From Alkalinema sp. FACHB-956 (GTDB lineage Bacteria; Cyanobacteriota; Cyanobacteriia; Leptolyngbyales; Leptolyngbyaceae): 64,000 bases of DNA. Position 1 is the first letter of the stretch; the number at the start of each line of letters is the position of its first letter. Shown in pieces: positions 1-64,000 of this stretch. Below the pieces are notes generated by a model. The model searched no databases and had not been told where the DNA came from. It worked only from the letters and a program-made list of their open reading frames with translations. Position numbers and translations under genes: made by a program. The stretch is taken from the NCBI RefSeq assembly GCF_014697025.1, contig NZ_JACJRC010000004.1:62001-126000 (forward strand), written 5' to 3'.

Positions 1-1
1 C

Positions 2-655
2 GTGATGGTGCTACTCATCCTCATTCCAGCCCACATCATTTGGTGGCTAGAACGGCGCAACCCCCAAGGCATGTTATCCAACACCGCTTACTTTCCAGGC
101 ATTTTTCAGGCTTGCTGGTGGTCTGCGGCAACACTGGCGACCCAAGCCGACGAGATGCCCAAAAGTGCTGCATCACGGGTCATCGCGGTCATTTGGATGT
201 TCACCAGTGTGGTGTTTGTCGCCTATTTCACAGCCACCGTCACGACTTCGCTCACGATTCAACAACTGCGGGGAACGATTAATGGCCCCGAGGATCTCCC
301 CAACAAACGAGTAGCCACCACGGCAGGCAGCACGTCAGCCGTTTATCTAGCGGAGCATAACGCAGAAGTCCTAGAATTCCCTCGTATTGATGAGGCCTAT
401 ACCGCCTTACTCCAAAAGAAAGCGGATGCGGTCGTTTTTGATTCACCAGTGTTGTTGTACTATGCTGCCCAGGCAGGACGGGGCAAGGTTCACACCGTAG
501 GGCCAGTCTTTCGGCGAGAGAGCTACGGCATTGTCTTTCCGCCCAATAGCCCCCACGAGAAAGCTGTTAATGAGGCGTTGTTAACGCTGCGCGAGAACGG
601 AACCTATCAGGATTTGTACGATAAGTGGTTCACTAGCAAATCTCCGCAAGATTAG
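2..655 (+). CDS. GluR0-like ionotropic receptor / ligand-gated channel, C-terminal part (5' end outside window)
   Basis: This is the C-terminal 217 residues of a prokaryotic glutamate-receptor-like membrane protein; the frame is open to the left edge, so the true start lies upstream. The visible part begins with a hydrophobic helix, then a pore-loop-like segment (WWSAATLATQADEMPKS, residues 39-55), a second membrane helix ending in the iGluR-like signature AYFTATVTTSLT, and then the second lobe of a periplasmic-binding-type ligand domain (GTINGPEDLPNKRVATTAGS and onward). In GluR0-type receptors this lobe closes on an amino acid and opens the pore. The K+ filter TVGYGD expected at the loop is absent here. 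The alternative, a periplasmic binding protein with accessory helices, is less likely because the pore and helix order matches GluR0. There is no operon partner downstream. Confidence 0.8.
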   Translation: MMVLLILIPAHIIWWLERRNPQGMLSNTAYFPGIFQACWWSAATLATQADEMPKSAASRVIAVIWMFTSVVFVAYFTATVTTSLTIQQLRGTINGPEDLPNKRVATTAGSTSAVYLAEHNAEVLEFPRIDEAYTALLQKKADAVVFDSPVLLYYAAQAGRGKVHTVGPVFRRESYGIVFPPNSPHEKAVNEALLTLRENGTYQDLYDKWFTSKSPQD

Positions 656-1270
656 CGGAGACACTCGCCCTATGAAAGCCGTACTATCGAACAGCTAGAG
701 CAGTTTCGGTTGAATTATGACACAATGAAAGTGGGCAAAAACTCACAATTTGTTTTTGTGTCTTGTCAGTTTTCTCATCATAGTCAATCGCCAAGTCCGT
801 CGCCAAGTCCATTGATTTCTGCCTTAAACGCCGCGCTATCACATACACACGTTGGAGAAGCATGTAAGCACTCAATGCATTCAATGCATAATGAGCATAA
901 TGGTTCAATTCAGCCAAATTAATGGAATTGAGGCGGAGCGGAGTCAAGTTTTATCGACAAGATTTGCGATTTATATCAAGTTCAGTGTTCATCGGAGACC
1001 CAACGATCGTTCAAACAATCGTCAAGTTTCAAATGAGCATCTTAAAATATGATTGTGATTGAATTTATTCTCTAGACTTGCGATCATCGTAGGTTATTCC
1101 CCTACCACTGGGAATAATTCCACCCCCAAGCTTCAATCTTGCTGGGCATCGATCGTGGGAATTCAGGCTGGGAGAAACTCAAGGGTGGCAACTTGTCATA
1201 ACTCAACTGGGTTCACAAAATTCTTCTGTCATTGTTCAGTGCTCTTCACCTCGAACTCCATCTTTCTAGA
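656..1270. other. 615-bp intergenic region
   Basis: I see no credible gene. The short ORFs have no Shine-Dalgarno sequence and no family character. Around 787-810 the nonamer cgccaagtc is tandemly repeated, and around 875-905 there are overlapping tgcat/tgcataatg repeats. The region must hold the promoter of the downstream kinase gene, but I cannot place it. Confidence 0.5.
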
Positions 1271-4200
1271 ATGCATTTTGATTCCATCCCACAGAAGCCT
1301 CCCCCCATTGCAGTGTTAATCATCGATGATTCAGATACAGACGGTCTCACGTATCTGGGATACCTGCAAACTGAACTCAATCATACCTATGACATCACCC
1401 AAGCCCCCACATTGCACGCAGGAATTCAACTGTGGAAATCCCGGCAGTTTGATCTCGCTTTGTTAAATCTACAACTACCGGATGGCGATGGAATAGACTT
1501 TTTACAATACTTATATTCAACTAAAATCAATGGTTTAACTAATCATAAACTCCCTGTGATTGTCTTGATCCGTGCAGGCAATGAACGACAAGCCGCAAAG
1601 GCCATGCAACTCGGTGCGATCGATTACCTGATCAAGGAAGAACTGACCGAAAGTGCATTCCAGAAAAGTATTCTGAGCACGATCGAATATCAAAAACTGG
1701 CTCAGCAATTGCTGAAATCGCAACAACAACAGCAACTGCTCACAGAAATTTCCCTACAAATTCGCCAATCTTTAGATCTCTCGCAAATTCTCCAGGCCAC
1801 TGTAGATGGCCTGCGGCAACTGCTGGGGTGCGATCGGGCCGTGATCTATCAATTCCACGCAGATTGGAGTGGAAGTATTGCAGTCGAGTCAGTAGAACAA
1901 CTGGAACTCACCATTTTTCAGCAGGAAATTTTTGATCCTTGCCTCTCGACAAAATGGCACGAGCCCTATCGTCAGGGCAGGGTGAGTTTTGTGCACGATC
2001 GCAATGACCCCGCGCTCATCCCCTGTTACGCGGAGCTGCTGGCCAGCATCCAAGTCCGAGCTTGTCTCGTCACCCCAATTTTGCAAACGGAGCCCCTGCT
2101 CCACGATGACCGCCTGTGGGGGTTACTGATTGCCCATGAATGCCAGGGGCCTCGGGCTTGGAGTTCTACAGAAATTGACCTAGTGCAGCAGCTTGCGACC
2201 CAGGCCAGCATCGCGATTCAGCAAGCCACCGCCTACACACAATTGCAAACCGAACTGAAGGAACGCCAGCGGGCCGAGGTAGAACTTCAACAACTCAATC
2301 ACGAATTAGAAGCCCGAGTGGCCCAACGGACTGCCGCCCTGCAACAGAGCGAAGCCCGCCTTCAAGAAGCCCACCAAATTGCTCGCCTAGGCCACTGGGA
2401 AATCGACATCCCCACGGGCAAAATCACCTGGTCACCGGAAATTTTTACGATCTTCGGCCTCAATCCCAACCAACCGGAACCAACCCTGCCCGAGATCTTG
2501 CAGCTCTTCACCCCTGCCGATCGCGATCGCATTACCCTCGCGATCGAACAGGCCACTGCCACCGGCAGTTTCTACGAGTTAGATCTTCCCTTTACCCGAT
2601 CGGATGGCTCCAACGGTGACATTTTTGTGCGGGGCAGACCCATCTATGATGACCAAGGACAGGTGGTTCGGCGAGTGGGCATTCTCATAGACATCACCGA
2701 TCGTCGCCGCACAGAAGCCGCCCTAGCCCGCTATACCGAGGAAGTTGAAGATCTCTATCACAATGCCCCCTGCGGCTACCATTCCCTCGATCCTCAGGGA
2801 CGGTTGATTCGGGTGAACGAAACGGAATTGCAATGGTTAGGCTACAGCCGTGAGGAAATGATTGGCCAACCGCTGATTAACTTTTTCACCGAAGAGAGTC
2901 GCCAAGCCTTCTTCCGAAACTTTCCGGTTTTCCTGGCAAGGGGTTGGGTCAAGAATCTGGAATACGAAATCGTCTGCAAGGACGGCTCCATTTTGCCCGT
3001 GCTGATTAGTGCCACCGCCGTCAAAGATCAGGAGGGAACCCTGCTCTACAACCGGGCCACCATGATTGATATTCGCGACCTCAAAGCTGCGGAAAAAGCT
3101 CTGCAAGCCAGCGAAACCCAATTTCGCCATCTGGCGGAAAACGTCCCCGGCATTATCTATCGCTACGTCTTGCATCCCGACGGCACTGATGCCTTTACCT
3201 ACATGAGTCCCCACATTCGGGACATCTGTGGACTAGAGCCAGAGGATGTAATCCAGGATTCAAGCCGCTTTTGGGTCATGGTTCATCTCGATGATGTTCC
3301 TTTATTGCAAGCAGAAAGAACCCTTTCCCTTGAAAAGCTCCAACCCTTCCATGTAGAACATCGCTTCCTTACCCCGCAGGGCGAGGAAAAGTGGATGCAA
3401 CTCACATCACAACCCACCCGCCAAGCCAATGGGGATGTGGTCTGGGATGGCGTTGCCACCGAAATCACCGATCGCAAGATCGCAGAGGCCCGTTTACAAC
3501 AAACCAATGAGGAACTGGCCCGCGCTACTCGGCTCAAGGACGAATTTTTGGCCAATATGAGCCACGAACTCCGCACCCCCCTCAATGCCATTTTGGGACT
3601 GACTGAAGCCTTACAAGATCTAATTTTGGGCGATTTAGCCCCACGCCAACTGAAAGCTCTGGATACGATCGAAAAAAGTGGACGGCATTTACTGGAACTG
3701 ATTAATGACATTTTGGATTTAGCCAAAATCTCCTCCGGCAAGATGGAACTCGCACTGTCCACTGTCCCCGTCAAAAGTTTGTGCGAGTCCAGTTTAACCT
3801 TTATCAAACAGCAAGCTTTCAAGAAGCAAATTCGACTTACCAGCAATCTTCCTGACGCCATCACAACCATTACGGTCGATGAACTCCGCATCAAACAGGT
3901 CTTGATTAATCTATTAACCAATGCCATTAAATTCACCCCGGAAGGGGGTCAAGTTACCCTAAAGGTTACGATCGAGCCAATAGTCGAGTCAATAACAGGC
4001 CCTGAAGCAGTCTTTGAACCGGAGCGATCGACCAATAGCCCGGTGATCCTGTTGCAAGTGATTGATACTGGCATTGGCATTTCTTCCACCGATTTGGCAA
4101 AACTCTTTCAACCGTTTACACAAATTGACAGCAGCCTTAATCGCAAACACATGGGGACGGGACTGGGCCTCGCGATGGTACAGCAAATTGCAGAACTCCA

Positions 4201-4720
4201 CGGCGGCTGGGTCAAGGTAGATAGCCAACCCAATCAAGGCAGTTGTTTTACTGTTGCCCTGCCCTACCATCCGCCGATCGCCTCCATCATCACCCAGAAC
4301 GATGCATCCCCATCCCCTGCGTCCTGCCTTTTACCAACCCAGCCTAGCCGCCCAGCCCCTCTCATCCTGCTAGCCGAAGACAATGAAGACAATATTGACA
4401 CCTTTCTCGATTACCTCAGCAGCCGTAACTATCGAATCATCGTTGCCCAAAATGGTGAAGCCGCCGTTCATCTAGCCAAGCTGAATCCTCCAGACATCAT
4501 CCTCATGGATATCCAAATGCCGATTATGGACGGATTAGCCGCCATCCAGACCATTCGAAGCGATCGGCAATTCGATGACATTCCGATTATTGCCCTCACA
4601 GCTTTGGCAATGCCGGGAGATCAGGCAAGATGCATTGAAGCGGGAGCCACTTATTATTTGAGCAAACCAGTGAGCCTCAGACAATTGGCGGATACTATCT
4701 ATCGGGCGCTTAATCCCTAA
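1271..4720 (+). CDS. Hybrid sensor histidine kinase (pseudo-REC, GAF, three PAS, HisKA, HATPase, REC)
   Basis: Cytoplasmic multidomain kinase of 1149 residues. Order: a receiver-like domain (about 13-135), a GAF domain (about 160-325), a coiled coil (about 325-360), three PAS/PAC domains (about 360-480, 485-610, 615-745), HisKA with the H-box FLANMSHELRTPLN, HATPase_c with NLLTNAIKFTP, DTGIGI and GTGLGLAM, and a canonical C-terminal receiver (AEDNEDN, phospho-acceptor in LMDIQMP, KPVS). The ATG at 1271 is chosen because the longer frame can only start with a TTG at 1232. In the first receiver the acceptor Asp is Asn66 (LLNLQLPDGDG) and the switch Thr is replaced by Ile, so it should not be phosphorylated normally. 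No cognate regulator is adjacent. The GAF is phytochrome-related in sequence, but I see no clear chromophore Cys-His pair. Confidence 0.93.
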   Translation: MHFDSIPQKPPPIAVLIIDDSDTDGLTYLGYLQTELNHTYDITQAPTLHAGIQLWKSRQFDLALLNLQLPDGDGIDFLQYLYSTKINGLTNHKLPVIVLIRAGNERQAAKAMQLGAIDYLIKEELTESAFQKSILSTIEYQKLAQQLLKSQQQQQLLTEISLQIRQSLDLSQILQATVDGLRQLLGCDRAVIYQFHADWSGSIAVESVEQLELTIFQQEIFDPCLSTKWHEPYRQGRVSFVHDRNDPALIPCYAELLASIQVRACLVTPILQTEPLLHDDRLWGLLIAHECQGPRAWSSTEIDLVQQLATQASIAIQQATAYTQLQTELKERQRAEVELQQLNHELEARVAQRTAALQQSEARLQEAHQIARLGHWEIDIPTGKITWSPEIFTIFGLNPNQPEPTLPEILQLFTPADRDRITLAIEQATATGSFYELDLPFTRSDGSNGDIFVRGRPIYDDQGQVVRRVGILIDITDRRRTEAALARYTEEVEDLYHNAPCGYHSLDPQGRLIRVNETELQWLGYSREEMIGQPLINFFTEESRQAFFRNFPVFLARGWVKNLEYEIVCKDGSILPVLISATAVKDQEGTLLYNRATMIDIRDLKAAEKALQASETQFRHLAENVPGIIYRYVLHPDGTDAFTYMSPHIRDICGLEPEDVIQDSSRFWVMVHLDDVPLLQAERTLSLEKLQPFHVEHRFLTPQGEEKWMQLTSQPTRQANGDVVWDGVATEITDRKIAEARLQQTNEELARATRLKDEFLANMSHELRTPLNAILGLTEALQDLILGDLAPRQLKALDTIEKSGRHLLELINDILDLAKISSGKMELALSTVPVKSLCESSLTFIKQQAFKKQIRLTSNLPDAITTITVDELRIKQVLINLLTNAIKFTPEGGQVTLKVTIEPIVESITGPEAVFEPERSTNSPVILLQVIDTGIGISSTDLAKLFQPFTQIDSSLNRKHMGTGLGLAMVQQIAELHGGWVKVDSQPNQGSCFTVALPYHPPIASIITQNDASPSPASCLLPTQPSRPAPLILLAEDNEDNIDTFLDYLSSRNYRIIVAQNGEAAVHLAKLNPPDIILMDIQMPIMDGLAAIQTIRSDRQFDDIPIIALTALAMPGDQARCIEAGATYYLSKPVSLRQLADTIYRALNP

Positions 4721-4758
4721 TCTTGCGCATTCCTTATCTTGTAACCTCAGTATGCCAT

Positions 4759-5385
4759 CTAGCCTCGATCGGGAATATCGATCGGCAATGTCGATCGCAA
4801 AGCAGCCCAATCCTGGGGCGTGTTGCAATTCCAAAAATGATCGCCGATCACGTTAGGGATTTCTGTAACCGACTGTTGCTCTAACCCTTTTTGCTCTAAC
4901 CATTGTTGAAACGATCTGCCTCCCTGCTGAATAAAGGTTGCCAAATCTGCTTGCACCGTGGTTCGATAAAATCCGCCAAACGGTTCCCATCCCTTGGGGT
5001 GCCTCGCTAGATAGGCGATCGAGGGTTCGGGCAGCGTTGGTAAATCCTGCGCCCACCGTTGCATCTGGTCTGCATCCAATTGCGGCATATCACAGGCCAA
5101 CAACAACACCCATTCTGTTTTCACCATCGCCAACCCTTGCGCAAATCCGACTAGCGGGCCATAGGACTGCCGATCGACAACAAATTGACACGATTCTGGT
5201 AAAAACGATCGATAGCGATCGGGCCAAGCCGTTACCACATAAATCGCTGGACAACATTGGGCCGCGCGATCGCAAATCTGTTGCAGTAACGGTTTTCCTG
5301 CGATTTGCAACAATGCCTTATCCTGACCCATGCGGCGGCTTTGCCCACCGGCCAACACGATCGCGCTGAGAAACGAGTCATCCAT
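4759..5385 (-). CDS. mobA: Molybdenum cofactor guanylyltransferase MobA
   Basis: Transfers GMP from GTP to molybdopterin to form the bis-MGD type cofactor, in the cytoplasm. The N-terminal nucleotide-binding signature is clear (AIVLAGGQSRRMGQDKALL), followed by the GKPLL segment and the LLLACDMPQLD motif typical of MobA. The length of about 208 residues fits the family. I place the start at the ATG at 5385 because GAGG lies 7 nt upstream. An in-frame ATG at 5409 would overlap the stop codon of the upstream DUF167 gene as ATGA, so translational coupling is possible. It forms a two-gene minus-strand unit with that gene. The convergent neighbour is the hybrid kinase gene. Confidence 0.92.
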   Translation of the reverse strand: MDDSFLSAIVLAGGQSRRMGQDKALLQIAGKPLLQQICDRAAQCCPAIYVVTAWPDRYRSFLPESCQFVVDRQSYGPLVGFAQGLAMVKTEWVLLLACDMPQLDADQMQRWAQDLPTLPEPSIAYLARHPKGWEPFGGFYRTTVQADLATFIQQGGRSFQQWLEQKGLEQQSVTEIPNVIGDHFWNCNTPQDWAALRSTLPIDIPDRG

Positions 5386-5405
5386 CAGATCGCCTCGATC
5401 GAAGA

Positions 5406-5630
5406 TCATTCCAAGATTTCAATCAATTTCAACTTCGCCGCCCCACCGGACTTAATCGTGACTTGCGATTTCGGGACAGCAAACCGTTGCGCTAACAGTT
5501 TAATCAACTCCGCATTGGCCTTCCCATCCACCGGGGGAGATTTGAGATGCGCCAGCCAACTGCCATCGGCCTGTTGCTCCAGTTTCTGCTGCTTAGCATT
5601 GGGTTTCACCTTAATTTGCAAAATCACCAT
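5406..5630 (-). CDS. DUF167 (YggU-family) small protein
   Basis: A 74-residue protein of the DUF167/YggU family, whose biochemical role is unknown. Recognised by the IKVKPNAK start, the [17 protein letters not shown] core and the final [14 protein letters not shown] segment. The longer frame begins at a TTG (5666), so the internal ATG at 5630 is preferred. The stop overlaps the possible upstream start of mobA, which indicates co-transcription. Confidence 0.88.
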
Positions 5631-5784
5631 AGGTCGAACAATCAAGACAACGACCGGGAACTCCAACGCACATGCAGCGGAGCCCCCCAGCGGAGACGCC
5701 CCCGCCCGATTCAGGAACTTTCCCCGATCGGAAAAGGTCTATCATTCTTCGAAACAGTTGGACAACAGTGAACAGAGGAATGTC

Positions 5785-6279
5785 ATGCTTCTAAACGTTT
5801 TGCCCCAAGTGCCCCCCTTGCTCCGTTGCGCGATCGTCCCCCTAGGACTGGGTTTAAGTAGCCTGATCGCCTTCAGCAACCCAGCCCAAGCCCAAGCCAT
5901 GTTTGAAGACGCTACCCTCAACCCAGGCTTTAAGGCCACGGAACTGCGCGGACTGAGCGGCGGCAACACCCCCCTAAAATCCATCGCAGGCCGATCGGAA
6001 ACGGCCACCGGAAGCTGCCTGGGCTATACCGACTCGGATCCTGATCATACCCTGAAGCTCAATACCCCCTTCAGTTACCTGCGGCTCCAAGTCAACAGTA
6101 ATGTCGATACCACCATCGTTGTTCGAGGGACAGGCGGCACCTGGTGTAATGATGACTTCAACGATCGCAACGCAGGCATCGAAGGAGAGTGGCAACCGGG
6201 CGATTACCGCGTCTGGATCGGCAATCACAGCCGCAATCAAACCGCTCCCTACACCCTTAAAGTCACCACCCAGCGCTAA
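5785..6279 (+). CDS. Secreted protein with signal peptide, unknown function
   Basis: A 164-residue protein. The ATG at 5785 has AGAGGA six bases upstream, although the frame is open well beyond it. Residues 1-38 look like a signal peptide: hydrophobic core LGLGLSSLIAF and cleavage near AQAQA. The mature part holds two cysteines (GSCLGY and TWCNDDF) that may form a disulphide, and a C-terminal beta-rich segment (QPGDYRVWIGNH) resembling pre-peptidase-type beta-sandwich domains seen in cyanobacterial exported proteins. I do not recognise a named family. It is divergent from the DUF167-mobA unit. Confidence 0.75.
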   Translation: MLLNVLPQVPPLLRCAIVPLGLGLSSLIAFSNPAQAQAMFEDATLNPGFKATELRGLSGGNTPLKSIAGRSETATGSCLGYTDSDPDHTLKLNTPFSYLRLQVNSNVDTTIVVRGTGGTWCNDDFNDRNAGIEGEWQPGDYRVWIGNHSRNQTAPYTLKVTTQR

Positions 6280-6801
6280 CCGCCGGATTTCACGCCCCCT
6301 TCAAAAATCCCTCTACACCGTTCTAGCCGCCCCCAGAAAGGCTCAACGTCCCTTGTCTATCTCGATTGAGATTGAGGCAAGGTCGATCGTTGAGCCTTGC
6401 TTGTTTGCCGAGGAATTGCGACGGTAAACCACCCCTTGACGCAGCAGCCCTCTCGGTTGAATGCCTGCAATCCAACTAGATTCTTTTCAGGATCCGCCAT
6501 GTCCCTCAACACCCTCCAGGGGATAAGTCGGTAGCACGGTTGCCCTGTCTGCAAAAATTAAGTTAAATTAAGTTAACAATCACTCTCATGAAATCTGTCA
6601 TAGCTGTTTAGAGGTCGATCGCTAAGATTGCTGCTAGACGGCACCGAGTTTAAATCCTGACTGGAACGATCGAATTTTCATCGCTGAACCTTAATTTAAG
6701 AATTCACTAAAGAATATTCGTGATGTCCACTTTAACTCGGTATACCTATTCCCGCTGAGAGCGACGAGTCTGTTGTAGGCGTACTGAGAGGTTGCCCTTA
6801 T
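6280..6801. other. 522-bp intergenic region upstream of ftsH
   Basis: Contains a long stacked hairpin at 6338-6398 (listed separately), a TTAAGTTAA direct repeat near 6558-6577, and the AT-rich leader of the ftsH gene. No ORF here is credible. Confidence 0.5.
6338..6398. ncRNA. Candidate structured RNA element (three stacked helices)
   Basis: Three nested inverted repeats stack in one 61-nt element: aaggctcaacg (6338-6348) with cgttgagcctt (6388-6398), ccttg (6351-6355) with caagg (6378-6382), and atctc (6359-6363) with gagat (6368-6372) around a gatt loop. The 11-bp base helix is perfect. No uridine run follows on the plus strand, so a simple intrinsic terminator is not obvious. It could be a transcription stop for the secreted-protein gene, a repeat-family member or a regulatory RNA. 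Confidence 0.45.
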
Positions 6802-8691
6802 ATGAAACCGACCTGGAGAACAATTTTACTCTGGGCACTGCCCGCGATCGTAGTAGGGTTCTTCCTGTGGCAAAGTTCCCTGATGCCGATGGGTGGGAAC
6901 AATGCGGCCCGAAACACCGCAAGCACACGCATGACCTACGGACGCTTCCTGGAGTATCTGGATGCGAACCGGGTTAAGGCTGTTGATCTCTATGACAATG
7001 GCCGTACCGCGATCGTGGAAGCAGTGGATCCCGAATTAGATAATCGTATTCAACGGCTACGGGTGGATCTGCCTGGCAACTCTCCAGAGCTGATCGCTCG
7101 TCTGCGGGATTCTCATATTGCGTTAGATTCCCATCCTCCCCGCAATGATGGCGCATTGTGGAATATCTTAGGAAACCTGGTATTCCCCATCCTGCTGCTA
7201 TCGGGGCTGTTCTTCCTGTTCCGCCGTTCCAACAACATTCCCGGCGGCCCTGGCCAAGCCATGAACTTTGGCAAGTCCCGCGCCCGCTTCCAGATGGAAG
7301 CCAAGACCGGCGTCATGTTTGATGACGTAGCTGGGATCGAAGAAGCCAAGGAAGAACTGCAAGAAGTCGTTACCTTTTTGAAAAAACCTGAGAAGTTCAG
7401 CGCCGTGGGTGCTCGAATTCCCAAGGGTGTGCTGCTAGTAGGCCCCCCTGGAACCGGGAAAACCCTGCTTGCTAAGGCGATCGCCGGGGAAGCAGGCGTA
7501 CCGTTCTTCAGCATTTCCGGTTCAGAATTTGTGGAAATGTTCGTTGGGGTGGGTGCGTCCCGCGTCCGTGACCTGTTTAAGAAAGCCAAGGAAAATGCAC
7601 CTTGCATCATCTTTATTGATGAAATTGACGCAGTCGGTCGTCAGCGGGGTGCTGGCATCGGCGGCGGCAACGACGAACGGGAACAAACCCTGAACCAGTT
7701 GCTGACCGAAATGGATGGCTTTGAAGGCAACACTGGCATCATCGTGATTGCTGCGACGAACCGTCCCGACGTGCTGGATGCGGCTCTGCTGCGACCCGGT
7801 CGCTTCGATCGTCAAGTCACCGTGGACATTCCCGACATCAAGGGCCGTCTGGATGTGTTGCAGGTTCACGCCCGCAATAAGAAGATTGCCGATGATGTCT
7901 CCCTGGAAATGATCGCCCGACGCACCCCTGGGTTCTCCGGTGCCGATCTGTCTAACCTGTTGAACGAAGCCGCTATTCTCTGCGCTCGCCGCCGCAAGGA
8001 AGCGATTACGATTCAAGAGATTGACGACGCGGTCGATCGGGTTGTGGCGGGGATGGAAGGCACCCCCATGGTGGACAGCAAGAGCAAACGGCTCGTGGCC
8101 TACCATGAAGTCGGTCACGCGATCGTGGGCACGCTACTGAAGCACCACGACCCCATGCAGAAAGTCACGCTGATTCCCCGAGGCCAAGCCCGCGGTTTGA
8201 CCTGGTTCATGCCCTCTGAAGATTCGGGTTTGATTTCCCGAGCACAAATCATGGCGCGGATTACTGGGGCACTGGGTGGTCGCGCTGCGGAAGATGTCGT
8301 CTTTGGTCGGGCAGAAGTCACCACGGGTGCAGGCGGAGACTTGCAACAGGTCACTGGCATGGCGCGGCAAATGGTCACCCGCTACGGCATGTCCGATCTA
8401 GGCCCACTGTCCTTAGAAAGCCAGCAGGGTGAAGTCTTCCTCGGTCGGGACTGGATGACCCGTTCCGACTGTTCAGAAGAGATTCAAGCGCGGATCGATG
8501 CCCAAGTGCGCGAGATTGCGGAACACTGCTACGAAGATGCCCGTCGGATTATTCGCGAAAACCGGGAAGTCATCGATCGCTTGGTCGATCTATTGGTGGA
8601 ACGGGAAACGATCGACGGCGATGAGTTCCGCCAAATCGTTGCAGAGTATGCGGTTGTTCCTGAGAAAGAACAACTGAACGTGCGCATCTAA
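6802..8691 (+). CDS. ftsH: ATP-dependent zinc metalloprotease FtsH (FtsH2-type)
   Basis: A 629-residue membrane AAA protease. In cyanobacteria the FtsH2 type (Synechocystis slr0228) works with FtsH3 in thylakoids to remove photodamaged D1 during photosystem II repair. N-terminal membrane segment at about 7-24, a periplasmic/lumenal domain ([20 protein letters not shown]), a second membrane helix (about 120-138), then the AAA module with Walker A GPPGTGKT (214-221), Walker B IIFIDEID, the second region of homology ([20 protein letters not shown]), and zinc motif HEVGH (435-439). Assignment to FtsH2 rests on the close similarity of the N-terminal and lumenal sequence as I recall it. GAGAGG lies about 10 nt before the ATG. 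The gene is monocistronic, followed by two hairpins. Confidence 0.96.
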
Positions 8692-8696
8692 GTTTT

Positions 8697-8732
8697 ACAG
8701 CATCTTAAGTTTTACCCAATTTAAGATGCTGT
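8697..8732 (+). terminator. 12-bp inverted repeat after ftsH
   Basis: Perfect arms acagcatcttaa (8697-8708) and ttaagatgctgt (8721-8732) with a 12-nt loop, starting six bases after the ftsH stop codon. There is no T-run, so it may stabilise the mRNA 3' end rather than terminate by itself. Confidence 0.5.
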
Positions 8733-8774
8733 ATCCCAGCTTCAGAGTGCATCATTAAAACTCATAGGCTATGA

Positions 8775-8812
8775 AGGGACAGTTTTCTAACAAAGCTGTC
8801 CCTGTTTTTATT
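8775..8812 (+). terminator. Rho-independent terminator of ftsH
   Basis: Stem agggacag (8775-8782) with ctgtccct (8796-8803), followed at once by gttttta. This has the form of an intrinsic terminator for the plus strand. Confidence 0.75.
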
Positions 8813-8943
8813 CGCTCTATTTTTATTCGTTCTATGTCTCTTCACCCTATTTCTCATAGAACCCATCCATTCTGAGAAAGCGCTGAGTCTGGCAATTTCC
8901 GAAGTCTGGCAATAGAGACCGATTGCCCCTGCTAGATCTCCCC

Positions 8944-9858
8944 TTAGGGCTCCGCTTCTAACATAGCTTGGGCAGATTTGAGATGTTTCTGTTGATCATC
9001 ACTCAGAATTGGATATTTCAAATTCAGTTGCTTCATCCGATCGCAGAGAATGCTGGCAACTGTTAAGCGTGTGAACCATTTATGATCGGCAGGAATGATA
9101 TACCAAGGCGCATATTCAGTACTGGTATAGCGAAACATTTCTTCGTAGGCGTGCATGTAATCATCCCAATACTGGCGTTCCTGCACATCATTCAGAGAAA
9201 ATTTCCAATTCTTTTCAGGGTTCGTGATCCGTTCTAGAAACCGTTTTTTCTGTTCCTTCTTTGAGACATTTAGAAAAAACTTCACCACAATAATGCCGTT
9301 ATCGACAAGGTATTGTTCAAAGTGATTAATTTCCCGAAATCGCTGTTTCCAAATTCCTTTTCCCTTAGCGTCGGGCGGCAGTTGCTGGCGATCGAGTACT
9401 TCTGGATGCACCCGCGCTACTAACACTTCTTCGTAGTAGGAACGGTTAAAAATCCCAATGCGGCCCCGCTCTGGCAAAGCCTTGAACGATCGCCACAGAT
9501 AATCATGATCCAATTCTTCCGCCGAGGGAGCTTTAAAACTAAACACTTGGCAGCCTTGAGGATTGAGGCCAGACATGACATGCTTAATCGTGCCATCCTT
9601 ACCCGCTGCATCCATGGCTTGAAAAATCACCAATAACGCATAGGTATTTTGCGCATAAAGGATGTCTTGATACTGAGCCAGTTGCTGAATGTCTTGCTCT
9701 AGCTTGCCAAACGCCTGACTTTTATCTAAATAATCTGATGTATAGGCCGGATCAAAGTCACGCTCCAGCTTAATTTTTGTGTCAGGAGACACCATGAACT
9801 GGCGAGTTGAAATTTTGAGCGCACTCATAGAATGAACAGCCTCCGCCGCCAACGTCAT
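8944..9858 (-). CDS. Polyphosphate kinase 2 (PPK2)
   Basis: Soluble enzyme that moves phosphate between polyphosphate and nucleotides, about 304 residues. The P-loop region FQAMDAAGKDGTIKHVMSG, the Walker B/IFNRSYYEEVLVARVHPE segment and the lid NPEKNWKFSLNDVQ are all present. The AMDAAGKDGT version of Walker A resembles the class III group that can act on AMP and ADP, but class cannot be decided from motifs alone. The annotated ATG at 9858 has no Shine-Dalgarno sequence. The in-frame ATG at 9828 has GGAGG 11 nt upstream and may be the true start. It is a single gene. Confidence 0.92.
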   Translation of the reverse strand: MTLAAEAVHSMSALKISTRQFMVSPDTKIKLERDFDPAYTSDYLDKSQAFGKLEQDIQQLAQYQDILYAQNTYALLVIFQAMDAAGKDGTIKHVMSGLNPQGCQVFSFKAPSAEELDHDYLWRSFKALPERGRIGIFNRSYYEEVLVARVHPEVLDRQQLPPDAKGKGIWKQRFREINHFEQYLVDNGIIVVKFFLNVSKKEQKKRFLERITNPEKNWKFSLNDVQERQYWDDYMHAYEEMFRYTSTEYAPWYIIPADHKWFTRLTVASILCDRMKQLNLKYPILSDDQQKHLKSAQAMLEAEP

Positions 9859-10255
9859 TAGGTTTTAGATGATTTTTTGCAGATGGATTCCCGCGTGCCT
9901 CCAGCTTAGTCGATGCAATTCCAGCCCCAGACCAAGAGTCAGACATTCTTAAGCTTTAGCGCACTTAAGCTTTAGCGCACTTAAGCTTTAGCGCACTTAA
10001 GCTTTGACCCACTGAAGCTTTGGCGTATCCATTCCTCAGCCGTCTCACCGGGCTTGATAGATTTATTGCCCATGGATTTCCCACCATCTCTCTTCACACT
10101 CTCTCTTGGGCTTTTTATCTCTTTAGATTTTTCCACTTCCTCCATTGAGTAGATTTACTAATCAGTAATATTTATTACGAAGACTGAGCACGAGTCAGAA
10201 GCTTGATTAAATTAGGGAGTATAGATTTTTCCCACCTAGACCTGCGGGAGGAGAA
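9859..10255. other. 397-bp intergenic region with tandem repeats
   Basis: Apart from the 16-bp tandem repeat at 9948-10027, I see only AT-rich sequence and a strong gggaggag ribosome-binding site for the downstream gene. Confidence 0.5.
9948..10027. repeat. Five tandem copies of a 16-bp unit
   Basis: Copies begin at 9948, 9964, 9980, 9996 and 10012. The first three are identical (cttaagctttagcgca); the fourth and fifth carry changes. Each contains the palindrome aagctt. There are no spacers, so it is not a CRISPR array. Confidence 0.95.
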
Positions 10256-10747
10256 ATGAGGCAATCGCTCATTCCACTCACCCTTCATTGCCCAATTGCG
10301 ACTTCGATCCTGACACACCCGCCCCAGCAGCAGCCACGGCGAATTTTGGGTCAGCCTTCTCGGCTGATGGGTTGGTTGTTGGTTTCTATTGCCTGTCCTT
10401 TGATGATTGGGCAATCTCCAGCCCATGCCTCTGAAGTGTTACATGTCCAGTCTCCCACAGGGCAACATTGGCTGTGTCGTCCGATGAATCGCCAACTGCT
10501 TTGCGATCCTATTGCTCCCGCTGCTGTCTCCCAATCCCCTGCGCCATTTCTCCACATCTCCACGGTCCCCTCTCCCCCCAGCAGTCATTGGACTGATTTA
10601 ATTCTCCGGGCGGTTTACATTGGCATCCCCAGTACTTTTGTGGGGTTCTTTTTACTCCAAGGACTCCAAGCCAGACTCCATAAAGCCAAAATGCAAGCCT
10701 TTGTCCAACGGTTAGAACGAATTTGGCAACAGAGTGCTCAACACTAG
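10256..10747 (+). CDS. Putative membrane protein of unknown function
   Basis: A 163-residue protein with a strong Shine-Dalgarno sequence (gggaggag) five bases before the ATG, which supports the start. A hydrophobic stretch at about 38-55 followed by SPAHASE looks like an internal signal sequence or signal peptide with a long N-region. A second membrane helix lies at about 117-138 (VYIGIPSTFVGFFLLQG). The short region between them has Cys pairs (WLCRP, LLCDP), and the C-terminus is a basic amphipathic helix. I do not recognise the family. The stop codon sits inside a 26-bp palindrome. Confidence 0.6.
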   Translation: MRQSLIPLTLHCPIATSILTHPPQQQPRRILGQPSRLMGWLLVSIACPLMIGQSPAHASEVLHVQSPTGQHWLCRPMNRQLLCDPIAPAAVSQSPAPFLHISTVPSPPSSHWTDLILRAVYIGIPSTFVGFFLLQGLQARLHKAKMQAFVQRLERIWQQSAQH

Positions 10748-10758
10748 TGTTGAGCACT
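10733..10758. terminator. 26-bp perfect palindrome spanning the stop codon
   Basis: agtgctcaacact followed directly by agtgttgagcact, a perfect 13+13 palindrome with its centre at the TAG stop. No T-run follows. It could act as a terminator-like hairpin, a protein-binding site or a cruciform. Confidence 0.55.
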
Positions 10759-10810
10759 AACACAAATGCTAGGATCGCAGGTACCGATCGAGGAGCAGGA
10801 GATTCAGACG

Positions 10811-11380
10811 ATGACCATTGCAACTCAGAAAATGACCCTAGCCGAGTTTCTGGCCTTTGATGATGGCACGGAGACTTGCTATGAGTTGGAGAATGGAGAA
10901 TTAATCGCGATGCCTGCGGAAAGTGACCTAAACCAAAGAATTGCCTCTTTTCTATTTGCATTGTTCCTAGGATTGGGTATTCCCAGCTATCGGTTGCGCA
11001 TCGGCTTGGAAATTGCTGTCAGTAGCGCGCGGGCATCTGTTCGACTACCTGACTTAACCGTGTTATCTGAAGAAGGCGCGATCGCGCTAGAGGGAGCCAG
11101 TCGTTCGATCGTGCTAATGGACATGCCGCCGCCCCTACTGTTGGTTGAAGTGGTTAGTGAAGGGCAGGAAAACCGGGATTATCGTTACAAGCGATCGGAG
11201 TATGGAGCGCGGGGCATTGCAGAATATTGGATTGTTGATCCCATTGCCCAGCGAGTCACCTTGTTGGAATGGGTTGAAGGATTGTACGAGGAACAGACTT
11301 ATTATCCAGGCGAGACAATTCACTCCACCGTCTTGCAAGCCTTGGATCTAACCGTCGATCGTGTCTTAGCAGGCAAATAA
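10811..11380 (+). CDS. Uma2-family PD-(D/E)XK restriction-endonuclease-fold protein
   Basis: A 189-residue member of the Uma2 (DUF820) family, which is strongly expanded in cyanobacteria and has a restriction-endonuclease-like fold of unresolved role. Visible features are the N-terminal MTLAEFLAF and CYELENGELIAM segments, the catalytic-type core RLPDLTVLS and LLLVEVVSE, and the following RDYRYKRSEYGARGIAEYWIVD. The ATG at 10811 has AGGAG nine bases upstream, better than the in-frame upstream ATG at 10766. Confidence 0.88.
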   Translation: MTIATQKMTLAEFLAFDDGTETCYELENGELIAMPAESDLNQRIASFLFALFLGLGIPSYRLRIGLEIAVSSARASVRLPDLTVLSEEGAIALEGASRSIVLMDMPPPLLLVEVVSEGQENRDYRYKRSEYGARGIAEYWIVDPIAQRVTLLEWVEGLYEEQTYYPGETIHSTVLQALDLTVDRVLAGK

Positions 11381-11486
11381 ATTCGCTAGCCGGTCAAATC
11401 CGTTAGCCACGATGCAATTTAAGGTGCAATTTAACTTGAACTTGCGTGAGATCCGGGCCAAGCATCCCACGCAAGCCTCACCTCAA

Positions 11487-11867
11487 TTAAGCCCCCGATC
11501 GCTGCTCTCGCAATTTTGACAACTCAGCCCGAATCGCAGACAGTTGGGCCGTCAGTTCCTGGAGTTCAGCCTGTACATCGGGAGCAACAGGCACTGCGGT
11601 TGTAGTCACCGTCACCCCAGAGGCCGATGGATTTTGCCGCTGCTGCCAAAAGCGATCGACCACCTGACGGGCTTCTTGTTCGGTCACGGTTCCCTTTTCA
11701 ATCCATTCCTGAGCCAGTTGCGTCGGGTTAGTGGTCAGTTTGTTGATGGTTTGATTGATTTTTTGGGGATCTTGAACCGCTTCAACGGCGGAGGTTGTCG
11801 CTCCCAGTGCAGCACGGAATCCCTGTTGGAAGAATTGCAACACAACGTCAGTATTCATTGGCTTCAT
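11487..11867 (-). CDS. Phasin-like/helical small protein, conserved hypothetical
   Basis: A 126-residue mostly helical protein. The N-terminal half (VLQFFQQGFRAALGATTSA... WIEKGTVTEQEARQVVDRFW) and the C-terminal coiled coil (ELQELTAQLSAIRAELSKLREQ) resemble the short phasin-like proteins common in cyanobacteria, separated by a Val/Thr/Pro linker. ATG at 11867 or 11858. The function is not established. It is a single gene transcribed away from its neighbours. Confidence 0.7.
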   Translation of the reverse strand: MKPMNTDVVLQFFQQGFRAALGATTSAVEAVQDPQKINQTINKLTTNPTQLAQEWIEKGTVTEQEARQVVDRFWQQRQNPSASGVTVTTTAVPVAPDVQAELQELTAQLSAIRAELSKLREQRSGA

Positions 11868-12131
11868 TAAAGCTAACCCACCTATACAAGTTTTGAGGAT
11901 GTGATCATTGATCGTGATTGATCTTAACTTTAAGCGTTAATGTGGATGGATCGCCACAAACACTTTGCAGACTGAGGCCCAGTTCAACCCGGCCCAGAGG
12001 CCAGAAGGCTTGCCAGATGGAACGATTCCTAATTTTTCGGGAAAGCCATCAGGAACCCATCCAGCCATCAGGAACCCATCTAGGATAACGAATGATGGCT
12101 CAACCCGGAGGCTACCCGATCGCCCTTCCCC

Positions 12132-12476
12132 CTACCCCTCCGCATCCAAGAACTGATTCAAATCTTCCAGGATCTGCATCAATTCCGCCTCAACACTCAC
12201 TCGGATCCGATCGTCCCGTAATGTGATCAACACCTTCGCCGCAAAGGGCGTGGGGTAAATATTGGGATTACAGAATAGTTCTAAAAAGACATCCCCTGTG
12301 TAGCGGTATTCCATCGGCTTCTGGGGTGAAACTTTCCCGCCGGTCGTCGGTTTATTGGAAGTGACTTTCAAGCATTCCATTAACTGGTTAAGGGCTGCTT
12401 TCATTTCCCGCGCAGATTCCGGGGTAAAACTCAACCCAATCGAACCGATCGGTAAATTCAAAGTTAATTGCGCCAT
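12132..12476 (-). CDS. Conserved hypothetical protein
   Basis: A 114-residue protein beginning MAQLTLNLPIGS, chosen over the longer frame (12509) because the extra residues look non-coding. A helical segment ESAREMKAALNQLMECL and a beta-rich C-terminal part (GDVFLELFCNPN, AAKVLITLRDD, VSVEAELMQILEDLNQFL) are visible. No signal peptide or membrane segment is present. I do not recognise its function. Confidence 0.6.
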   Translation of the reverse strand: MAQLTLNLPIGSIGLSFTPESAREMKAALNQLMECLKVTSNKPTTGGKVSPQKPMEYRYTGDVFLELFCNPNIYPTPFAAKVLITLRDDRIRVSVEAELMQILEDLNQFLDAEG

Positions 12477-13019
12477 AGCTTGCCACCAGAAGATTTTTAC
12501 AGTTTTCAACAGAATACAGATGATGGGCCATTGTGGGAATCAAGACTGCATCCAATTAACCCTACCCGTAACAGTCCCCTCAGCAGTCAACATGATCCTC
12601 ATCCCCTCACACTGACAATAACGAGGTCGATCAAGCACAGAATACGCCTTATTCAGGCATACACCGCCTGGAACCTGTTAACACTACTTATCAAAAAATC
12701 ACAATTATCAACTCATTACACTGAGACCTCGTCATCGTTGAAAGTTAGTTGAGAACAATTCTTTTTATAATACCGAGATTAATAGAAAAAAATGGTAATT
12801 GAAACACAAAAAATAACAGTAAAAGGATAAATAGAATTGCACACAATTTAACCTTAAAATTGTTTTAATAGATGTTGAATCAACAAGAACTATCAAAGTT
12901 CCTGCCCCATTCATTCGCGGATTATCAAATTCATCGCTTATCAAATTCATCGCTTATCAAGTTCATCGCTTATCAAGTTCATCACTTATCAGGTTTATCC
13001 TTTATCAGGTTCATCATTT
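12477..13019. other. 543-bp AT-rich intergenic region
   Basis: Positions 12,690-12,960 are much richer in A/T than the rest of the window, with A and T runs. A 16-bp tandem repeat fills 12,922-13,017 and ends at the start codon of the CDF gene. I see no gene. Confidence 0.5.
12922..13017. repeat. Six tandem copies of a 16-bp unit abutting a start codon
   Basis: Copies begin at 12922, 12938, 12954, 12970, 12986 and 13002. The consensus is ttatcaagttcatcgc, with increasing divergence toward the gene. The array ends three bases before the ATG at 13020, so it occupies the place where the ribosome-binding site should be. Confidence 0.95.
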
Positions 13020-13910
13020 ATGCTGGTTGATCACCGTAGCACCGTACGTCGAGTTTTAATCATTACGTTAGTTCTCAACCTTGCAGTGATGGCCATTAAG
13101 ATCGGGGTTGGCATCCTGACTGGCTCGCTAAGCATTATTGCGGATGCACTCCATAGCCTGACCGATAGTGCAAACAATGTCCTTGGGTTATTTGCGAACC
13201 AATGGTCTTCCCCGGAACCCGATCGCGAACACCCCTATGGACACCAAAAATTTGAAGCGATCGGCGCATTGGGCATCGCTGCTTTTTTAGGGATCGCCTG
13301 TTTTGAAATTCTGCAAAGCGCGATCGAACGCATCCTCCATGGAGGCAAAACCTTACAAATTAGTAGTCAAGAACTCTGGCTCCTCCTGCTCGTCTTGGGG
13401 ATCAACATCTTTGTAGCCTTCTACGAACGACGGGAAGGGCAACGGGTCAAGAGTGCTCTCTTGATTGCTGATGCCTACCACACCATGAGCGATATCTGGG
13501 TCACCATCAGCGTTCTCGCAGGCTTAATTGGCATCTGGGTCTTAGGTTGGCAATGGCTGGATATTGCTCTCGCATTTCCCGTCGCCATCCTTGTTTTTTG
13601 GAGTGGCTGGACGGTATTGCGCGAAAATTTACCGTGGTTGGTAGACAGCAGCGTGATCGCCCCTGAGGCAATTTCTGAAATTACGCGATCGGTGCCAGGG
13701 GTGCTGAATGTCCATGACATCGCCTCGCGGGGCCTCGTCGGTCGCCAATGCTTTATTGAAATGCATTTAGTTGTGAATGCGGATGATGTGGAAACGGCCC
13801 ATAGCATCACTGAAGCCGTTGAAGCGGCACTAGAAAAACAGTTTCCCCCCGTTCGAGTCATGATTCACCTCGAACCGCCTCGTTACTCTTCAGACAACCT
13901 CAGTTATTAG
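13020..13910 (+). CDS. Cation diffusion facilitator (CDF) family divalent metal exporter
   Basis: A 296-residue inner-membrane antiporter that exports a divalent metal in exchange for protons. Six membrane helices are visible, with metal-site motifs ALHSLTD (H45, D49) in helix 2 and AYHTMSD (H154, D158) in helix 5. This HD-HD arrangement is the one linked with zinc/cadmium preference, whereas iron/manganese members usually carry DD. The C-terminal cytoplasmic domain (VPGVLNVHDIASRGLVGRQCFIEM, about 200-290) is the usual dimerisation fold. The start ATG follows a tandem repeat array and has no Shine-Dalgarno sequence. Confidence 0.93.
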   Translation: MLVDHRSTVRRVLIITLVLNLAVMAIKIGVGILTGSLSIIADALHSLTDSANNVLGLFANQWSSPEPDREHPYGHQKFEAIGALGIAAFLGIACFEILQSAIERILHGGKTLQISSQELWLLLLVLGINIFVAFYERREGQRVKSALLIADAYHTMSDIWVTISVLAGLIGIWVLGWQWLDIALAFPVAILVFWSGWTVLRENLPWLVDSSVIAPEAISEITRSVPGVLNVHDIASRGLVGRQCFIEMHLVVNADDVETAHSITEAVEAALEKQFPPVRVMIHLEPPRYSSDNLSY

Positions 13911-14243
13911 GACTGAAGTGATTAGGACTGGCCCTAATCCCTGAGTCATCCAGCAAGACCCATCAAGCAAGACCAATAAAAAAGGCTACCCAAAAACCTG
14001 TGAAGCAAGCTGCCAGGGTGACTTGGATAGCCTTAAATATGAGCAAAGAGAATTTGGCATAACCCATTCATCTATGGGCTACTTTATAGCACTAGATGTA
14101 GCGTCAAAGCAATCCCTTAATCGGAATGTGACACATTAACTAGGGCAAAAGAGAAGCTGAATGGGGAACCCATTTTTTCTGAGTATCCAGAAAATACCTA
14201 GGAATCCACACAATACCAATCCTTGCTGGATTCCAGATTTTTT
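13911..14243. other. 333-bp intergenic region between convergent genes
   Basis: Between the CDF gene and guaA, which converge. It holds the terminator hairpin at 13,977-14,034 and otherwise shows no gene. Confidence 0.5.
13977..14034 (-). terminator. Terminator hairpin, minus-strand guaA transcript
   Basis: Arms aaggcta (13982-13988) and tagcctt (14028-14034), extended by ccaa/ttgg. Read on the minus strand, the hairpin is followed by tttttta, as expected for an intrinsic terminator about 210 nt after guaA. It may also serve the convergent CDF gene. Confidence 0.6.
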
Positions 14244-15872
14244 CTATTCCCACTCGATCGTCCCAGGCGGTTTGGACGTAATGTCATAAACCACACGGTT
14301 CACACCACGCACTTCGTTGACAATGCGATTGGCAATAATTTCCAACAGATCGTAGGGAATCCGCGCCCAATCGGCGGTCATCCCATCTTCGCTGGTCACA
14401 ATCCGTAGCACGATCGGATAAGCATAGGTGCGTTGGTCACCCATCACTCCCACACTCCGCACGGGGAGCAGCACCGCAAACGCTTGCCAAATTTCGTTGT
14501 ACAAGCCTGCACGATTAATTTCTTGACGGACGATTAAATCTGCATCCCGTAGGATATCCAGTTTTTCATCGTCAATCTCACCTAGGATCCGAATTGCTAA
14601 ACCGGGGCCAGGGAAGGGCTGACGGTTAACAATTTCTTCAGGTAATCCCAGCGATCGACCCACCTTGCGGACTTCATCCTTAAACAACTTCCGCAGGGGT
14701 TCAACCAATTTGAACTGCAAGTCCTTCGGCAAACCGCCAACGTTGTGGTGGCTCTTGATCTTCACCGCTACCCGTTCCCCAGTTTTGGGATCGACATTGG
14801 TATCCGCCGACTCAATCACATCGGGGTAGAGCGTTCCCTGGGCGAGATAATCAAACGGCCCCAATCGCTTAGACTCCGTTTCAAAGACCCGAATGAACTC
14901 GTGGCCAATGCGTTTCCGTTTTTCTTCGGGATCGGAGATGCCCTTCAACTGGGTCAAAAAGCGATCGCGGGCATTGACGTATTCCACAGGAATGTGGAAC
15001 TGCTCCTTGAAGAGGGTCATCAACCGTTCAGGCTCACCTTTGCGCATGAAGCCTTGGTCGATAAACATACAGGTGAGTTGATCGCCGATCGCCTTGTACA
15101 GCAGGAAGGCCAATGTGGAGGAATCAACCCCACCGGACAGGGCCAACAACACACGCTTGTCTCCCACCCTGGCCCGAATTTCGCGGACGGATTCTTCCAC
15201 AAAGGTCGCTGTTGTCCAAGTGGGATGGCAGCCACAGATGTGATAGACAAAATTGCAGATCAGCGCTTGCCCACCGATGGAATGCACCACCTCTGGGTGG
15301 AACTGCACACCGTAGAACTTGCGCTCATGGTCCGCGATCGCCGCTGAGGGCGTATTGTCCGTATGGGCCAACAATTCAAACCCATCCGGCATCCGGGTCA
15401 CCGAGTCGCCATGACTCATCCACATGACCGAGCCTTCTTCTACATTGGTCAACAGATCGGTGGGATCGTCGATCGAGACGCTGGCTTTACCATATTCGCC
15501 ACGCTCAGCCCGCTCAACTTCCCCACCCAGTTGCTGCACCATCAACTGCATGCCATAGCACACGCCCAACACGGGAATACCCAGCGTCCAGATCTCGGGA
15601 TCACACTTGGGTGCACCGTCGTCATAGACCGAACTGGGTCCCCCAGAGAGAATGATGCCCTTGGGGTTCAGTTGACGCAATTGTTCCGCCGTCGTCCGAT
15701 AGGACAAAACCTCGGAATAGACTTGAGTTTCACGAATGCGTCGCGCAATCAATTCAGAATACTGGGAGCCAAAATCCAAAATAACAATCATCTGGCGATT
15801 CACAGTCCCTAAGTCAGCAGAGGTCGCAGAGGTTGCGACAGAAGATTCAACAGATTCTACGGGAGGAGTCAC
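14244..15872 (-). CDS. guaA: GMP synthase (glutamine-hydrolysing)
   Basis: Amidates XMP to GMP using glutamine and ATP, the last step of guanine nucleotide synthesis. 542 residues, the usual length plus a short N-terminal tail of about 27 residues. Class I glutaminase domain with the nucleophile in GVCYGMQLM and the His/Glu in [14 protein letters not shown] pyrophosphatase domain with [11 protein letters not shown]-terminal dimerisation domain ending KPPGTIEWE. The core begins at [13 protein letters not shown], so a start nearer 15,790 is possible. cbiD lies upstream on the same strand with about 119 bp between. Confidence 0.97.
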
Positions 15873-15991
15873 GCTCGTTTTCCTGATGCAATCCTGGGGT
15901 AGACATTAAACAAAACTTGACTTAAGTATGTTTTAAACGGATCTGAGAGCGCGCTTTAGTCACAGTAAATTTTAGTATTTGGCTATTTTAA

Positions 15992-17116
15992 TCACATTCT
16001 CAAACCGGACTCAAGTAACTCGGCGGCAATTTTGCTAGTCACCACAATGTTTCGCTGGCGATCGAACAGGATTGTGCCCACTTGCACTGATTTTTCGCTG
16101 TGGGTATAGATATACTGCTGCGATCGACGATCGATGTCAGCCACGATCGATTCATACACCGGAAGAGACCAAGACTGCCCGGTCACGTCATCTAGCTGAC
16201 GGAGGAAATTTAATCCAGCTTCGGCGGTTTCCTGGGCCAATAAGGCTTGGGCCTGCACCGTTGGCAACCCAACCTTTACCCCATGGGCCGTCAGAATTTC
16301 CTGGCGACCATCCGCCACATGGTGATGGGTATGAAAAATCCCCCCCGCCAACTTCATAAGCTTGCCATGGTAGCCAAATAAAAGCAGCGATCGCACCCCT
16401 TGGAACCCAGCTTCCACGAGCAACGGCCCAAGCCAATTGGCGGTTTTCACCAGACGTTGGGCATCCAATCCCAATTTTGGCGCGAGATCTAAGCCATTTT
16501 CGCCAATGCAAAATACCAACGCATCGAACTGCTGGGCTTTTTCTCGTAGCAACGATCGAAATTCCTCTAATTGTCCCGGCGCACTCAACGGTTGCGCAAT
16601 CCCCGAGGTTCCCAACAACGATAACCCCTCAACCACCCCAAACGCCGCATTGGACGTTCGTTTTGCCAGCGCCCGCCCCTCCGGCAAAATTAGCGTGACT
16701 TGAATACGATCGTCGGGCAACAACCAACGGGTTAAATTCTCTAAAATCAGCCGTTTGGCATAGGCATAGATGGCCGCTTCCCCCGCGCCATACTCTAGAC
16801 GACCAATGCCCTCCCCCCCTTGCAACACAATCCTTTCGGCAGAAGAACTCGGCAACCGAGAAACCATGGCCCAAACGGGAGTATTTCGCGTCAGATCGAG
16901 ATTATCGCCCGGATCACTGCGCGTAATGGCTAAAGCCGTCGTCTCATTTAATCCTGAAATTTGTTCTATCGGAACATTAACAATTCCTGACGAATCCAGT
17001 AGATCAACCTCAACTGATGTGTACCATTGGGGTTGGTTTAACCACCGTAGCGCCGCGATCGCAGCGGCACAAGCGAAAACAGGTAGGGTATAACCCGAAC
17101 GAGGCAAATTCAACAT
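15992..17116 (-). CDS. cbiD: Cobalt-precorrin-5B (C1)-methyltransferase CbiD
   Basis: Methylates C1 of cobalt-precorrin-5B with S-adenosylmethionine in anaerobic cobalamin synthesis. 374 residues. Family features are the N-terminal SGYTLPVFACAAAIAAL, the IVLQGGEGIG and LPEGRALAKRTSN segments, SLLGTSGIAQPLS, and the GYHGKLMKLAGGIFHTHHHVADGR motif region. It is a likely two-gene transcript with guaA downstream. No cobalamin riboswitch is visible upstream. Confidence 0.93.
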   Translation of the reverse strand: MLNLPRSGYTLPVFACAAAIAALRWLNQPQWYTSVEVDLLDSSGIVNVPIEQISGLNETTALAITRSDPGDNLDLTRNTPVWAMVSRLPSSSAERIVLQGGEGIGRLEYGAGEAAIYAYAKRLILENLTRWLLPDDRIQVTLILPEGRALAKRTSNAAFGVVEGLSLLGTSGIAQPLSAPGQLEEFRSLLREKAQQFDALVFCIGENGLDLAPKLGLDAQRLVKTANWLGPLLVEAGFQGVRSLLLFGYHGKLMKLAGGIFHTHHHVADGRQEILTAHGVKVGLPTVQAQALLAQETAEAGLNFLRQLDDVTGQSWSLPVYESIVADIDRRSQQYIYTHSEKSVQVGTILFDRQRNIVVTSKIAAELLESGLRM

Positions 17117-17464
17117 TTATTTACTGTCAAATTAAAAACTTTTCTAACATGGCATGTAAAGGGAGTGTGAAATTCACAACAACCCTCTCGGCAATTGATT
17201 TTTTGTTTGCGTAGGATTGAGACGTGATAAACATCACCCATTGCAGGTGAAATCATACAATTTAATCTCCATCTACTTGGCCTAATGTAATTTTGCAGGT
17301 ATTTTTGTAGGCACTCCTTTGACAACTGCGCACAAACGCTATTTAGGTGTCAGTTTCATTTTTTTAAGTTTTGTCTTCAAGGGTGTATTTGGCATTGCAG
17401 ATCCTCAAACACCAGACTTCTCTATCCTGCGGCCCACCTGAATCACAATTGCGTAGAGGGTTTT
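17117..17464. other. 348-bp divergent intergenic region
   Basis: Shared promoter region of cbiD and the STAS gene. Apart from AT-rich stretches and a GAGGG before the STAS start, I see nothing that can be named. Confidence 0.45.
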
Positions 17465-17884
17465 ATGGAATCTACCTCATCCCACACTTGCCCTAATCCT
17501 AGCCAGTTCTCTCCAGCAACCGGGCAATCCCGCACGATCGTATTGCAGCCTTCCGCATTAACCGGTTCAGACGGCAATCAATTTCAGAATTCTCTGGACA
17601 GAGCTTTGCAGCAAGCAGAGTCAGTGATTGTTGATTTGCTATGGGTGGATAGCATTGAAGATGAAGGGCTAACGGTCTTGTTTGCGGGTATGCAGCAGGC
17701 TTTTTTGTTAAACAAGCCCCTATCTTTTTTGTCCATGGATAGAAATACTCGTAGCGCCCTCGATCACCTATGGGAACAGCAACGCGACCAAGAACACCTG
17801 CTGCGAGATGAAGTCTTTACAGCAGAGTTCGAATCCTTTTTATCGGATTGTCGGCCTAGCTACGCTGCTTCCATGGAATTCTGA
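17465..17884 (+). CDS. STAS-domain protein (anti-sigma factor antagonist-like)
   Basis: A 139-residue protein with a single STAS-like domain (about 24-115): ESVIVDLLWVDSIEDEGL corresponds to the strand and loop holding the phosphorylatable serine in SpoIIAA-type antagonists. The helix after it (TVLFAGMQQAFLLN) is also typical. The loop reads DSIEDEG rather than DSSGLG, so phosphorylation is uncertain. No anti-sigma kinase lies next to it. GAGGG precedes the ATG by four bases. Confidence 0.72.
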   Translation: MESTSSHTCPNPSQFSPATGQSRTIVLQPSALTGSDGNQFQNSLDRALQQAESVIVDLLWVDSIEDEGLTVLFAGMQQAFLLNKPLSFLSMDRNTRSALDHLWEQQRDQEHLLRDEVFTAEFESFLSDCRPSYAASMEF

Positions 17885-18090
17885 GGGCACCGATCCCCTA
17901 GCCTCCACGCATTCACCAGCGGTTCAAGGCAGCGGGGAAGACAATCGCAGTTTCAACACGATAGCAGCCAAAGCCAAGGGCAGCTAAAGCCAAGGGTGAG
18001 TGAAAGCTAAATTCTGCATTGTTACCTTATGGTGACCCTATGGTGATTGTGACCCATCGCGACCCAGGTTCAGGGATTGGGAACCGAACG

Positions 18091-18145
18091 TTTTAAGGCT
18101 AAAGCGGACATTTTAAGGCTAAAGCTAGCGTTTTAACGCTAAGGT
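18091..18145. repeat. 20-bp direct repeat, three copies
   Basis: ttttaaggctaaagc starts at 18091 and 18111, and a diverged copy at 18131, with exact 20-bp spacing. The last copy is inside the C-terminal codons of the O-methyltransferase gene. Confidence 0.85.
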
Positions 18146-18787
18146 CAAACCATCCCCGATCGGCAGAATGCTCACTTGCACCCGATCGTCTTGGGCTAGC
18201 TGTTGATTAAAGCTGCGGATCGTTTGCACAATTTTGTCCGTGGACTTGGCATCTGCAACCCGTCCTGACCACAACACGTTATCCACTGCAATCAAGCCAC
18301 CGGAACGCACCAGTTGAACCACGCGATCGTAGTAGTTTTGATAATTTCCTTTATCCGCATCAATAAACGCGAAGTCAAAGCTCTCCGCCTGTCCCTCCGC
18401 CAGCAGTTGGTCTAGGGTTTCCACCGCCGGGGCAATCCGCAGATCAATCTTGTCAGCCACCCCTGCCAAGGCCCAGTAACGCCGCGCGATCGCCGTATAA
18501 TCTTTGCTCACATCACAGGCAATCAGCTTGCCCTCAGGGGGCATCGCCAACGCCACCGTGAGGGAACTGTAGCCCGTAAACACACCGATTTCGATCGCCC
18601 GTGTGGCCCCCATCAACTGCACCAGGAGTGACATCAATTGTCCCTGTTCGGGAGAAATTTGCATCCGAGCCTGGGGATGGTTTGCCGTTTCCTGCCGGAG
18701 CTGCATCAGCACTTCCGGTTCCTGCAAGGAGTGGGCCAGAATGTATTCATAGAGAGACTCTTGGAGTCCCAGCGCATTTTTAAACAT
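18125..18787 (-). CDS. Class I SAM-dependent O-methyltransferase (caffeoyl-CoA type)
   Basis: A 220-residue soluble methyltransferase of the cation-dependent catechol/caffeoyl-CoA family. Motif I AIEIGVFTGYSSL binds SAM; FIDADKGNYQNYYD and DNVLWSGRV carry the metal-binding Asp/Asn residues; the N-terminal ISPEQGQLMSLLVQLMGA is family-typical. It resembles the cyanobacterial enzyme Synechocystis slr0095. Substrate unknown. ATG at 18787, single gene; its end lies in a tandem repeat. Confidence 0.9.
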   Translation of the reverse strand: MFKNALGLQESLYEYILAHSLQEPEVLMQLRQETANHPQARMQISPEQGQLMSLLVQLMGATRAIEIGVFTGYSSLTVALAMPPEGKLIACDVSKDYTAIARRYWALAGVADKIDLRIAPAVETLDQLLAEGQAESFDFAFIDADKGNYQNYYDRVVQLVRSGGLIAVDNVLWSGRVADAKSTDKIVQTIRSFNQQLAQDDRVQVSILPIGDGLTLALKR

Positions 18788-18819
18788 GGGCGATCGTCGG
18801 CAGAAAAGTGGAGTCGGAC

Positions 18820-18861
18820 AGTGAAGTTGAACCTTGGAGCAGTGGAGTTGAACCTTGGAGT
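18820..18861. repeat. 21-bp tandem duplication
   Basis: agtgaagttgaaccttggagc (18820-18840) is repeated with two changes at 18841-18861. Confidence 0.85.
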
Positions 18862-18970
18862 CGGGCTGAATTTTATCAGGTCTTAGCTGTTTTGAGTGTA
18901 GGCTGTCTGGTCTTCAGGTGTAGGCTTAGATTAGGTTCTTGCAAATATGGCGCTAACTAGGAGATCACTC

Positions 18971-19432
18971 ATGTCGCGCTTACTGGCTATATCACGGCAA
19001 TGGCTGTCCCTTGTCCAACCAAGACTGCTGCGATGGGTCGTCTTTGGCCTCTGCCTCTGTGTTTTGACCGCTTGCAGCCCTTCCACTCACTTACCGAGTC
19101 AAGACTTGATTGAACGGGCGATCGGGCTACAGGTTGAGAGAACCCAGACCCCATTGAGTCAACAACTCAAACTGCCAGCCCCCACCCGTTCCCAAATTCA
19201 GATTCGTCAAATTGAGGTGGAGAGCCAGACTCCCTTGACGATCGAGCAGCGGCCCGCCTATCACCTTCAGGGCACCTACAATCTGACTCTCAAGCAATCA
19301 GGTCACACGCTCCACCAACCCCATAACCCGTTTGACATCTATCTGCAGCAACGGCCTGAGGAAAAAACCTGGCACTTTGCTGAACCCAACCCTGAGAATC
19401 GCGATCGCTGGCTGACCCGTGCTCTGCCCTAG
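18971..19432 (+). CDS. Putative lipoprotein
   Basis: A 153-residue exported protein. The ATG at 18971 has AGGAG seven bases upstream, better than the in-frame ATG at 18947. A long basic N-region is followed by a hydrophobic helix and a lipobox (CVLTAC), so the mature protein should start with a lipid-modified Cys. The rest is a small beta-rich domain ([19 protein letters not shown]... [11 protein letters not shown]) with no family I recognise. It converges with map and shares four bases (ctag) with it. Confidence 0.72.
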
Positions 19433-20244
19433 ATCGAGGCGCGATCGGTCAGAATGTCATACCCGGTTTCCGTGACCAACACCGTATGCTCAAACTGCGC
19501 TGAGAGGGCATTATCGACGGTCACCACTGTCCAACGATCGGGCAGCACTCGGGTATTTTTTGATCCTGCATTGACGATCGGTTCGATCGCGAGGGTCATG
19601 CCAGCCTTCAGCTTGACATTGGGCATTTCGTGGGTGCGGAAGTTAAACACTGAGGGCTCTTCGTGCAGGTTACGCCCCACTCCATGGCCGGTATAGTCTT
19701 CCACGACGCTGAAGCCATAGGATTCGACACAATCCTGTACCGCTCCCGCCAAGTCCAGCAAATAAGCCCCCGCTTTGACTTGGGCGATCGCCGCATAAAG
19801 GGCCTTCTCCGACACCTGGATCAGCTTTTCCGCCGAGGGACTGACCTCGCCACCCACGGCGATCGTGATACAAGAATCGCCATGGTAGCCGTTGTAGTAA
19901 GCCCCCGTATCCACCTTGAGAACATCCCCCTTGCGGAGAATTTTCTTGCGATTGGGGATGCCATGCACCACTTCATGGTTGACACTGGCGCAGATGGAAG
20001 CCGGAAAACCGTGATACCCTTTGAAGCTTGGTTTGGCTCCCATCTCCCGAATGCGCTTTTCAGCATAGGCATCCAGATCCGCTGTGGTCATCCCGGGCTC
20101 TACCATCTCAGCAATTTCTTTCAAAACCGTTGCCACAATACGGCAAGACTGACGCATGATTGCGATTTCTTCCTGAGTTTTGACAGGGCCAGTGCGCCGC
20201 TGGCGCAGAATCGGTTGCGGAAGCAAGTTGCTTAGAATATTCAT
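19429..20244 (-). CDS. map: Methionine aminopeptidase type I
   Basis: Removes the initiator methionine from nascent proteins. Metal ligands are visible in order: [15 protein letters not shown] (two Asp), [12 protein letters not shown] (His), LAIEPIV (Glu) and [10 protein letters not shown] (Glu). MNILSNLL (ATG at 20244) is chosen; the frame extends to 20292 without improving the match. Length of 271 residues includes a short N-terminal extension typical of cyanobacterial MetAP. Its stop overlaps that of the convergent lipoprotein gene. Confidence 0.96.
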
Positions 20245-20409
20245 CGAGTTTACGAAGGGTACCAAAATGGAGGAGGGCAAGCAGAAGGGCACCTCAGGCC
20301 AATCTCTACGTTACCGGAAATCTTTCCCAACGGACGAACTCGACGGAATCTGTATTGTCTAAATCGGTTTGGAATCAGTCTGGAATCGGTGTTGCCTGAA
20401 TCTGTACGC

Positions 20410-20889
20410 CTAATCTGTAACGACAATCGTCCCTTTCATCCCCGCTTCCGCGTGACCGGGGATCGAGCAATGCAACTCATACTGTCCCGATCTCACCGGC
20501 ACAAACACCCAATCCGCTTCCGCGTTGGGGCGAATCTCCAGTTCATGGATCGCACCTTTGATTTCCACTTGCCCTGCATCAACTTTCTGCGACCAAATAC
20601 CATCGGCAAAATCCTTGGCAGTGAAATAATGCTTTTGCCCGCTGGGATTGGTGAGGTGTAGCTTATAGCGTTTTCCAGCCTCAAAGGCGAGGTGATCGGG
20701 AACAAATTTCAGTTCCCCGACGGAATTTCCTAAGCTAACTTGAATGTCTATCACGGGTTGATGGGCTAAATCGATCGCCCCGGCAGGGGATGCGATCACA
20801 AGTAGAATCAGGACTCCCAGCCCCACGATCGACCAGAAACGCCCTTGCATTAACTTATCTTTAATTTTGTGGAGAATTTTATAGTTCAT
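20410..20889 (-). CDS. Cupredoxin-domain (type I copper) exported protein
   Basis: A 159-residue protein with an N-terminal signal peptide or anchor (hydrophobic 17-38, ending ASPAGA). The cupredoxin fold carries a plausible type I copper site: His in SGQKHYF and the C-terminal Cys-His-Met cluster LHCSIPGHAEAGM. It is unlike plastocyanin in its loop lengths and does not look like petE. It probably acts in the periplasm or lumen as an electron carrier or copper protein. Single gene. Confidence 0.82.
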   Translation of the reverse strand: MNYKILHKIKDKLMQGRFWSIVGLGVLILLVIASPAGAIDLAHQPVIDIQVSLGNSVGELKFVPDHLAFEAGKRYKLHLTNPSGQKHYFTAKDFADGIWSQKVDAGQVEIKGAIHELEIRPNAEADWVFVPVRSGQYELHCSIPGHAEAGMKGTIVVTD

Positions 20890-20987
20890 ATTCGTGTCCA
20901 GTTCTTGTCCAGAACGCTAAGGATGTATCGGATAACCAGGGGGCTATAGGCCCATTATTAATAATTTTTATGCCGAGGTAATTCAGC

Positions 20988-21764
20988 TTACAGGTTTGTT
21001 ACAGGCCCATCCGATCGCAGGCAGTAGGGTCGCTGGGAACTCAAGGGTGCTTCTAAGGCGTACTGCTCCAGAAAGGTGGGATCCCCCATGACCGCTGCGG
21101 TAGAGCCGTCGTAAACAATCTCTCCCTGACTTAGGACAACCGTGCGATCGCACAGATCCAACGCCAAATCCAAATCATGGGTAGCAATAATTTGGGTTAA
21201 CGATAGCCGATCGAGCAGGTGAATCAATTGCCGCCGCGATCGTGGATCTAATTGCGCCGAGGGTTCATCTAAGGCCAGAATGCTGGGTTGCATGGCCAAC
21301 ACCCCCGCGATCGCCACTCGCTTTTTCTCTCCCCCTGAAAGAGCCTGGGGGATCCGTTGGGCGTAGTCGTCCGGATTGAAGCCGACTGCTTCCAAGGCCG
21401 CGATCGCGCGCTGGTGCTGCACCTCCAAACTTAATCCTTGGTTTTTCGGGCCAAAGGTGACATCTTCCCAAACGCTAGGCATAAATAGCTGATCATCAGG
21501 ATTTTGGAAAACCAAACCCAGGGCATTTCGCACCACTCGCAGCGTATTCGGTGCCACTCGCCAAGGGCCCACCTGTACCTGCCCCACTTGCGGCAACAGC
21601 AAACCATTCAAGTGGTGCAGCAGGGTGGATTTTCCGGAACCATTGGCTCCTACGATCGCCACCCGTTGCCCCGCCATAATCGTTAAGTGGATGTTCCGTA
21701 GCGCAGGGGTGCCATTGGGATAACTGTAACCAACATTCTGAATTGCAAGGGCGACAACGGCCAT
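20988..21764 (-). CDS. nikO: ECF transporter ATPase, nickel/cobalt type (NikO/CbiO)
   Basis: ATP-binding subunit of an energy-coupling-factor importer. Walker A GANGSGKS, Q-loop VFQNPDDQLF, signature ALSGGEKKRVAIAG, Walker B ILALDEP and the switch IIATHDLDLAL are all present. VFQNPDDQ is typical of ECF ATPases. ATG at 21764 preferred over 21776. Last gene of the nikM-nikN-nikQ-nikO minus-strand operon, 122 bp after nikQ. Confidence 0.9.
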   Translation of the reverse strand: MAVVALAIQNVGYSYPNGTPALRNIHLTIMAGQRVAIVGANGSGKSTLLHHLNGLLLPQVGQVQVGPWRVAPNTLRVVRNALGLVFQNPDDQLFMPSVWEDVTFGPKNQGLSLEVQHQRAIAALEAVGFNPDDYAQRIPQALSGGEKKRVAIAGVLAMQPSILALDEPSAQLDPRSRRQLIHLLDRLSLTQIIATHDLDLALDLCDRTVVLSQGEIVYDGSTAAVMGDPTFLEQYALEAPLSSQRPYCLRSDGPVTNL

Positions 21765-21791
21765 ACAGCGTATCAACGATCCAGGAGACTA

Positions 21792-21852
21792 GAGATTGTT
21801 TACGAGAGTTGTCTACGAGATTGTTTACAAGAGTTGTTTACGAGAGTTGTTT
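21792..21852. repeat. 25-bp tandem repeat between nikQ and nikO
   Basis: gagattgtttac begins at 21792 and 21817, each followed by a variant gagttgtttac, giving a 25-bp period with about two and a half copies. Confidence 0.75.
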
Positions 21853-21886
21853 GATTCTGGATAGCGAACAATGAGAGCAATCTTAT

Positions 21887-22666
21887 TCAGAACATGATCT
21901 CTGCTCCTATGCTGAGCAGAATCACTGAGATCGTGTAGGTCAATAAGCAGATATCTGGCTTCGTCCATCGCAATGGTGTCCCCTCTGGAGCAAGTCCCGC
22001 ATAGCCCCGAGAGAGCATTGCTTGGTGGATGCGATCGCCCCGATCGTAGGTACGGATGAATAAAGCCCCGATCATCACACCGACAATGTGACGATGCACT
22101 GGACGGGAAACCAACAGATTGCGCGACTGAGCAGCCCGTTGCAGAGTTTGAGCTTCGTCAAGTAACACGGTCAGATACCGCAACATCGATCCCACGATCG
22201 CCACAAGGAGTGGGGGCATTTTTAACTGTTTGAGTGCTTGTAAAAGTTCGATTTGGCGAGTCGTCAAGGTCAACACATTCAAGGTCATCAGGGACAGTCC
22301 CACTTTCATGGCCAAACTAAAAAATCCCAGCAGCCCCCCTTGATAAATCTCCAGCCAACCCCATTGCCAGAGGAGATCCCCTTGCTCCCGAAACAGCGTG
22401 CCTAGCACAAGTAACAAGGCAAAACTGGCTTCGAGGGTCATTCGTCGCAGGAGTTGCCCCAGGGATACCGAACTCCGCCAGCCAATCAGTAGCAGGCCCC
22501 CGCCCATCACTAGCAATTGCAAGCCTTGCAACGGAGGCGTGAGGGCGATCGCAAACACCGCGATCGTGGCGCACAGCAGTCGCATCCAAGGCTGGGGACC
22601 TGTAGCGCTGGTAGCGCTTGGGGCAGCCAAGCCCTTCCCCAAGCCGGGTGAGTCATGAAAAATCAT
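21887..22666 (-). CDS. nikQ: ECF transporter transmembrane coupling protein (NikQ/CbiQ)
   Basis: A 259-residue integral membrane protein linking the substrate-binding subunits to the ATPase. Several membrane helices are visible, plus the two cytoplasmic coupling segments with the S-R-N-L (AAQSRNL) and S-R-G-Y (MLSRGY) signatures of EcfT proteins. Its start overlaps the stop of nikN as ATGA, indicating translational coupling. Confidence 0.9.
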   Translation of the reverse strand: MIFHDSPGLGKGLAAPSATSATGPQPWMRLLCATIAVFAIALTPPLQGLQLLVMGGGLLLIGWRSSVSLGQLLRRMTLEASFALLLVLGTLFREQGDLLWQWGWLEIYQGGLLGFFSLAMKVGLSLMTLNVLTLTTRQIELLQALKQLKMPPLLVAIVGSMLRYLTVLLDEAQTLQRAAQSRNLLVSRPVHRHIVGVMIGALFIRTYDRGDRIHQAMLSRGYAGLAPEGTPLRWTKPDICLLTYTISVILLSIGAEIMF

Positions 22667-23019
22667 GGATCCTTGTGTGAGGTTTCTGGTTTAGCCACCA
22701 CCCACTTGCCGACCCCCCAGGTCAACCCAAAAGTCACCAGCGTGCCCACCAAGCCCGCTAGCGGGGTCGCTAGCGCATCCGGCACGCCCCGCATGGCATA
22801 CTCATCAAACGCTTGGTAAAAGGGCAACTGATGGGCCACAGGATGTTCCGCTGCACGAGATTCAAATTCCTGATCTTGAGCCACCCGATCGAGCCCATCC
22901 GGGTTTTGGCTCGCCCAGGGAGACAGAAGCGTCGCCAGCCCCACCGCCAGCCCTAGGGAAACCCCGTAAAACCAACGCGACCGTAGACCACACCGTAGAC
23001 CACTTTGTATTTTTTGCAT
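22663..23019 (-). CDS. nikN: PDGLE-domain component of nickel/cobalt ECF transporter (NikN/CbiN-like)
   Basis: A 118-residue membrane protein with an N-terminal helix (21-38), the defining NPDGLDRVA motif at about 40-47, an extracytoplasmic loop and a second helix near the C-terminus (LVGTLVTFGLTWGVG). In Ni/Co ECF systems it assists the M component. The ATG at 23019 overlaps the nikM stop by one base (TAATG); the longer frame upstream is inside nikM. Confidence 0.88.
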   Translation of the reverse strand: MQKIQSGLRCGLRSRWFYGVSLGLAVGLATLLSPWASQNPDGLDRVAQDQEFESRAAEHPVAHQLPFYQAFDEYAMRGVPDALATPLAGLVGTLVTFGLTWGVGKWVVAKPETSHKDP

Positions 23020-23750
23020 TACCTCATCTCTCCAGACACGATCTCTCCACGCGCAGTCAGGGCACGATCGCGGGGCGCTTTGTGAATTAACTCCGGTCGC
23101 AGCCGTCGCACATAATCCAACGCCAGCAGTGTAATGGCCGCTTCCCCGAGGCCAATTAGCCCATGCCAAAAGACCATAGCACCCAACGCAAGCCCTAGAT
23201 TTGCCGTCCCAGACAAGCCGATCTGGAGCGAACAGAACGCAGAAGCGGCTACTACACTTACCCAGCTCGCGATCGCCGCTCCCACCATGACCCCAATCCA
23301 GCGATCATAGCCCACCAGGCAACGGATCCCTTTGTAGAGGTAATAGCCACCCAAGGTTCCGACTAACCCCATATTGACAATGTTGGCTCCTAGCACGGTC
23401 AGCCCACCATCTTGAAAAAATAGGGTCTGCACTATGAAGACCACCGCCATAACGAGCGATCCCGCCCAAGGCCCCAATAACGCCCCCGCCAAGGTTCCCC
23501 CCAGCAGGTGCCCTGATGTCCCCATGGGGATCGGAAAGTTGATCATCTGGGCGGCAAAAATAAAGGCAGCACAGACGCCCATCAGAGGAACCGCCCGATC
23601 GTCATAGGTTGCCTGTACTCGTCTGAGGCAGAGACCAATCAGCCCCAAGGCCAAGGCCCAAGTTCCTAGCCAAACCATGCCTGCGATCGGCGTCGCTGCA
23701 TTCAAATAACCATCCGGCATGTGCAACGCCAAGGGTAAGACTCGAATCAT
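23019..23750 (-). CDS. nikM: Nickel/cobalt-binding ECF S component (NikM/CbiM)
   Basis: Substrate-specific membrane component. Family hallmarks are HMPDGYLNAATPI at the N-terminus, MINFPIPMGTSGHLLGG in the middle and the helix-rich remainder. The first ATG gives MIRVLPLALHMPDGYL, whereas family members normally begin Met-His with the His a metal ligand. A TTG at 23726 would give exactly that N-terminus, so the true start may be there. The longer frame (TTG at 23807) looks unlikely. First gene of a four-gene operon; cobalt or nickel cannot be decided from sequence. Confidence 0.88.
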   Translation of the reverse strand: MIRVLPLALHMPDGYLNAATPIAGMVWLGTWALALGLIGLCLRRVQATYDDRAVPLMGVCAAFIFAAQMINFPIPMGTSGHLLGGTLAGALLGPWAGSLVMAVVFIVQTLFFQDGGLTVLGANIVNMGLVGTLGGYYLYKGIRCLVGYDRWIGVMVGAAIASWVSVVAASAFCSLQIGLSGTANLGLALGAMVFWHGLIGLGEAAITLLALDYVRRLRPELIHKAPRDRALTARGEIVSGEMR

Positions 23751-23846
23751 GCCATTGTTTGTCCAAATAGTTGCTAGACTCCAGTAAACCGCTGACAAAT
23801 CCCCCAATTCAATCCAGATGGGGGGGATGAACGGCGTTAGTCAACC

Positions 23847-23866
23847 AGGTTAACATAAATCAACCT
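23847..23866. promoter_or_regulatory. Candidate operator upstream of the nikMNQO operon
   Basis: Imperfect palindrome aggttaacataaatcaacct, arms of seven bases with one mismatch around a 6-nt centre, about 97-120 bp before the nikM start. The form would suit a metal-responsive repressor, but I do not recognise a known consensus. Confidence 0.3.
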
Positions 23867-23905
23867 AGGTGACCCTTAACCAGCCCCATTTCTAGCGAGG
23901 CCACA

Positions 23906-23954
23906 CCAAGATCCACCCGAATTCCAAGATCCACCCAGATTCCAAGATCCACCA
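23906..23954. repeat. 18-bp direct repeat, three copies
   Basis: ccaagatccacc starts at 23906, 23924 and 23942, exact 18-bp spacing, between nikM and rplS. Confidence 0.9.
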
Positions 23955-24040
23955 GCCTCAAAAAACTTTGCTGTGAGATCTAGACTTAAAGGGGATGCAT
24001 ACGCTACATTAAGCAATTGTGAGTTTTTAACAAACCCGCT

Positions 24041-24403
24041 ATGAACGCCCAGGAAATCATCCGCTCTCTTGAAGCGGAACAGATGAAGTCAGATCTTCCG
24101 GTGATTCATGTTGGCGACACTGTGCGCGTTGGCGTGAAAATCCGCGAGGGTGACAAAGAACGGACTCAGCCCTACGAAGGGGTGGTCATTGCTAAGCGTA
24201 GTGCTGGCGTGACTCAGAACATTACGGTACGTCGAGTTTTCCAAGGCGTAGGCGTAGAACGGGTCTTTTTGATTCACTCTCCTCGCATTGAGAGCGTTAA
24301 AGTTCTCCGTCGGGGTAAAGTGCGTCGTGCTAAGCTCTTCTACCTCCGTCAACGGACTGGTAAGTCTGCCCGTCTGAAGCAGCGTTTCGATCGTGCACTT
24401 TAG
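24041..24403 (+). CDS. rplS: Ribosomal protein L19
   Basis: A 120-residue 50S protein at the subunit interface. Characteristic segments are [58 protein letters not shown] and the basic C-terminus [20 protein letters not shown]. First gene upstream of the trnW-secE-nusG cluster, an arrangement common in cyanobacteria. Confidence 0.98.
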
Positions 24404-24478
24404 TTCCACGGCAATCTTTTGAGAAATTGCTAGACTAGGGACAAAAGTTAGGTAAAATATGGAGTAGTTCAGACGCAT

Positions 24479-24551
24479 GCGTCCTTAGTTCAGTTGGTAG
24501 AACGCAGGTCTCCAAAACCTGATGTCGGGGGTTCGAGTCCTCCAGGGCGCG
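24479..24551 (+). tRNA. trnW: tRNA-Trp (anticodon CCA)
   Basis: A 73-nt cloverleaf: acceptor arms gcgtcct/agggcgc with one G-U pair, D-arm ttagttcagttggtagaa, anticodon stem caggt/acctg with loop ctccaaa (anticodon CCA at 24512-24514), T-loop gttcgag. Discriminator G; CCA is not encoded. Lies between rplS and secE. Confidence 0.97.
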
Positions 24552-24723
24552 CTGAATTACTCCATTGAGCTTAAAAGACCTCAACATAGGTCAAGTCATT
24601 AACTATAAAATAATTGTAGAAAATGACTTCAGGTACGGCTAATCCCTAGCTTATGCTGGGTTGGGGCTGTACCTGTCTTTTCTGGGGAAGTTTTCCATAT
24701 CGAGTTCAACGGTGGTGATGGTC

Positions 24724-24951
24724 ATGGCCAAGAAAGATGATGCTGCGGTACAAGAGCAGAAGTCTGCTTTCACTCCTAATACTTTCATCCAAGAAACAAA
24801 AGAAGAACTCGGAAAAGTAACCTGGCCTAGTCGTCAGCAGCTCATTAGTGAGTCGATCGCTGTGATCCTGATGGTTTCGCTATCGGCAACCTTGGTTTAT
24901 TTCATTGACCAACTATTTTTGTGGGCACAGGGGAAGGTGTTCGGAGGATGA
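24724..24951 (+). CDS. secE: Preprotein translocase subunit SecE
   Basis: A 75-residue single-span subunit of the SecYEG channel. The amphipathic region FIQETKEELGKVTWPSRQQL is the SecE signature, followed by one membrane helix (about 46-68). ATG at 24724 (MAKKDDA) is chosen from a wider frame. Overlaps nusG by four bases. Confidence 0.95.
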   Translation: MAKKDDAAVQEQKSAFTPNTFIQETKEELGKVTWPSRQQLISESIAVILMVSLSATLVYFIDQLFLWAQGKVFGG

Positions 24952-25589
24952 CGTACACATCAGACGATTCCATGGGTCTGTCCCAAGCTGACCTAGAAGA
25001 AGGGGCCGATGAGGCTCAACTGCTCAAGCAGTCCCGTTGGTACGCTGTACAAGTTGCTTCTGGCTGTGAAAAGCGAGTTAAGGCCAACTTAGAACAACGA
25101 ATTCAAACCCTGGATGTAGCCAATCGGATTTTGGATGTTCAGATTCCTGAAACTCCTATTCTGAGACATCAAAAAGATGGTCGCCCCAAGGAAGCTAGCG
25201 AAAAAGTCTTTCCAGGCTATGTGTTAATTCGCATGGTGATGGATGATGAGACTTGGCAGGTGGTCAAAAACACGCCAAATGTCATCAACTTTGTTGGTGC
25301 TGAACAGAAACGTCGTTACGGTCGAGGTCGAGGACACGTTAAACCGATGCCCTTAGCCTTTGCCGAAGTAGAGCGAATCTTTAAGCGCTCCCAGGAGCAG
25401 GAACCCGTCAGGAAACTTGATATGGCTGCCGGGGATAAGATTATGGTTCTGTCTGGCCCCTTCAAAGACTTTGAAGGTGAAGTGGTTGAAGTGAGTCCCG
25501 AGCGCAGCAAGCTCAAAGCGCTGCTCTCCATCTTCGGGCGGGAAACGCCTGTGGAACTGGAGGTCAACCAAGTTCAGAAGATTGAGTAG
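24948..25589 (+). CDS. nusG: Transcription elongation/antitermination factor NusG
   Basis: A 213-residue protein that binds RNA polymerase and links it to ribosomes or Rho. NGN domain from about 26 (SRWYAVQVASGCEKRVKANL), the conserved VFPGYVLIRM, and a C-terminal KOW domain (GDKIMVLSGPFKDFEGEVVEV). The ATG at 24948 overlaps the secE stop (ATGA); a second in-frame ATG at 24972 is possible. Confidence 0.96.
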   Translation: MTYTSDDSMGLSQADLEEGADEAQLLKQSRWYAVQVASGCEKRVKANLEQRIQTLDVANRILDVQIPETPILRHQKDGRPKEASEKVFPGYVLIRMVMDDETWQVVKNTPNVINFVGAEQKRRYGRGRGHVKPMPLAFAEVERIFKRSQEQEPVRKLDMAAGDKIMVLSGPFKDFEGEVVEVSPERSKLKALLSIFGRETPVELEVNQVQKIE

Positions 25590-25610
25590 ATCTCAGGAAA
25601 TTAGCAGTCA

Positions 25611-26036
25611 ATGGCAAAGAAAGTAGTTGCAGTCATTAAGCTCGCGATCAACGCGGGCAAAGCAAACCCGGCACCCCCCATTGGCCCTGCATTGGGTCAA
25701 CATGGTGTCAACATCATGATGTTCTGTAAAGAGTACAACGCACGTACCGCTGACCAAGCTGGCATGGTGGTACCCGTTGAGATCTCGGTCTACGAAGATC
25801 GTAGCTTTACCTTCATCCTCAAAACGCCCCCCGCTTCCAAGCTGATTGCCCAGGCTGCGGGAATTTCCACTGGTTCCGGTGAACCCAACAAGAAGAAAGT
25901 GGGTTCTATCACTAAAGCGCAGTTGGAAGAAATCGCTAAAACCAAAATGCCTGATCTCAACGCCAATGATGTTGAGGCTGCGATGAAGATCATTGCAGGC
26001 ACCGCGAAAAACATGGGCGTCACCATCAAGGACTAA
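25611..26036 (+). CDS. rplK: Ribosomal protein L11
   Basis: A 141-residue 50S protein of the GTPase-associated centre. [29 protein letters not shown] and the C-terminal [18 protein letters not shown] are diagnostic. 21 bp after nusG. Confidence 0.98.
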
Positions 26037-26151
26037 ATCTCCAGTAGATTTTTTCGAGTTGATCTTGCATTGTTTTGATCAGCTTACTCTTCTAACATTT
26101 TCCATTCACAACGGGGGAGAGACTCTCTCGCTATAACCCCAGGAGTATTCA

Positions 26152-26865
26152 ATGACTAAAAAAGTGTCGAAGCGCTTGCGGGAACTGCAAGCCAAGGTGG
26201 AGAAGCGCACCTATGAGCCTTTAGAGGCCATGAATCTGCTCAAAGAAACTGCCACTGCTAAATTTTCTGAGTCTGCCGAAGCCCACATTCGGCTGGGGAT
26301 TGATCCCAAATACAACGACCAACAACTGCGGACAACCGTTGTTCTGCCCAAGGGGACGGGGCAAACCATTCGGGTCGCAGTCATTGCGCGAGGCGAAAAA
26401 GTGGCTGAAGCTACCAACGCTGGCGCAGAGGTGGTTGGTTCTGAAGAACTGATTGACGAAATTCTCAAGGGGCGCATGGATTTTGACCTCTTGATTGCAA
26501 CACCGGATGTGATGCCTCAGGTTGCAAAACTGGGTCGTGTGCTAGGGCCTCGGGGCTTAATGCCTTCACCCAAAGCCGGTACCGTAACCACAGATCTCCC
26601 CCAAGCGATCGCAGAGTTTAAAGCCGGTAAGCTGGAATATAAAGCTGATAAGACCGGGATTGTGCACATCTCCTTTGGTAAGGCAAACTTTAGTGCAGAG
26701 GACTTGTTAACGAACCTGAAAGCACTACAAGAAAGCGTTGAACGCAATCGTCCTTCTGGTGCAAAGGGGCGCTATTGGCGTACAATCTATGTGTCTGCAA
26801 CCATGGGGCCAGCGATCGAAGTCGATATCAACGCCCTCCGCGATCTTAAAGTCGCTGAAGCCTAG
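26152..26865 (+). CDS. rplA: Ribosomal protein L1
   Basis: A 237-residue 50S stalk protein and, in many bacteria, repressor of its own operon. [47 protein letters not shown] and the C-terminal domain are all clear. ATG at 26152 follows an intergenic stretch of 115 bp after rplK. Confidence 0.98.
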
Positions 26866-27049
26866 ATAGAGGCTCCTTTTGCAATGCAACCGACATTTTT
26901 CATTATAGCTGAAATTTTGAATTGCATTGACGATCGAGTCACCGATTGCTAGAGTAGGTTGTCAAAGTTTTTGGAGTCGTTCCAAACGAAGCATTACTCG
27001 CAACTGAATAACAAGCCGCAGAAAGCAGGTGTTGGAAGTAAAGTTCCTG

Positions 27050-27124
27050 CCGAGGTTTGAGATTGATCGGTCTAGTTTTAGCTAGATTGAGTAAACCTCG
27101 GCGCTGCAAACCGAGGTTTTTTAT
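27050..27124 (+). promoter_or_regulatory. rplJ leader with mutually exclusive antiterminator/terminator hairpins
   Basis: The sequence ccgaggttt occurs twice, at 27050-27058 and 27111-27119, and its complement aaacctcgg once between them, at 27093-27101. Pairing with the first copy gives an antiterminator; pairing with the second gives a 9-bp terminator followed by ttttatt. This is the layout of a ribosomal-protein (L10) leader attenuator controlling rplJ-rplL relative to rplK-rplA. The ligand, probably L10 or L10-L12, is inferred from other bacteria. Confidence 0.75.
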
Positions 27125-27173
27125 TGCACTTCAGAGTAATGCAGACAAAATTTCAACGTTCAAGGATCCCGGT

Positions 27174-27185
27174 TAAGGAGGTGAT
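27174..27185 (+). promoter_or_regulatory. Extended Shine-Dalgarno of rplJ
   Basis: taaggaggtgat is a full 12-nt complement of the usual bacterial 16S rRNA 3' end, five bases before the rplJ ATG. Most genes in this window have only 4-5 matching bases. Confidence 0.85.
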
Positions 27186-27190
27186 ATCGA

Positions 27191-27718
27191 ATGGGTAGAA
27201 CGCTGGAAAATAAGAAGGCCATTGTTGAAGGGCTGAAGGAAACGCTGAGTGAATCCACGTTAACGTTGGTCATCAACTACCAAGGTCTAACCGTTGGAGA
27301 AATCACGGATCTGCGTCGTCGTCTGCGGGATAAAGGTGCAACTTGTACCGTCACCAAAAATACGCTGATGAATAAGGCGATCGCGGGTGACGAGCGCTGG
27401 GAGCCAATGTCTGAACTGCTCAAAACCACCACCGCTTTCATCATGGTGAAAGAGGATATTGGCGGCGCGGTCAAGGCATACCAAGAGTTCCAAAAGGCTG
27501 CTAAGAAGACGGAAGTCATCGGCGGTGTGATGGATGGCAAGCTCCTCTCTGACAAGGATGTTAAGGCGATCGCAGATCTGCCGTCCAAGGAGCAACTCAT
27601 CGCGCAAATCGCAGGGGCAATCAACGGTGTCGCCACCAAGCTGGCAGTGGGCATCAACGAAGTCCCGTCCGGTCTGGCACGTGCTATCAAGCAAATTTCC
27701 GAGAAGGAAGCTGCCTAA
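27191..27718 (+). CDS. rplJ: Ribosomal protein L10
   Basis: A 175-residue protein forming the base of the L12 stalk. The [20 protein letters not shown] and [13 protein letters not shown] segments define it, and the C-terminal helix ([23 protein letters not shown]) binds L12 dimers. Preceded by a leader attenuator and an extended Shine-Dalgarno sequence; rplL follows after 139 bp. Confidence 0.98.
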
Positions 27719-27857
27719 TCGCAGTTCCATTCAAAACAGGCAAATCGGCTGCAAAGTTTTTAGCTGTATAGCTTTTGGCTGTATTGTGACTGACGTGCCA
27801 GCCGACCAGCCTAGGAAATCGACGAACCATTTTCATTGATTAAACGGAGAAAATCCA

Positions 27858-28241
27858 ATGTCTGCTGTTGCTGAAATTATTGAAAAGTTGAAGGGTTTGA
27901 CCCTTCTGGAAGCTGCTGACCTGGTTAAGGAAATCGAAGAAACCTTCGGCGTCAGCGCTGCGGCTCCCGCTGGTGGCATGATGATGATGGCGGCTCCTGG
28001 CGCACCTGCTGAAGCAGCTGAAGAAAAAACCGAGTTCGATGCAGTCTTGGAAGAAGTTCCTGCTGATAAGAAGATTGCAATTCTGAAGATCGTTCGTGAA
28101 ATCACCGGTCTGGGCCTGAAGGAAGCTAAGGATCTGGTTGAATCTACACCTAAGGCTCTGAAGGAAGGCGTTGCTAAGGCTGATGCTGAAGCAATCAAGA
28201 AGCAAATCGAAGAAGCAGGCGGTAAGGTTTCCGTTAAATAG
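27858..28241 (+). CDS. rplL: Ribosomal protein L7/L12
   Basis: A 127-residue stalk protein that recruits translation factors. N-terminal dimerisation helices ([21 protein letters not shown]), an Ala/Gly/Met hinge, and the C-terminal domain [20 protein letters not shown]. Start ATG at 27858 after acggagaa. Followed by a terminator. Confidence 0.98.
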
Positions 28242-28712
28242 TCAACGGAGCTTCGTCTGATGTGAAAAGGTATTCCTTCGGGAATGCCTTTTCTATTATT
28301 TAAACCAGTCCATTAGCAATCGATTGGACTGGCTGCTGAAGCATTCCCAAAAGAATCGATGGAAAGTTGTCGCCAACAGCCATTTCATCAATCTCTCAAG
28401 ATGGCTCAACATTGCGCTTAGAGAGCGGTTCCAGGCCATTTTGATGCAAAGTCTAGCTATAGCGGTCTCAGGCTTCCCCCACCCACCCAATAGAAGCCCG
28501 TCAAATTTGTCATTCCCTAAGATTTAAGCGATCGGGTGAGGATTTTTTGACGACAATCCTCTGGGACTTTGGCGTTTCAAGCGTTATAGTAGTGATTGAT
28601 AAAGAGAACTTGTATTTCGGTTACACAGCGAATCCTTGTTGCAGAATTTCACTTTCCAGCACAGACGCTCCGAAACTTGCCTCTCTACTTTTACTGCTTT
28701 TTGGAGCGTCCT
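28242..28712. other. 471-bp intergenic region
   Basis: Holds the rplL terminator (28264-28293) and a second hairpin, ccagtcca (28305-28312) with tggactgg (28325-28332). The rest is the upstream region of the RRM gene; no ORF is credible. Confidence 0.5.
28264..28293 (+). terminator. Intrinsic terminator of the rplJ-rplL transcript
   Basis: 13-bp stem gaaaaggtattcc/ggaatgccttttc with one G-U pair and a stable ttcg tetraloop, followed by tattattt. Confidence 0.85.
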
Positions 28713-29054
28713 ATGTCAATTTATGTCGGCAACCTGTCTTACAGTGTTACTCAAGACGACCTGAACGAAGTGTTTGGGGAGTATGGCACAGTAAAGCGGG
28801 TGCAAGTTCCCACCGATCGGGAAACCGGCAAACCCCGGGGGTTCGCCTTTGTTGAGATGAACTCCGATGAAGAAGAAGAAGCGGCGATCGCTGCTTTGGA
28901 TGGCGCAGAGTGGATGGGTCGCGACCTCCGAGTCAACAAAGCGAAGCCCCGTGAGGAGCGTCCCAGCGGCGGTAGCGGTGGTTACAACCGCAGCGGCGGT
29001 GGCGGCGGCGGTGGCTGGGGTGGAGACCGTCGAGGTGGTGGCCGTCGCTACTAA
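28713..29054 (+). CDS. RRM-type RNA-binding protein (cyanobacterial Rbp family)
   Basis: A 113-residue protein with one RNA recognition motif: RNP2 IYVGNLS (2-8) and RNP1 RGFAFVEM (about 42-49), then a glycine-rich tail ending RRGGGRRY. Such proteins are often cold-induced in cyanobacteria. ATG at 28713 has ggag eight bases upstream. rpsU follows 64 bp later, a conserved cyanobacterial pairing. Confidence 0.94.
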   Translation: MSIYVGNLSYSVTQDDLNEVFGEYGTVKRVQVPTDRETGKPRGFAFVEMNSDEEEEAAIAALDGAEWMGRDLRVNKAKPREERPSGGSGGYNRSGGGGGGGWGGDRRGGGRRY

Positions 29055-29118
29055 GCCTTGATTGCTCAGCTCCACAAGTTTTGTAAATTACTGTCCATTC
29101 GCCCAAGGAGAGCAAACG

Positions 29119-29301
29119 ATGGCTCAAGTTGTCATTGGCGAGAATGAAGGTATTGAGTCAGCCCTACGCCGTTTTAAGCGACAGGTCTCTCGTGCAGGCA
29201 TTCTTCAAGATGTTCGCAAGAACCAACACTTTGAAACCCCTCAAGAAAAAGCACGCCGGAAGGCCAGTGCTCGCCGACGCCAAGGTCGTGGACGGCGTTA
29301 G
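29119..29301 (+). CDS. rpsU: Ribosomal protein S21
   Basis: A 60-residue basic 30S protein: [18 protein letters not shown] and [17 protein letters not shown] are typical. ATG at 29119 preceded by aaggagag. Probably co-transcribed with the RRM gene. Confidence 0.95.
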
Positions 29302-29850
29302 AGTTTAATTCAAACTCATGATGAAATAGGGAGGCAAATGCCTCCCTATTTTTTTAGTTTCATGGTTATTCAATCCCCAAGCCCTCTCAAGCCGAACCAA
29401 ATCATAACTAGAGCCGACTAACCAAAGCGCCCAAGCCCAACAGGTTGGAAGCTAGCCAAGGTCGGAACCTGTAAGAATGCCCCAGCAAAAACAGTTCATA
29501 GAGAAGTTAAGGTTGGTAGGGGTTTGAATCTTAGGGGTTTGTAATCTAACGTGAGTTCGACAAGCAAAATTGTCCCTCACAAATCCCTGGTACTTGGACG
29601 GAGAATGCACTTTCGGGAGAAGTTCCCCGATATTTGCTGCGGAGCAGCCCCGACGATCGCGCCTCACCACAAATTCATCGAACTCAGGTTAATCCAGAGC
29701 GCCAAGAATGTATGGAAATCCGCAGGGCAAAACCCCGATCTTATCGGTAGATACACACAATTACCGGTAGATACGCACGTTATTAGCCCACAGCAAACAG
29801 CTAAAAGCAAACAGCTAAAAATGAGCTGCTACGATGTTAATAGCTAGAAG
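29302..29850. other. 549-bp intergenic region
   Basis: After the rpsU terminator there is no credible gene. Near 29,740-29,845 several short units recur (ggtagatac, agcaaacagctaaaa, tagctagaag), again as local imperfect duplications. Confidence 0.45.
29324..29356 (+). terminator. Intrinsic terminator of rpsU
   Basis: 12-bp stem aaatagggaggc/gcctccctattt with an aaat loop, followed by a run of T. Confidence 0.9.
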
Positions 29851-30957
29851 TCAGTAGCTAGAAGCGCCTACAAACACATCCTTGGAAAACATTTCTGTTA
29901 ACACTGTCAGATATGGCAGTATGACTTTCACTTGTTCCGGGGAGAGTGAGTTGTGGATTTCCCAGTTGAGGGTTTGCAACATATCTCGCACCAGTTGCCA
30001 ACTGACTCTTAACCGAGGATAGAGCATGACGCAGAGGGGGAAGAGTTGCTGTTGTACCGATCGAATACTACCTTCCAACACGCAGAGACACAGGTATACC
30101 TGGAACATTTCCACGTCTCGAATACTGGAAACCGTGACATGCTGGGATTTCAGACTTCCGCTAAAGCTATGGTAGTTCGGGTGGAGATGATGAATTTGTT
30201 CGCACACGCGATAGGCAATTTTGGTACTGAGCGGCAGTAAAGCTTGGGTCGCTTGCAGAGATGGAGAATCCAAAGAATGCTCTGCTGCGGCTTGGTAGGC
30301 ATCCCGGAGCGGCATATACATATGGTCATCCATCACCTTCACATAGGGTTCCACCAAAAGCCGCTCGGAAGGGGTCAATAGCGCAAGCAGCAGTTGTCCA
30401 GTGTAGTGAAACTGCATGCTGACAAAGCCGATCGTCCTCGGATCATGGCGAGTGTAATCTTGCCGCATCCGACCACAAGCATCACCAATCTGCACGGACA
30501 ACCGCCGCGCCGTGACTCGCCCACGATATCCCTGCAATGCCTTTTCATACAATGCATGGGAATCAGCCGCAATTTTCCACGGATCAATATGGGCCGGATC
30601 AATCCCATGGCGTTGAATTTCTGTCGCCAATAGGGACTCCGTTTGTGACCAAGCTTGAGCGCTAGCCAACTTCAACGACTTGAGCAACTTGTCTGCGGTA
30701 TGGCAGCGTCCTTCCGGCGAGGCCACATCGGAAATTTGCTTGGCCAATGGATTCTGAGGCTGATCGTAGTTGCGAGTCACCGAAGCGACATACTTGCGCG
30801 CCCAAACAGCCGCCAAGGAATGGGAATTCGGCTTATCTAACGGGCTTTTGGGATTGGGGAGAAAATTATCACCGTAGCCCGATGAACTACTAGATCCATC
30901 AAATGAACCAAATCGATCAACAGCGAGATCGGACAGAGGCACAGAAGAATATTCCAT
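29851..30957 (-). CDS. Hypothetical cytoplasmic helical protein
   Basis: About 368 residues from MEYSSVPLSD (ATG at 30957; 30966 also possible). A Ser/Gly-rich disordered N-terminus (about 20-50) is followed by a long helical domain containing SLAAVWARKYVASVTRNYDQ, PAHIDPWKIAADSHALYEKAL, FVSMQFHYTGQLLLALL and a C-terminal section ending TEMFSKDVFVGASSY. No signal peptide, membrane helix or catalytic motif is visible. I do not recognise the family; the clean composition and length make it a real gene. Confidence 0.75.
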   Translation of the reverse strand: MEYSSVPLSDLAVDRFGSFDGSSSSSGYGDNFLPNPKSPLDKPNSHSLAAVWARKYVASVTRNYDQPQNPLAKQISDVASPEGRCHTADKLLKSLKLASAQAWSQTESLLATEIQRHGIDPAHIDPWKIAADSHALYEKALQGYRGRVTARRLSVQIGDACGRMRQDYTRHDPRTIGFVSMQFHYTGQLLLALLTPSERLLVEPYVKVMDDHMYMPLRDAYQAAAEHSLDSPSLQATQALLPLSTKIAYRVCEQIHHLHPNYHSFSGSLKSQHVTVSSIRDVEMFQVYLCLCVLEGSIRSVQQQLFPLCVMLYPRLRVSWQLVRDMLQTLNWEIHNSLSPEQVKVILPYLTVLTEMFSKDVFVGASSY

Positions 30958-31855
30958 TCGTGACACCTGACTTTCGGGAAAGGCAAATTAGAGCACTGAA
31001 GCAACAGCGCACCATAACCAATACATGAACAAAAATCGATCGAGAAACTGGCAAATAAAGTTAGGAGAACTATTTTCCACTATCAGCAGATTTAAATCGT
31101 AACTAAGCCTTACGATTACATAAATTTGTGAAAGACTCGTGGAAATACTGAAGCAAATAATTTAACTTTGTTTTAATTAAAGCATGAATATAGCGTATTT
31201 ACGGACACCAAACCAATTATTTCTTTACGTTTCGTAAAAATAAACCCCAGGGCAATTATGCCAACTAGAGTTGGCTACGGCTCCATGGTTGACAATAGTT
31301 AACGATCGAGACATTGGACGATCTATATTGATTACTTCCTTCGCACTCAAAGACACGAGCTGGAGGCGAAAGAGCACTCAATTTGAGGTTAGAGAACTAA
31401 AGACAATCTCTATGGAGCTAGAAGTTTCTCGTGGGTTTGTATACGAATTCTGCATAACAAATCCATCACTTATTGTTGCCCCTCAGAGAAGGGATACCAA
31501 CTATTTATTGCTGGATAGGTTGCAACTAAAGCTCTCAAAACTGAAGCTCTAAAACTTGGTGTTTGTGAACGCTGATAGCAACTTGAATCCCAGAACGACC
31601 AGTACTGATCCACTCACAATTCGTCTTCATGAGACGAGAATTGATCACAACCATTGATTGATATTCAGTATTGCTCCCGTTTTTTTGGGACTCCATGGGT
31701 CTTTGCTAAAAGTTTCTCCATAACAATGACAACTCACACTATGGAGTCACGGTTGTCACCTTGTATTAACAGTTGTCATCCCTTTTTCTGTCCTTGGGAA
31801 TTCTCATAAATAGGCTTGTAGATCCCTTAACTCTTCACCAGGAAAGGAATGGGGC
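30958..31855. other. 898-bp intergenic region
   Basis: The longest gene-free stretch. It holds a hairpin atcgtaa/ttacgat (31096-31116), a bulged hairpin caattcgtct..agacgagaattg (31617-31644), and three TGACAAC-type boxes before the NYN gene (listed separately). A 93-codon frame at 31271 starts with TTG and has no support. Confidence 0.5.
31726..31779. promoter_or_regulatory. Inverted TGACAAC boxes upstream of the NYN gene
   Basis: A perfect 9-bp inverted repeat atgacaact (31726-31734) and agttgtcat (31771-31779) with a third gttgtca at 31752-31758, exactly 20 bp before the last one. It lies 77-130 bp ahead of the start codon and looks like a regulator-binding array or a long hairpin. Confidence 0.4.
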
Positions 31856-33130
31856 ATGATGGAGAAAGTTGCCATTTTTTTGGATGCGGAAAGTCTATCC
31901 GGTCGATTGAGTTCGGTGGAAGGAGAACCCATCATCGATCGCATTCGCAAATTGGGCACCGTTGTTGTGCGGCGTGCCTATGGCAACTTTAGTCAGGGGT
32001 GTGTCAATGCCCACCAAAAGGAACTCAACCAACAGGGGTTCGAACTGATTCACACCTTCCATCCCGTGAGCGGCAAAAATTCGGCGGATATTCAGATGGT
32101 GGTGGATGTGATGGATTATGTGAGCCGTATTCCAGAACTTCAAGTGTTTGCGATCGCGACGGGGGACTCGGATTTTTTGCCCCTCTACCGTCGCCTGCGG
32201 GAACTGGGTAAATCGGTGATTGGCATGAGTACGCGATCGATCACCGCAACATTATCCGCCCACTTTGATGACTATATCCAACTTTGCCCTCTAAGCAGTT
32301 GCCCCACGCCTCCCAGCGAATCTGCTCTTCCTAAAATCATTACGGCTCCAGCCAGTGAACCAACCATCGCGATCGCCACGGCTTCTAACCTCAACCGTGA
32401 CCAGCTTTTACTTCAGCTAGGACAAATTCTGCCGTCGAAAAAAGCGGGTATTAAGTTAGCGACCTTATTGAAAAATCTCAAGCAGCACAGTTCCTTCGCC
32501 ATGATCCAGCCTTGGACAGTCGCCGATCTACGGGATTATCTAGAACGCCTGCCCAATGAGGTGATGCTGATTGGAGACAAAGTGTTTAGCCCAGAGCAGG
32601 GGCACGCATTTCAAGCCACCCCAGCCAACCTTGCAACCCCTACTTCCACCCCAGCCAGTTCCACCCCAGCCAGTTCAAAAGTCCCCCAGACCCAACAACA
32701 GGCGATCGACCATGTTCGCCAGATCCTACAGGTTATGACCAATGGCATTAGCCTCAAAAAACTAGAGGTTCATCTAAAAAAACAGATGGCCTCTTTCAAG
32801 CCACAGGCGATCGGGTTTAAGACGTTTCTTGAATTTTTGCAGAGCCAGCCCCAGGTGGTTTATCTAACCCTCGATCGTAAAAAAGCCTACCTTAAAGGCA
32901 AAGAACCCAGTACAGGAGTGGACAAAGCTGTCGTCGTAACGCAACAAATTTTGCGCCAGACGCCGAAGGGGATTCAGATTAATGGCCTGAAGACAGAGAT
33001 TTGTAAGCAATACAGCCAGTTTGATGAAAGGAAGCTAGGGCACAAGCGGTTTCTTGATTTTTTAAAAAGTCATCCGAACGTCATCAAACTAGAACAAAAG
33101 GGTCAAATCTGGTGGGCAAAGGCAGTTTAA
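31856..33130 (+). CDS. NYN-domain ribonuclease-like protein with three OST-HTH/LOTUS domains
   Basis: A 424-residue protein. The NYN (PIN-like) domain spans about 4-145, with acidic residues expected for metal-dependent RNA cleavage: FLDAES (D10), NSADIQMVVDVMD (D78, D84) and ATGDSDFLPL (D104, D106). Three OST-HTH-like domains follow at about 181-245, 282-348 and 357-422, the last two ending VVYLTLDRKKAYLK and VIKLEQKGQIWWAK; they probably bind RNA. A Thr/Pro/Ser-rich linker separates the first from the second. The layout is like animal limkain/MARF1 and the LabA-type proteins of bacteria. aggaaagga precedes the ATG. Confidence 0.88.
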   Translation: MMEKVAIFLDAESLSGRLSSVEGEPIIDRIRKLGTVVVRRAYGNFSQGCVNAHQKELNQQGFELIHTFHPVSGKNSADIQMVVDVMDYVSRIPELQVFAIATGDSDFLPLYRRLRELGKSVIGMSTRSITATLSAHFDDYIQLCPLSSCPTPPSESALPKIITAPASEPTIAIATASNLNRDQLLLQLGQILPSKKAGIKLATLLKNLKQHSSFAMIQPWTVADLRDYLERLPNEVMLIGDKVFSPEQGHAFQATPANLATPTSTPASSTPASSKVPQTQQQAIDHVRQILQVMTNGISLKKLEVHLKKQMASFKPQAIGFKTFLEFLQSQPQVVYLTLDRKKAYLKGKEPSTGVDKAVVVTQQILRQTPKGIQINGLKTEICKQYSQFDERKLGHKRFLDFLKSHPNVIKLEQKGQIWWAKAV

Positions 33131-33281
33131 GAAATCTGAACCCAAACTCTCTTGGCTCTAATGAAAGCGCTCAATTCCATGAACTCTCTCGACTCCAGGC
33201 TAGAGGCTCTATTAAAAGCTGAGAGATCGTCTCCCGCAGGCCGCACCAAGCCGATATAATGGGAGACTGCATTTTCGCTCA

Positions 33282-34808
33282 ATGAACCCCATGGCTTCCG
33301 AAGACCTGCGTGCCACTCGCATCGAAAAACTCGAACAACTCAAAGCATTGGGGATGAATCCCTTTGCCTATCAGTGGAAATCTAGCCACTCAATGGCTGA
33401 CTTGCAGTCTAAATATGCCGACCTGCCGAATGGCGAAGAGCAACCGGTTGAAGTTGCCGTCGCAGGTCGCATTATGGCACGGCGGGTCTTCGGGAAGCTG
33501 GCGTTTTTTACGCTTCAGGATGAAACGGCCAACATTCAACTGTATCTGGAGAAAAGTCGGATTCAGGAGTTCATGGGCGATCGGGATGCCGATGCCTTTA
33601 GCCATTTGAAATCGCTGACGGACATTGGTGACATCATTGGCGTCAAGGGAACCGTGAAACGCACAGATAAGGGTGAGCTTTCGGTGTACGTGAAAGAGTA
33701 CACAATGCTAACGAAATCGTTATTACCCTTGCCTGATAAATTCCACGGCTTAACGGATGTCGCAACACGCTATCGTCAACGCTATGTTGATTTGATCGTT
33801 AATCCTGAAGTCCGCGAAACCTTCCGCCGGAGAGCATTGATTACAGCATCGATTCGGCGATATTTAGATCAACAGGGCTTTATTGAGATCGAAACACCCG
33901 TCTTAATGGGTGAAGCAGGGGGAGCCGATGCCCGTCCGTTCATTACTTATCACAACACCCTGGAAATGGAGTTATACCTCCGCATTGCGACAGAATTGCA
34001 CTTGAAGCGTCTGGTCGTCGGTGGCTTTGAAAAGGTGTTTGAACTGGGTCGAATTTTCCGAAACGAGGGCGTTTCCACCCGGCACAATCCGGAGTTTACC
34101 TCGATCGAGGTCTACCAAGCCTACGCTGATTACAATGACATGATGGATTTAACGGAAGCCATCATCACAACAGCAGCACAGGAAGTGTTGGGAACGACGC
34201 AAATTACCTACCAAGGGCAAGCGATCGATCTCACCGCACCCTGGAAACGGATCACCATGCATGATGCGGTGAAGGAAGCTACGGGCGTTGATTTTGCAAC
34301 CTTTACGGATTTGGATGCGGCCAAGCAAGCAGCTAGAGCAGCGGGGATTCATGACATTGACGATTGTCCGTCGATCGGCAAGTTGCTAAATGAGGCCTTT
34401 GAACAAAAGGTGGAAACAACCCTGATGCAGCCGACATTTATTCTGGATTATCCGGTGGAGATTTCACCGCTGGCAAAACCCCATCGATCGAAGCCAGGAT
34501 TGGTGGAGCGGTTTGAGCTATTCATTGTTGGGCGGGAGACCGCCAATAGTTTCTCGGAGTTAACCGATCCCTTAGATCAGCGGGCGCGACTGGAAGAACA
34601 GGCAGCCCGGAAAGCAGCGGGAGACTTGGAAGCGCAGGGTGTGGATGAAGATTTCCTCTGTGCGCTGGAACATGGAATGCCGCCAACGGGGGGGTTGGGA
34701 ATTGGCATCGATCGACTGGTCATGCTTTTAACGGATTCACCCAGCATTCGCGATGTGATTGCCTTCCCATTACTGAAGCCCGAGAAACCCGAAGGGGAGG
34801 AAAGTTAA
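33282..34808 (+). CDS. lysS: Lysyl-tRNA synthetase, class II
   Basis: Charges tRNA-Lys. 508 residues: N-terminal OB-fold anticodon domain (about 55-150, [23 protein letters not shown]), class II motif 1 around FIEIETPVL, motif 2 [21 protein letters not shown], motif 3 [16 protein letters not shown] at 33282 or 33291. Converges with the transposase gene eight bases downstream. Confidence 0.97.
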
Positions 34809-34816
34809 GTACAGCG

Positions 34817-35440
34817 TTAAGTGCGGTGACGATCGCGCATCCAGTTGGCCGGATTATTGCGAATATAGCAGCGGATACGACGGAGCGCATATTCATCCCG
34901 AATAATGTGATCGTGAAATCGCGGATGCCAGCCAAAATATTTAAATCCCGCAGCCCAAATTCGTTTAGTGCAAGCAGATTTAAATTGACCCACGATCGCC
35001 CCCAAAACGCCGGGTTTCCAGGTATCCGATCGTTGCCGTTCCATGCGTCGTTCCGTAGAGATGAGCCTCCGGCCCGTCTCCCCCAGCGATCGCGCTAAAG
35101 GAGAGGGGGAATTTTGGGGGCGATCGGTGGGGTTTGAGACGCGCCCTTGGCACGTCTGTACGGGGGGTTGGGGAAGAATGATGATGATGGCGTGGAAGTG
35201 ATTGGGCATAATGATCCATTCATCTAGGCGGATCTGAGGGCGGAGCTCGCCTACCCGCTGCCATTCTTCTGCAATGATTTGGCCGATCGGTGAAAGGTGC
35301 ATTTTTCCCTGAATCACTCGGCCCAAAAAATGGCGACGATCGCGGGTGCAAATGGTGATGAAATAAGCGCCTGGATTGGAGTAGTCCCAGGTGGGGTGGC
35401 GGGCCGATTCAACACGGTATCGATTTCGGTAAAGCGTCAT
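34817..35440 (-). mobile_element. RAYT-type (REP-associated) Y1 transposase
   Basis: A 207-residue single-domain HUH transposase. N-terminal RYRVESARHPTWDYSNPGAYF, the HUH motif in IMPNHFHAIIII, and the C-terminal IIRDEYALRRIRCYIRNNP with candidate tyrosines are those of the IS200-like TnpA_REP group. Such genes are usually single-copy and mobilise or maintain REP hairpins; none is obvious beside it. A loop at about 96-125 (NSPSPLARSLGETG) looks like an inserted segment. Intact frame, so possibly active. Confidence 0.85.
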
Positions 35441-35546
35441 GGATCGCCTATCAATTCGGTTTCCTTAGGATGCCCATGCAGCGATCGAGATCGCCCGTGG
35501 CATGATCTAAGGAGGCCGTTTTGCATCTTCCCCTGGCATCTTTTCT

Positions 35547-36530
35547 ATGTCATCTATTTCTGTTTCACACCTCAGCAAAATGTATCCCGTCGCTATCAAA
35601 GAGCCGGGACTCAAAGGCACGATCGAACACTTTTTTAAACGCACCTACAAAGAAATCCACGCGGTTCAGGATGTCAGTTTTGAGATCCAACCCGGCGAAA
35701 TTGTGGGATTTCTGGGAGCCAATGGTGCAGGCAAAACGACCACACTCAAAATGTTAACGGGTTTGATCCATCCATCGGCAGGATCTGTGACCGTTGCAGG
35801 CCATATTCCCTTTCGTCGAGAATCGGCTTTTCTGAGGAAAATCACCCTCGTCATGGGTCAAAAGCAGCAATTGATTTGGGATTTGCCTGCCATGGACTCC
35901 CTACGGATTAATGCTGCCGTTTACGGACTTAGCGATCGTGCTGCCCAGTCCCGCATTGATGAACTCGCAGACATGCTGTCTCTCCAGGGCAAGCTCACCC
36001 AGCCTGTTCGCAAGTTATCCCTTGGTGAGCGTATGAAAGCGGAATTGCTAGCCGCATTGCTGCATGAGCCACAGGTATTATTTCTCGATGAACCCACGTT
36101 GGGATTGGATGTCAATGCACAGGTTGCCGTGAGGGAATTCCTGAGAGAATACAACCAACGGTTTAATGCAACCATTCTGCTAACGAGTCATTACATGGCT
36201 GATATCACAGCACTGTGCGATCGTGTCCTGATGATTCACCAAGGCAAACTGATTTATGACGGCAGCCTAGATGGCCTCATCGAACAATTTGCACCCTGTC
36301 GTGAAGTCCATGTCGAATTAGCCTACGCCTACCACAAAGCTAAACTACAACAATACGGTGATGTGCAATCGATCGACGGTTCCTCCGTGCGCTATCTCGT
36401 TAAACCAGAACTCCTCACCAAAACCGTTTCTCAGCTACTGGCCGACCTTGAAGTCGTGGATTTAGCCGTTAGCGATCCGCCGATCGAGGAAATTATTGGA
36501 CGCGTTTTCCAAGTTGGTCAAGTTCACTAA
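35547..36530 (+). CDS. ABC-2 exporter ATPase (viologen/daunorubicin-type)
   Basis: A 327-residue ATPase. Walker A GANGAGKTTT, Q-loop VMGQKQQLIWDLP, a divergent signature KLSLGERMKAELLAALL, Walker B VLFLDEPTLGLD and switch LLTSHYMADITALCD. The N-terminal insertion YPVAIKEPGLKGTIEHFFKR is typical of the subfamily paired with two unlike ABC-2 permeases. First gene of a three-gene operon; the next starts 17 bp later. Confidence 0.93.
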   Translation: MSSISVSHLSKMYPVAIKEPGLKGTIEHFFKRTYKEIHAVQDVSFEIQPGEIVGFLGANGAGKTTTLKMLTGLIHPSAGSVTVAGHIPFRRESAFLRKITLVMGQKQQLIWDLPAMDSLRINAAVYGLSDRAAQSRIDELADMLSLQGKLTQPVRKLSLGERMKAELLAALLHEPQVLFLDEPTLGLDVNAQVAVREFLREYNQRFNATILLTSHYMADITALCDRVLMIHQGKLIYDGSLDGLIEQFAPCREVHVELAYAYHKAKLQQYGDVQSIDGSSVRYLVKPELLTKTVSQLLADLEVVDLAVSDPPIEEIIGRVFQVGQVH

Positions 36531-36547
36531 CCCCTCCCCCGTCATCC

Positions 36548-37336
36548 ATGAAACGACTCTACAAAATTTTCCAAACCCTCCTGTCCACCTACTACGCTTA
36601 CATGCTGGAATACCGGGCAGAGTTGCTACTGTGGGCCCTATCCGGCTGCCTCCCCATCATCCTCATGGGGGTTTGGACTCAAGCAGCCCAAGGGGGAGCC
36701 TTTGCCCTGACTTCTGCTCAATTTGCCCGGTACTTTCTCGCCATTTTCCTGTGTCGCCAACTGACCGTGGTTTGGGTCATTTGGGAGTTTGAACGGGAAA
36801 TTGTCGAAGGAAAATTAGCCTTTCGCTTACTGCAACCACTCGATCCCGTTTGGCATCACGTTTGGTCGCACATTGGAGAACGTTTTGCCCGTTTACCCTT
36901 TATTGCAGTGATTATTGGCCTTTTCATCCTGCTCTATCCCAGTGCTTTTTGGATTCCCGATGCAGGCACTTCAGCATTGTTTATTCTAGTTTCTATCTGT
37001 GCGTTTGCATTGCAATTTTTAATTCAGTATACCTTTGCAATGTTTGCCTTCTGGACAGAAAAAGCCAGTGCTATCCAGGAACTATGGTTTCTTTTTCACC
37101 TGTTTCTGTCCGGTAGCATTGCGCCCCTAGAAGTTTTCCCCCCTGGTGTTCGACAGGTTGTCGAGTTCCTGCCCTTCCCCTACATCCTGCATTTTCCGGC
37201 CAGCATTTTAACTGGACTTCCCGTTGATTACCTACGCAGCTTTTTGATTATGGGGATCTGGGCTGGTATTTTTTATGCCATTAATCGATATCTGTGGCGC
37301 AAAGGATTAAAACAATTTTCAGGCATGGGAGCTTAG
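36548..37336 (+). CDS. ABC-2 family permease 1
   Basis: A 262-residue membrane protein with about six helices, of the ABC-2/DUF990-like type (YYAYMLEYRAELLLWALSG at the N-terminus, FPFPYILHFPASILTG near the end). Works with the upstream ATPase and downstream second permease. The stop is one base from the next start (TAGAATG). Confidence 0.88.
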   Translation: MKRLYKIFQTLLSTYYAYMLEYRAELLLWALSGCLPIILMGVWTQAAQGGAFALTSAQFARYFLAIFLCRQLTVVWVIWEFEREIVEGKLAFRLLQPLDPVWHHVWSHIGERFARLPFIAVIIGLFILLYPSAFWIPDAGTSALFILVSICAFALQFLIQYTFAMFAFWTEKASAIQELWFLFHLFLSGSIAPLEVFPPGVRQVVEFLPFPYILHFPASILTGLPVDYLRSFLIMGIWAGIFYAINRYLWRKGLKQFSGMGA

Positions 37337-37337
37337 A

Positions 37338-38141
37338 ATGAATTTTAAACTGAATCACCTCGGCAAGTATTTCCAATTAATTCGTCTGTTCTGGAGTACC
37401 GCGATCGCGGCGGAATTGGAATACCGCATGAATTTTATCTTTTCGGCTCTAACCAGTTTAGGCGGATTGGCTGGCAGCCTATTTGGACTCTTTCTGTTTT
37501 ATGGTCAAGGCTATCACTTCCAGGGGTGGAGTTGGGAAGAAGCCCTAATCGTTGTAGGCATTTTTACATTTCTAAAGGGATTTTCCACAGCTTTTCTAGC
37601 TGCCAACCTAAATCGGATCGTTAAGCACGTGGAAAAAGGAACCTTAGATTTTGTGCTCCTCAAGCCGATTAGCTCTCAATTTTGGCTGTCATTTCATAGC
37701 ATGTCCCTTTGGGGGTTACCTGACATGTTATTTGGGCTATTCATTGTTCTATATGCAGGATCTAAGTTGGAATTATCCTGGTTAAGTTATCTTTCAGGCT
37801 TAATCCCAATTCTTTTTGGGGCAACGATTCTATACAGTCTTTGGTTTATCTTAGGTGCAACCAGCATTTGGTTTACTAAAATCTATAACATCACTGAAGT
37901 TTTGAAGGGTTTAATGGATGCGGGCCGCTTCCCGATGGTAGCCTACCCAGTTTCCTACCAAGTGTTCTTTACATTTATTGTACCTGTCGCTTTTTTGACC
38001 ACTGTTCCTGCAGAAGCGCTCTTGGGACGAGTTAATCCAGCGTGGGTGATGGGATCGGGTGGTTTAGCGATCGCGCTACTTTGGTTTTCCAATCAATTCT
38101 GGCGATTTGCACTGCGCTTTTACACGAGTGCGTCAAGCTAG
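37338..38141 (+). CDS. ABC-2 family permease 2
   Basis: A 267-residue membrane protein with about six helices, paralogous to the preceding one (AIAAELEYRMNFIFSALTSL; VEKGTLDFVLLKPISSQFW). Together with the preceding ATPase and permease it should form a heteromeric exporter. Substrate unknown. Confidence 0.88.
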   Translation: MNFKLNHLGKYFQLIRLFWSTAIAAELEYRMNFIFSALTSLGGLAGSLFGLFLFYGQGYHFQGWSWEEALIVVGIFTFLKGFSTAFLAANLNRIVKHVEKGTLDFVLLKPISSQFWLSFHSMSLWGLPDMLFGLFIVLYAGSKLELSWLSYLSGLIPILFGATILYSLWFILGATSIWFTKIYNITEVLKGLMDAGRFPMVAYPVSYQVFFTFIVPVAFLTTVPAEALLGRVNPAWVMGSGGLAIALLWFSNQFWRFALRFYTSASS

Positions 38142-38253
38142 GAGACAAAACAGAACGGTCATTATGACTGCGACTGCTAGGAAAGTAGTCGAAAGGGCCA
38201 AAATTTTGCTATCCTGCTGACCGCGAGGAGTCTTTCTCTGGAGCGATCGGTCA

Positions 38254-39282
38254 ATGATAGAAGTTGAACATCTGAGCAAACTGTACGGAGCTACTCCGGC
38301 GATTCAGGATATTACCTTTTCCGTAGAGTCGGGGGAAATTTTGGGATTCCTAGGGCCAAACGGGGCGGGCAAAACCACAACAATGCGGATCCTATCGGGA
38401 TATTTGCCTGCCAGTGGCGGAACGGCAAAAATTGCTGGTTTCGAAGTCCATGAACAGTCTATGGAAGTGCGGCAACGGATTGGCTACCTGCCGGAAAATC
38501 CGCCGCTGTATCTCGACATGACGATCGAAGCTTTCCTCGATTTTGTCGCGCGAATTAAAGGCGTCAGTGCAGGCGATCGGGCTAATCGAGTTAACTATGC
38601 CCTGGAAAAATGCAACCTGACAGAACGACGAAAAACCCTGATTCGCAAATTATCTAAGGGATTTAGACAACGGGTCGGAATTGCCCAAGCGATCGTCCAT
38701 GATCCGCCAGTGATTATATTAGATGAACCTACTGTTGGTCTGGATCCCAGGCAGATCATTGATGTGCGTAACTTGATTAAAGGTTTAGCCGGTGACCATA
38801 CTGTAATTCTCTCTACCCACATCTTGCCGGAAGTCAGCATGACCTGCGATCGGGTTGCCATTATCAATCGAGGTCAGGTAGTGGCGACTAACCGAACCGA
38901 GGAATTAACAACGCAAATGTTTGCGGGTTCTGCCTACGAACTGGAACTGGATGGTGAGATTGAGCAAGCCAGAACTATCTTAAGCCAAGTCAAGGGGGTT
39001 ACTGATCTAGAACAACTTTCCTCCGTCAGCCACAGTGATGGGACACACAGCCATTGGCGGGTTAGATCCGATGCTCCAGATACAGGTCGAGAACTGGCGA
39101 TCGCTCTCGTTCGTAATGGTTTACACCTCTATGAAATGCGTCGAGTGCAGGCCAGTTTGGAAGACGTGTTTCTGCAATTAACGACTGAGGAGAAAACAGA
39201 AATTGCAGAGAGGATAGAAGCAGACTCATCCCCTGAATCTCTGAATTCTGATGCCGTTTCTATTGAGGAAGGAATGCCCTAA
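38254..39282 (+). CDS. GldA-like ABC transporter ATPase
   Basis: A 342-residue ATPase. Walker A GPNGAGKTTT, GYLPENPPLY after the Q-loop, signature KLSKGFRQRVGIAQA, Walker B VIILDEPTVGLDP, switch LSTHILPEV. The C-terminal extension (about 230-342) is acidic. It is the first gene of a Gld-like triad; its TAA is followed directly by the ATG of the permease gene. This triad is named for gliding in Bacteroidetes, but in cyanobacteria its role is not established. Confidence 0.92.
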   Translation: MIEVEHLSKLYGATPAIQDITFSVESGEILGFLGPNGAGKTTTMRILSGYLPASGGTAKIAGFEVHEQSMEVRQRIGYLPENPPLYLDMTIEAFLDFVARIKGVSAGDRANRVNYALEKCNLTERRKTLIRKLSKGFRQRVGIAQAIVHDPPVIILDEPTVGLDPRQIIDVRNLIKGLAGDHTVILSTHILPEVSMTCDRVAIINRGQVVATNRTEELTTQMFAGSAYELELDGEIEQARTILSQVKGVTDLEQLSSVSHSDGTHSHWRVRSDAPDTGRELAIALVRNGLHLYEMRRVQASLEDVFLQLTTEEKTEIAERIEADSSPESLNSDAVSIEEGMP

Positions 39283-40092
39283 ATGAACGTCCTATTAGCT
39301 AACATTTTTGCCATCTACCGCCGGGAACTCCAAAGTTATTTTGCAGCCCCTTGGGCCTATGTGATTGCTGCAATTTTTTGGGCGATCGGAGCATTCCTGT
39401 TTACGATCATTACCTTTAGCGACAACGGAATCATTGCCCAAGGGCAGATCTATGACATGCAAGTGCAGGCAGGGGGCCAACTTCCGCCGATCGATTTGGC
39501 CTATGAATTGATTCGCACATTCTTGAGCACCTTGGGATTTATTACCCTATTTGTTCTGCCGATCCTATCTATGGGGCTGTATACGGAGGAACGCAAGCGT
39601 GGGACGTTGGAATTACTAGCCACTTCGCCGATTACCAATTGGGCCGTGGCCGTGGGTAAATTGTTGGCGGTCGTAACTTTTTTTGCTACGTTGATTCTGC
39701 CGTTGATGGTCTATCAAGCAATAGTCCTTTCTGTGGCCAATCCTCCGATTCAGCCCCTAGTCTTTCTGTGGCCGCACTTGGGCTTGCTGTTGTTGGGGGC
39801 ATCAGTACTGTCCTTGGGGATGTTTATTTCCTCGTTAACCGATAGCACGATCGTCGCTGCGATCGCGACCTTTGGCTTACTAGTCGTGTTGTGGTTGATG
39901 GATACGATCGCCGATCGACTGCCGGGTGTAATTGGAACGGGTCTGGCCCATCTTTCTCTGCTGAAACACTACACCAATCTGGTTTTGGGTATTGTCGATA
40001 CCAGCAGCTTGATGGTGTTTGGCAGCTATATTTTTCTAGGGATTTTCTTGACTGCGCAATCGATCGAAGCCTTCCGCTTTCAGCGTTCCTAG
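39283..40092 (+). CDS. GldF-like ABC-2 permease
   Basis: A 269-residue permease with about six helices. The N-terminal YRRELQSYFAAPWAYVIAAIFW and the ERKRGTLELLATSPITNW motif are typical of this family. Zero-gap junction with the preceding ATPase gene. Confidence 0.9.
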   Translation: MNVLLANIFAIYRRELQSYFAAPWAYVIAAIFWAIGAFLFTIITFSDNGIIAQGQIYDMQVQAGGQLPPIDLAYELIRTFLSTLGFITLFVLPILSMGLYTEERKRGTLELLATSPITNWAVAVGKLLAVVTFFATLILPLMVYQAIVLSVANPPIQPLVFLWPHLGLLLLGASVLSLGMFISSLTDSTIVAAIATFGLLVVLWLMDTIADRLPGVIGTGLAHLSLLKHYTNLVLGIVDTSSLMVFGSYIFLGIFLTAQSIEAFRFQRS

Positions 40093-40163
40093 CCTTGGCT
40101 GACATTCTTTTCTAACGTAATTAAATTCATCTTTTAGACTTCATTTCTGGTGAATGGGCAATC

Positions 40164-41912
40164 ATGGACAAGCTCAGGGCATTCCTTAAACTCTTCAAAT
40201 ATGCCATTTGGTTTGGCATTGGCTTAACCGTTGCAGGGCTAACAGCGGGCTTTCTCTCTGGTTGGACGCCGTTGCCGATGGGATTAGCGATCGCGGGATT
40301 GGTCATTATTGGCATTTGGTTACTGTTCCTCGGTCAGTATGGGGATCCCGATCGACCCAACTTTTGGCAACGGCGATCGACCCAGGTGGGTACCAATGCA
40401 CTAATCACGACCCTGGCGATCCTGTTGATTTTAGGACTGGTCAACTTTGTCGCGGCGCGGAATGTACAGCGGGTGGATTTGACGGAAACCCAACTGTTTA
40501 CCCTGGCTCCGGAAACCCAAGCGGTGTTGAAAAAGCTGAATCAGCCTTTGACGGTTTATGTCTTCGATCGGCAACCCCACCCTCAAGATCGGGATTTATT
40601 GCAGAACTTCCGCCGGATGACGCCTAACTTGTCCTTTGAGTTTGTTGATCCGGATGCCAATCCAGCCTTGGCTCAAAAGTTCAGTGTCAAAAATGACGCC
40701 AGCAATAAGGATGTCTATGTCGAAAACCCCAGTCGCCAGCGCAATCAGTTTGTTCAGTCGATCGGCCTTCAACAACGCCTATCGGAGTCCCGTCTAGTCA
40801 ATGGCATCATCCAAGCTACCAGCGATCGGCAACCGAAGGTCTACTTCCTGCAAGGCCACGGGGAACGGGCGCTGCAACCAGGGGAAGGGAGCCTTGCCTT
40901 GGCGGCTAAGGAACTGCAAGGGAAAAACTTTGCTAGTGAACCGCTGAACTTGGCCCAGACTGCAAAAATTCCCGATGATGCAGCGGTGATTGTTGTTGCA
41001 GGCCCCAAGCGCCCTCTCTTTGATAAGGAGGTGGCCCTGCTGGAAGACTATCTGAATCGGGGCGGTAATCTATTGCTGATGGTGGATCCTGAGACAAAGC
41101 CAGACCTGGATGGCCTCTTGAACCAGTGGGGGATTCTGTTGGACGATCGGGTCGCGATCGATGCCTCCGGGTCTGGGCAACTGCTGGGCTATGGGCCTGC
41201 TTCACCCGTGGTGCAGGACTACAGCGAACACCCCATTACGAAGGACTTTGGCAACGGCATTTCCCTGTATCCCTTGGCTCGTCCCTTGGAAATTAAGCCT
41301 GTGGAGGGCGTGCAGGCGAATCCCATCATTCTCACGTCTTCCCAAAGTTGGGCGGAGAGTAATCTTAAGGAAAAGCCCGTCAAGCAGGATGCCAACGATC
41401 GACCGGGGCCATTACCCCTAGGAGTTGCGCTCTCTCGGCAAGTGGACGTGCAACCCGTTCCAAGTCCGACGACGCCTTCTCCGTCCCCGAGTTCGTCCCC
41501 GACGATCTCTCCAACAGTCTCTCCAACGGCTTCTCCCACCGAGTCTCCAACAAGTTCCCCCTCGCCTACTTCTCCCTCGCCCACTTCTCCCTCGCCCACA
41601 GTGACTCCGACCGCTTCCCCGACGCCCTCCCCCGGTACGAAGCGGGAAGCTCGGTTGGTGGTCTTTGGCAACTCCAGCTTTGCTAGTGATGCCCATTTCG
41701 GGGTGCAGTTAAATGGCGATGTGTTTCTGAATTCTGTCAGTTGGTTGAGTCAGGCGGAGGGGCAGACCCTGTCAATTCGGCCTCGGGAAATGAAAAATCG
41801 GCGCATGGCGGTGACGAGCTTACAGGCGATCGGCACTACGATTTTGGCACTGGTGATTGTGCCATTACTGGGTTTAGGAACAGCGATCTTTCTCTGGTGG
41901 CGGCGGCGCTAA
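40164..41912 (+). CDS. GldG-like auxiliary protein of the ABC transporter
   Basis: A 582-residue protein. Two N-terminal helices (about 14-52) and a third (about 72-93) precede the large extracytoplasmic domain with DLTETQLFTLAPETQAVL, the GldG signature, and VYFLQGHGERAL. A last helix (about 556-578) ends with basic residues. A low-complexity Pro/Ser/Thr stretch of about 60 residues (roughly 434-495) sits just before the final conserved segment ARLVVFGNSSFASD. The protein probably anchors or regulates the transporter. Confidence 0.88.
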   Translation: MDKLRAFLKLFKYAIWFGIGLTVAGLTAGFLSGWTPLPMGLAIAGLVIIGIWLLFLGQYGDPDRPNFWQRRSTQVGTNALITTLAILLILGLVNFVAARNVQRVDLTETQLFTLAPETQAVLKKLNQPLTVYVFDRQPHPQDRDLLQNFRRMTPNLSFEFVDPDANPALAQKFSVKNDASNKDVYVENPSRQRNQFVQSIGLQQRLSESRLVNGIIQATSDRQPKVYFLQGHGERALQPGEGSLALAAKELQGKNFASEPLNLAQTAKIPDDAAVIVVAGPKRPLFDKEVALLEDYLNRGGNLLLMVDPETKPDLDGLLNQWGILLDDRVAIDASGSGQLLGYGPASPVVQDYSEHPITKDFGNGISLYPLARPLEIKPVEGVQANPIILTSSQSWAESNLKEKPVKQDANDRPGPLPLGVALSRQVDVQPVPSPTTPSPSPSSSPTISPTVSPTASPTESPTSSPSPTSPSPTSPSPTVTPTASPTPSPGTKREARLVVFGNSSFASDAHFGVQLNGDVFLNSVSWLSQAEGQTLSIRPREMKNRRMAVTSLQAIGTTILALVIVPLLGLGTAIFLWWRRR

Positions 41913-42116
41913 AGGCTCGATCGATCTGGGAAACCTACGGGATCAACCGTGGGTTTCAACTCAAACAGACCGTTGCAAAACAAGAGTGCTGGGGTAAATC
42001 GCTTTTTGCTTCAGTACTTTTTGTATCCTATGATTCTTAATTCTTAACGGTAGTCTTTGCGTTTTCCCGTCACAATTTTGACAGGTGGTCGGCTCCCGCC
42101 TGATAAAACGAGTTTT

Positions 42117-42734
42117 ATGACGATTTTTCAACGTCCTGCGTCCACAGAAGCAGAAACCCGCGATCGTATCCTGAAGGCAGCGCTAAAGCTGTTTGCCAAA
42201 CGAGGCTTTGATGGCACTACGACGCGCGATTTGGCGGAGGCTGCAGGGGTGGCGGAGGGAACGCTGTTTCGCCACTTTTCCCACAAGAAGGCCATTCTGG
42301 TGGAGGTCGCAACCCAGGGCTGGATTGAACTGCTGACGGACTTGCTGACGGAACTGAGTGAGATGGCTAGCTACAAAGCCGTGGCTCAGGTGATGCGAAA
42401 GCGGATGCTGCATTTGCAGGAGAATACCGATCTGTTGCGAGTTTGTTTTATGGAAGTGCAATTCCATGAGGATTTGCGCGATCGCATTCAGGCGGAAGTA
42501 ATTGAGAAAATGACCGATGTGGCGGAAGCCTTTTTCCAAACGGCTATGGATCAGGGGATTTACCGCAAAATGGATGCAAGGCTAGTGGCTCGCGTCTTTT
42601 TAGGCATGTTTACGATCGCGGGGTTCAGCCAAAGCACGATTACCGATCCGGGCTCTTCCGCTAAGGAATTGCAGGAAATGGCTGAAGGGTTATCGGATAT
42701 TTTCCTCAATGGGGTGTTAACGAAGGGTTGTTAG
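42117..42734 (+). CDS. TetR/AcrR-family transcriptional regulator
   Basis: A 205-residue regulator. N-terminal helix-turn-helix RDRILKAALKLFAKRGFDGTTTRDLAEAAGVAEGTLFRHF is split here for clarity: RILKAALKLFAKRGFDGTT and DLAEAAGVAEGTLFRHF. The helical ligand-binding domain follows. ATG at 42117 chosen; the frame reaches 42057. It lies 204 bp after the Gld-like operon on the same strand and may control it. Confidence 0.9.
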   Translation: MTIFQRPASTEAETRDRILKAALKLFAKRGFDGTTTRDLAEAAGVAEGTLFRHFSHKKAILVEVATQGWIELLTDLLTELSEMASYKAVAQVMRKRMLHLQENTDLLRVCFMEVQFHEDLRDRIQAEVIEKMTDVAEAFFQTAMDQGIYRKMDARLVARVFLGMFTIAGFSQSTITDPGSSAKELQEMAEGLSDIFLNGVLTKGC

Positions 42735-42780
42735 CACACGGGTTGTTAATGCACACGGGCTGCTAATTCTACAGGCTGAT

Positions 42781-44016
42781 TTAAATGACAGATGATGGAT
42801 GGTTGTTTGAATGCAGGGTGGTACGGAACTTGGTGGAATCTAGGTCGATCGGCAGTTCAATATGAAAAGTGGTTCCAGACTGGGGCTGCGAGTAGCAGGT
42901 TAATTTCCCTTGATGATGTTTGACGATGACTTGATAGCTCAGGGCCAGCCCTAATCCACTGCCTTGCCCAATCGGTTTAGTTGTAAAAAAGGGATCAAAA
43001 ATTCGAGACTGAACACTCGGATGAATGCCGTCCCCGTTATCGCTAATACTGATGCGAATCCAGCTTGAGTTGATCAGCTTGGAGCGAATGTCAATGACGG
43101 GATTGCGTTGGGCCGATGAACGCAAGGCATCGATCGCATTTTCGATCAAATTAAAAAACACTTGATTTAAGGCTCTAGGATTGCAGAAAATGTTAGGCAG
43201 ATTGCCGCCCTGAAGATTGACGATAATAGCAGGGTGCTCATTCTCAGCTTGCAAGCGATCGTTCAATACTAATAACGCACTGTCAATTCCTTCTTGGATT
43301 TGAGCAACTTTATAATCTGATTCATCTAGGCGAGAAAAATTGCGCAAAGTGCAGATAATACTCTGAATTCTTTCAGTGCCTGATTGAATGGATTTGAGGA
43401 TTCGCGGCAAATCTTTTTTGATGAAGGGAAAATCCAAGTCTTCTGCTTGAAAAGTCAGCGGCGGCGGTAATGGTGGGCTGTAGGTTTGATAGATCTCTAA
43501 CCCTTCTAGGAGCGCTTGGGAATATTGATCTACAAATCTAAGATTGCTATGGATAAATGTCACTGGGTTATTGATCTCATGGGCAAGGCCCGCAACCGTA
43601 CGCTCTAAGCTGTTCATTTTAGCTTGGTTGAGATGGGTTAAACTTGCCTCTGCCCACTCTTTGGCCTGACGGTATTCATTTTGAATTTTGAGTAATTGTT
43701 GGAGAGTTTGATAATATAAATTCACGCTGAATAAGACAAATAGTGCGCCCAGAAAGAAAACAAGCCCCATTAAAGCTGGAATCCAGAGCAGCATTTCTTG
43801 GAGTACTAGATAAAAAGCTAGACAATATCCCCCCAAGAAGGAAATCATTAAAATAAATTGTACCCACCAGCCAATTTGTAGATTTTGAGGTTTGAGAATG
43901 ACTAAGATTTGACGGGTGCGGACGATCGCCCCAGTCATGATTCCAGCTCCTGCCGCAATCATACAAAGTGTTGCTAGCCAGATAGGCCAGGAAAGCCATT
44001 GTGCGAACATGGACAA
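42781..44016 (-). CDS. Membrane sensor histidine kinase
   Basis: A 411-residue kinase. Three hydrophobic segments in the first 105 residues (about 9-32, 49-71, 77-99) anchor it; a short coiled coil leads to the H-box LERTVAGLAHEINNPVTF, typical of the HisKA group, then N-box NLIENAIDAL, G1 SDNGDGI, F-box FDPFFTTKP, G2 GSGLGLALS. There is no receiver or partner nearby. It converges with the TetR gene. Confidence 0.92.
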   Translation of the reverse strand: MSMFAQWLSWPIWLATLCMIAAGAGIMTGAIVRTRQILVILKPQNLQIGWWVQFILMISFLGGYCLAFYLVLQEMLLWIPALMGLVFFLGALFVLFSVNLYYQTLQQLLKIQNEYRQAKEWAEASLTHLNQAKMNSLERTVAGLAHEINNPVTFIHSNLRFVDQYSQALLEGLEIYQTYSPPLPPPLTFQAEDLDFPFIKKDLPRILKSIQSGTERIQSIICTLRNFSRLDESDYKVAQIQEGIDSALLVLNDRLQAENEHPAIIVNLQGGNLPNIFCNPRALNQVFFNLIENAIDALRSSAQRNPVIDIRSKLINSSWIRISISDNGDGIHPSVQSRIFDPFFTTKPIGQGSGLGLALSYQVIVKHHQGKLTCYSQPQSGTTFHIELPIDLDSTKFRTTLHSNNHPSSVI

Positions 44017-44319
44017 ATGAAATATGGGTTAGTCAGTAGCCTTACTTGGTGTACCTTACTTGGTAAAGTGAGTTCCTGTAAGGGCGCAGCACGGTTTTAG
44101 AGGGGATGGTGCTTCAGAGGAGCGAGTGGTTCCGGTGGATGGTTTCTATAACTTCTGTTAAGTCTACCAGCTTTATCGCCTAGGGCGAGGGCCTCATCCT
44201 GTATGGACTAGTTTTGACGGCCAGATAAAGAAACTGTGACTATCAGTTGCTGACTGGTAGCCACAGTGCGTCAAGGTGTTTGATTGGAAACTCAGCTTGC
44301 TAACGGTTCCGATGAGTTC
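44017..44319. other. 303-bp intergenic region
   Basis: Holds the kinase promoter and the terminator of the upstream minus-strand protease gene. A small repeat (ttacttggt) occurs twice near 44,044-44,062. Confidence 0.45.
44234..44266 (-). terminator. Terminator of the papain-like protease gene
   Basis: Hairpin ctgtg-a-ctatcagt / actggtag-c-cacag with a 5-nt loop (13 pairs, one mismatch, one G-U). On the minus strand it is followed by tttcttt. Confidence 0.65.
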
Positions 44320-45807
44320 CTATTCTTCATATCCCCCTTCATCGTAACCACCTTCGTCTTCGTAGCCGCCTTCATCTTCGTAACCCCCTTCATCTTCGTA
44401 ACCCCCTTCATCTTCGTAGCCGCCTTCGTCTTCGTAGCTATCCTCAGTCTCTTCGTATTCCTCTTCGGACTCCTCTTCGTAACTATCCTCAGTCTCTTCG
44501 TATTCTTCTTCAGTCTCTTCCGACTCGTCCTCGTACTCCTCTTCGGACTCTTCTTCGTAACTATCCTCAGTCTCTTCGGACTCTTCTTCCGACTCCTCTT
44601 CGTATTCCTCTTCAGACTCTTCTTCGTAACTATCCTCAGTCTCTTCGGACTCTTCTTCCGACTCCTCTTCGTATTCCTCTTCGTAGAGGTATTCCGTTTC
44701 TTCGTACCACTCTTCGCTGTATTCTTCTTCGTATTCCTCTTCGTATTCCATGTAGTACAACGCTTCGAGATCTTCTACCTCTGTAATGCTGACATAGGAG
44801 TCGTAGAGATAGACCAGTTCCTCTTCGTAGGTGCAGGTGTAATCTTCGTTGTAGAGTGCAATGCCACTGGCGGTATGGGTGGCTCCTGGCACGCGCAGAG
44901 CGGTAACCATTTCTGCTCTACGGGGATCGAACAGAGAACTCCGATTTTTGCGGATGTCGCGACTTAAATCGATCGAGTCATCGCTAATTTGCCGAATGAC
45001 CCAACAGTCATGGTTGAGATCAGAGTCCGTCATGTAGTCGTAGGGGATGTAGCAGTAGCCTTCGTCACCCCAGTCCGGGCCCCAGGAATTGCGGACAATA
45101 AATACCCGATCGGGATCGGAATAGCCCACGCAAAGCATGGCATGTCCGCCTTCATGTTTCTCGTTTTCAATATCCGGCATGGGCACCAATCCACCATTGC
45201 CACCAGCACCATTGAAGGATTCAAACAATTGCAGGCCAAACACAAAGGGGTAGCCCTCGGCTAAGCAGCTCCGCATCGTGTCCAAATCAATGTCAACGGA
45301 AGCAGCGTCTTCAATGCGAAAATTAACCGCTTCCTTGTAGGCGGATTTCGGAGGTTGTTGGGCAATGCGCTTGAGGTTGAAAGGCCAGGTCTGTTCGGAA
45401 CAAGCTCCGTATTTACGCACTACTTTAACGCAGTTGGAGAGATAGGTGCCTTCATCCTTGCTCGGATCGCTATCGAGGGAACGGGCATTGTAGTAAATGA
45501 AGAGGCGACTCACATCACCCGCTTGTCCTGTAATGCGGTTTTCTAGGTATTCGTAGGCCCCGGCCATGGCGTTGGCGGTACAGCTGTTGGAGTTGCGCTG
45601 GTTTTCCACAGCGGTCATGAACGGACGAAGATCTACAATCTCAGGTAACTCGTCTGAGGAAAAGCGACTGGAACCAAATTTCTGGGCGCTGTGACTCTTT
45701 TTATCTGGACGGTAGCCGCCGATGTTGATGGCGTCTCCAGAGGAATCTCTTAAAACCGTAGCCCGACGAACATGGCGAAAATCCTTTCTAGACGTGGCTG
45801 CCACCAT
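44320..45807 (-). CDS. Papain-like (C1) cysteine peptidase with acidic Glu/Tyr-rich C-terminal tail
   Basis: A 495-residue protein starting at the ATG at 45807 (gagg 7 nt upstream; the longer frame needs TTG). The catalytic domain spans about 54-265: oxyanion Gln70, nucleophile Cys76 (NSNSCTANAMA), His222 (EGGHAMLCVGY) and Asn240 (VRNSWGPDWGDEGY). No signal peptide is visible, so it is probably cytoplasmic or exported otherwise. Residues about 353-495 are almost only Glu, Asp, Tyr, Ser, Thr and Gly without a basic residue, made of EESEEE/TEDSYEEE repeats and five YEDEGG units. The 18-bp repeat encoding the last units is nearly exact. The tail may bind Ca2+ or act as an inhibitor, but this is inference. 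Confidence 0.9.
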   Translation of the reverse strand: MVAATSRKDFRHVRRATVLRDSSGDAINIGGYRPDKKSHSAQKFGSSRFSSDELPEIVDLRPFMTAVENQRNSNSCTANAMAGAYEYLENRITGQAGDVSRLFIYYNARSLDSDPSKDEGTYLSNCVKVVRKYGACSEQTWPFNLKRIAQQPPKSAYKEAVNFRIEDAASVDIDLDTMRSCLAEGYPFVFGLQLFESFNGAGGNGGLVPMPDIENEKHEGGHAMLCVGYSDPDRVFIVRNSWGPDWGDEGYCYIPYDYMTDSDLNHDCWVIRQISDDSIDLSRDIRKNRSSLFDPRRAEMVTALRVPGATHTASGIALYNEDYTCTYEEELVYLYDSYVSITEVEDLEALYYMEYEEEYEEEYSEEWYEETEYLYEEEYEEESEEESEETEDSYEEESEEEYEEESEEESEETEDSYEEESEEEYEDESEETEEEYEETEDSYEEESEEEYEETEDSYEDEGGYEDEGGYEDEGGYEDEGGYEDEGGYDEGGYEE

Positions 45808-46115
45808 AGAAAACCTCGGAGAACTAATGATGTTAAATGGAATCTCTTTGCCATTACTACTGTCTGGGCCACCCAACCGGAAAAATCAGCAGTAACGAAC
45901 GTGATGCGAGGCTTGATGGGTGATGCTAGTGGGTCTTGGGTGATGCGCTCAAGGCTCGCTGACTGTAGAGTGCCCTGGCTATCTAAGAAATCAACACCAT
46001 AGATCATGCTCAATCGTCAACAGCATGTCGTCTGTTGATGCGAAAGCAGTTCTCTGCTGGTGTTGAGGAAAATTTGCTTGAATATTAAATTATGTTACAG
46101 ATTAGAATCTCAACG
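45808..46115. other. 308-bp intergenic region
   Basis: Promoter region of the peptidase gene (minus strand). An 87-codon minus frame (46013 to 45750) overlaps the protease start in another phase and is not supported by a ribosome-binding site. Confidence 0.4.
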
Positions 46116-47078
46116 TTATGGGCCAGCTTTAGCAGCTTTTTGCCGATCTTGGAGGGCTTGTTCAGCGGTACGGAACTCCTCAGAAATACTGTGGGTTCCA
46201 AAGAGGGATAAGCAGAGCGCTGCTTCGAGTCGGGTTACTGGGGCTTGGGGATTGAGGGTTTTGATTGCACCAAAACTGCGCTCAACGTTTTTGAAGTAGT
46301 TCTTGTTTTCCAAGGCTTGGTAACGCGGATCGGTGTAGGCTAGACGGAAGGCGGGTTTGAATTTGGGGGAAATCCGATCGCGATCGCTCCAAGGAGGAAT
46401 GTTGCTATCGGCATAGAGCACATTGGTACCTGGTTTCTTCTCCTTGAGTTCCGGGATGCCGCCGTAGTCGAGGCCAATTTTGATGGCGATCATTTGTTCA
46501 CGGGTGAGAGGTTCATCGGGTTTGAATGTGGTGGCGTCGTAGCCCACGGCAATGCCTGCATTCACCACCCCTTGAATGTAGCGAAAGTCGGGATGGCTGG
46601 CGGGGACATCGCTAAACGTTGCTTTGCCGCCTGTGGCTTCTCGAACGGTTTTGTCGGGTTGGGTTTCCCAGATGGCGTTATTGGCACGGACGAGCCAGCG
46701 CAAAAATTCTGCGCGGGTAATGGGCTGCTGGGGATTGAACTTGCCGGTGGTTTTTTCAAAGACCCCCAATGCCGATAATTGCGCGATTTCCTTGGCCCCA
46801 AAAACCCCTGCGGTATCTTCAAAATCGACGGGGGAGGCTTGGGGCGTTGGGCGTGCGGTGAGTTCGATCGGGGTGGCGGGGAGGGTTGCACTGGGGGAGG
46901 CGGTGGGTTCGACGGTCGGGGACGCCGTGGCCTGGGGCGCGCTCACCAAGCCCACATTTTGGAACCACTGGGGTTTCAAGAAAAGCAAAACAACAATTCC
47001 GGTTGCACCCAGAATGCCGCCCAAGAGCAATGTTTTGACAAAGGTCGTGAATGATGACAGTCGGCTGGCTTTAGTCAT
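46116..47078 (-). CDS. SLH-domain envelope protein
   Basis: A 320-residue membrane-anchored protein. One N-terminal helix (about 14-34) is followed by a Thr/Pro/Ser linker (about 48-82) and three S-layer-homology-like repeats, seen at FNPQQPITRAEFLRWLVRA, GYDATTFKPDEPLTREQM and LNPQAPVTRLEAALCL. SLH domains bind secondary cell-wall polymers, so it probably sits in the periplasm. Single gene. Confidence 0.88.
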   Translation of the reverse strand: MTKASRLSSFTTFVKTLLLGGILGATGIVVLLFLKPQWFQNVGLVSAPQATASPTVEPTASPSATLPATPIELTARPTPQASPVDFEDTAGVFGAKEIAQLSALGVFEKTTGKFNPQQPITRAEFLRWLVRANNAIWETQPDKTVREATGGKATFSDVPASHPDFRYIQGVVNAGIAVGYDATTFKPDEPLTREQMIAIKIGLDYGGIPELKEKKPGTNVLYADSNIPPWSDRDRISPKFKPAFRLAYTDPRYQALENKNYFKNVERSFGAIKTLNPQAPVTRLEAALCLSLFGTHSISEEFRTAEQALQDRQKAAKAGP

Positions 47079-47280
47079 GGGGTCTCCTACTAATCACACC
47101 TGACGATCGAGAAACAACGCTCTAGACAGCGCGTCTTGACTAGCTTGACTAGAATTGTCTGAACATGAGGGCTAGCACAAACCGAAAGCTATTGACGAAT
47201 CGTAGGTTTGCTGGGTTCCCGTAGAAAAATCGGCGATCGAATCTCCTCCTTTGGGCTGAGAGAATCTTAAGCAGCTAGAT

Positions 47281-48453
47281 TTAAGCAGCCATGGCTTCAA
47301 ACAGTTGCCAGCAAAGGAACATCGCCCGAGGAACGTGGAAGCAGCCTTTCCATTTGCCGCCTTTGAGGTTAAGTAACACGTCGCCTTGGCGATTGAGATA
47401 GCCAAACCATTCGCCAAATTCAGCATCGGCAAAATGCGACCAACTGTAGTCGTGCAACTTTTGGTACCAAGTCCAGCAGGCTTCCCGTTGCGTTAAGCGA
47501 TAGCCCATGGCCAAGGCGACTAGGGTTTCCAAATGCACCCACCACAGTTTTTGATCCCATTCCAACTGCTGGGGGGGATGTCCGTCCGCATCCATAAAGT
47601 AATATAAGCCGCCATACTTCTCATCCCAGGCAAATTCCAAAATATTCAACACGATGTCGATTGCTTGATTAATCGTTGCTAAATCATTTCGACGATTGGC
47701 AATATCCATGATGAACCACATGGCTTCGATCCCATGACCAGGATTGATTAACCGACCATCAAAGCAATCAAGATGGGAACCATCCGGGGCCACACTTTCA
47801 AACATCAAACCCCGATCACGATCGAAAAAGTCGGTGAGGACTTCCTTAACTGTTGTGTCTAGTACGGTTTCTAGGGTTTCGCTGGGCAAGAGCCAGTCCA
47901 TTTCCAGTGTGAGATTGGCCAAAATCATGGGCACTGCCAAGGATTTCATGGGCCTAGTGCCGGGGTAGGCTTTGCTGTATTGGCCTTTGGGGTTATCTTT
48001 GCGGCGTAGGACGTTGTTGTAGGCTTGTAGGGCGATTTCCCGTGCCCAGTCCGTGCCTGAAGCCAGCGCATACTGACTAAAGGCCATGGCGGCAAAGCAA
48101 TCGGAAAAAATATTGTAGGGCTGTACTAGGGGCTGCCCCGATCGATCGAGGGCAAAGTACCAGTTGCCTTCAGGATCGCGACCGTGGGCGGCCAGAAATT
48201 CTGCGCCATGGCGGGCAATCTGTAGCCAATTTTCCCGCTTTTCTAAACGATTGCAGAGCACGGAAAACATCCAGACCTGGCGATTTTGCAACCAAATAAA
48301 TTTATCGGTGTCGTAGACTTGACCCGTGCGATCGAGGCAGGTGAAATAGCCGCCGTACTCACGATCGATCGAATGGGTTTCCCAAAAGGGGAGAATGTTG
48401 TCGAGCAGGGTGGTTTTGTACAGCGTTGCAAGGTGCTGGAAGTCGGGATTCAT
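47281..48453 (-). CDS. AGE-family (N-acylglucosamine 2-epimerase-like) sugar isomerase
   Basis: A 390-residue (alpha/alpha)6-barrel enzyme from MNPDFQHL (ATG 48453). Conserved residues are seen in [37 protein letters not shown] (catalytic-type His) and [14 protein letters not shown] (second His). The Synechocystis homologue interconverts GlcNAc and ManNAc; the substrate here is inferred only. Longer frame to 48561 rejected. Confidence 0.88.
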
Positions 48454-48621
48454 AGGCGATCGGGGTTTCTGGGGTATCAGCCAGGTCTTATTATCCCTCG
48501 GAGGAACCCCGATCGCAAAAATGTCTGGACTATGAATGCCCACTAATTCCAAATTTGTCATTGACTGTTCAGTCTTGCATCCGCCGATTGGTTGACCCAG
48601 GGTGTCAATGCATACCAGAAC

Positions 48622-48966
48622 CTATGCGTACAGCAACTGATTATTAATACGATCAGCTGTCAATGAGTTGACTAAAATCCCAATCCGTTGCGCAATCTCA
48701 TAAGCATTTTTCTGAGGAACAACAATGATTCCGCAATGTTCTTTGCCGTCTTCTAGGAATTGAAGATGCAACCGTTCAAAGTCTACTCGGTTATGGGTTA
48801 CGAGGCATCTACGTAGAGAGGCTGCAAATTCTAATTGCTCGCGATCAGTTTTACCCAAAGTTGCCTGCTCAGGAACGGTGGTAACCTCTAAACCACGGGA
48901 ACGCAGAAGAGTTGCAACTAATGCCGACATATCTTCATCAGTGTAGAGCGCGGCAAATCTGCTCAT
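48622..48966 (-). CDS. DUF5615 PIN-like toxin
   Basis: A 114-residue PIN-like domain protein (YTDEDMSALVATLLRSRGLEVTTV, CLVTHNRVDFERLH, CGIIVVPQ). The acidic residues (DED; D in NRVDFERL) fit a metal-dependent nuclease. Its ATG overlaps the antitoxin-like DUF433 stop (ATGA). Typical second gene of a DUF433-DUF5615 pair. Confidence 0.88.
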   Translation of the reverse strand: MSRFAALYTDEDMSALVATLLRSRGLEVTTVPEQATLGKTDREQLEFAASLRRCLVTHNRVDFERLHLQFLEDGKEHCGIIVVPQKNAYEIAQRIGILVNSLTADRINNQLLYA

Positions 48967-49256
48967 AGCGTCCCAAGGGTGGCTTTTACAGAAGGATGCA
49001 CCAACTCATCGGGCACTTGATTCCGTTCAATGTACTCGTTAATTTCTGCTTGATGATCCAAATAAAAACTTAATGCATCGAAGACCTGCGCCAAGGTCAA
49101 ATGAGGAAAATGGGTTGGAATTTCCTCTGGTGTCACACCTAATCGCCACAGACCTACGATCGCGCGAACAGAAGTGCGAGTGCCCTCAATAATGGGTTCT
49201 CCCCCCAAAATTTCATGGTTTCTAGTGACGTAGCGGGAAAAAGTGTTAGTCGTCAT
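48963..49256 (-). CDS. DUF433 antitoxin-like protein
   Basis: A 97-residue DUF433 protein: HEILGGEPIIEGTRTSVRAIVGL and LTLAQVFDALSFYLDHQAEI are diagnostic; the fold is a helix-turn-helix. It precedes and overlaps the DUF5615 gene by four bases. ATG 49256 (MTTNTFS) or 49265. Confidence 0.88.
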   Translation of the reverse strand: MTTNTFSRYVTRNHEILGGEPIIEGTRTSVRAIVGLWRLGVTPEEIPTHFPHLTLAQVFDALSFYLDHQAEINEYIERNQVPDELVHPSVKATLGTL

Positions 49257-49360
49257 GGGATTCAATTTGCAACCTGTTTTACAATTCTAATCGCTTAGTC
49301 ATTGATCAAGATATAACCTGCAAAGTGGATGCTCTTTATAAATGGCAATGTAAAGGTCTA

Positions 49361-51013
49361 TCACTCCTGGGGCGGCAGATCGGAGGATTGTTTCGAGAGA
49401 TTCCACTTCCATTCGGGAATGAATTTTCCCCAGGATTGCTGGATCTGGAGGGTTTGCGTTTTCTGTGCCGCAATTTCTGCGAGAAACGATCGCACTTCAG
49501 GATTCTCTGCATCCATTTCCAATAACCGATCTAAAACCTTCTCCGCTTCGGCAATTTGGCTGCGCTCCATCAGGGTTTTGGCATGGCCCAGACCCGATCG
49601 CATCAGCCCTTCCCGTGCGCGAAAGGGATCGACATAGTAGGCCCGATCGAACAAAGTTAAGGCGTAGGCATAGGCTTTGGTATGCAAGAGGCAGTCAGCA
49701 AGGTCAAATAAACTGCTGAAATGGTTGGGGTTTTCGGCTAAAACGCGCTCATATAGCGAAATAGCCGCTGAAAGCTCTCCTTGGTAGCGTCGCTCGCGGC
49801 CTTCTTCGTAGACCGATTGGAGGTCGGGATTGAGGTTTTCTAATTCCCAAATTTCATCGCGAATACTGTGTTGACGCACCAGCCAGCGCCGCACCAGTTC
49901 GATCGTAATTTGGTAGGTGCCGCGCGAAACGGTTTCTGGGGAGTCTGCTTTTTTGATCCGCTTGAGGAATTTCCACTCGATCAAATTCTGCTGGGCCTTG
50001 TGCAGGCAGTCTGTCAGGGAGACGCCCCACTCTTCCAACAGTGCCAAAGGATCCCCCTCGCGGATGGTGGGATTCGCGTCCACACCTGTGGAACTTTTCT
50101 CGGCCACTTCTGCGGCGGCGGAGTACAGCACCCGTTCCGCAATGGGTAACCCATCCCAAAACCAGGCCAGTCCGCCCTCGCCCAGTTCGATCGCCCGATC
50201 GACGACGCGATAGACATCCTCCGCAGTCACGTCCCAGCGATCGTCCTGGCGGGCTTGGGTGAAGATGGCAAAGCAGATGACCTGGGTGAAATAGGGATGG
50301 CCCGCGCAGAGGTCAAAGATGGCGGTAATGGCGTCTTCGGCGTAGGTCAGAATGCCTTGGGCCGGTTCGGTGATCAGCTGCGTTGCGCTGGCCCGATCGA
50401 GGAGGCTGATTTCCTGCGCAGGTGCACTTTTAAACAAGTTAAGCAGCGTAGGCAAATCTTCTAAGCGCCGACCCACCACGGGAATGATGTGCAGAAACCG
50501 TTGTTGTTGCAGGGTTTCCGCCAAAAACGGGAAAAGATGATAGGCCGCCGCATCGGGCTGATAGTTCCCCAGGGTGTCGAATTCGTCTAACAGCAGCACC
50601 AGTTCTGGCCGATCGCAGCAGGTGGATAAATTTTCCAGAAAGCGATTAAAACTGCCGGGGTTTTCCTTAAGGTCTGCGATCGAGGGGACGATCGGCACGC
50701 GGTTGAGGCAGTCTAGGGATTGCAGCGTTTCCTTAGCTAAATCGTGCAGCACCTCCGGCAGGCATTTGTGGCTTTTGCCTTCTAGGGACAGGGCGATGAA
50801 GGTGAACGGTTCAGCTTTGAGCCAATGGGGAATCTGGGCCAGTACGGAAGACTTGCCAATGCGCCGTTGGCCGTGGAGCAGGATCACGGGCGCTTTTTGG
50901 CTGAGACTGTCGGCAATGAACTCCAACAACGGTTCCCGATCGAAAAAGCGATCGGGTTCATTGACCGGACGACCAATAATGTAAGGATTTCTGCGGCTGG
51001 CGACCATGATCAT
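49361..51013 (-). CDS. STAND-like AAA ATPase with TPR repeats
   Basis: A 550-residue protein. ATPase domain about 10-300 with Walker A LLHGQRRIGKSSVL (48-56), Walker B LVLLLDEFDTLG (about 138-149) and the downstream LDRASATQLITEP region. A winged-helix-like region (about 300-395) and C-terminal tetratricopeptide-like repeats (about 405-520, ELSAAISLYERVLAENPNH; AYALTLFDRAYYVDP). This is the usual layout of an nSTAND sensor where TPRs recognise a ligand; an effector domain is not visible. 178 bp downstream of a second ATPase gene. Confidence 0.85.
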   Translation of the reverse strand: MIMVASRRNPYIIGRPVNEPDRFFDREPLLEFIADSLSQKAPVILLHGQRRIGKSSVLAQIPHWLKAEPFTFIALSLEGKSHKCLPEVLHDLAKETLQSLDCLNRVPIVPSIADLKENPGSFNRFLENLSTCCDRPELVLLLDEFDTLGNYQPDAAAYHLFPFLAETLQQQRFLHIIPVVGRRLEDLPTLLNLFKSAPAQEISLLDRASATQLITEPAQGILTYAEDAITAIFDLCAGHPYFTQVICFAIFTQARQDDRWDVTAEDVYRVVDRAIELGEGGLAWFWDGLPIAERVLYSAAAEVAEKSSTGVDANPTIREGDPLALLEEWGVSLTDCLHKAQQNLIEWKFLKRIKKADSPETVSRGTYQITIELVRRWLVRQHSIRDEIWELENLNPDLQSVYEEGRERRYQGELSAAISLYERVLAENPNHFSSLFDLADCLLHTKAYAYALTLFDRAYYVDPFRAREGLMRSGLGHAKTLMERSQIAEAEKVLDRLLEMDAENPEVRSFLAEIAAQKTQTLQIQQSWGKFIPEWKWNLSKQSSDLPPQE

Positions 51014-51191
51014 TGGGGGTGTCTCCCTCCAGACTGAGCATCTGGGGCGCAGGGTTGCGGGGTAGACGGAAGGGGGTGGGGTAGATGGGGTTGGGCGGTA
51101 GGAGGGTTGGGGGAGATCAACCTGTGATCGACTTGAGAATACCCAAATTGTAGGCTGTGGTTCTTAGCGTGGCTAGGGGCAAGGGCGGAAT

Positions 51192-52475
51192 TTAGCCGGG
51201 AATCATCCCTTTGGGGAAGGCGGTGGAAATTTTTGCCAGCCATTCCAAAATGGTGGGCAATTCGTCTTTGTGCTGCCAGAGCCAGCGGATGGCAGTGGTG
51301 ACGGTTTCGGCTTGGCGATGGCTCATCAGGTTGAGAAAGACCCGTTGCCGATCGCGGAGCCAATCTTCGGAACTATTTTCCATCTCTTCTACGACCCACC
51401 ATTCCATCATCGACGACGCGAAGGCATATTTAAATTCTCCGGCGCGGGACTTGCGCGTCAGGATACCCTGCTCCACCAAGTTGGACAGTTCCCGTTCCTT
51501 TTGGCTAAAGACTAGTTCCAAGTCACCCAGGTCGTAGCGTTTTTTCTGCAACCGCCCTTTCAGGTGGACGAGGGCGATCAGCATCATCAGGGTTTGCTCC
51601 ACGTCGCTAGCCAAGTTCCAGAAGGCTTCGTAGAGGTGCTGGGTCATGGTGCGGAAGTCGGCGGCAAAGGCTTGGGGGTCGGGAACGTTGCCCGATCGTA
51701 GTTCCCGGTACAGCAGGTTCCCTGCCGATTGCAACAGGGCGGGGTGGCCATTGGTCATTTCCCGGATGCCGTCCCGCAGGGCTGGGGTCATGGGCAAGCC
51801 TCCCATCAGGGCCGCAACGTCGTGGGTGCTGAAGGGTTTGATGGGCAGAAAGAGATAGTGGTTATACCAGGGGGAACTGCCCGGTTGCAGCTTAGGGCCT
51901 AGTTCGTTCAGTCGCCGCAGGGAGGTGACGACCATGGAGAGGTATTGGCTTTCGCGGGCGTGGGAGCAGAGGTTACGGCAGTCGCTGACAAAGGTGGCGA
52001 TCGCGTTGTCGTCGTAACCGGCTTGGGGTTGCAGGGCGGCATCGTAGTCGTCTACCAGCAGCACGAGGTACTGGCCCTGGCGTCCGATTTCCCGCAGGAC
52101 TTGGCGCAGACCGTCTTTGGTGAGGTTGTCGGCTTGTAGGACGGTTTTAGCTTCGCTGACGATCGCGGCGGTTTCGGCGTAGTCCTGGATTTGGCTGAGG
52201 ATTTCTTTCCAGAAGCGGGGTTCGCTGAAGGGGGTTAATTCCAGGCAGCTAAACCGGACGATGACGGCGTTGGTGGGATCATAGCCACGAATTTGCCAAG
52301 CTTGGGGATCGGCTAGCAGGTTGAGGAAGGACGATTTGCCAATGCCGGGACTGCCCCAGACGGCGAGGTTGCTTTGACTCGTAATTTGGTCGAAGGCGGT
52401 GGCAATTTCGGCGGTGCGACCGATAAAACGATCGGGCGAGACGGGTTTACCCACGGTGAAGAGGTTGAGAGCCAT
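51192..52475 (-). CDS. AAA/STAND-like ATPase
   Basis: A 427-residue protein. Walker A VWGSPGIGKSSFL (41-49), Walker B LVLLVDDYDAAL (137-148), the arginine-type MVVTSLRRL, and a C-terminal winged-helix-like part (about 300-380, LVEQGILTRKSRAGEFKYAF). It ends without TPRs or membrane segments. Adjacent to but unlike the TPR ATPase in sequence, so not a recent duplicate. ATG at 52475. Role unknown. Confidence 0.83.
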   Translation of the reverse strand: MALNLFTVGKPVSPDRFIGRTAEIATAFDQITSQSNLAVWGSPGIGKSSFLNLLADPQAWQIRGYDPTNAVIVRFSCLELTPFSEPRFWKEILSQIQDYAETAAIVSEAKTVLQADNLTKDGLRQVLREIGRQGQYLVLLVDDYDAALQPQAGYDDNAIATFVSDCRNLCSHARESQYLSMVVTSLRRLNELGPKLQPGSSPWYNHYLFLPIKPFSTHDVAALMGGLPMTPALRDGIREMTNGHPALLQSAGNLLYRELRSGNVPDPQAFAADFRTMTQHLYEAFWNLASDVEQTLMMLIALVHLKGRLQKKRYDLGDLELVFSQKERELSNLVEQGILTRKSRAGEFKYAFASSMMEWWVVEEMENSSEDWLRDRQRVFLNLMSHRQAETVTTAIRWLWQHKDELPTILEWLAKISTAFPKGMIPG

Positions 52476-52560
52476 GTCCTAGGTTAGGGGGAGGTGCGAT
52501 CGGGTGTGTTTCCATTATGGCGAGTTTTTGGGGAGGAGTAGGAGGGTGGGAAGTGGGCTG

Positions 52561-53505
52561 CTAGATGCTGATTTTTTGACCGTTGGAGGGGGCTTTTGGT
52601 TGCAGGGGGGGGATTCCGGCTCGATCGAGGATCTGGGGAATTAGGTCTTCGCGTTTGACGGCCATGAGGTGGACGCCTTGGCAGATCTGCTGGGCCATTT
52701 GAACTTGTTCGGCGGCGATTTGGATGCCTTCTTGCAGGGGGTCGGTGGCCTGTTCTAGGCGATCGATGATGGTGTCGGGAATGTTGACACCGGGAACGGC
52801 GCGGTTAATGAAGCGGGCGTTTTTGGCGGATTTCAGCAGGAAGATTCCGGCTAGGATTGGCTTTCCGGCGGGGCGACCGATTTCGGCCATGAATGTTTCC
52901 AGGCGATCGAAGTCGGTAATCAACTGACTTTGGAAGAACTGTGCGCCTGCGTTGACTTTGCGTTCGAACCGACGTTTTAGACCTGACCAACTGCCACACT
53001 GCGGATCCACGGCTGCTCCGACGCAGAGATCGGTTGCGCCATCGGTGAGGGCGTGATCTACCCAGTCAAAGCCGGTGTTGAGTTTGGTGATCAGTTGCAG
53101 TAGTCGCACGGATTCTAGGTCAAAGACGGGTTTGGCGTCGGGGTGGTCGCCTGCTTTGACGGGGTCGCCGGTGAGAGCGAGGACGTTGCGGATGCCGAGG
53201 GCGTGGGCACCCAGGATATCAGCTTGCAGGCCGATGGCGTTGCGATCGCGGCAGGCGACTTGGTAGACGGGTTCGATGCCTTGTTCCAGCAGCAGCAGGG
53301 CGGAGACCAGCGAGGCCATGCGCATGACGGCGCGGCTTCCGTCGGTGATGTTGACGGCGTGGACGCGACCTTGGAGCAGGCTGGCCATTTGGATCATGTG
53401 GGCGGGGTTGGTGCCCTTGGGGGGGGCGACTTCGGCGGTGATGAGGAAGTCACGGCGATCGATTGCTTGGCGGAATTGGGTTAAGGGCTGGCGGCTCTGC
53501 TGCAT
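52561..53505 (-). CDS. metF: Methylenetetrahydrofolate reductase
   Basis: A 314-residue FAD enzyme reducing 5,10-methylene-THF to 5-methyl-THF for methionine synthesis. LITAEVAPPKGTNPAHM, NITDGSRAVMRMA, NVLALTGDPVKAGDHPDA, GAAVDPQ and AQFFQSQLITD are typical. It stands alone between conflict-type genes. Confidence 0.93.
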   Translation of the reverse strand: MQQSRQPLTQFRQAIDRRDFLITAEVAPPKGTNPAHMIQMASLLQGRVHAVNITDGSRAVMRMASLVSALLLLEQGIEPVYQVACRDRNAIGLQADILGAHALGIRNVLALTGDPVKAGDHPDAKPVFDLESVRLLQLITKLNTGFDWVDHALTDGATDLCVGAAVDPQCGSWSGLKRRFERKVNAGAQFFQSQLITDFDRLETFMAEIGRPAGKPILAGIFLLKSAKNARFINRAVPGVNIPDTIIDRLEQATDPLQEGIQIAAEQVQMAQQICQGVHLMAVKREDLIPQILDRAGIPPLQPKAPSNGQKISI

Positions 53506-53700
53506 GGGTTTGGGCTGGGAAAAGCGTGAACTCCGAAAAATTACTGACCAGACAATTTCTACCAGACTAGGCGGGATGGCGCTGGTTAGGTAAGAATTGT
53601 GGCGAAATTTTACGAGAACTTTAACCTATCACGGTTGCTGATGGGTGAGGTGGGTGGGTATGGGAGAGCTGGAGGGGACTGTCGGGATCTGTACCTAAAA

Positions 53701-53766
53701 GTTGACAATTAGATCTCAAAAAGTTGACAATCTAGTTGAGTCTGGTTGACAAATAATTAGGAAAAC
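53701..53766 (+). promoter_or_regulatory. Three GTTGACAA boxes at exact 22-bp spacing
   Basis: gttgacaa occurs at 53701, 53723 and 53745, so the boxes are two helical turns apart and face the same side of the DNA. The last is 33 bp before the start codon. They may be an operator, and each also resembles a -35 hexamer (TTGACA). Confidence 0.5.
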
Positions 53767-53784
53767 CGAAGGAATAGGTGTGAT

Positions 53785-54822
53785 GTGTCAAAAATTCTGA
53801 AGCGAAGTGAACAGATTCGTCAATTTATTTTGACCCATGTTGAAGAACATCCTCAGGATGTGGCTGTTTTAGCGGCGCAAGAATTTGGCGTGAGTCGGCA
53901 GGCCATCAATCGACATATTCAGGCTCTGGTCAAACAAAATGCAATTGTTGTTGAGGGGTCAACAAGAAGTAAGCGCTATTGTCTACATCCCTTGGTGGAA
54001 TGGACGAAAACTTACTCGCTGAAAAGTCCTTTGGAAGAAGATCGGGTATGGGATTCTGATATCAAGTCGCTCATTGCAGATTTACCTGATAACGTTCGGG
54101 CTATTTGGTATTACGGTTTTACTGAAATATTGAATAATGCGATCGATCACTCGCTAGGTCATCACGTTAGTATTACGGTGAAAAGAACTGCGATTAGCAC
54201 TGAAATATTTATTCATGATGATGGAGAAGGAATTTTCAAAAAAATTCAACGAGAATTGAATCTCTATGATGAACGTCATGCTGTTCTGGAATTGTCTAAA
54301 GGAAAATTGACGACTGACCCGAAACGCCATAGTGGCCAAGGGATCTTTTTCTCATCACGGATGTTTGATGCGTTTGATATCCTCTCGGGTACTGTGCATT
54401 TTTCCCATCAATTTCACAGGCCAGAGGATTGGATTGCTGAGTGGCAAATGCCGGGTTCTGGAACCTCCGTTTTTATGTGCTTGAGTAACAATACTTCGAG
54501 AACCTCTAAGCAAGTGTTCGATCAGTTTTCGTCGGGGGATGATTATGCTTTTACGAAAACGGTGGTGCCTGTGCGGTTAGCGCAGTACGGTGATGAAATG
54601 TTGGTATCGCGCTCTCAAGCGAAACGCCTATTGGCCAGGGTGGATAAGTTTAAAGTTGTGATTTTTGATTTTGCTGGGGTGGAAGCGATCGGGCAAGCCT
54701 TTGCAGATGAAATTTTTCGGGTGTTTAAGCAACAGCATTCTGAGATTGAAATGATGTCCGTAAATGGGAATGAAGAGGTGAATAAGATGATTCGTCGGGC
54801 GCAGAGTAGTTTGTCGGATTAA
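53785..54822 (+). CDS. Fused HTH - GHKL ATPase - STAS-like (DUF4325) switch protein
   Basis: A 345-residue protein with three modules: a winged-helix DNA-binding domain (about 1-70, EFGVSRQAINRHIQALVK), a GHKL ATPase domain (about 105-235) with N-box EILNNAIDHS (114-123), G1 DDGEGIF (145-151) and G2 HSGQGIFFSS (182-191), and a STAS-like DUF4325 domain (about 255-340, IFDFAGVEAIGQAFADEIF). Anti-sigma kinases and STAS antagonists are normally separate partner-switch proteins; here they are joined to a DNA-binding domain. Start GTG at 53785 because no upstream ATG is in frame. Convergent with the glycine-zipper ATPase gene, 25 bp away. Confidence 0.88.
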   Translation: MSKILKRSEQIRQFILTHVEEHPQDVAVLAAQEFGVSRQAINRHIQALVKQNAIVVEGSTRSKRYCLHPLVEWTKTYSLKSPLEEDRVWDSDIKSLIADLPDNVRAIWYYGFTEILNNAIDHSLGHHVSITVKRTAISTEIFIHDDGEGIFKKIQRELNLYDERHAVLELSKGKLTTDPKRHSGQGIFFSSRMFDAFDILSGTVHFSHQFHRPEDWIAEWQMPGSGTSVFMCLSNNTSRTSKQVFDQFSSGDDYAFTKTVVPVRLAQYGDEMLVSRSQAKRLLARVDKFKVVIFDFAGVEAIGQAFADEIFRVFKQQHSEIEMMSVNGNEEVNKMIRRAQSSLSD

Positions 54823-54847
54823 GGGCTCGGATTCAGGACAGAGCAGG

Positions 54848-57652
54848 CTAGGCGAGTTGAGTTTGGGCGACCCAGGTGCGCATGAGTTCGACGCGGTATT
54901 GGTAGCGATCGTCGGGGTTGAGTTGGATGATGTCGTGGTCTAGGAGGAGTTTGAGGCCGATCGTGAGGTGCTGAGGGTCGAGGTCTAAAGCGGTTTGGAG
55001 TTGGGTTGCGGTGGCGGGGTCGTGGGTGAGGTGGCGGAGGATGGCAAGTTGGGTTGCGGCGTCGGTTTCTTGGGCTTGTTCCCAGATGGCGCGGAAGTAG
55101 GCGCTGCCTTCCTGGAAGAAGTGGGGATGGTTGATGACCTCGTAAACATCATCTTCCGTGAAGAGGGGTTCAATTTCTTGGTTTTGCTCGAAGCGTAGTT
55201 GGTTGAAGCGGGATACGAGGTTTTGGCAGATCAGTTGGATCAGGTAGGGTTGGCCGCCGCTGAGGTGGTAGATCTGGTCTACGGCTTCGGGGGTGTAGTC
55301 GATCGGGAAGTCGTCGTTGGGGTTGGTGATGAGTTTGCGGGCGGCGGCGGGGCTGAGGAAGCTGACGGGGATTTTGCGGACGCTGCCGAAGAGGGGGTTC
55401 CAGTAGTCTTGGGTCATTTCCTGGAGGGTGTGGAGTCCGGCGAAGGCGAAGATGATCCAGGGGAAGTCCATGAGGATGCCGCGCCAATGGCCGATGAGGC
55501 TGGTGTCGAAGCGCTGTTCGCGGATGCCGGTTTCGATCAGTTCAAATTCGTCGATCGCGATGATGAAGCGATCTTTTTGACGATATTGGTCGAGTTTTTT
55601 GAGCCAACGACGGAAGTCTTTTTCGGGGGTCGGGAAGTCGGTGGGTTGGGGTTCGGGGAGGTGGGGTTGGATGTGGGTGGGGAGGTCGTCGTAGAGGGTT
55701 TGGGCGAGGGCGAGGATGAGGTCGGCGGTGGTTTGGAGGGTGCCGAGGGTTTGGATGTTGAAGTTGATGATGTGGGTGTGTGGGTCGAAGCGTCCGGGGA
55801 GGTTGCGGAGGATGGAGGTTTTGCCCATGCGGCGGTGGCCGTAGATGACGACGGATTCGAGTTGGCCGGGTTTGTTCCAGAGTTCTTCGAGGGTGGTGAG
55901 GATGTCTTCGCGTCCGACGAAGAGGCTGCCGGTGACGGGGGGGCCGACGACGTAGGGGTTGGCGACGGGTTCCAGGAGGGGGGCGTTGGCGAGTTCACCG
56001 CCGACTTTGGTGATGATGGTTTGCCATTGGTCGATGATGCGGAGGAGGAGTTTTTGTTCGGGGTAGTTGGGGTGGATGGTTTGGGTGACGGTGGTTTTGA
56101 GGGTTTCGAGTTGGTTGTTGGCGTTGAGGATGGCGTTGCGTTGGGTGACTTTGCTGGAGAGGATGTTGGCGCGGTGGACTTCTTGGCTGAGGGTGCTGAG
56201 GGTGTGCAGGGCTTGGATGACGGTGGGACGGAGGAAGGTGTCGGTGGGGTTGAGCCAGGTGAGGTGCTGGGGAAGGTGCTGGGGAGCGGTGGCGATGTCG
56301 GCAGAGGTTTGGAATTTGAGGTAAGCCAGGAAGGTTTGAAAGGAGGCGGAAACTTCGCTGCCGTGGGGATAGGTGGTGAGTTCTGTAAAGTTGGGTGAGT
56401 TTTCGAGATGGGAGATGGGGCTTTGGTTGTCGTCAAATAGGAGGTGATGGAAAAGCTGAATCAGATCACGTAATGGGCTTTGGGGAATTTTTCTGAGGGG
56501 ATAGGTGAGGGAGTACGGTAGGGTTCTAAAAAATCCTGCTTTGCCTTCGTGGTTGATGGGAACGCCTGCTAACTCACTCAATAAGCTTTGTTTAACGGTC
56601 ACGAAGTCGCGTTGTTCTTGCCGATCGATGGGGAATGAAACATAGCATTCCAAAAACTCTGGTTTGAGCCAGTTATAGAGGGTTTGTAAAGGATGCTGAG
56701 TTTGGTGCAGGTGTCGATAAATGGCATTATGAACAGCCCAGGCTTGAAAGGGATTGCTGAGGACTTGGGTACAAAGCTGGAGTCCTTGTTCTGGATCAGT
56801 GTTCAGTTGAGTGAAGAGATAACGACTGCTGCCAGGGAGAGGAAGGACGTTTAGTTCATCAGTGATGAGAGGATGGCGTTTCCTACGCTGCCAGGGATTG
56901 TATACCCTAATCAGATGTATCAACCAAAAAGGTACCCGTAACGCACCCACGCCTCCCGCCACGCCTCCCGCCACGCCGACCGCCACGCCTCCCGCCACGC
57001 CGACCGCCACGCCTCCCGCCACGCCGACCGCCACGCCGACCGCCACGCCTCCCGCCACGCCGACCGCCACGCCTCCCGCCACGCCGAACGCCACGCCGAC
57101 CGCCACGCCTCCCGCCACGCCTCCCGCCACGCCGACCGCCACGCCTCCCGCCACGCCGAACGCCACGCCGAACGCCACGCCTCCCGCCACGCTAACGGCT
57201 AATCTGCTAAGCATGAATGCTAAGTTCGATGTAAACCAATTTATCCAGTAAATAAGTGTGAATTTTTGAGAACGTATATCAATTAATTTGCAAATTCTTT
57301 CGAAATCTTCTTTACTCAAATTTCTGGGAGTTGAACGTGGGCAAGACCAATAGACAGAAGGACTGAATAATTCTTGAAAAAAATTACCTAGTAATATTAT
57401 TAAAAACGAAACTAAAGTTGTAGTAATTAATGCTGTAAGCAATAGATTTTTATAGGTAGGTAAACGGATATCTGCAATAAATTTTTTCCAGCCACCTTCA
57501 CTTTTGTAAATCTCTGGATCGGCCTGATACAAATAACACTTCAACGCCGTCGGACGGAAAAACACCCAATACAACACCAACCAATAATGCTTTGGGTTCA
57601 GGGGGTTGAGACATTGCGGCAGTTCGCCATCGTAGGTGGGGAAGGTGGGCAT
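54848..57652 (-). CDS. STAND-type ATPase with glycine-zipper repeat membrane domain
   Basis: A 934-residue protein. N-terminal region with hydrophobic helices (about 22-33, 68-90, 132-155), then about 20 tandem [G/V/F]GVA tetrapeptides (157-236) giving a Gly every four residues, a basic stop segment (RQRRKRHPL-like, PWQRRKRHP at 253-261), a helical region (about 280-560) and the sequence NPYVVGPPVTGSLFVGRED (565-583) that opens cyanobacterial STAND ATPases. Walker A VVIYGHRRMGKTS (601-613), Walker B FIIAIDEFELIE (696-707), and a C-terminal winged-helix-like end. The repeats come from a 12-bp minisatellite. No TPR or WD repeats follow, so what it senses is unclear. The domain order suggests a membrane pore or anchor controlled by nucleotide binding; that is inference. 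Confidence 0.85.
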   Translation of the reverse strand: MPTFPTYDGELPQCLNPLNPKHYWLVLYWVFFRPTALKCYLYQADPEIYKSEGGWKKFIADIRLPTYKNLLLTALITTTLVSFLIILLGNFFQELFSPSVYWSCPRSTPRNLSKEDFERICKLIDIRSQKFTLIYWINWFTSNLAFMLSRLAVSVAGGVAFGVAFGVAGGVAVGVAGGVAGGVAVGVAFGVAGGVAVGVAGGVAVGVAVGVAGGVAVGVAGGVAVGVAGGVAGGVGALRVPFWLIHLIRVYNPWQRRKRHPLITDELNVLPLPGSSRYLFTQLNTDPEQGLQLCTQVLSNPFQAWAVHNAIYRHLHQTQHPLQTLYNWLKPEFLECYVSFPIDRQEQRDFVTVKQSLLSELAGVPINHEGKAGFFRTLPYSLTYPLRKIPQSPLRDLIQLFHHLLFDDNQSPISHLENSPNFTELTTYPHGSEVSASFQTFLAYLKFQTSADIATAPQHLPQHLTWLNPTDTFLRPTVIQALHTLSTLSQEVHRANILSSKVTQRNAILNANNQLETLKTTVTQTIHPNYPEQKLLLRIIDQWQTIITKVGGELANAPLLEPVANPYVVGPPVTGSLFVGREDILTTLEELWNKPGQLESVVIYGHRRMGKTSILRNLPGRFDPHTHIINFNIQTLGTLQTTADLILALAQTLYDDLPTHIQPHLPEPQPTDFPTPEKDFRRWLKKLDQYRQKDRFIIAIDEFELIETGIREQRFDTSLIGHWRGILMDFPWIIFAFAGLHTLQEMTQDYWNPLFGSVRKIPVSFLSPAAARKLITNPNDDFPIDYTPEAVDQIYHLSGGQPYLIQLICQNLVSRFNQLRFEQNQEIEPLFTEDDVYEVINHPHFFQEGSAYFRAIWEQAQETDAATQLAILRHLTHDPATATQLQTALDLDPQHLTIGLKLLLDHDIIQLNPDDRYQYRVELMRTWVAQTQLA
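56945..57184. repeat. 12-bp minisatellite encoding [G/V/F]GVA
   Basis: About 20 tandem 12-bp units, in three versions on the plus strand (gccacgcctccc, gccacgccgacc, gccacgccgaac), encode GGVA, VGVA and FGVA on the minus strand. Only the first codon of each unit varies. Length change by slippage would keep the frame. Confidence 0.95.
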
Positions 57653-57703
57653 GGGGAGGGGGAGAGTATGGGGGTAGGAGGGTGGAAGGGTAGGAGGGTG
57701 GGG

Positions 57704-58042
57704 TTAGTGGATGGCGAAGCCTGTGAATTGGCGTTTGAATGGAGAATGGAAGCCTAAGACAATATCTTGCTTGTCAATTCCGGCTTCGACTAATTCATGG
57801 GCAATATCAAACTCGGTGCCATTGTGCTGAATCCAAATCTTGTTATTCAAAATATCTAAATGTAAAACGCAGCCGTAAATCCGTCGATCGTTCTGCCAAC
57901 CAACGTTTACCAACTGATAATGATCATGTTCTCGATCGGTAATCAACTCTGACATCACATCTTCTGCATCCTGATCTCGATGCTTTTCCAAGACGGTAAG
58001 AATCGCCGATCGGTAAGCTGCTAGTTTATTCTTTGCTGACAT
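57704..58042 (-). CDS. xisI: XisI-family protein
   Basis: A 112-residue member of the XisI family, first named from excision control of the fdxN element of Anabaena but widespread outside it. YRSAILTVLEKHRD, DHYQLVNVGWQNDRRIYGCVLHLDI and IVLGFHSPFKRQFTGFAI are family segments. Its usual partner XisH is not seen. The start overlaps the upstream antitoxin stop (TAATG). Confidence 0.88.
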   Translation of the reverse strand: MSAKNKLAAYRSAILTVLEKHRDQDAEDVMSELITDREHDHYQLVNVGWQNDRRIYGCVLHLDILNNKIWIQHNGTEFDIAHELVEAGIDKQDIVLGFHSPFKRQFTGFAIH

Positions 58043-58263
58043 TACCTTCTCCGAATCGAAGCCCGCATCTCTTCTCTTGTCATCACATCCTCAGGATTAG
58101 CATCGTATGCTCTTGCCCGCCGATCGAGCTCCTGCTGTAGCTCTGAGGTTAACTCTGGATACCCCTTCTCCCCAGCAATGCTCTCCAAAATTGCCTGCAC
58201 AATCTGAATGCGCTCCTCCACACTCAAAGCCATAATGCCTTCTAAAGTTTCTGCAATGTCCAT
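58042..58263 (-). CDS. Addiction-module antitoxin-like protein (orphan)
   Basis: A 73-residue protein of the Unstab_antitox type: LSVEERIQIVQAILESIAGE and LDRRARAYDANPEDVMTREE are typical. No RelE-like toxin follows; XisI does. Either the toxin was lost or XisI is now its partner in expression. Confidence 0.78.
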   Translation of the reverse strand: MDIAETLEGIMALSVEERIQIVQAILESIAGEKGYPELTSELQQELDRRARAYDANPEDVMTREEMRASIRRR

Positions 58264-58332
58264 GATTTTCCCTTCATCTTCAGATTATAAACAGCGATCT
58301 CACTCCAGCCCCACCTCCCATTTCAGCCTACT

Positions 58333-58569
58333 TCACAACTCATCCCCTACCATTGGCGGCACATCCGGCACCTTGGCCATTACTGCTTCAAAAGCTGCAT
58401 CATTAGCTCGACTTGCGTAGGCACGCATCACAGCAAATGACTGCTCCGCCTTCACCTTCTCACTAATCGCTAACAGCATCCATTGCTCCAACGAAAGCTG
58501 CTTCTCGGCTGCCAACTGTTGTACCTGCGCTAATAGTTCATTGGGTAGTTCCAAAGAATAAACACTCAT
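58333..58569 (-). CDS. Putative antitoxin of the PIN pair
   Basis: A 78-residue protein with a ribbon-helix-helix-like start (YSLELPNELLAQVQQLAAEKQLSLEQWMLLA split as SLELPNELLAQVQQLA and QLSLEQWMLLAISEKV). The ATG overlaps the stop of the upstream PIN gene (ATGA), so toxin precedes antitoxin. Confidence 0.75.
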   Translation of the reverse strand: MSVYSLELPNELLAQVQQLAAEKQLSLEQWMLLAISEKVKAEQSFAVMRAYASRANDAAFEAVMAKVPDVPPMVGDEL

Positions 58570-59003
58570 TCTCCTAACCTCCTGACTAAATCATATTGCT
58601 TGACTAAATCTCTTGGCTGAATTAGCTCAATACCAAACTGAGTTGCTGCTGGCAGAAAATCACGCTGATTAAATGTCACAATTCCACGTGCATTCACATT
58701 AATCGCACATTCTAAAACCATTTCATCATTAGGATCCCGTAACTGGGGTCGCCATTGAAAATAAATGGGAACAGCGATCAATCGATCGGCCAATATTTCC
58801 ATCACCGTATCAACCTCCACATCGCTTGCCCAAAATGCCTCACGATTTGCCTCGCGTCCTACCACATCCAAATATTCTAGAAAGAGTGCTGCTGAAACTG
58901 CGCCAAAAATTAGTCGCCGTTGAACTGCCTGTAAAATAACAAAACTTGCACCTTGCCTTGAACGTAATGCTGCTATCCACACATTGCAGTCAAATACATA
59001 CAT
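58566..59003 (-). CDS. PIN-domain toxin (PIN_3/COG1569 type)
   Basis: A 145-residue PIN ribonuclease. MYVFDCNVWIAAL carries the first acidic residue, then FLEYLDVV, LRDPNDEMVLECAI and IVTFNQRDF complete the four-residue site. Paired with the short gene overlapping its end. Confidence 0.87.
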   Translation of the reverse strand: MYVFDCNVWIAALRSRQGASFVILQAVQRRLIFGAVSAALFLEYLDVVGREANREAFWASDVEVDTVMEILADRLIAVPIYFQWRPQLRDPNDEMVLECAINVNARGIVTFNQRDFLPAATQFGIELIQPRDLVKQYDLVRRLGE

Positions 59004-59049
59004 ATCAGATCTTGAATTACCCCTCTCACACCATGGCCATAGTTTGGTA

Positions 59050-59679
59050 TTACCTCCGGTCTTGCAAAACGTATTGGCCGAACGATCGAACCGCCTCTCC
59101 CAAATCCGTCTCTGCCATCATCACATGTTGCTTGAAAACCGCTAATTCTAACTGCCGTAACCCGTCTAATTCACTCTGTTCAATCTGCTCATAACCGCCC
59201 TCCCGCAAGTGATACAACACCAACGTCCCATCCTCCCAAAACCAAACCTCAGTCACCCCAAGGGCCTGATACCGCGCTAACTTGTGCACCCCGCCACGGC
59301 TAAAAACCACCTCGATCGACAAATCCGGAATCTCTTTCAACCCGCCAAGACAATAGGACTGATCCGGCTGTGCGGCTGCAACGTTTGCTTGCTTCTGGTC
59401 GGCAGACCCCGTCGCGAAAAATACGATTCCCTGCTGTGCTAGAAATAGAGTCAACAACGTCCCGATCGCATGGGAAAAAATTTCGTGTAACTGTCCCGGC
59501 ATAAGTAATTCGATCGTGCCATCAAAATAAAACAACCGCACGCCGGAACTCTGCTCACAGCCCCGACGAATCAACTCAAAATGCTCCCAATCTCCCTGCA
59601 AAGTCACCACCCGATCGCCCTCGGAATAGGACGCCGGAGCATTCCCCCACGATCGTTGTTGATCCGTTGCGACGGTCAT
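59050..59679 (-). CDS. Uma2-family PD-(D/E)XK nuclease-fold protein
   Basis: A 209-residue Uma2 protein: RLFYFDGTIELLMPG, HEIFSHAIGTLLTLFL, DLSIEVVFSRGGVHKLARYQALGVTEVWFWED (core Asp/Glu in two parts). Lies between the PIN pair and the HTH-ATPase gene, same strand. Confidence 0.88.
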   Translation of the reverse strand: MTVATDQQRSWGNAPASYSEGDRVVTLQGDWEHFELIRRGCEQSSGVRLFYFDGTIELLMPGQLHEIFSHAIGTLLTLFLAQQGIVFFATGSADQKQANVAAAQPDQSYCLGGLKEIPDLSIEVVFSRGGVHKLARYQALGVTEVWFWEDGTLVLYHLREGGYEQIEQSELDGLRQLELAVFKQHVMMAETDLGEAVRSFGQYVLQDRR

Positions 59680-59733
59680 AGCCAGTTCACCTCACAAAAG
59701 CGGATTGCATCGCTGCTTTCATCATAAAGGATC

Positions 59734-60720
59734 TCATCGGGCCACCCGGCGATCGTACAACTCCCGCGCCAGTTCTCGCACCCGTCGGGGTTGCCCACTG
59801 CTTTGCTCATAAATCTTGGCAATCTCTGTCCGATCGAACCGAATCCCTGTCCCCGCCAAGCGATCGCTGACAAACCCTTCCACCTTTTTCAAGCTCCAAT
59901 ACTGCAATTCCAACGTCTGCCCCCCAAAAAAGTCAGCCAGGGGGGAAGTCTGGTTTGGGTTATCAGGAAACAGTTGCCGTAAATCTTTCTGACTGCTGAC
60001 GACCAACTGCAACGGAGACTCTGGCATTTCCGCTGTACCCCGCAGCCAATTTCGAGTGGCTTGTGGAAAAAAAGCTTCATTTGTCAGTACGTGAATTGCA
60101 TCCAGACACAGAACGTAAGGCTGTTTTGCCTTCTTTAACTTGCGTCGTATTTGATTTTGGTCACAAGTCTCATAATCTAAAGCAGTGGCCAGTTCCTCAA
60201 AAAAACCTTGCTCATCCCGAATCCAGTGCATATCAATGTAGAGAAAAGTGTCAGAATCTCGCCCGAGTTTTGTTGCGCCTTGCCGCCCGATCTCCCTCAA
60301 AATCTGTGACTTCCCGCAGCCCGCTGGCCCAATTAACGCCTGACTGCCCCCTTTACCCAATCGCTCAACAATCTGCCGTAACAACTCATCGCAGCCCCAT
60401 AAATCTGTGCGATCGAAGGGATTATCAGGGTAGAGTTTCGCGTTGGTTCTAGCCCCCGTCTGGGATTTGGGTGGGGCTTGTTTGACGTAAGAACTTTCAG
60501 TTAACTCTAGCCCGAAGCCCTCCATCATCTTTTTGAGACTGCTATAGCTGACTGTCTTGCGATCGAGAATTTTGGTTACTGAATCGTTGTCTAGATTCAC
60601 GAGCCGTGCGATCTCAGAAAAATTACTAGCGTCTTCTGCTAGCGTCTCTCGAATGGCATCCCATAGCAGCCTGTGAGCTTCATCTGTCAGCAAACAATAT
60701 TTTTTTGATTCGCTGACCAC
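59734..60720 (-). CDS. HTH-AAA ATPase (STAND-like)
   Basis: A 328-residue protein. An N-terminal helix-turn-helix-like region (about 33-72, FSEIARLVNLDNDSVTKIL) precedes an ATPase with Walker A LIGPAGCGKSQIL (129-141). The Walker B is VLCLDAIHVL (203-212), with Ala in place of the catalytic Glu. The C-terminal lid is typical (SSGQPRRVRELARELY). ATG at 60720; the gene diverges from a two-helix membrane protein gene 183 bp away. Confidence 0.82.
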   Translation of the reverse strand: MVSESKKYCLLTDEAHRLLWDAIRETLAEDASNFSEIARLVNLDNDSVTKILDRKTVSYSSLKKMMEGFGLELTESSYVKQAPPKSQTGARTNAKLYPDNPFDRTDLWGCDELLRQIVERLGKGGSQALIGPAGCGKSQILREIGRQGATKLGRDSDTFLYIDMHWIRDEQGFFEELATALDYETCDQNQIRRKLKKAKQPYVLCLDAIHVLTNEAFFPQATRNWLRGTAEMPESPLQLVVSSQKDLRQLFPDNPNQTSPLADFFGGQTLELQYWSLKKVEGFVSDRLAGTGIRFDRTEIAKIYEQSSGQPRRVRELARELYDRRVAR

Positions 60721-60903
60721 AGGCTACCTCGAATTCATCTCCAGGAATCTTTCCACTATTCTACGATGATTTCCAAAATCCACTGTAACTTACCGATCAT
60801 CCCTGCCGATCATCCCCAAACCCAGAATTGACAAGCCTTATCGTTGGAATCAGTTGAGAGCTAGCCCAACCCCAATCCATTGATTTCTAAGGTCAATATC
60901 ACC

Positions 60904-61176
60904 ATGTCTAATCAAATTCAGCAAGAAATTCTGCGCCAATCTCGCGAGAGCTTCAACCTAGCTCAAAAATACTACTACCTGGGGCTGTGGAGCAGTGCTG
61001 CCAGTAGCGCGATCGGGTTGGCGGCTGCCATCAGTCTCCTCTGTGGTCATGGTAACATTGCCACGCTCACGGCATTGACCAACCTATTGCCAACCCTCAC
61101 CTGCCACCAAGTCATCAAATCTGGCGCGAAACAACTCGAAGATGCCAGCGATCGCCTCCGTGAATTTTTAAAGTAA
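60904..61176 (+). CDS. Two-helix membrane protein resembling the TRADD-N-associated 2TM family
   Basis: A 90-residue protein: an amphipathic start (QQEILRQSRESFNLAQKYYYL), two hydrophobic helices (about 26-48 and 51-68) and a conserved-looking end KSGAKQLEDASDRLREFLK. The S-F-N and L-x-D-A-x-D-R-L signatures fit the cyanobacterial TRADD-N-associated membrane module described in bacterial conflict systems; the TRADD-N part itself is lacking. ATG at 60904. Assignment is from memory of the family. Confidence 0.65.
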   Translation: MSNQIQQEILRQSRESFNLAQKYYYLGLWSSAASSAIGLAAAISLLCGHGNIATLTALTNLLPTLTCHQVIKSGAKQLEDASDRLREFLK

Positions 61177-61272
61177 TGCTAGGTGTATTGGTTCAGCTAG
61201 CATGTCAACGGTTGAAAGCCTTTCGCAGAGAATGTGGGAGGCTGCATAGAAAAAATGTAACGATCGCAGCGG

Positions 61273-61656
61273 TCAATCACCAATACAGTCCACCGATAGA
61301 TTTTCTGATAATGCCAAGAGTAGGATTGACTCTAGTGCTTGCAACCATTGCCAATGGGGTTGTTTTTCCAGAGTCTGGGTAACCAATTGGTTTAATACTG
61401 TTTGACGAATAGCCGGATCTTGAGGCAGTTTGGTGCGAGTTCGGTAATGCTGACAAATTTCCTCCTCTACCTCCTGACGTAGTGCTTGCAGGAGTTGTAA
61501 GACAGCCTGTTGGGCGTGGGAGTCTAAACGGCGATCGCTGTAGGGATCTACCCAATTTAAGATGGTTGGAGTTTGCTCAATTAACCAGTCCATAAAGGCT
61601 GAAGGCGGAACAAAATCGATCACGATCTCTCCTGATTTTCGGATAATCCAGTTCAT
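61273..61656 (-). CDS. Hypothetical protein downstream of Uma2
   Basis: A 127-residue protein. FVPPSAFMDWLIEQTP and a helical middle (QQAVLQLLQALRQEVEEEICQHY) with no known family. 17 bp after the Uma2 gene, so probably one transcript. Confidence 0.6.
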   Translation of the reverse strand: MNWIIRKSGEIVIDFVPPSAFMDWLIEQTPTILNWVDPYSDRRLDSHAQQAVLQLLQALRQEVEEEICQHYRTRTKLPQDPAIRQTVLNQLVTQTLEKQPHWQWLQALESILLLALSENLSVDCIGD

Positions 61657-61673
61657 GGGTCAGTCCTGGTAGC

Positions 61674-62354
61674 TCAAGAGGTTGCCAATCGTTGCACAAA
61701 AGCTGCGTGTTCCGCCGATCGTAATCCTGCTTGTAGGGTTGCCATCACTGCCTGCATTTCACCCGATAGCATGGCATTGACTGACAGCCATAAGCCTGGA
61801 TAGATGCGACTATGAATCACGCCTGCATTATCCATCGGTAGGAGTGTGTAAAGGCCATTTTCCAGAATGAACCAGTCGATCGCGCGATCGTAGACTCGCC
61901 AGACGATGTATTCCTGCACGCCATTGCGTTGGTAGGCTTGCTTTTTATCTCCGAGATCAATGGCAACGCTGCTACCTGCAATTTCTGCCAACAGTTCTGG
62001 TGCACCCTCGATGTAGTCATCCTGACTGAGCTGAGCTTGTCCCCCACAGGCCTCGCTGATAAATAGTGCGGCATCGGGTTGGGGTTCGTTGCCCATGTCT
62101 AACCTGACCGTTGGTTCGACGCCTAGTTCCAGGCCGGGAGTCGCAATTTTGTAAGACCAGAGCCAACCTAGGAGGTTACTATGTGGATCAGCGTGGGTTT
62201 TGAAGCGTAGCGCAGCAGGCAAGTAAACAACTCCTTCAATCAGTTCTGCTTTTTTCAGGTGGGGCATGGTTTGATAGCGGCGCTCGAATTCAGCACGGGT
62301 GAGCCGATCGCCGTTTTCTAGGGGAGGTGTAGTGGGGAGTTGGAACTGGGTCAT
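61674..62354 (-). CDS. Uma2-family PD-(D/E)XK nuclease-fold protein
   Basis: A 226-residue Uma2 protein: LTRAEFERRYQTMPHLKKAELIEGVVY, PQPDAALFISE, LLAEIAGSSVAIDLGDKKQAY and VQEYIVWRVYDRAIDWF (core residues spread over these). Third Uma2 in the window; the three are not close copies. Confidence 0.9.
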   Translation of the reverse strand: MTQFQLPTTPPLENGDRLTRAEFERRYQTMPHLKKAELIEGVVYLPAALRFKTHADPHSNLLGWLWSYKIATPGLELGVEPTVRLDMGNEPQPDAALFISEACGGQAQLSQDDYIEGAPELLAEIAGSSVAIDLGDKKQAYQRNGVQEYIVWRVYDRAIDWFILENGLYTLLPMDNAGVIHSRIYPGLWLSVNAMLSGEMQAVMATLQAGLRSAEHAAFVQRLATS

Positions 62355-63117
62355 GGGAGGGAGTCGATCGCGAAGAATGCAACGCTTTCCTTAGTGTATC
62401 GAAGGTGTCTGGAAAAGATCGAGGGCAAAATGCCTTGAAGGTGCCCGCGATCGGTGATGTGGATTTGCCTTTACCGTTGCTGCTTGCGTGGATGGGTTTC
62501 TGGGCAAATGAACGATCGCTTATCATTCCAGGAATTCTATTTGCTGATTCAGTTGCATTAGCGTGGATTAATTTTTAACCATGCAAATACTTGCTCAGCG
62601 GTGAGTTCTAGTTTGATGTCATCTAGGAACGGTGAACTGGGCCGGTGCCAATCCGAACGCACCACGGTTGAGCATTGGGAAGGCGTTGGAACAGCCGATC
62701 GGTGGCACTCAAGCTATCATCGCCAATTTCAAATTCACCTGTCTCGATGGCGTTCACAAAGTGTCGCGTGAGCGAATGGCGACAATCTTGTTCCGATGGG
62801 TTTGCTCAACCTGAAACCGGATTTTGGATTCATAGAGCGCATTTCCCCTTCGGGTAAATTCTTCTTTGCTGTATGGGGGTTGGCGTCGGTGAAACTTTCC
62901 TCTGAAGAAACTGCTATAGGGGTGACCTCGCTAGGACTTCAGTGCTCTCCTTGTAGCTTGGGTGGATGGGCGATCGTAATTCACAATCGAAATGTTAGGC
63001 ACGGTCTGAGCCTGAAAGAGGAACCAACTGGAGTGTTGTAAGTTTGCTTTCCTTAGTAGATCTAAGGAGATAATAGGTAGAATGTTGATAGCTCGACTCA
63101 AAACATAACTTCTTCCC
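62355..63117. other. 763-bp region holding gene remnants
   Basis: No intact gene. A decayed minus-strand gene occupies 62,623-62,870. Directly after it a short minus-strand frame (about 62,629 to 62,549) reads SPFLDDIKLELTAEQVFAW, probably the end of another lost gene. Confidence 0.45.
62623..62870 (-). pseudogene. Frameshifted remnant of a small cyanobacterial hypothetical gene
   Basis: Reading the minus strand from 62870 gives SKEEFTRRGNALYESKIRF and then QVEQTHRNKIVAI before a stop at 62754-62756; a second frame continues AIETGEFEIGDDSLSATDRL and RLPNAQPWCVRIG to a stop at 62623-62625. Joined, they resemble a common small cyanobacterial protein often next to an aspartic-protease-like gene. 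A 29-nt segment (62752-62780) flanked by atggc repeats separates the two frames. Confidence 0.55.
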
Positions 63118-63744
63118 TTGTCCTACTATCATCAGTATCCCCAAGCGTTTTCTCAAATTTACCTCAGTGAGTTGCAAGGACAAATTTTAGCTTGTCCCTA
63201 CTTTGCCGTAAATAATCTGAATCGTGATTTTGTAGGGACAAAAGGGTTTTCCATAGTATTTCGGCGGTCTCATCTGATGGACGTCAAGCAGCGTTTCCCT
63301 TACCTCAAGCTCTACCTGAATCGAGTAGTGCAACAAGAGTGCAATGCTTTTTACCTCAACCCCCTACTACTCGGACTAGGCTCTCGGGTAGACCCCCACA
63401 TCGATCGCTCCCTGCGCTCCTACTGCGAAACGATCACCCCTCCTGTTGTAGTCAGCGTTCTTTATATCGAGGTACCCGCAGATTTAGAGGGAGGGGAACT
63501 GGTGCTGCGATCGCGCAAACGCCAAATTGGACAAATTCGCCCCCAAACAAACACCCTGCTATTTTTCCAGGGAGATTTGATCCATTCGGTGAATCCTGTG
63601 ACGAGTCCAGGTATTCGCCTGAGCCTCGTTTGTGAACAATACAACCTGGATGATGCTCAACTGAGGGAAATCCCAGAACTTCAACTAGAGTCAAGGGCAA
63701 TTAGAGTAGAGAAGGGGAGAAATAAGCGAAGAAAAAGAAGTTGA
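63118..63744 (+). CDS. 2OG-Fe(II) oxygenase-like protein
   Basis: A 208-residue protein with the prolyl-hydroxylase-like core: HxD in VDPHIDRSL, the distal His in GDLIHSV and the 2-oxoglutarate Arg in GIRLSLVCEQY. The VSVLYIEVPADLEGGEL segment matches the fold. Start is a TTG at 63118; there is an in-frame stop four codons upstream and no ATG before residue 54. No clear ribosome-binding site. Basic C-terminus (KGRNKRRKRS). Confidence 0.8.
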   Translation: MSYYHQYPQAFSQIYLSELQGQILACPYFAVNNLNRDFVGTKGFSIVFRRSHLMDVKQRFPYLKLYLNRVVQQECNAFYLNPLLLGLGSRVDPHIDRSLRSYCETITPPVVVSVLYIEVPADLEGGELVLRSRKRQIGQIRPQTNTLLFFQGDLIHSVNPVTSPGIRLSLVCEQYNLDDAQLREIPELQLESRAIRVEKGRNKRRKRS

Positions 63745-64000
63745 AGCAATAGCTTTGGTAAGCAAGTTTTCCTACTAGTCTTCTTAACAGATATGGTTCT
63801 TGTGCCTAACGCAAAGTTCACCTGCTGGGAGTTGACTTTGCTGAGAACGGTCTAGCATTGCCAGTCAGGTGCGACGACGGGTTAGGCTGGGCTAATGAGG
63901 AAGATTTTCTGAAGATTTAATTCAGAACGACTGCCTACGAAATAACCTGAAAAGCCGATCGAACTTTGCATCACACAAATGAGTGAGAAAATACACGATC

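Follow-up and report, generated by a model that had tools for sequence, protein, structure and literature searches.

A single-chain winged helix, GHKL ATPase and DUF4325 protein with a putative operator of tandem direct repeats before its own gene

We found that one gene in the window (the whole stretch of DNA analysed, 64,000 nucleotides) encodes a single chain that joins a winged helix, a GHKL ATPase and a DUF4325 STAS-like domain, and that an operator-like array of direct repeats precedes this gene and most of its relatives. On balance we favour, with a probability of roughly 55%, a one-chain, self-regulating switch that would repress its own gene and be gated by ATP or a ligand, not by phosphorylation. 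Autoregulation is the best-supported output, judging from the sequences.

The gene starts with GTG and covers 53785..54822 on the + strand, encoding 345 aa. The winged helix-turn-helix domain occupies residues 1-68 (53785..53988, +), with a recognition helix at residues about 38-50 (53896-53934, +), and is followed by a SpoIIAB/RsbW-like GHKL domain at residues 71-240 (53995..54504, +) that contains the N box (residues 114-123; 54124-54153, +), the G1 box (145-150; 54217-54234, +) and the G2 box (184-187; 54334-54345, +). The STAS-like domain forms the C-terminus (residues about 255-345; 54547..54819, +). In Pfam searches only DUF4325 (PF14213) passed its curated cut-off (E 2.9e-13, 49.8 bits against 23, core residues 278-329), and the GHKL families HATPase_c_2 (24.1 bits against 27.4) and HATPase_c (23.8 against 26.4) and the winged-helix family MarR_2 (22.9 against 27, residues 15-64) fell just under theirs. 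The domain searches proposed in the original prediction of this fusion therefore bore out DUF4325 and left the other two families just short; because of these scores, the GHKL and winged-helix assignments were made from structure and conservation.

The full-length AlphaFold2 model (15 sequences) reached a pLDDT of 85.6 and a pTM of 0.81, and its structure matches agreed with the fusion of three domains in one chain. Residues about 69-238 were closest to the GHKL folds of SpoIIAB (Z 13.2, 127 residues, 2.5 A) and RsbW (Z 12.3); the window protein thus has the fold and the N, G1 and G2 boxes of these anti-sigma kinases. For residues about 5-69 the matches were Zalpha domains and two regulators of the MarR type, AdcR and ZitR (Z 8.2-8.7). 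Modelling the last 103 residues alone gave a pLDDT of 85.0 and a match list headed by STAS domains (SLC26A11, RsbS and RsfB at Z 7.7, SpoIIAA at Z 7.1), all below Z 8 and weak evidence if taken alone. Foldseek returned no match for this domain at 1e-3, no VapS or CapS entry was among the 50 structure matches listed for the domain, and the PDB sequence search yielded no relative for it or for the whole protein.

Matches at E ≤0.001 were detected in 28 of the 388 genomes of the class, own genome included, some of them nearly full-length at 45-73% identity and others reduced to short remnants or interrupted by stops. Searching a collection of 84,980 species gave at least 587 candidate stretches with at least 544 relatives, of which the best 80 were kept, 74 of them with record titles naming metagenome-assembled genomes. 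Among these best 80 were Cyanobacteriota, Pseudomonadota, Acidobacteriota, Planctomycetota, Chloroflexota and others, so the survey of the architecture in other genomes placed relatives in many phyla. On a tree of 79 rows the phylum labels were clustered yet needed 21 changes against a minimum of 11, which is compatible with transfer between phyla but no proof of it. Our searches of the open PubMed Central literature gave no description of a one-chain wHTH-GHKL-DUF4325 family, and likewise no known family combining this exact architecture with an assigned function; PMC5982333 tabulates, for a mycorrhizal fungus, a DUF4325 'ATPase' of bacterial origin.

Upstream of the window gene, the repeats on which the original prediction had drawn proved real: an operator-like array at 53697..53753 (+) holds three direct repeats, with GTTGACAA at 53701, 53723 and 53745 and a period of 22 bp. 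Similar repeats recur upstream of relatives with a period of 21-22 bp, and 206 sites from the family loci gave the non-palindromic consensus AAGGTTGACAAT, the TTKACA portion of which was set by the search itself. In 79/92 loci the 200 bp upstream contain two or more TTKACA sites spaced by 20-23 bp. Removing L024, a duplicate of L060, left 78/91 distinct loci (77/90 aligned, plus L133, which has no stop in its locus and is absent from the alignment; L022, which has a stop, was counted as a gapped row), and clustering at 70% identity left 51/61. Shuffled upstream regions reached the same threshold in 0.01% of cases. These counts exclude L002, L003, L015, L017 and L019 as duplicates of counted loci, L117 because its N-terminus is cut by a contig end, and eight partial or remote loci (L006, L007, L009, L010, L027, L029, L031 and L032). 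Five of those eight carry the array and three (L006, L007 and L032) do not; L006, in genome G023, encodes a relative with GHKL and DUF4325 domains and no winged helix, which is a single case. Several of the 13/91 loci lacking a strict array have, by eye, the variants TTGTCAA, TTGACGA or TTTCCAA.

Spacing within the arrays was 22 bp in 74 and 21 bp in 53 of the 129 intervals measured, either value accounting for 127/129, which would place the repeats on one face of the DNA. In the family loci 7-86 bp separate the last repeat from the start codon. MarR-type winged-helix autorepressors resemble the window family in fold (AdcR and ZitR, Z 8.2-8.4) and in having sites at their own promoters, but they have neither an ATPase nor a STAS domain, and their sites are usually palindromic, whereas those of the window family are direct repeats.

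The repeats also contain -35-like hexamers, a point that counts against reading them as an operator. In the window, TTGACA of repeat 1 and GACAAT of repeat 2, separated by 18 nt, make up a sigma-70-like promoter at 53702..53731 (+) with 10/12 matches, and since the period is 21-22 bp the spacer between such hexamers is always 17-18 bp. The array could on these grounds be a stack of sigma-70 promoter elements, each TTGACA pairing with xACAAT of the next repeat 17-18 bp on, instead of an operator. We regard this as very improbable: the hexamer is preceded by a preference for AAGG, which to our knowledge is no known promoter element, the array holds up to 6 copies of the repeat, the same array occurs in several phyla, and only 1 of the 1045 other ORFs in the family loci has one, in a region whose sites are shared with the family gene. 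Two promoter-like sites in the region compare with 2.3 expected in shuffles, a number not significant by itself.

Genome-wide searches linked the array to the family gene. Among 32 cyanobacterial genomes the exact two-site pattern was present in 14/18 carriers and 0/14 non-carriers, and it was found in 23/30 genomes holding other family loci. By coordinates, 51 of the 52 exact matches (37 genomes) stand at the family gene's own promoter. The remaining one, at 20813 of contig C3 in the own genome, is a 19-bp tandem repeat; it was considered as a second target and rejected, as no evident + strand gene follows it by eye. This repeat has five units (L137, 1440-1530), the last of which contain GTTGACAA. 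A reversed-pattern control gave 5 matches in the same 62 genomes, and the chance rate is therefore above zero. As far as searched, and at the stringency used, strong arrays mark the family gene alone.

This specificity bears on whether the protein works in trans, with an array that is only autoregulatory and with working targets that are single or degenerate sites elsewhere, or with a GHKL/STAS part that binds a second protein, for instance a sigma factor or CapS-like substrate. In its GHKL domain the protein most resembles the anti-sigma kinases, whose targets are other proteins, and pattern search does not separate single sites from chance. In the own genome, with ≤3 mismatches allowed, the reversed pattern matched 4 times and the true pattern 12 times; 2 of the 12 lie at the own promoter and 3 within a single 132-bp repeated unit. 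Weak further sites are thus possible. A gene whose own promoter is the sole strong site also needs a further output, which counts against the autoregulatory reading. Against action in trans, mismatch-tolerant searches, which covered the 22-bp spacing only, returned at ≤1 mismatch in 9 carrier genomes the own promoters and one site in a coding ORF (the extra one-mismatch match, in G145, lies inside a 424-aa ORF), and at ≤3 mismatches in 17 genomes 103 matches, 12 of them at own promoters, compared with 76 for the reversed pattern. Furthermore, profile searches at E 1e-3 identified no other DUF4325 and no VapS-, VapK- or GHKL-like partner ORF in 101 loci. The VapS and VapK profiles do not detect even the family's own members, however, and a distant CapS could escape these searches. 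We hold action in trans to be possible but doubtful.

Within the winged helix, the positions most associated with TTG versus TTT operators were 42 and 43, in the recognition helix, with Asn42 present in 0/9 TTT-type and 43/60 TTG-type sequences (uncorrected Fisher p 5.5e-5 for the best of 69 positions). Covariation of helix and operator was also considered on the tree, where only 2 independent pairs were supported, leaving the association unconfirmed.

The ATP site is conserved throughout the family. In 90 distinct sequences the residues of the N, G1 and G2 boxes were invariant or nearly so (Glu114, Asn118, His122, Asp145, Gly147, Gly149, Gly184 and Gly186, except for one Glu114 and one gapped row), in agreement with the earlier description of these boxes as intact. 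The STAS-like domain differs at the position where a phosphate would be accepted. According to PMC13373217 (EMBO J 2026), Ser48 is the phosphorylation site of VapS and is equivalent to Ser54 of CapS. Gln304 of the window protein (codon 54694..54696, +) aligns with this Ser48 in an ungapped motif alignment, and residue 304 is Q in 85, P in 2, H in 1 and R in 1 of 89 family sequences and never S or T, so that the conserved acceptor serine of the CapS STAS domain is absent at the aligned position; the next residue is A in 86, S in 2 and G in 1. The equivalence of Gln304 and Ser48 rests on this short alignment together with shared PF14213 membership, the whole-family profile giving low probabilities against VapS and VapK (3.4% and 10.5%).

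The free-standing cyanobacterial DUF4325 proteins compared keep the serine. A profile of seven such proteins (~115 aa) matched Escherichia VapS 9z7o at E 1.6e-29, and all seven have serine at position 48 (numbering of the first). Four of the ten listed loci of this kind (L154, L157, L159 and L162) have the order ~305 aa, DUF4325/VapS of ~115 aa, ~210 aa; the ~305-aa protein gave a weak HATPase_c match in the two tested, and the ~210-aa protein looked VapC-like by eye and had no Pfam match in the two tested. A tblastn search with cyanobacterial VapK against plasmids found 13 distant records.

Phosphorylation at the residue-304 position is thus unlikely from the alignment. The original prediction had placed a partner switch within the chain, and such a switch, if driven by phosphorylation, does not agree with a Gln at the VapS Ser48 position; its general direction was right, and the phosphorylation logic probably was not. 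With the acceptor serine gone, gating would depend on conformation or nucleotide state and not on phosphorylation of that STAS site, and an intact ATP site beside a STAS domain lacking an acceptor points to nucleotide- or ligand-gated docking. The kinase might still phosphorylate its own chain at another Ser or Thr, for example Ser275 or Ser277, and so release the DNA, as phosphorylation releases CapS (PMC13373217). Like the ATP boxes, both serines are invariant (89/89 rows having those columns), but in the model they are located at the helix before the central strand, off the separate helix that begins at residue 304, and the acceptor position itself is Gln in 85/89 and otherwise P, H or R. 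Self-phosphorylation of this kind appears unlikely to us.

Considering its domains, we read the family, by analogy, as a one-chain relative of CapK with CapS and of VapKSC, which use separate kinase and STAS proteins. PMC13373217 describes CapK as HTH-STAS-GHKL and CapS as STAS-wHTH, with capS following each of the 443 capK genes. CapS combines its wHTH with a STAS domain; it represses the promoter of its own gene and leaves the DNA on phosphorylation, when the STAS dimer is broken. In both CapK with CapS and the window family a GHKL kinase-type domain, a STAS domain and a wHTH would act together, and HTH, STAS and GHKL domains also co-occur in CapK itself; repression of the own promoter has as its counterpart here the operator-like array only. 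The known logic, which the original prediction had described as acting on a sigma factor, is consequently broader, since in CapK with CapS a winged-helix repressor is already linked to a GHKL kinase and STAS protein.

Several differences separate these systems (PMC13373217). CapK and CapS are two proteins with the orders given above, whereas the window family is one chain with the order wHTH-GHKL-STAS; CapS conserves Ser54 and binds palindromic TTAA sites, whereas the window family has Gln and direct repeats. An immune operon lies downstream in 348/443 cases, unlike the window family, for which no conserved neighbour was found, and capS directly follows capK, whereas the next gene in the window is on the other strand and has an AAA_16 match. 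VapKSC shares the DUF4325 family, the free-standing cyanobacterial proteins matching PF14213, but it is a three-gene operon of kinase, STAS antitoxin and VapC, and VapS keeps Ser48, serves as a free antitoxin of the VapC nuclease and has no DNA-binding domain. SpoIIAB/SpoIIAA and RsbW/RsbV, of which the kinases are the closest in GHKL fold and SpoIIAA is among the STAS matches, are separate proteins that act on a sigma factor, with no DNA-binding domain and with a phosphorylatable serine.

Genomic context gave no partner for the gene. The 1232 ORFs of 101 loci, family members among them, contained no neighbour cluster shared by more than 4 loci; of the most recurrent sets (4 loci), one includes redundant loci and the other is an ABC-transporter-like ATPase. 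The next downstream ORF was co-directional in 35/75 loci (12 of the 35 within 60 bp) and convergent in 40/75, and a role as regulator of a neighbouring operon found no support in this mixed orientation and the lack of a recurrent neighbour. In a count without a matched control, the 110 adjacent proteins matched 100 Pfam families of at most 2 members; 35 PADLOC families were also recognised, the 25 listed having a single member each. In the window, the next gene (54848-57652, -) encodes a 934-aa protein with an AAA_16 domain and a long GVAVGVAGG-type repeat stretch, and beyond the MTHFR gene (52561-53505) lie two further AAA_16 proteins (49361-52475, -), one with TPR repeats; PADLOC matches to PDC-S01 were weak. 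When relatives' loci were compared for an empty site, metF was common and no copy of the window gene was observed next to it; because the flanks around metF differ, no insertion boundary was drawn.

Signs of mobility were confined to a few loci. A phage or plasmid origin was considered and set aside, as searches at 1e-5 across 50,697 phage records and 72,556 plasmid records came back empty; on one viral contig (L012) the family gene, with its repeats, lies about 1.7 kb from a Phage_integrase ORF. The copy in a Woeseiaceae genome (L094) looks by its sequence like an integron cassette: near-identical attC-like sites flank it on both sides and further copies of these sites are nearby. The surrounding region (4800-7700) looks like a cassette array with several near-identical attC-like sites and, by eye, toxin-antitoxin-like neighbour ORFs. 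In scoring against the attC consensus, a threshold of ≥14 was reached upstream of 5/92 loci and downstream of 0/92, the downstream site of L094 scoring 13, with 0.4 expected by chance over all flanks. L014, L016 and L059 have an attC-like site upstream only, the match at L012 overlaps its own repeats and is probably false, and the flanks of the window gene gave no candidate at the thresholds used. Stricter scorings gave 1 in one case and 3 upstream plus 1 downstream in the other. Integron integrases were over the cut-off in 6 of the 15 genomes searched, including the own genome (on another contig) and those of L016 and L094, and not that of L014. Carriage on integrons as a general rule thus found no support.

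More tentatively, the family might be a one-gene mobile regulatory unit, in which a sensor ATPase, a phospho-dead STAS clamp and a repressor are fused and which moves between phyla with its own portable operator of tandem 21-22 bp repeats, controls only itself and becomes, at a raised level, an effector induced by damage or phage, with no partner gene and no phosphorylation; we would think this rather doubtful as a whole.

In the self-regulating switch that we favour, the winged helix would bind the tandem direct repeats AAGGTTGACAAT, which overlap promoter-like hexamers just before the gene, and the bound protein would repress its own gene; given this overlap and the distance of 7-86 bp from the start codon, repression by occlusion would be the simplest outcome. 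The GHKL and C-terminal STAS domains, of the same chain or of different chains, would work as a unit; the ATP or ligand state of this unit would control how the protein oligomerises and, through this, its cooperative binding to the array. On a signal the protein would leave the array and its own synthesis would rise. CapS would be the precedent, except that here the GHKL-STAS pair would relay the trigger with the acceptor site left unphosphorylated. We infer DNA binding, repression rather than activation, use of ATP and the effect of a raised protein level, as well as DNA damage as the signal, the last by analogy with CapK. CapK is a kinase activated by ssDNA, and its predicted ssDNA groove lies between its STAS and GHKL domains (PMC13373217), which would make ssDNA a reasonable first candidate signal.

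Regulatory GHKL ATPases usually act via a second protein, whereas here the ATPase and the DNA-binding domain are in one chain. The proposal that the attached winged helix would be the output gains substance from the operator-like array at the gene's own promoter. With this array, what was an odd domain combination becomes an autoregulatory circuit that can be tested, its operator being so conserved that the likely target can be read from the sequence. The family may thus offer an uncomplicated setting, one protein and one promoter, in which to study the control of DNA binding by a GHKL-STAS pair. It may also give a clue to the HTH of CapK, for which PMC13373217 leaves the role unexplained: direct repeats may likewise be present before capK.
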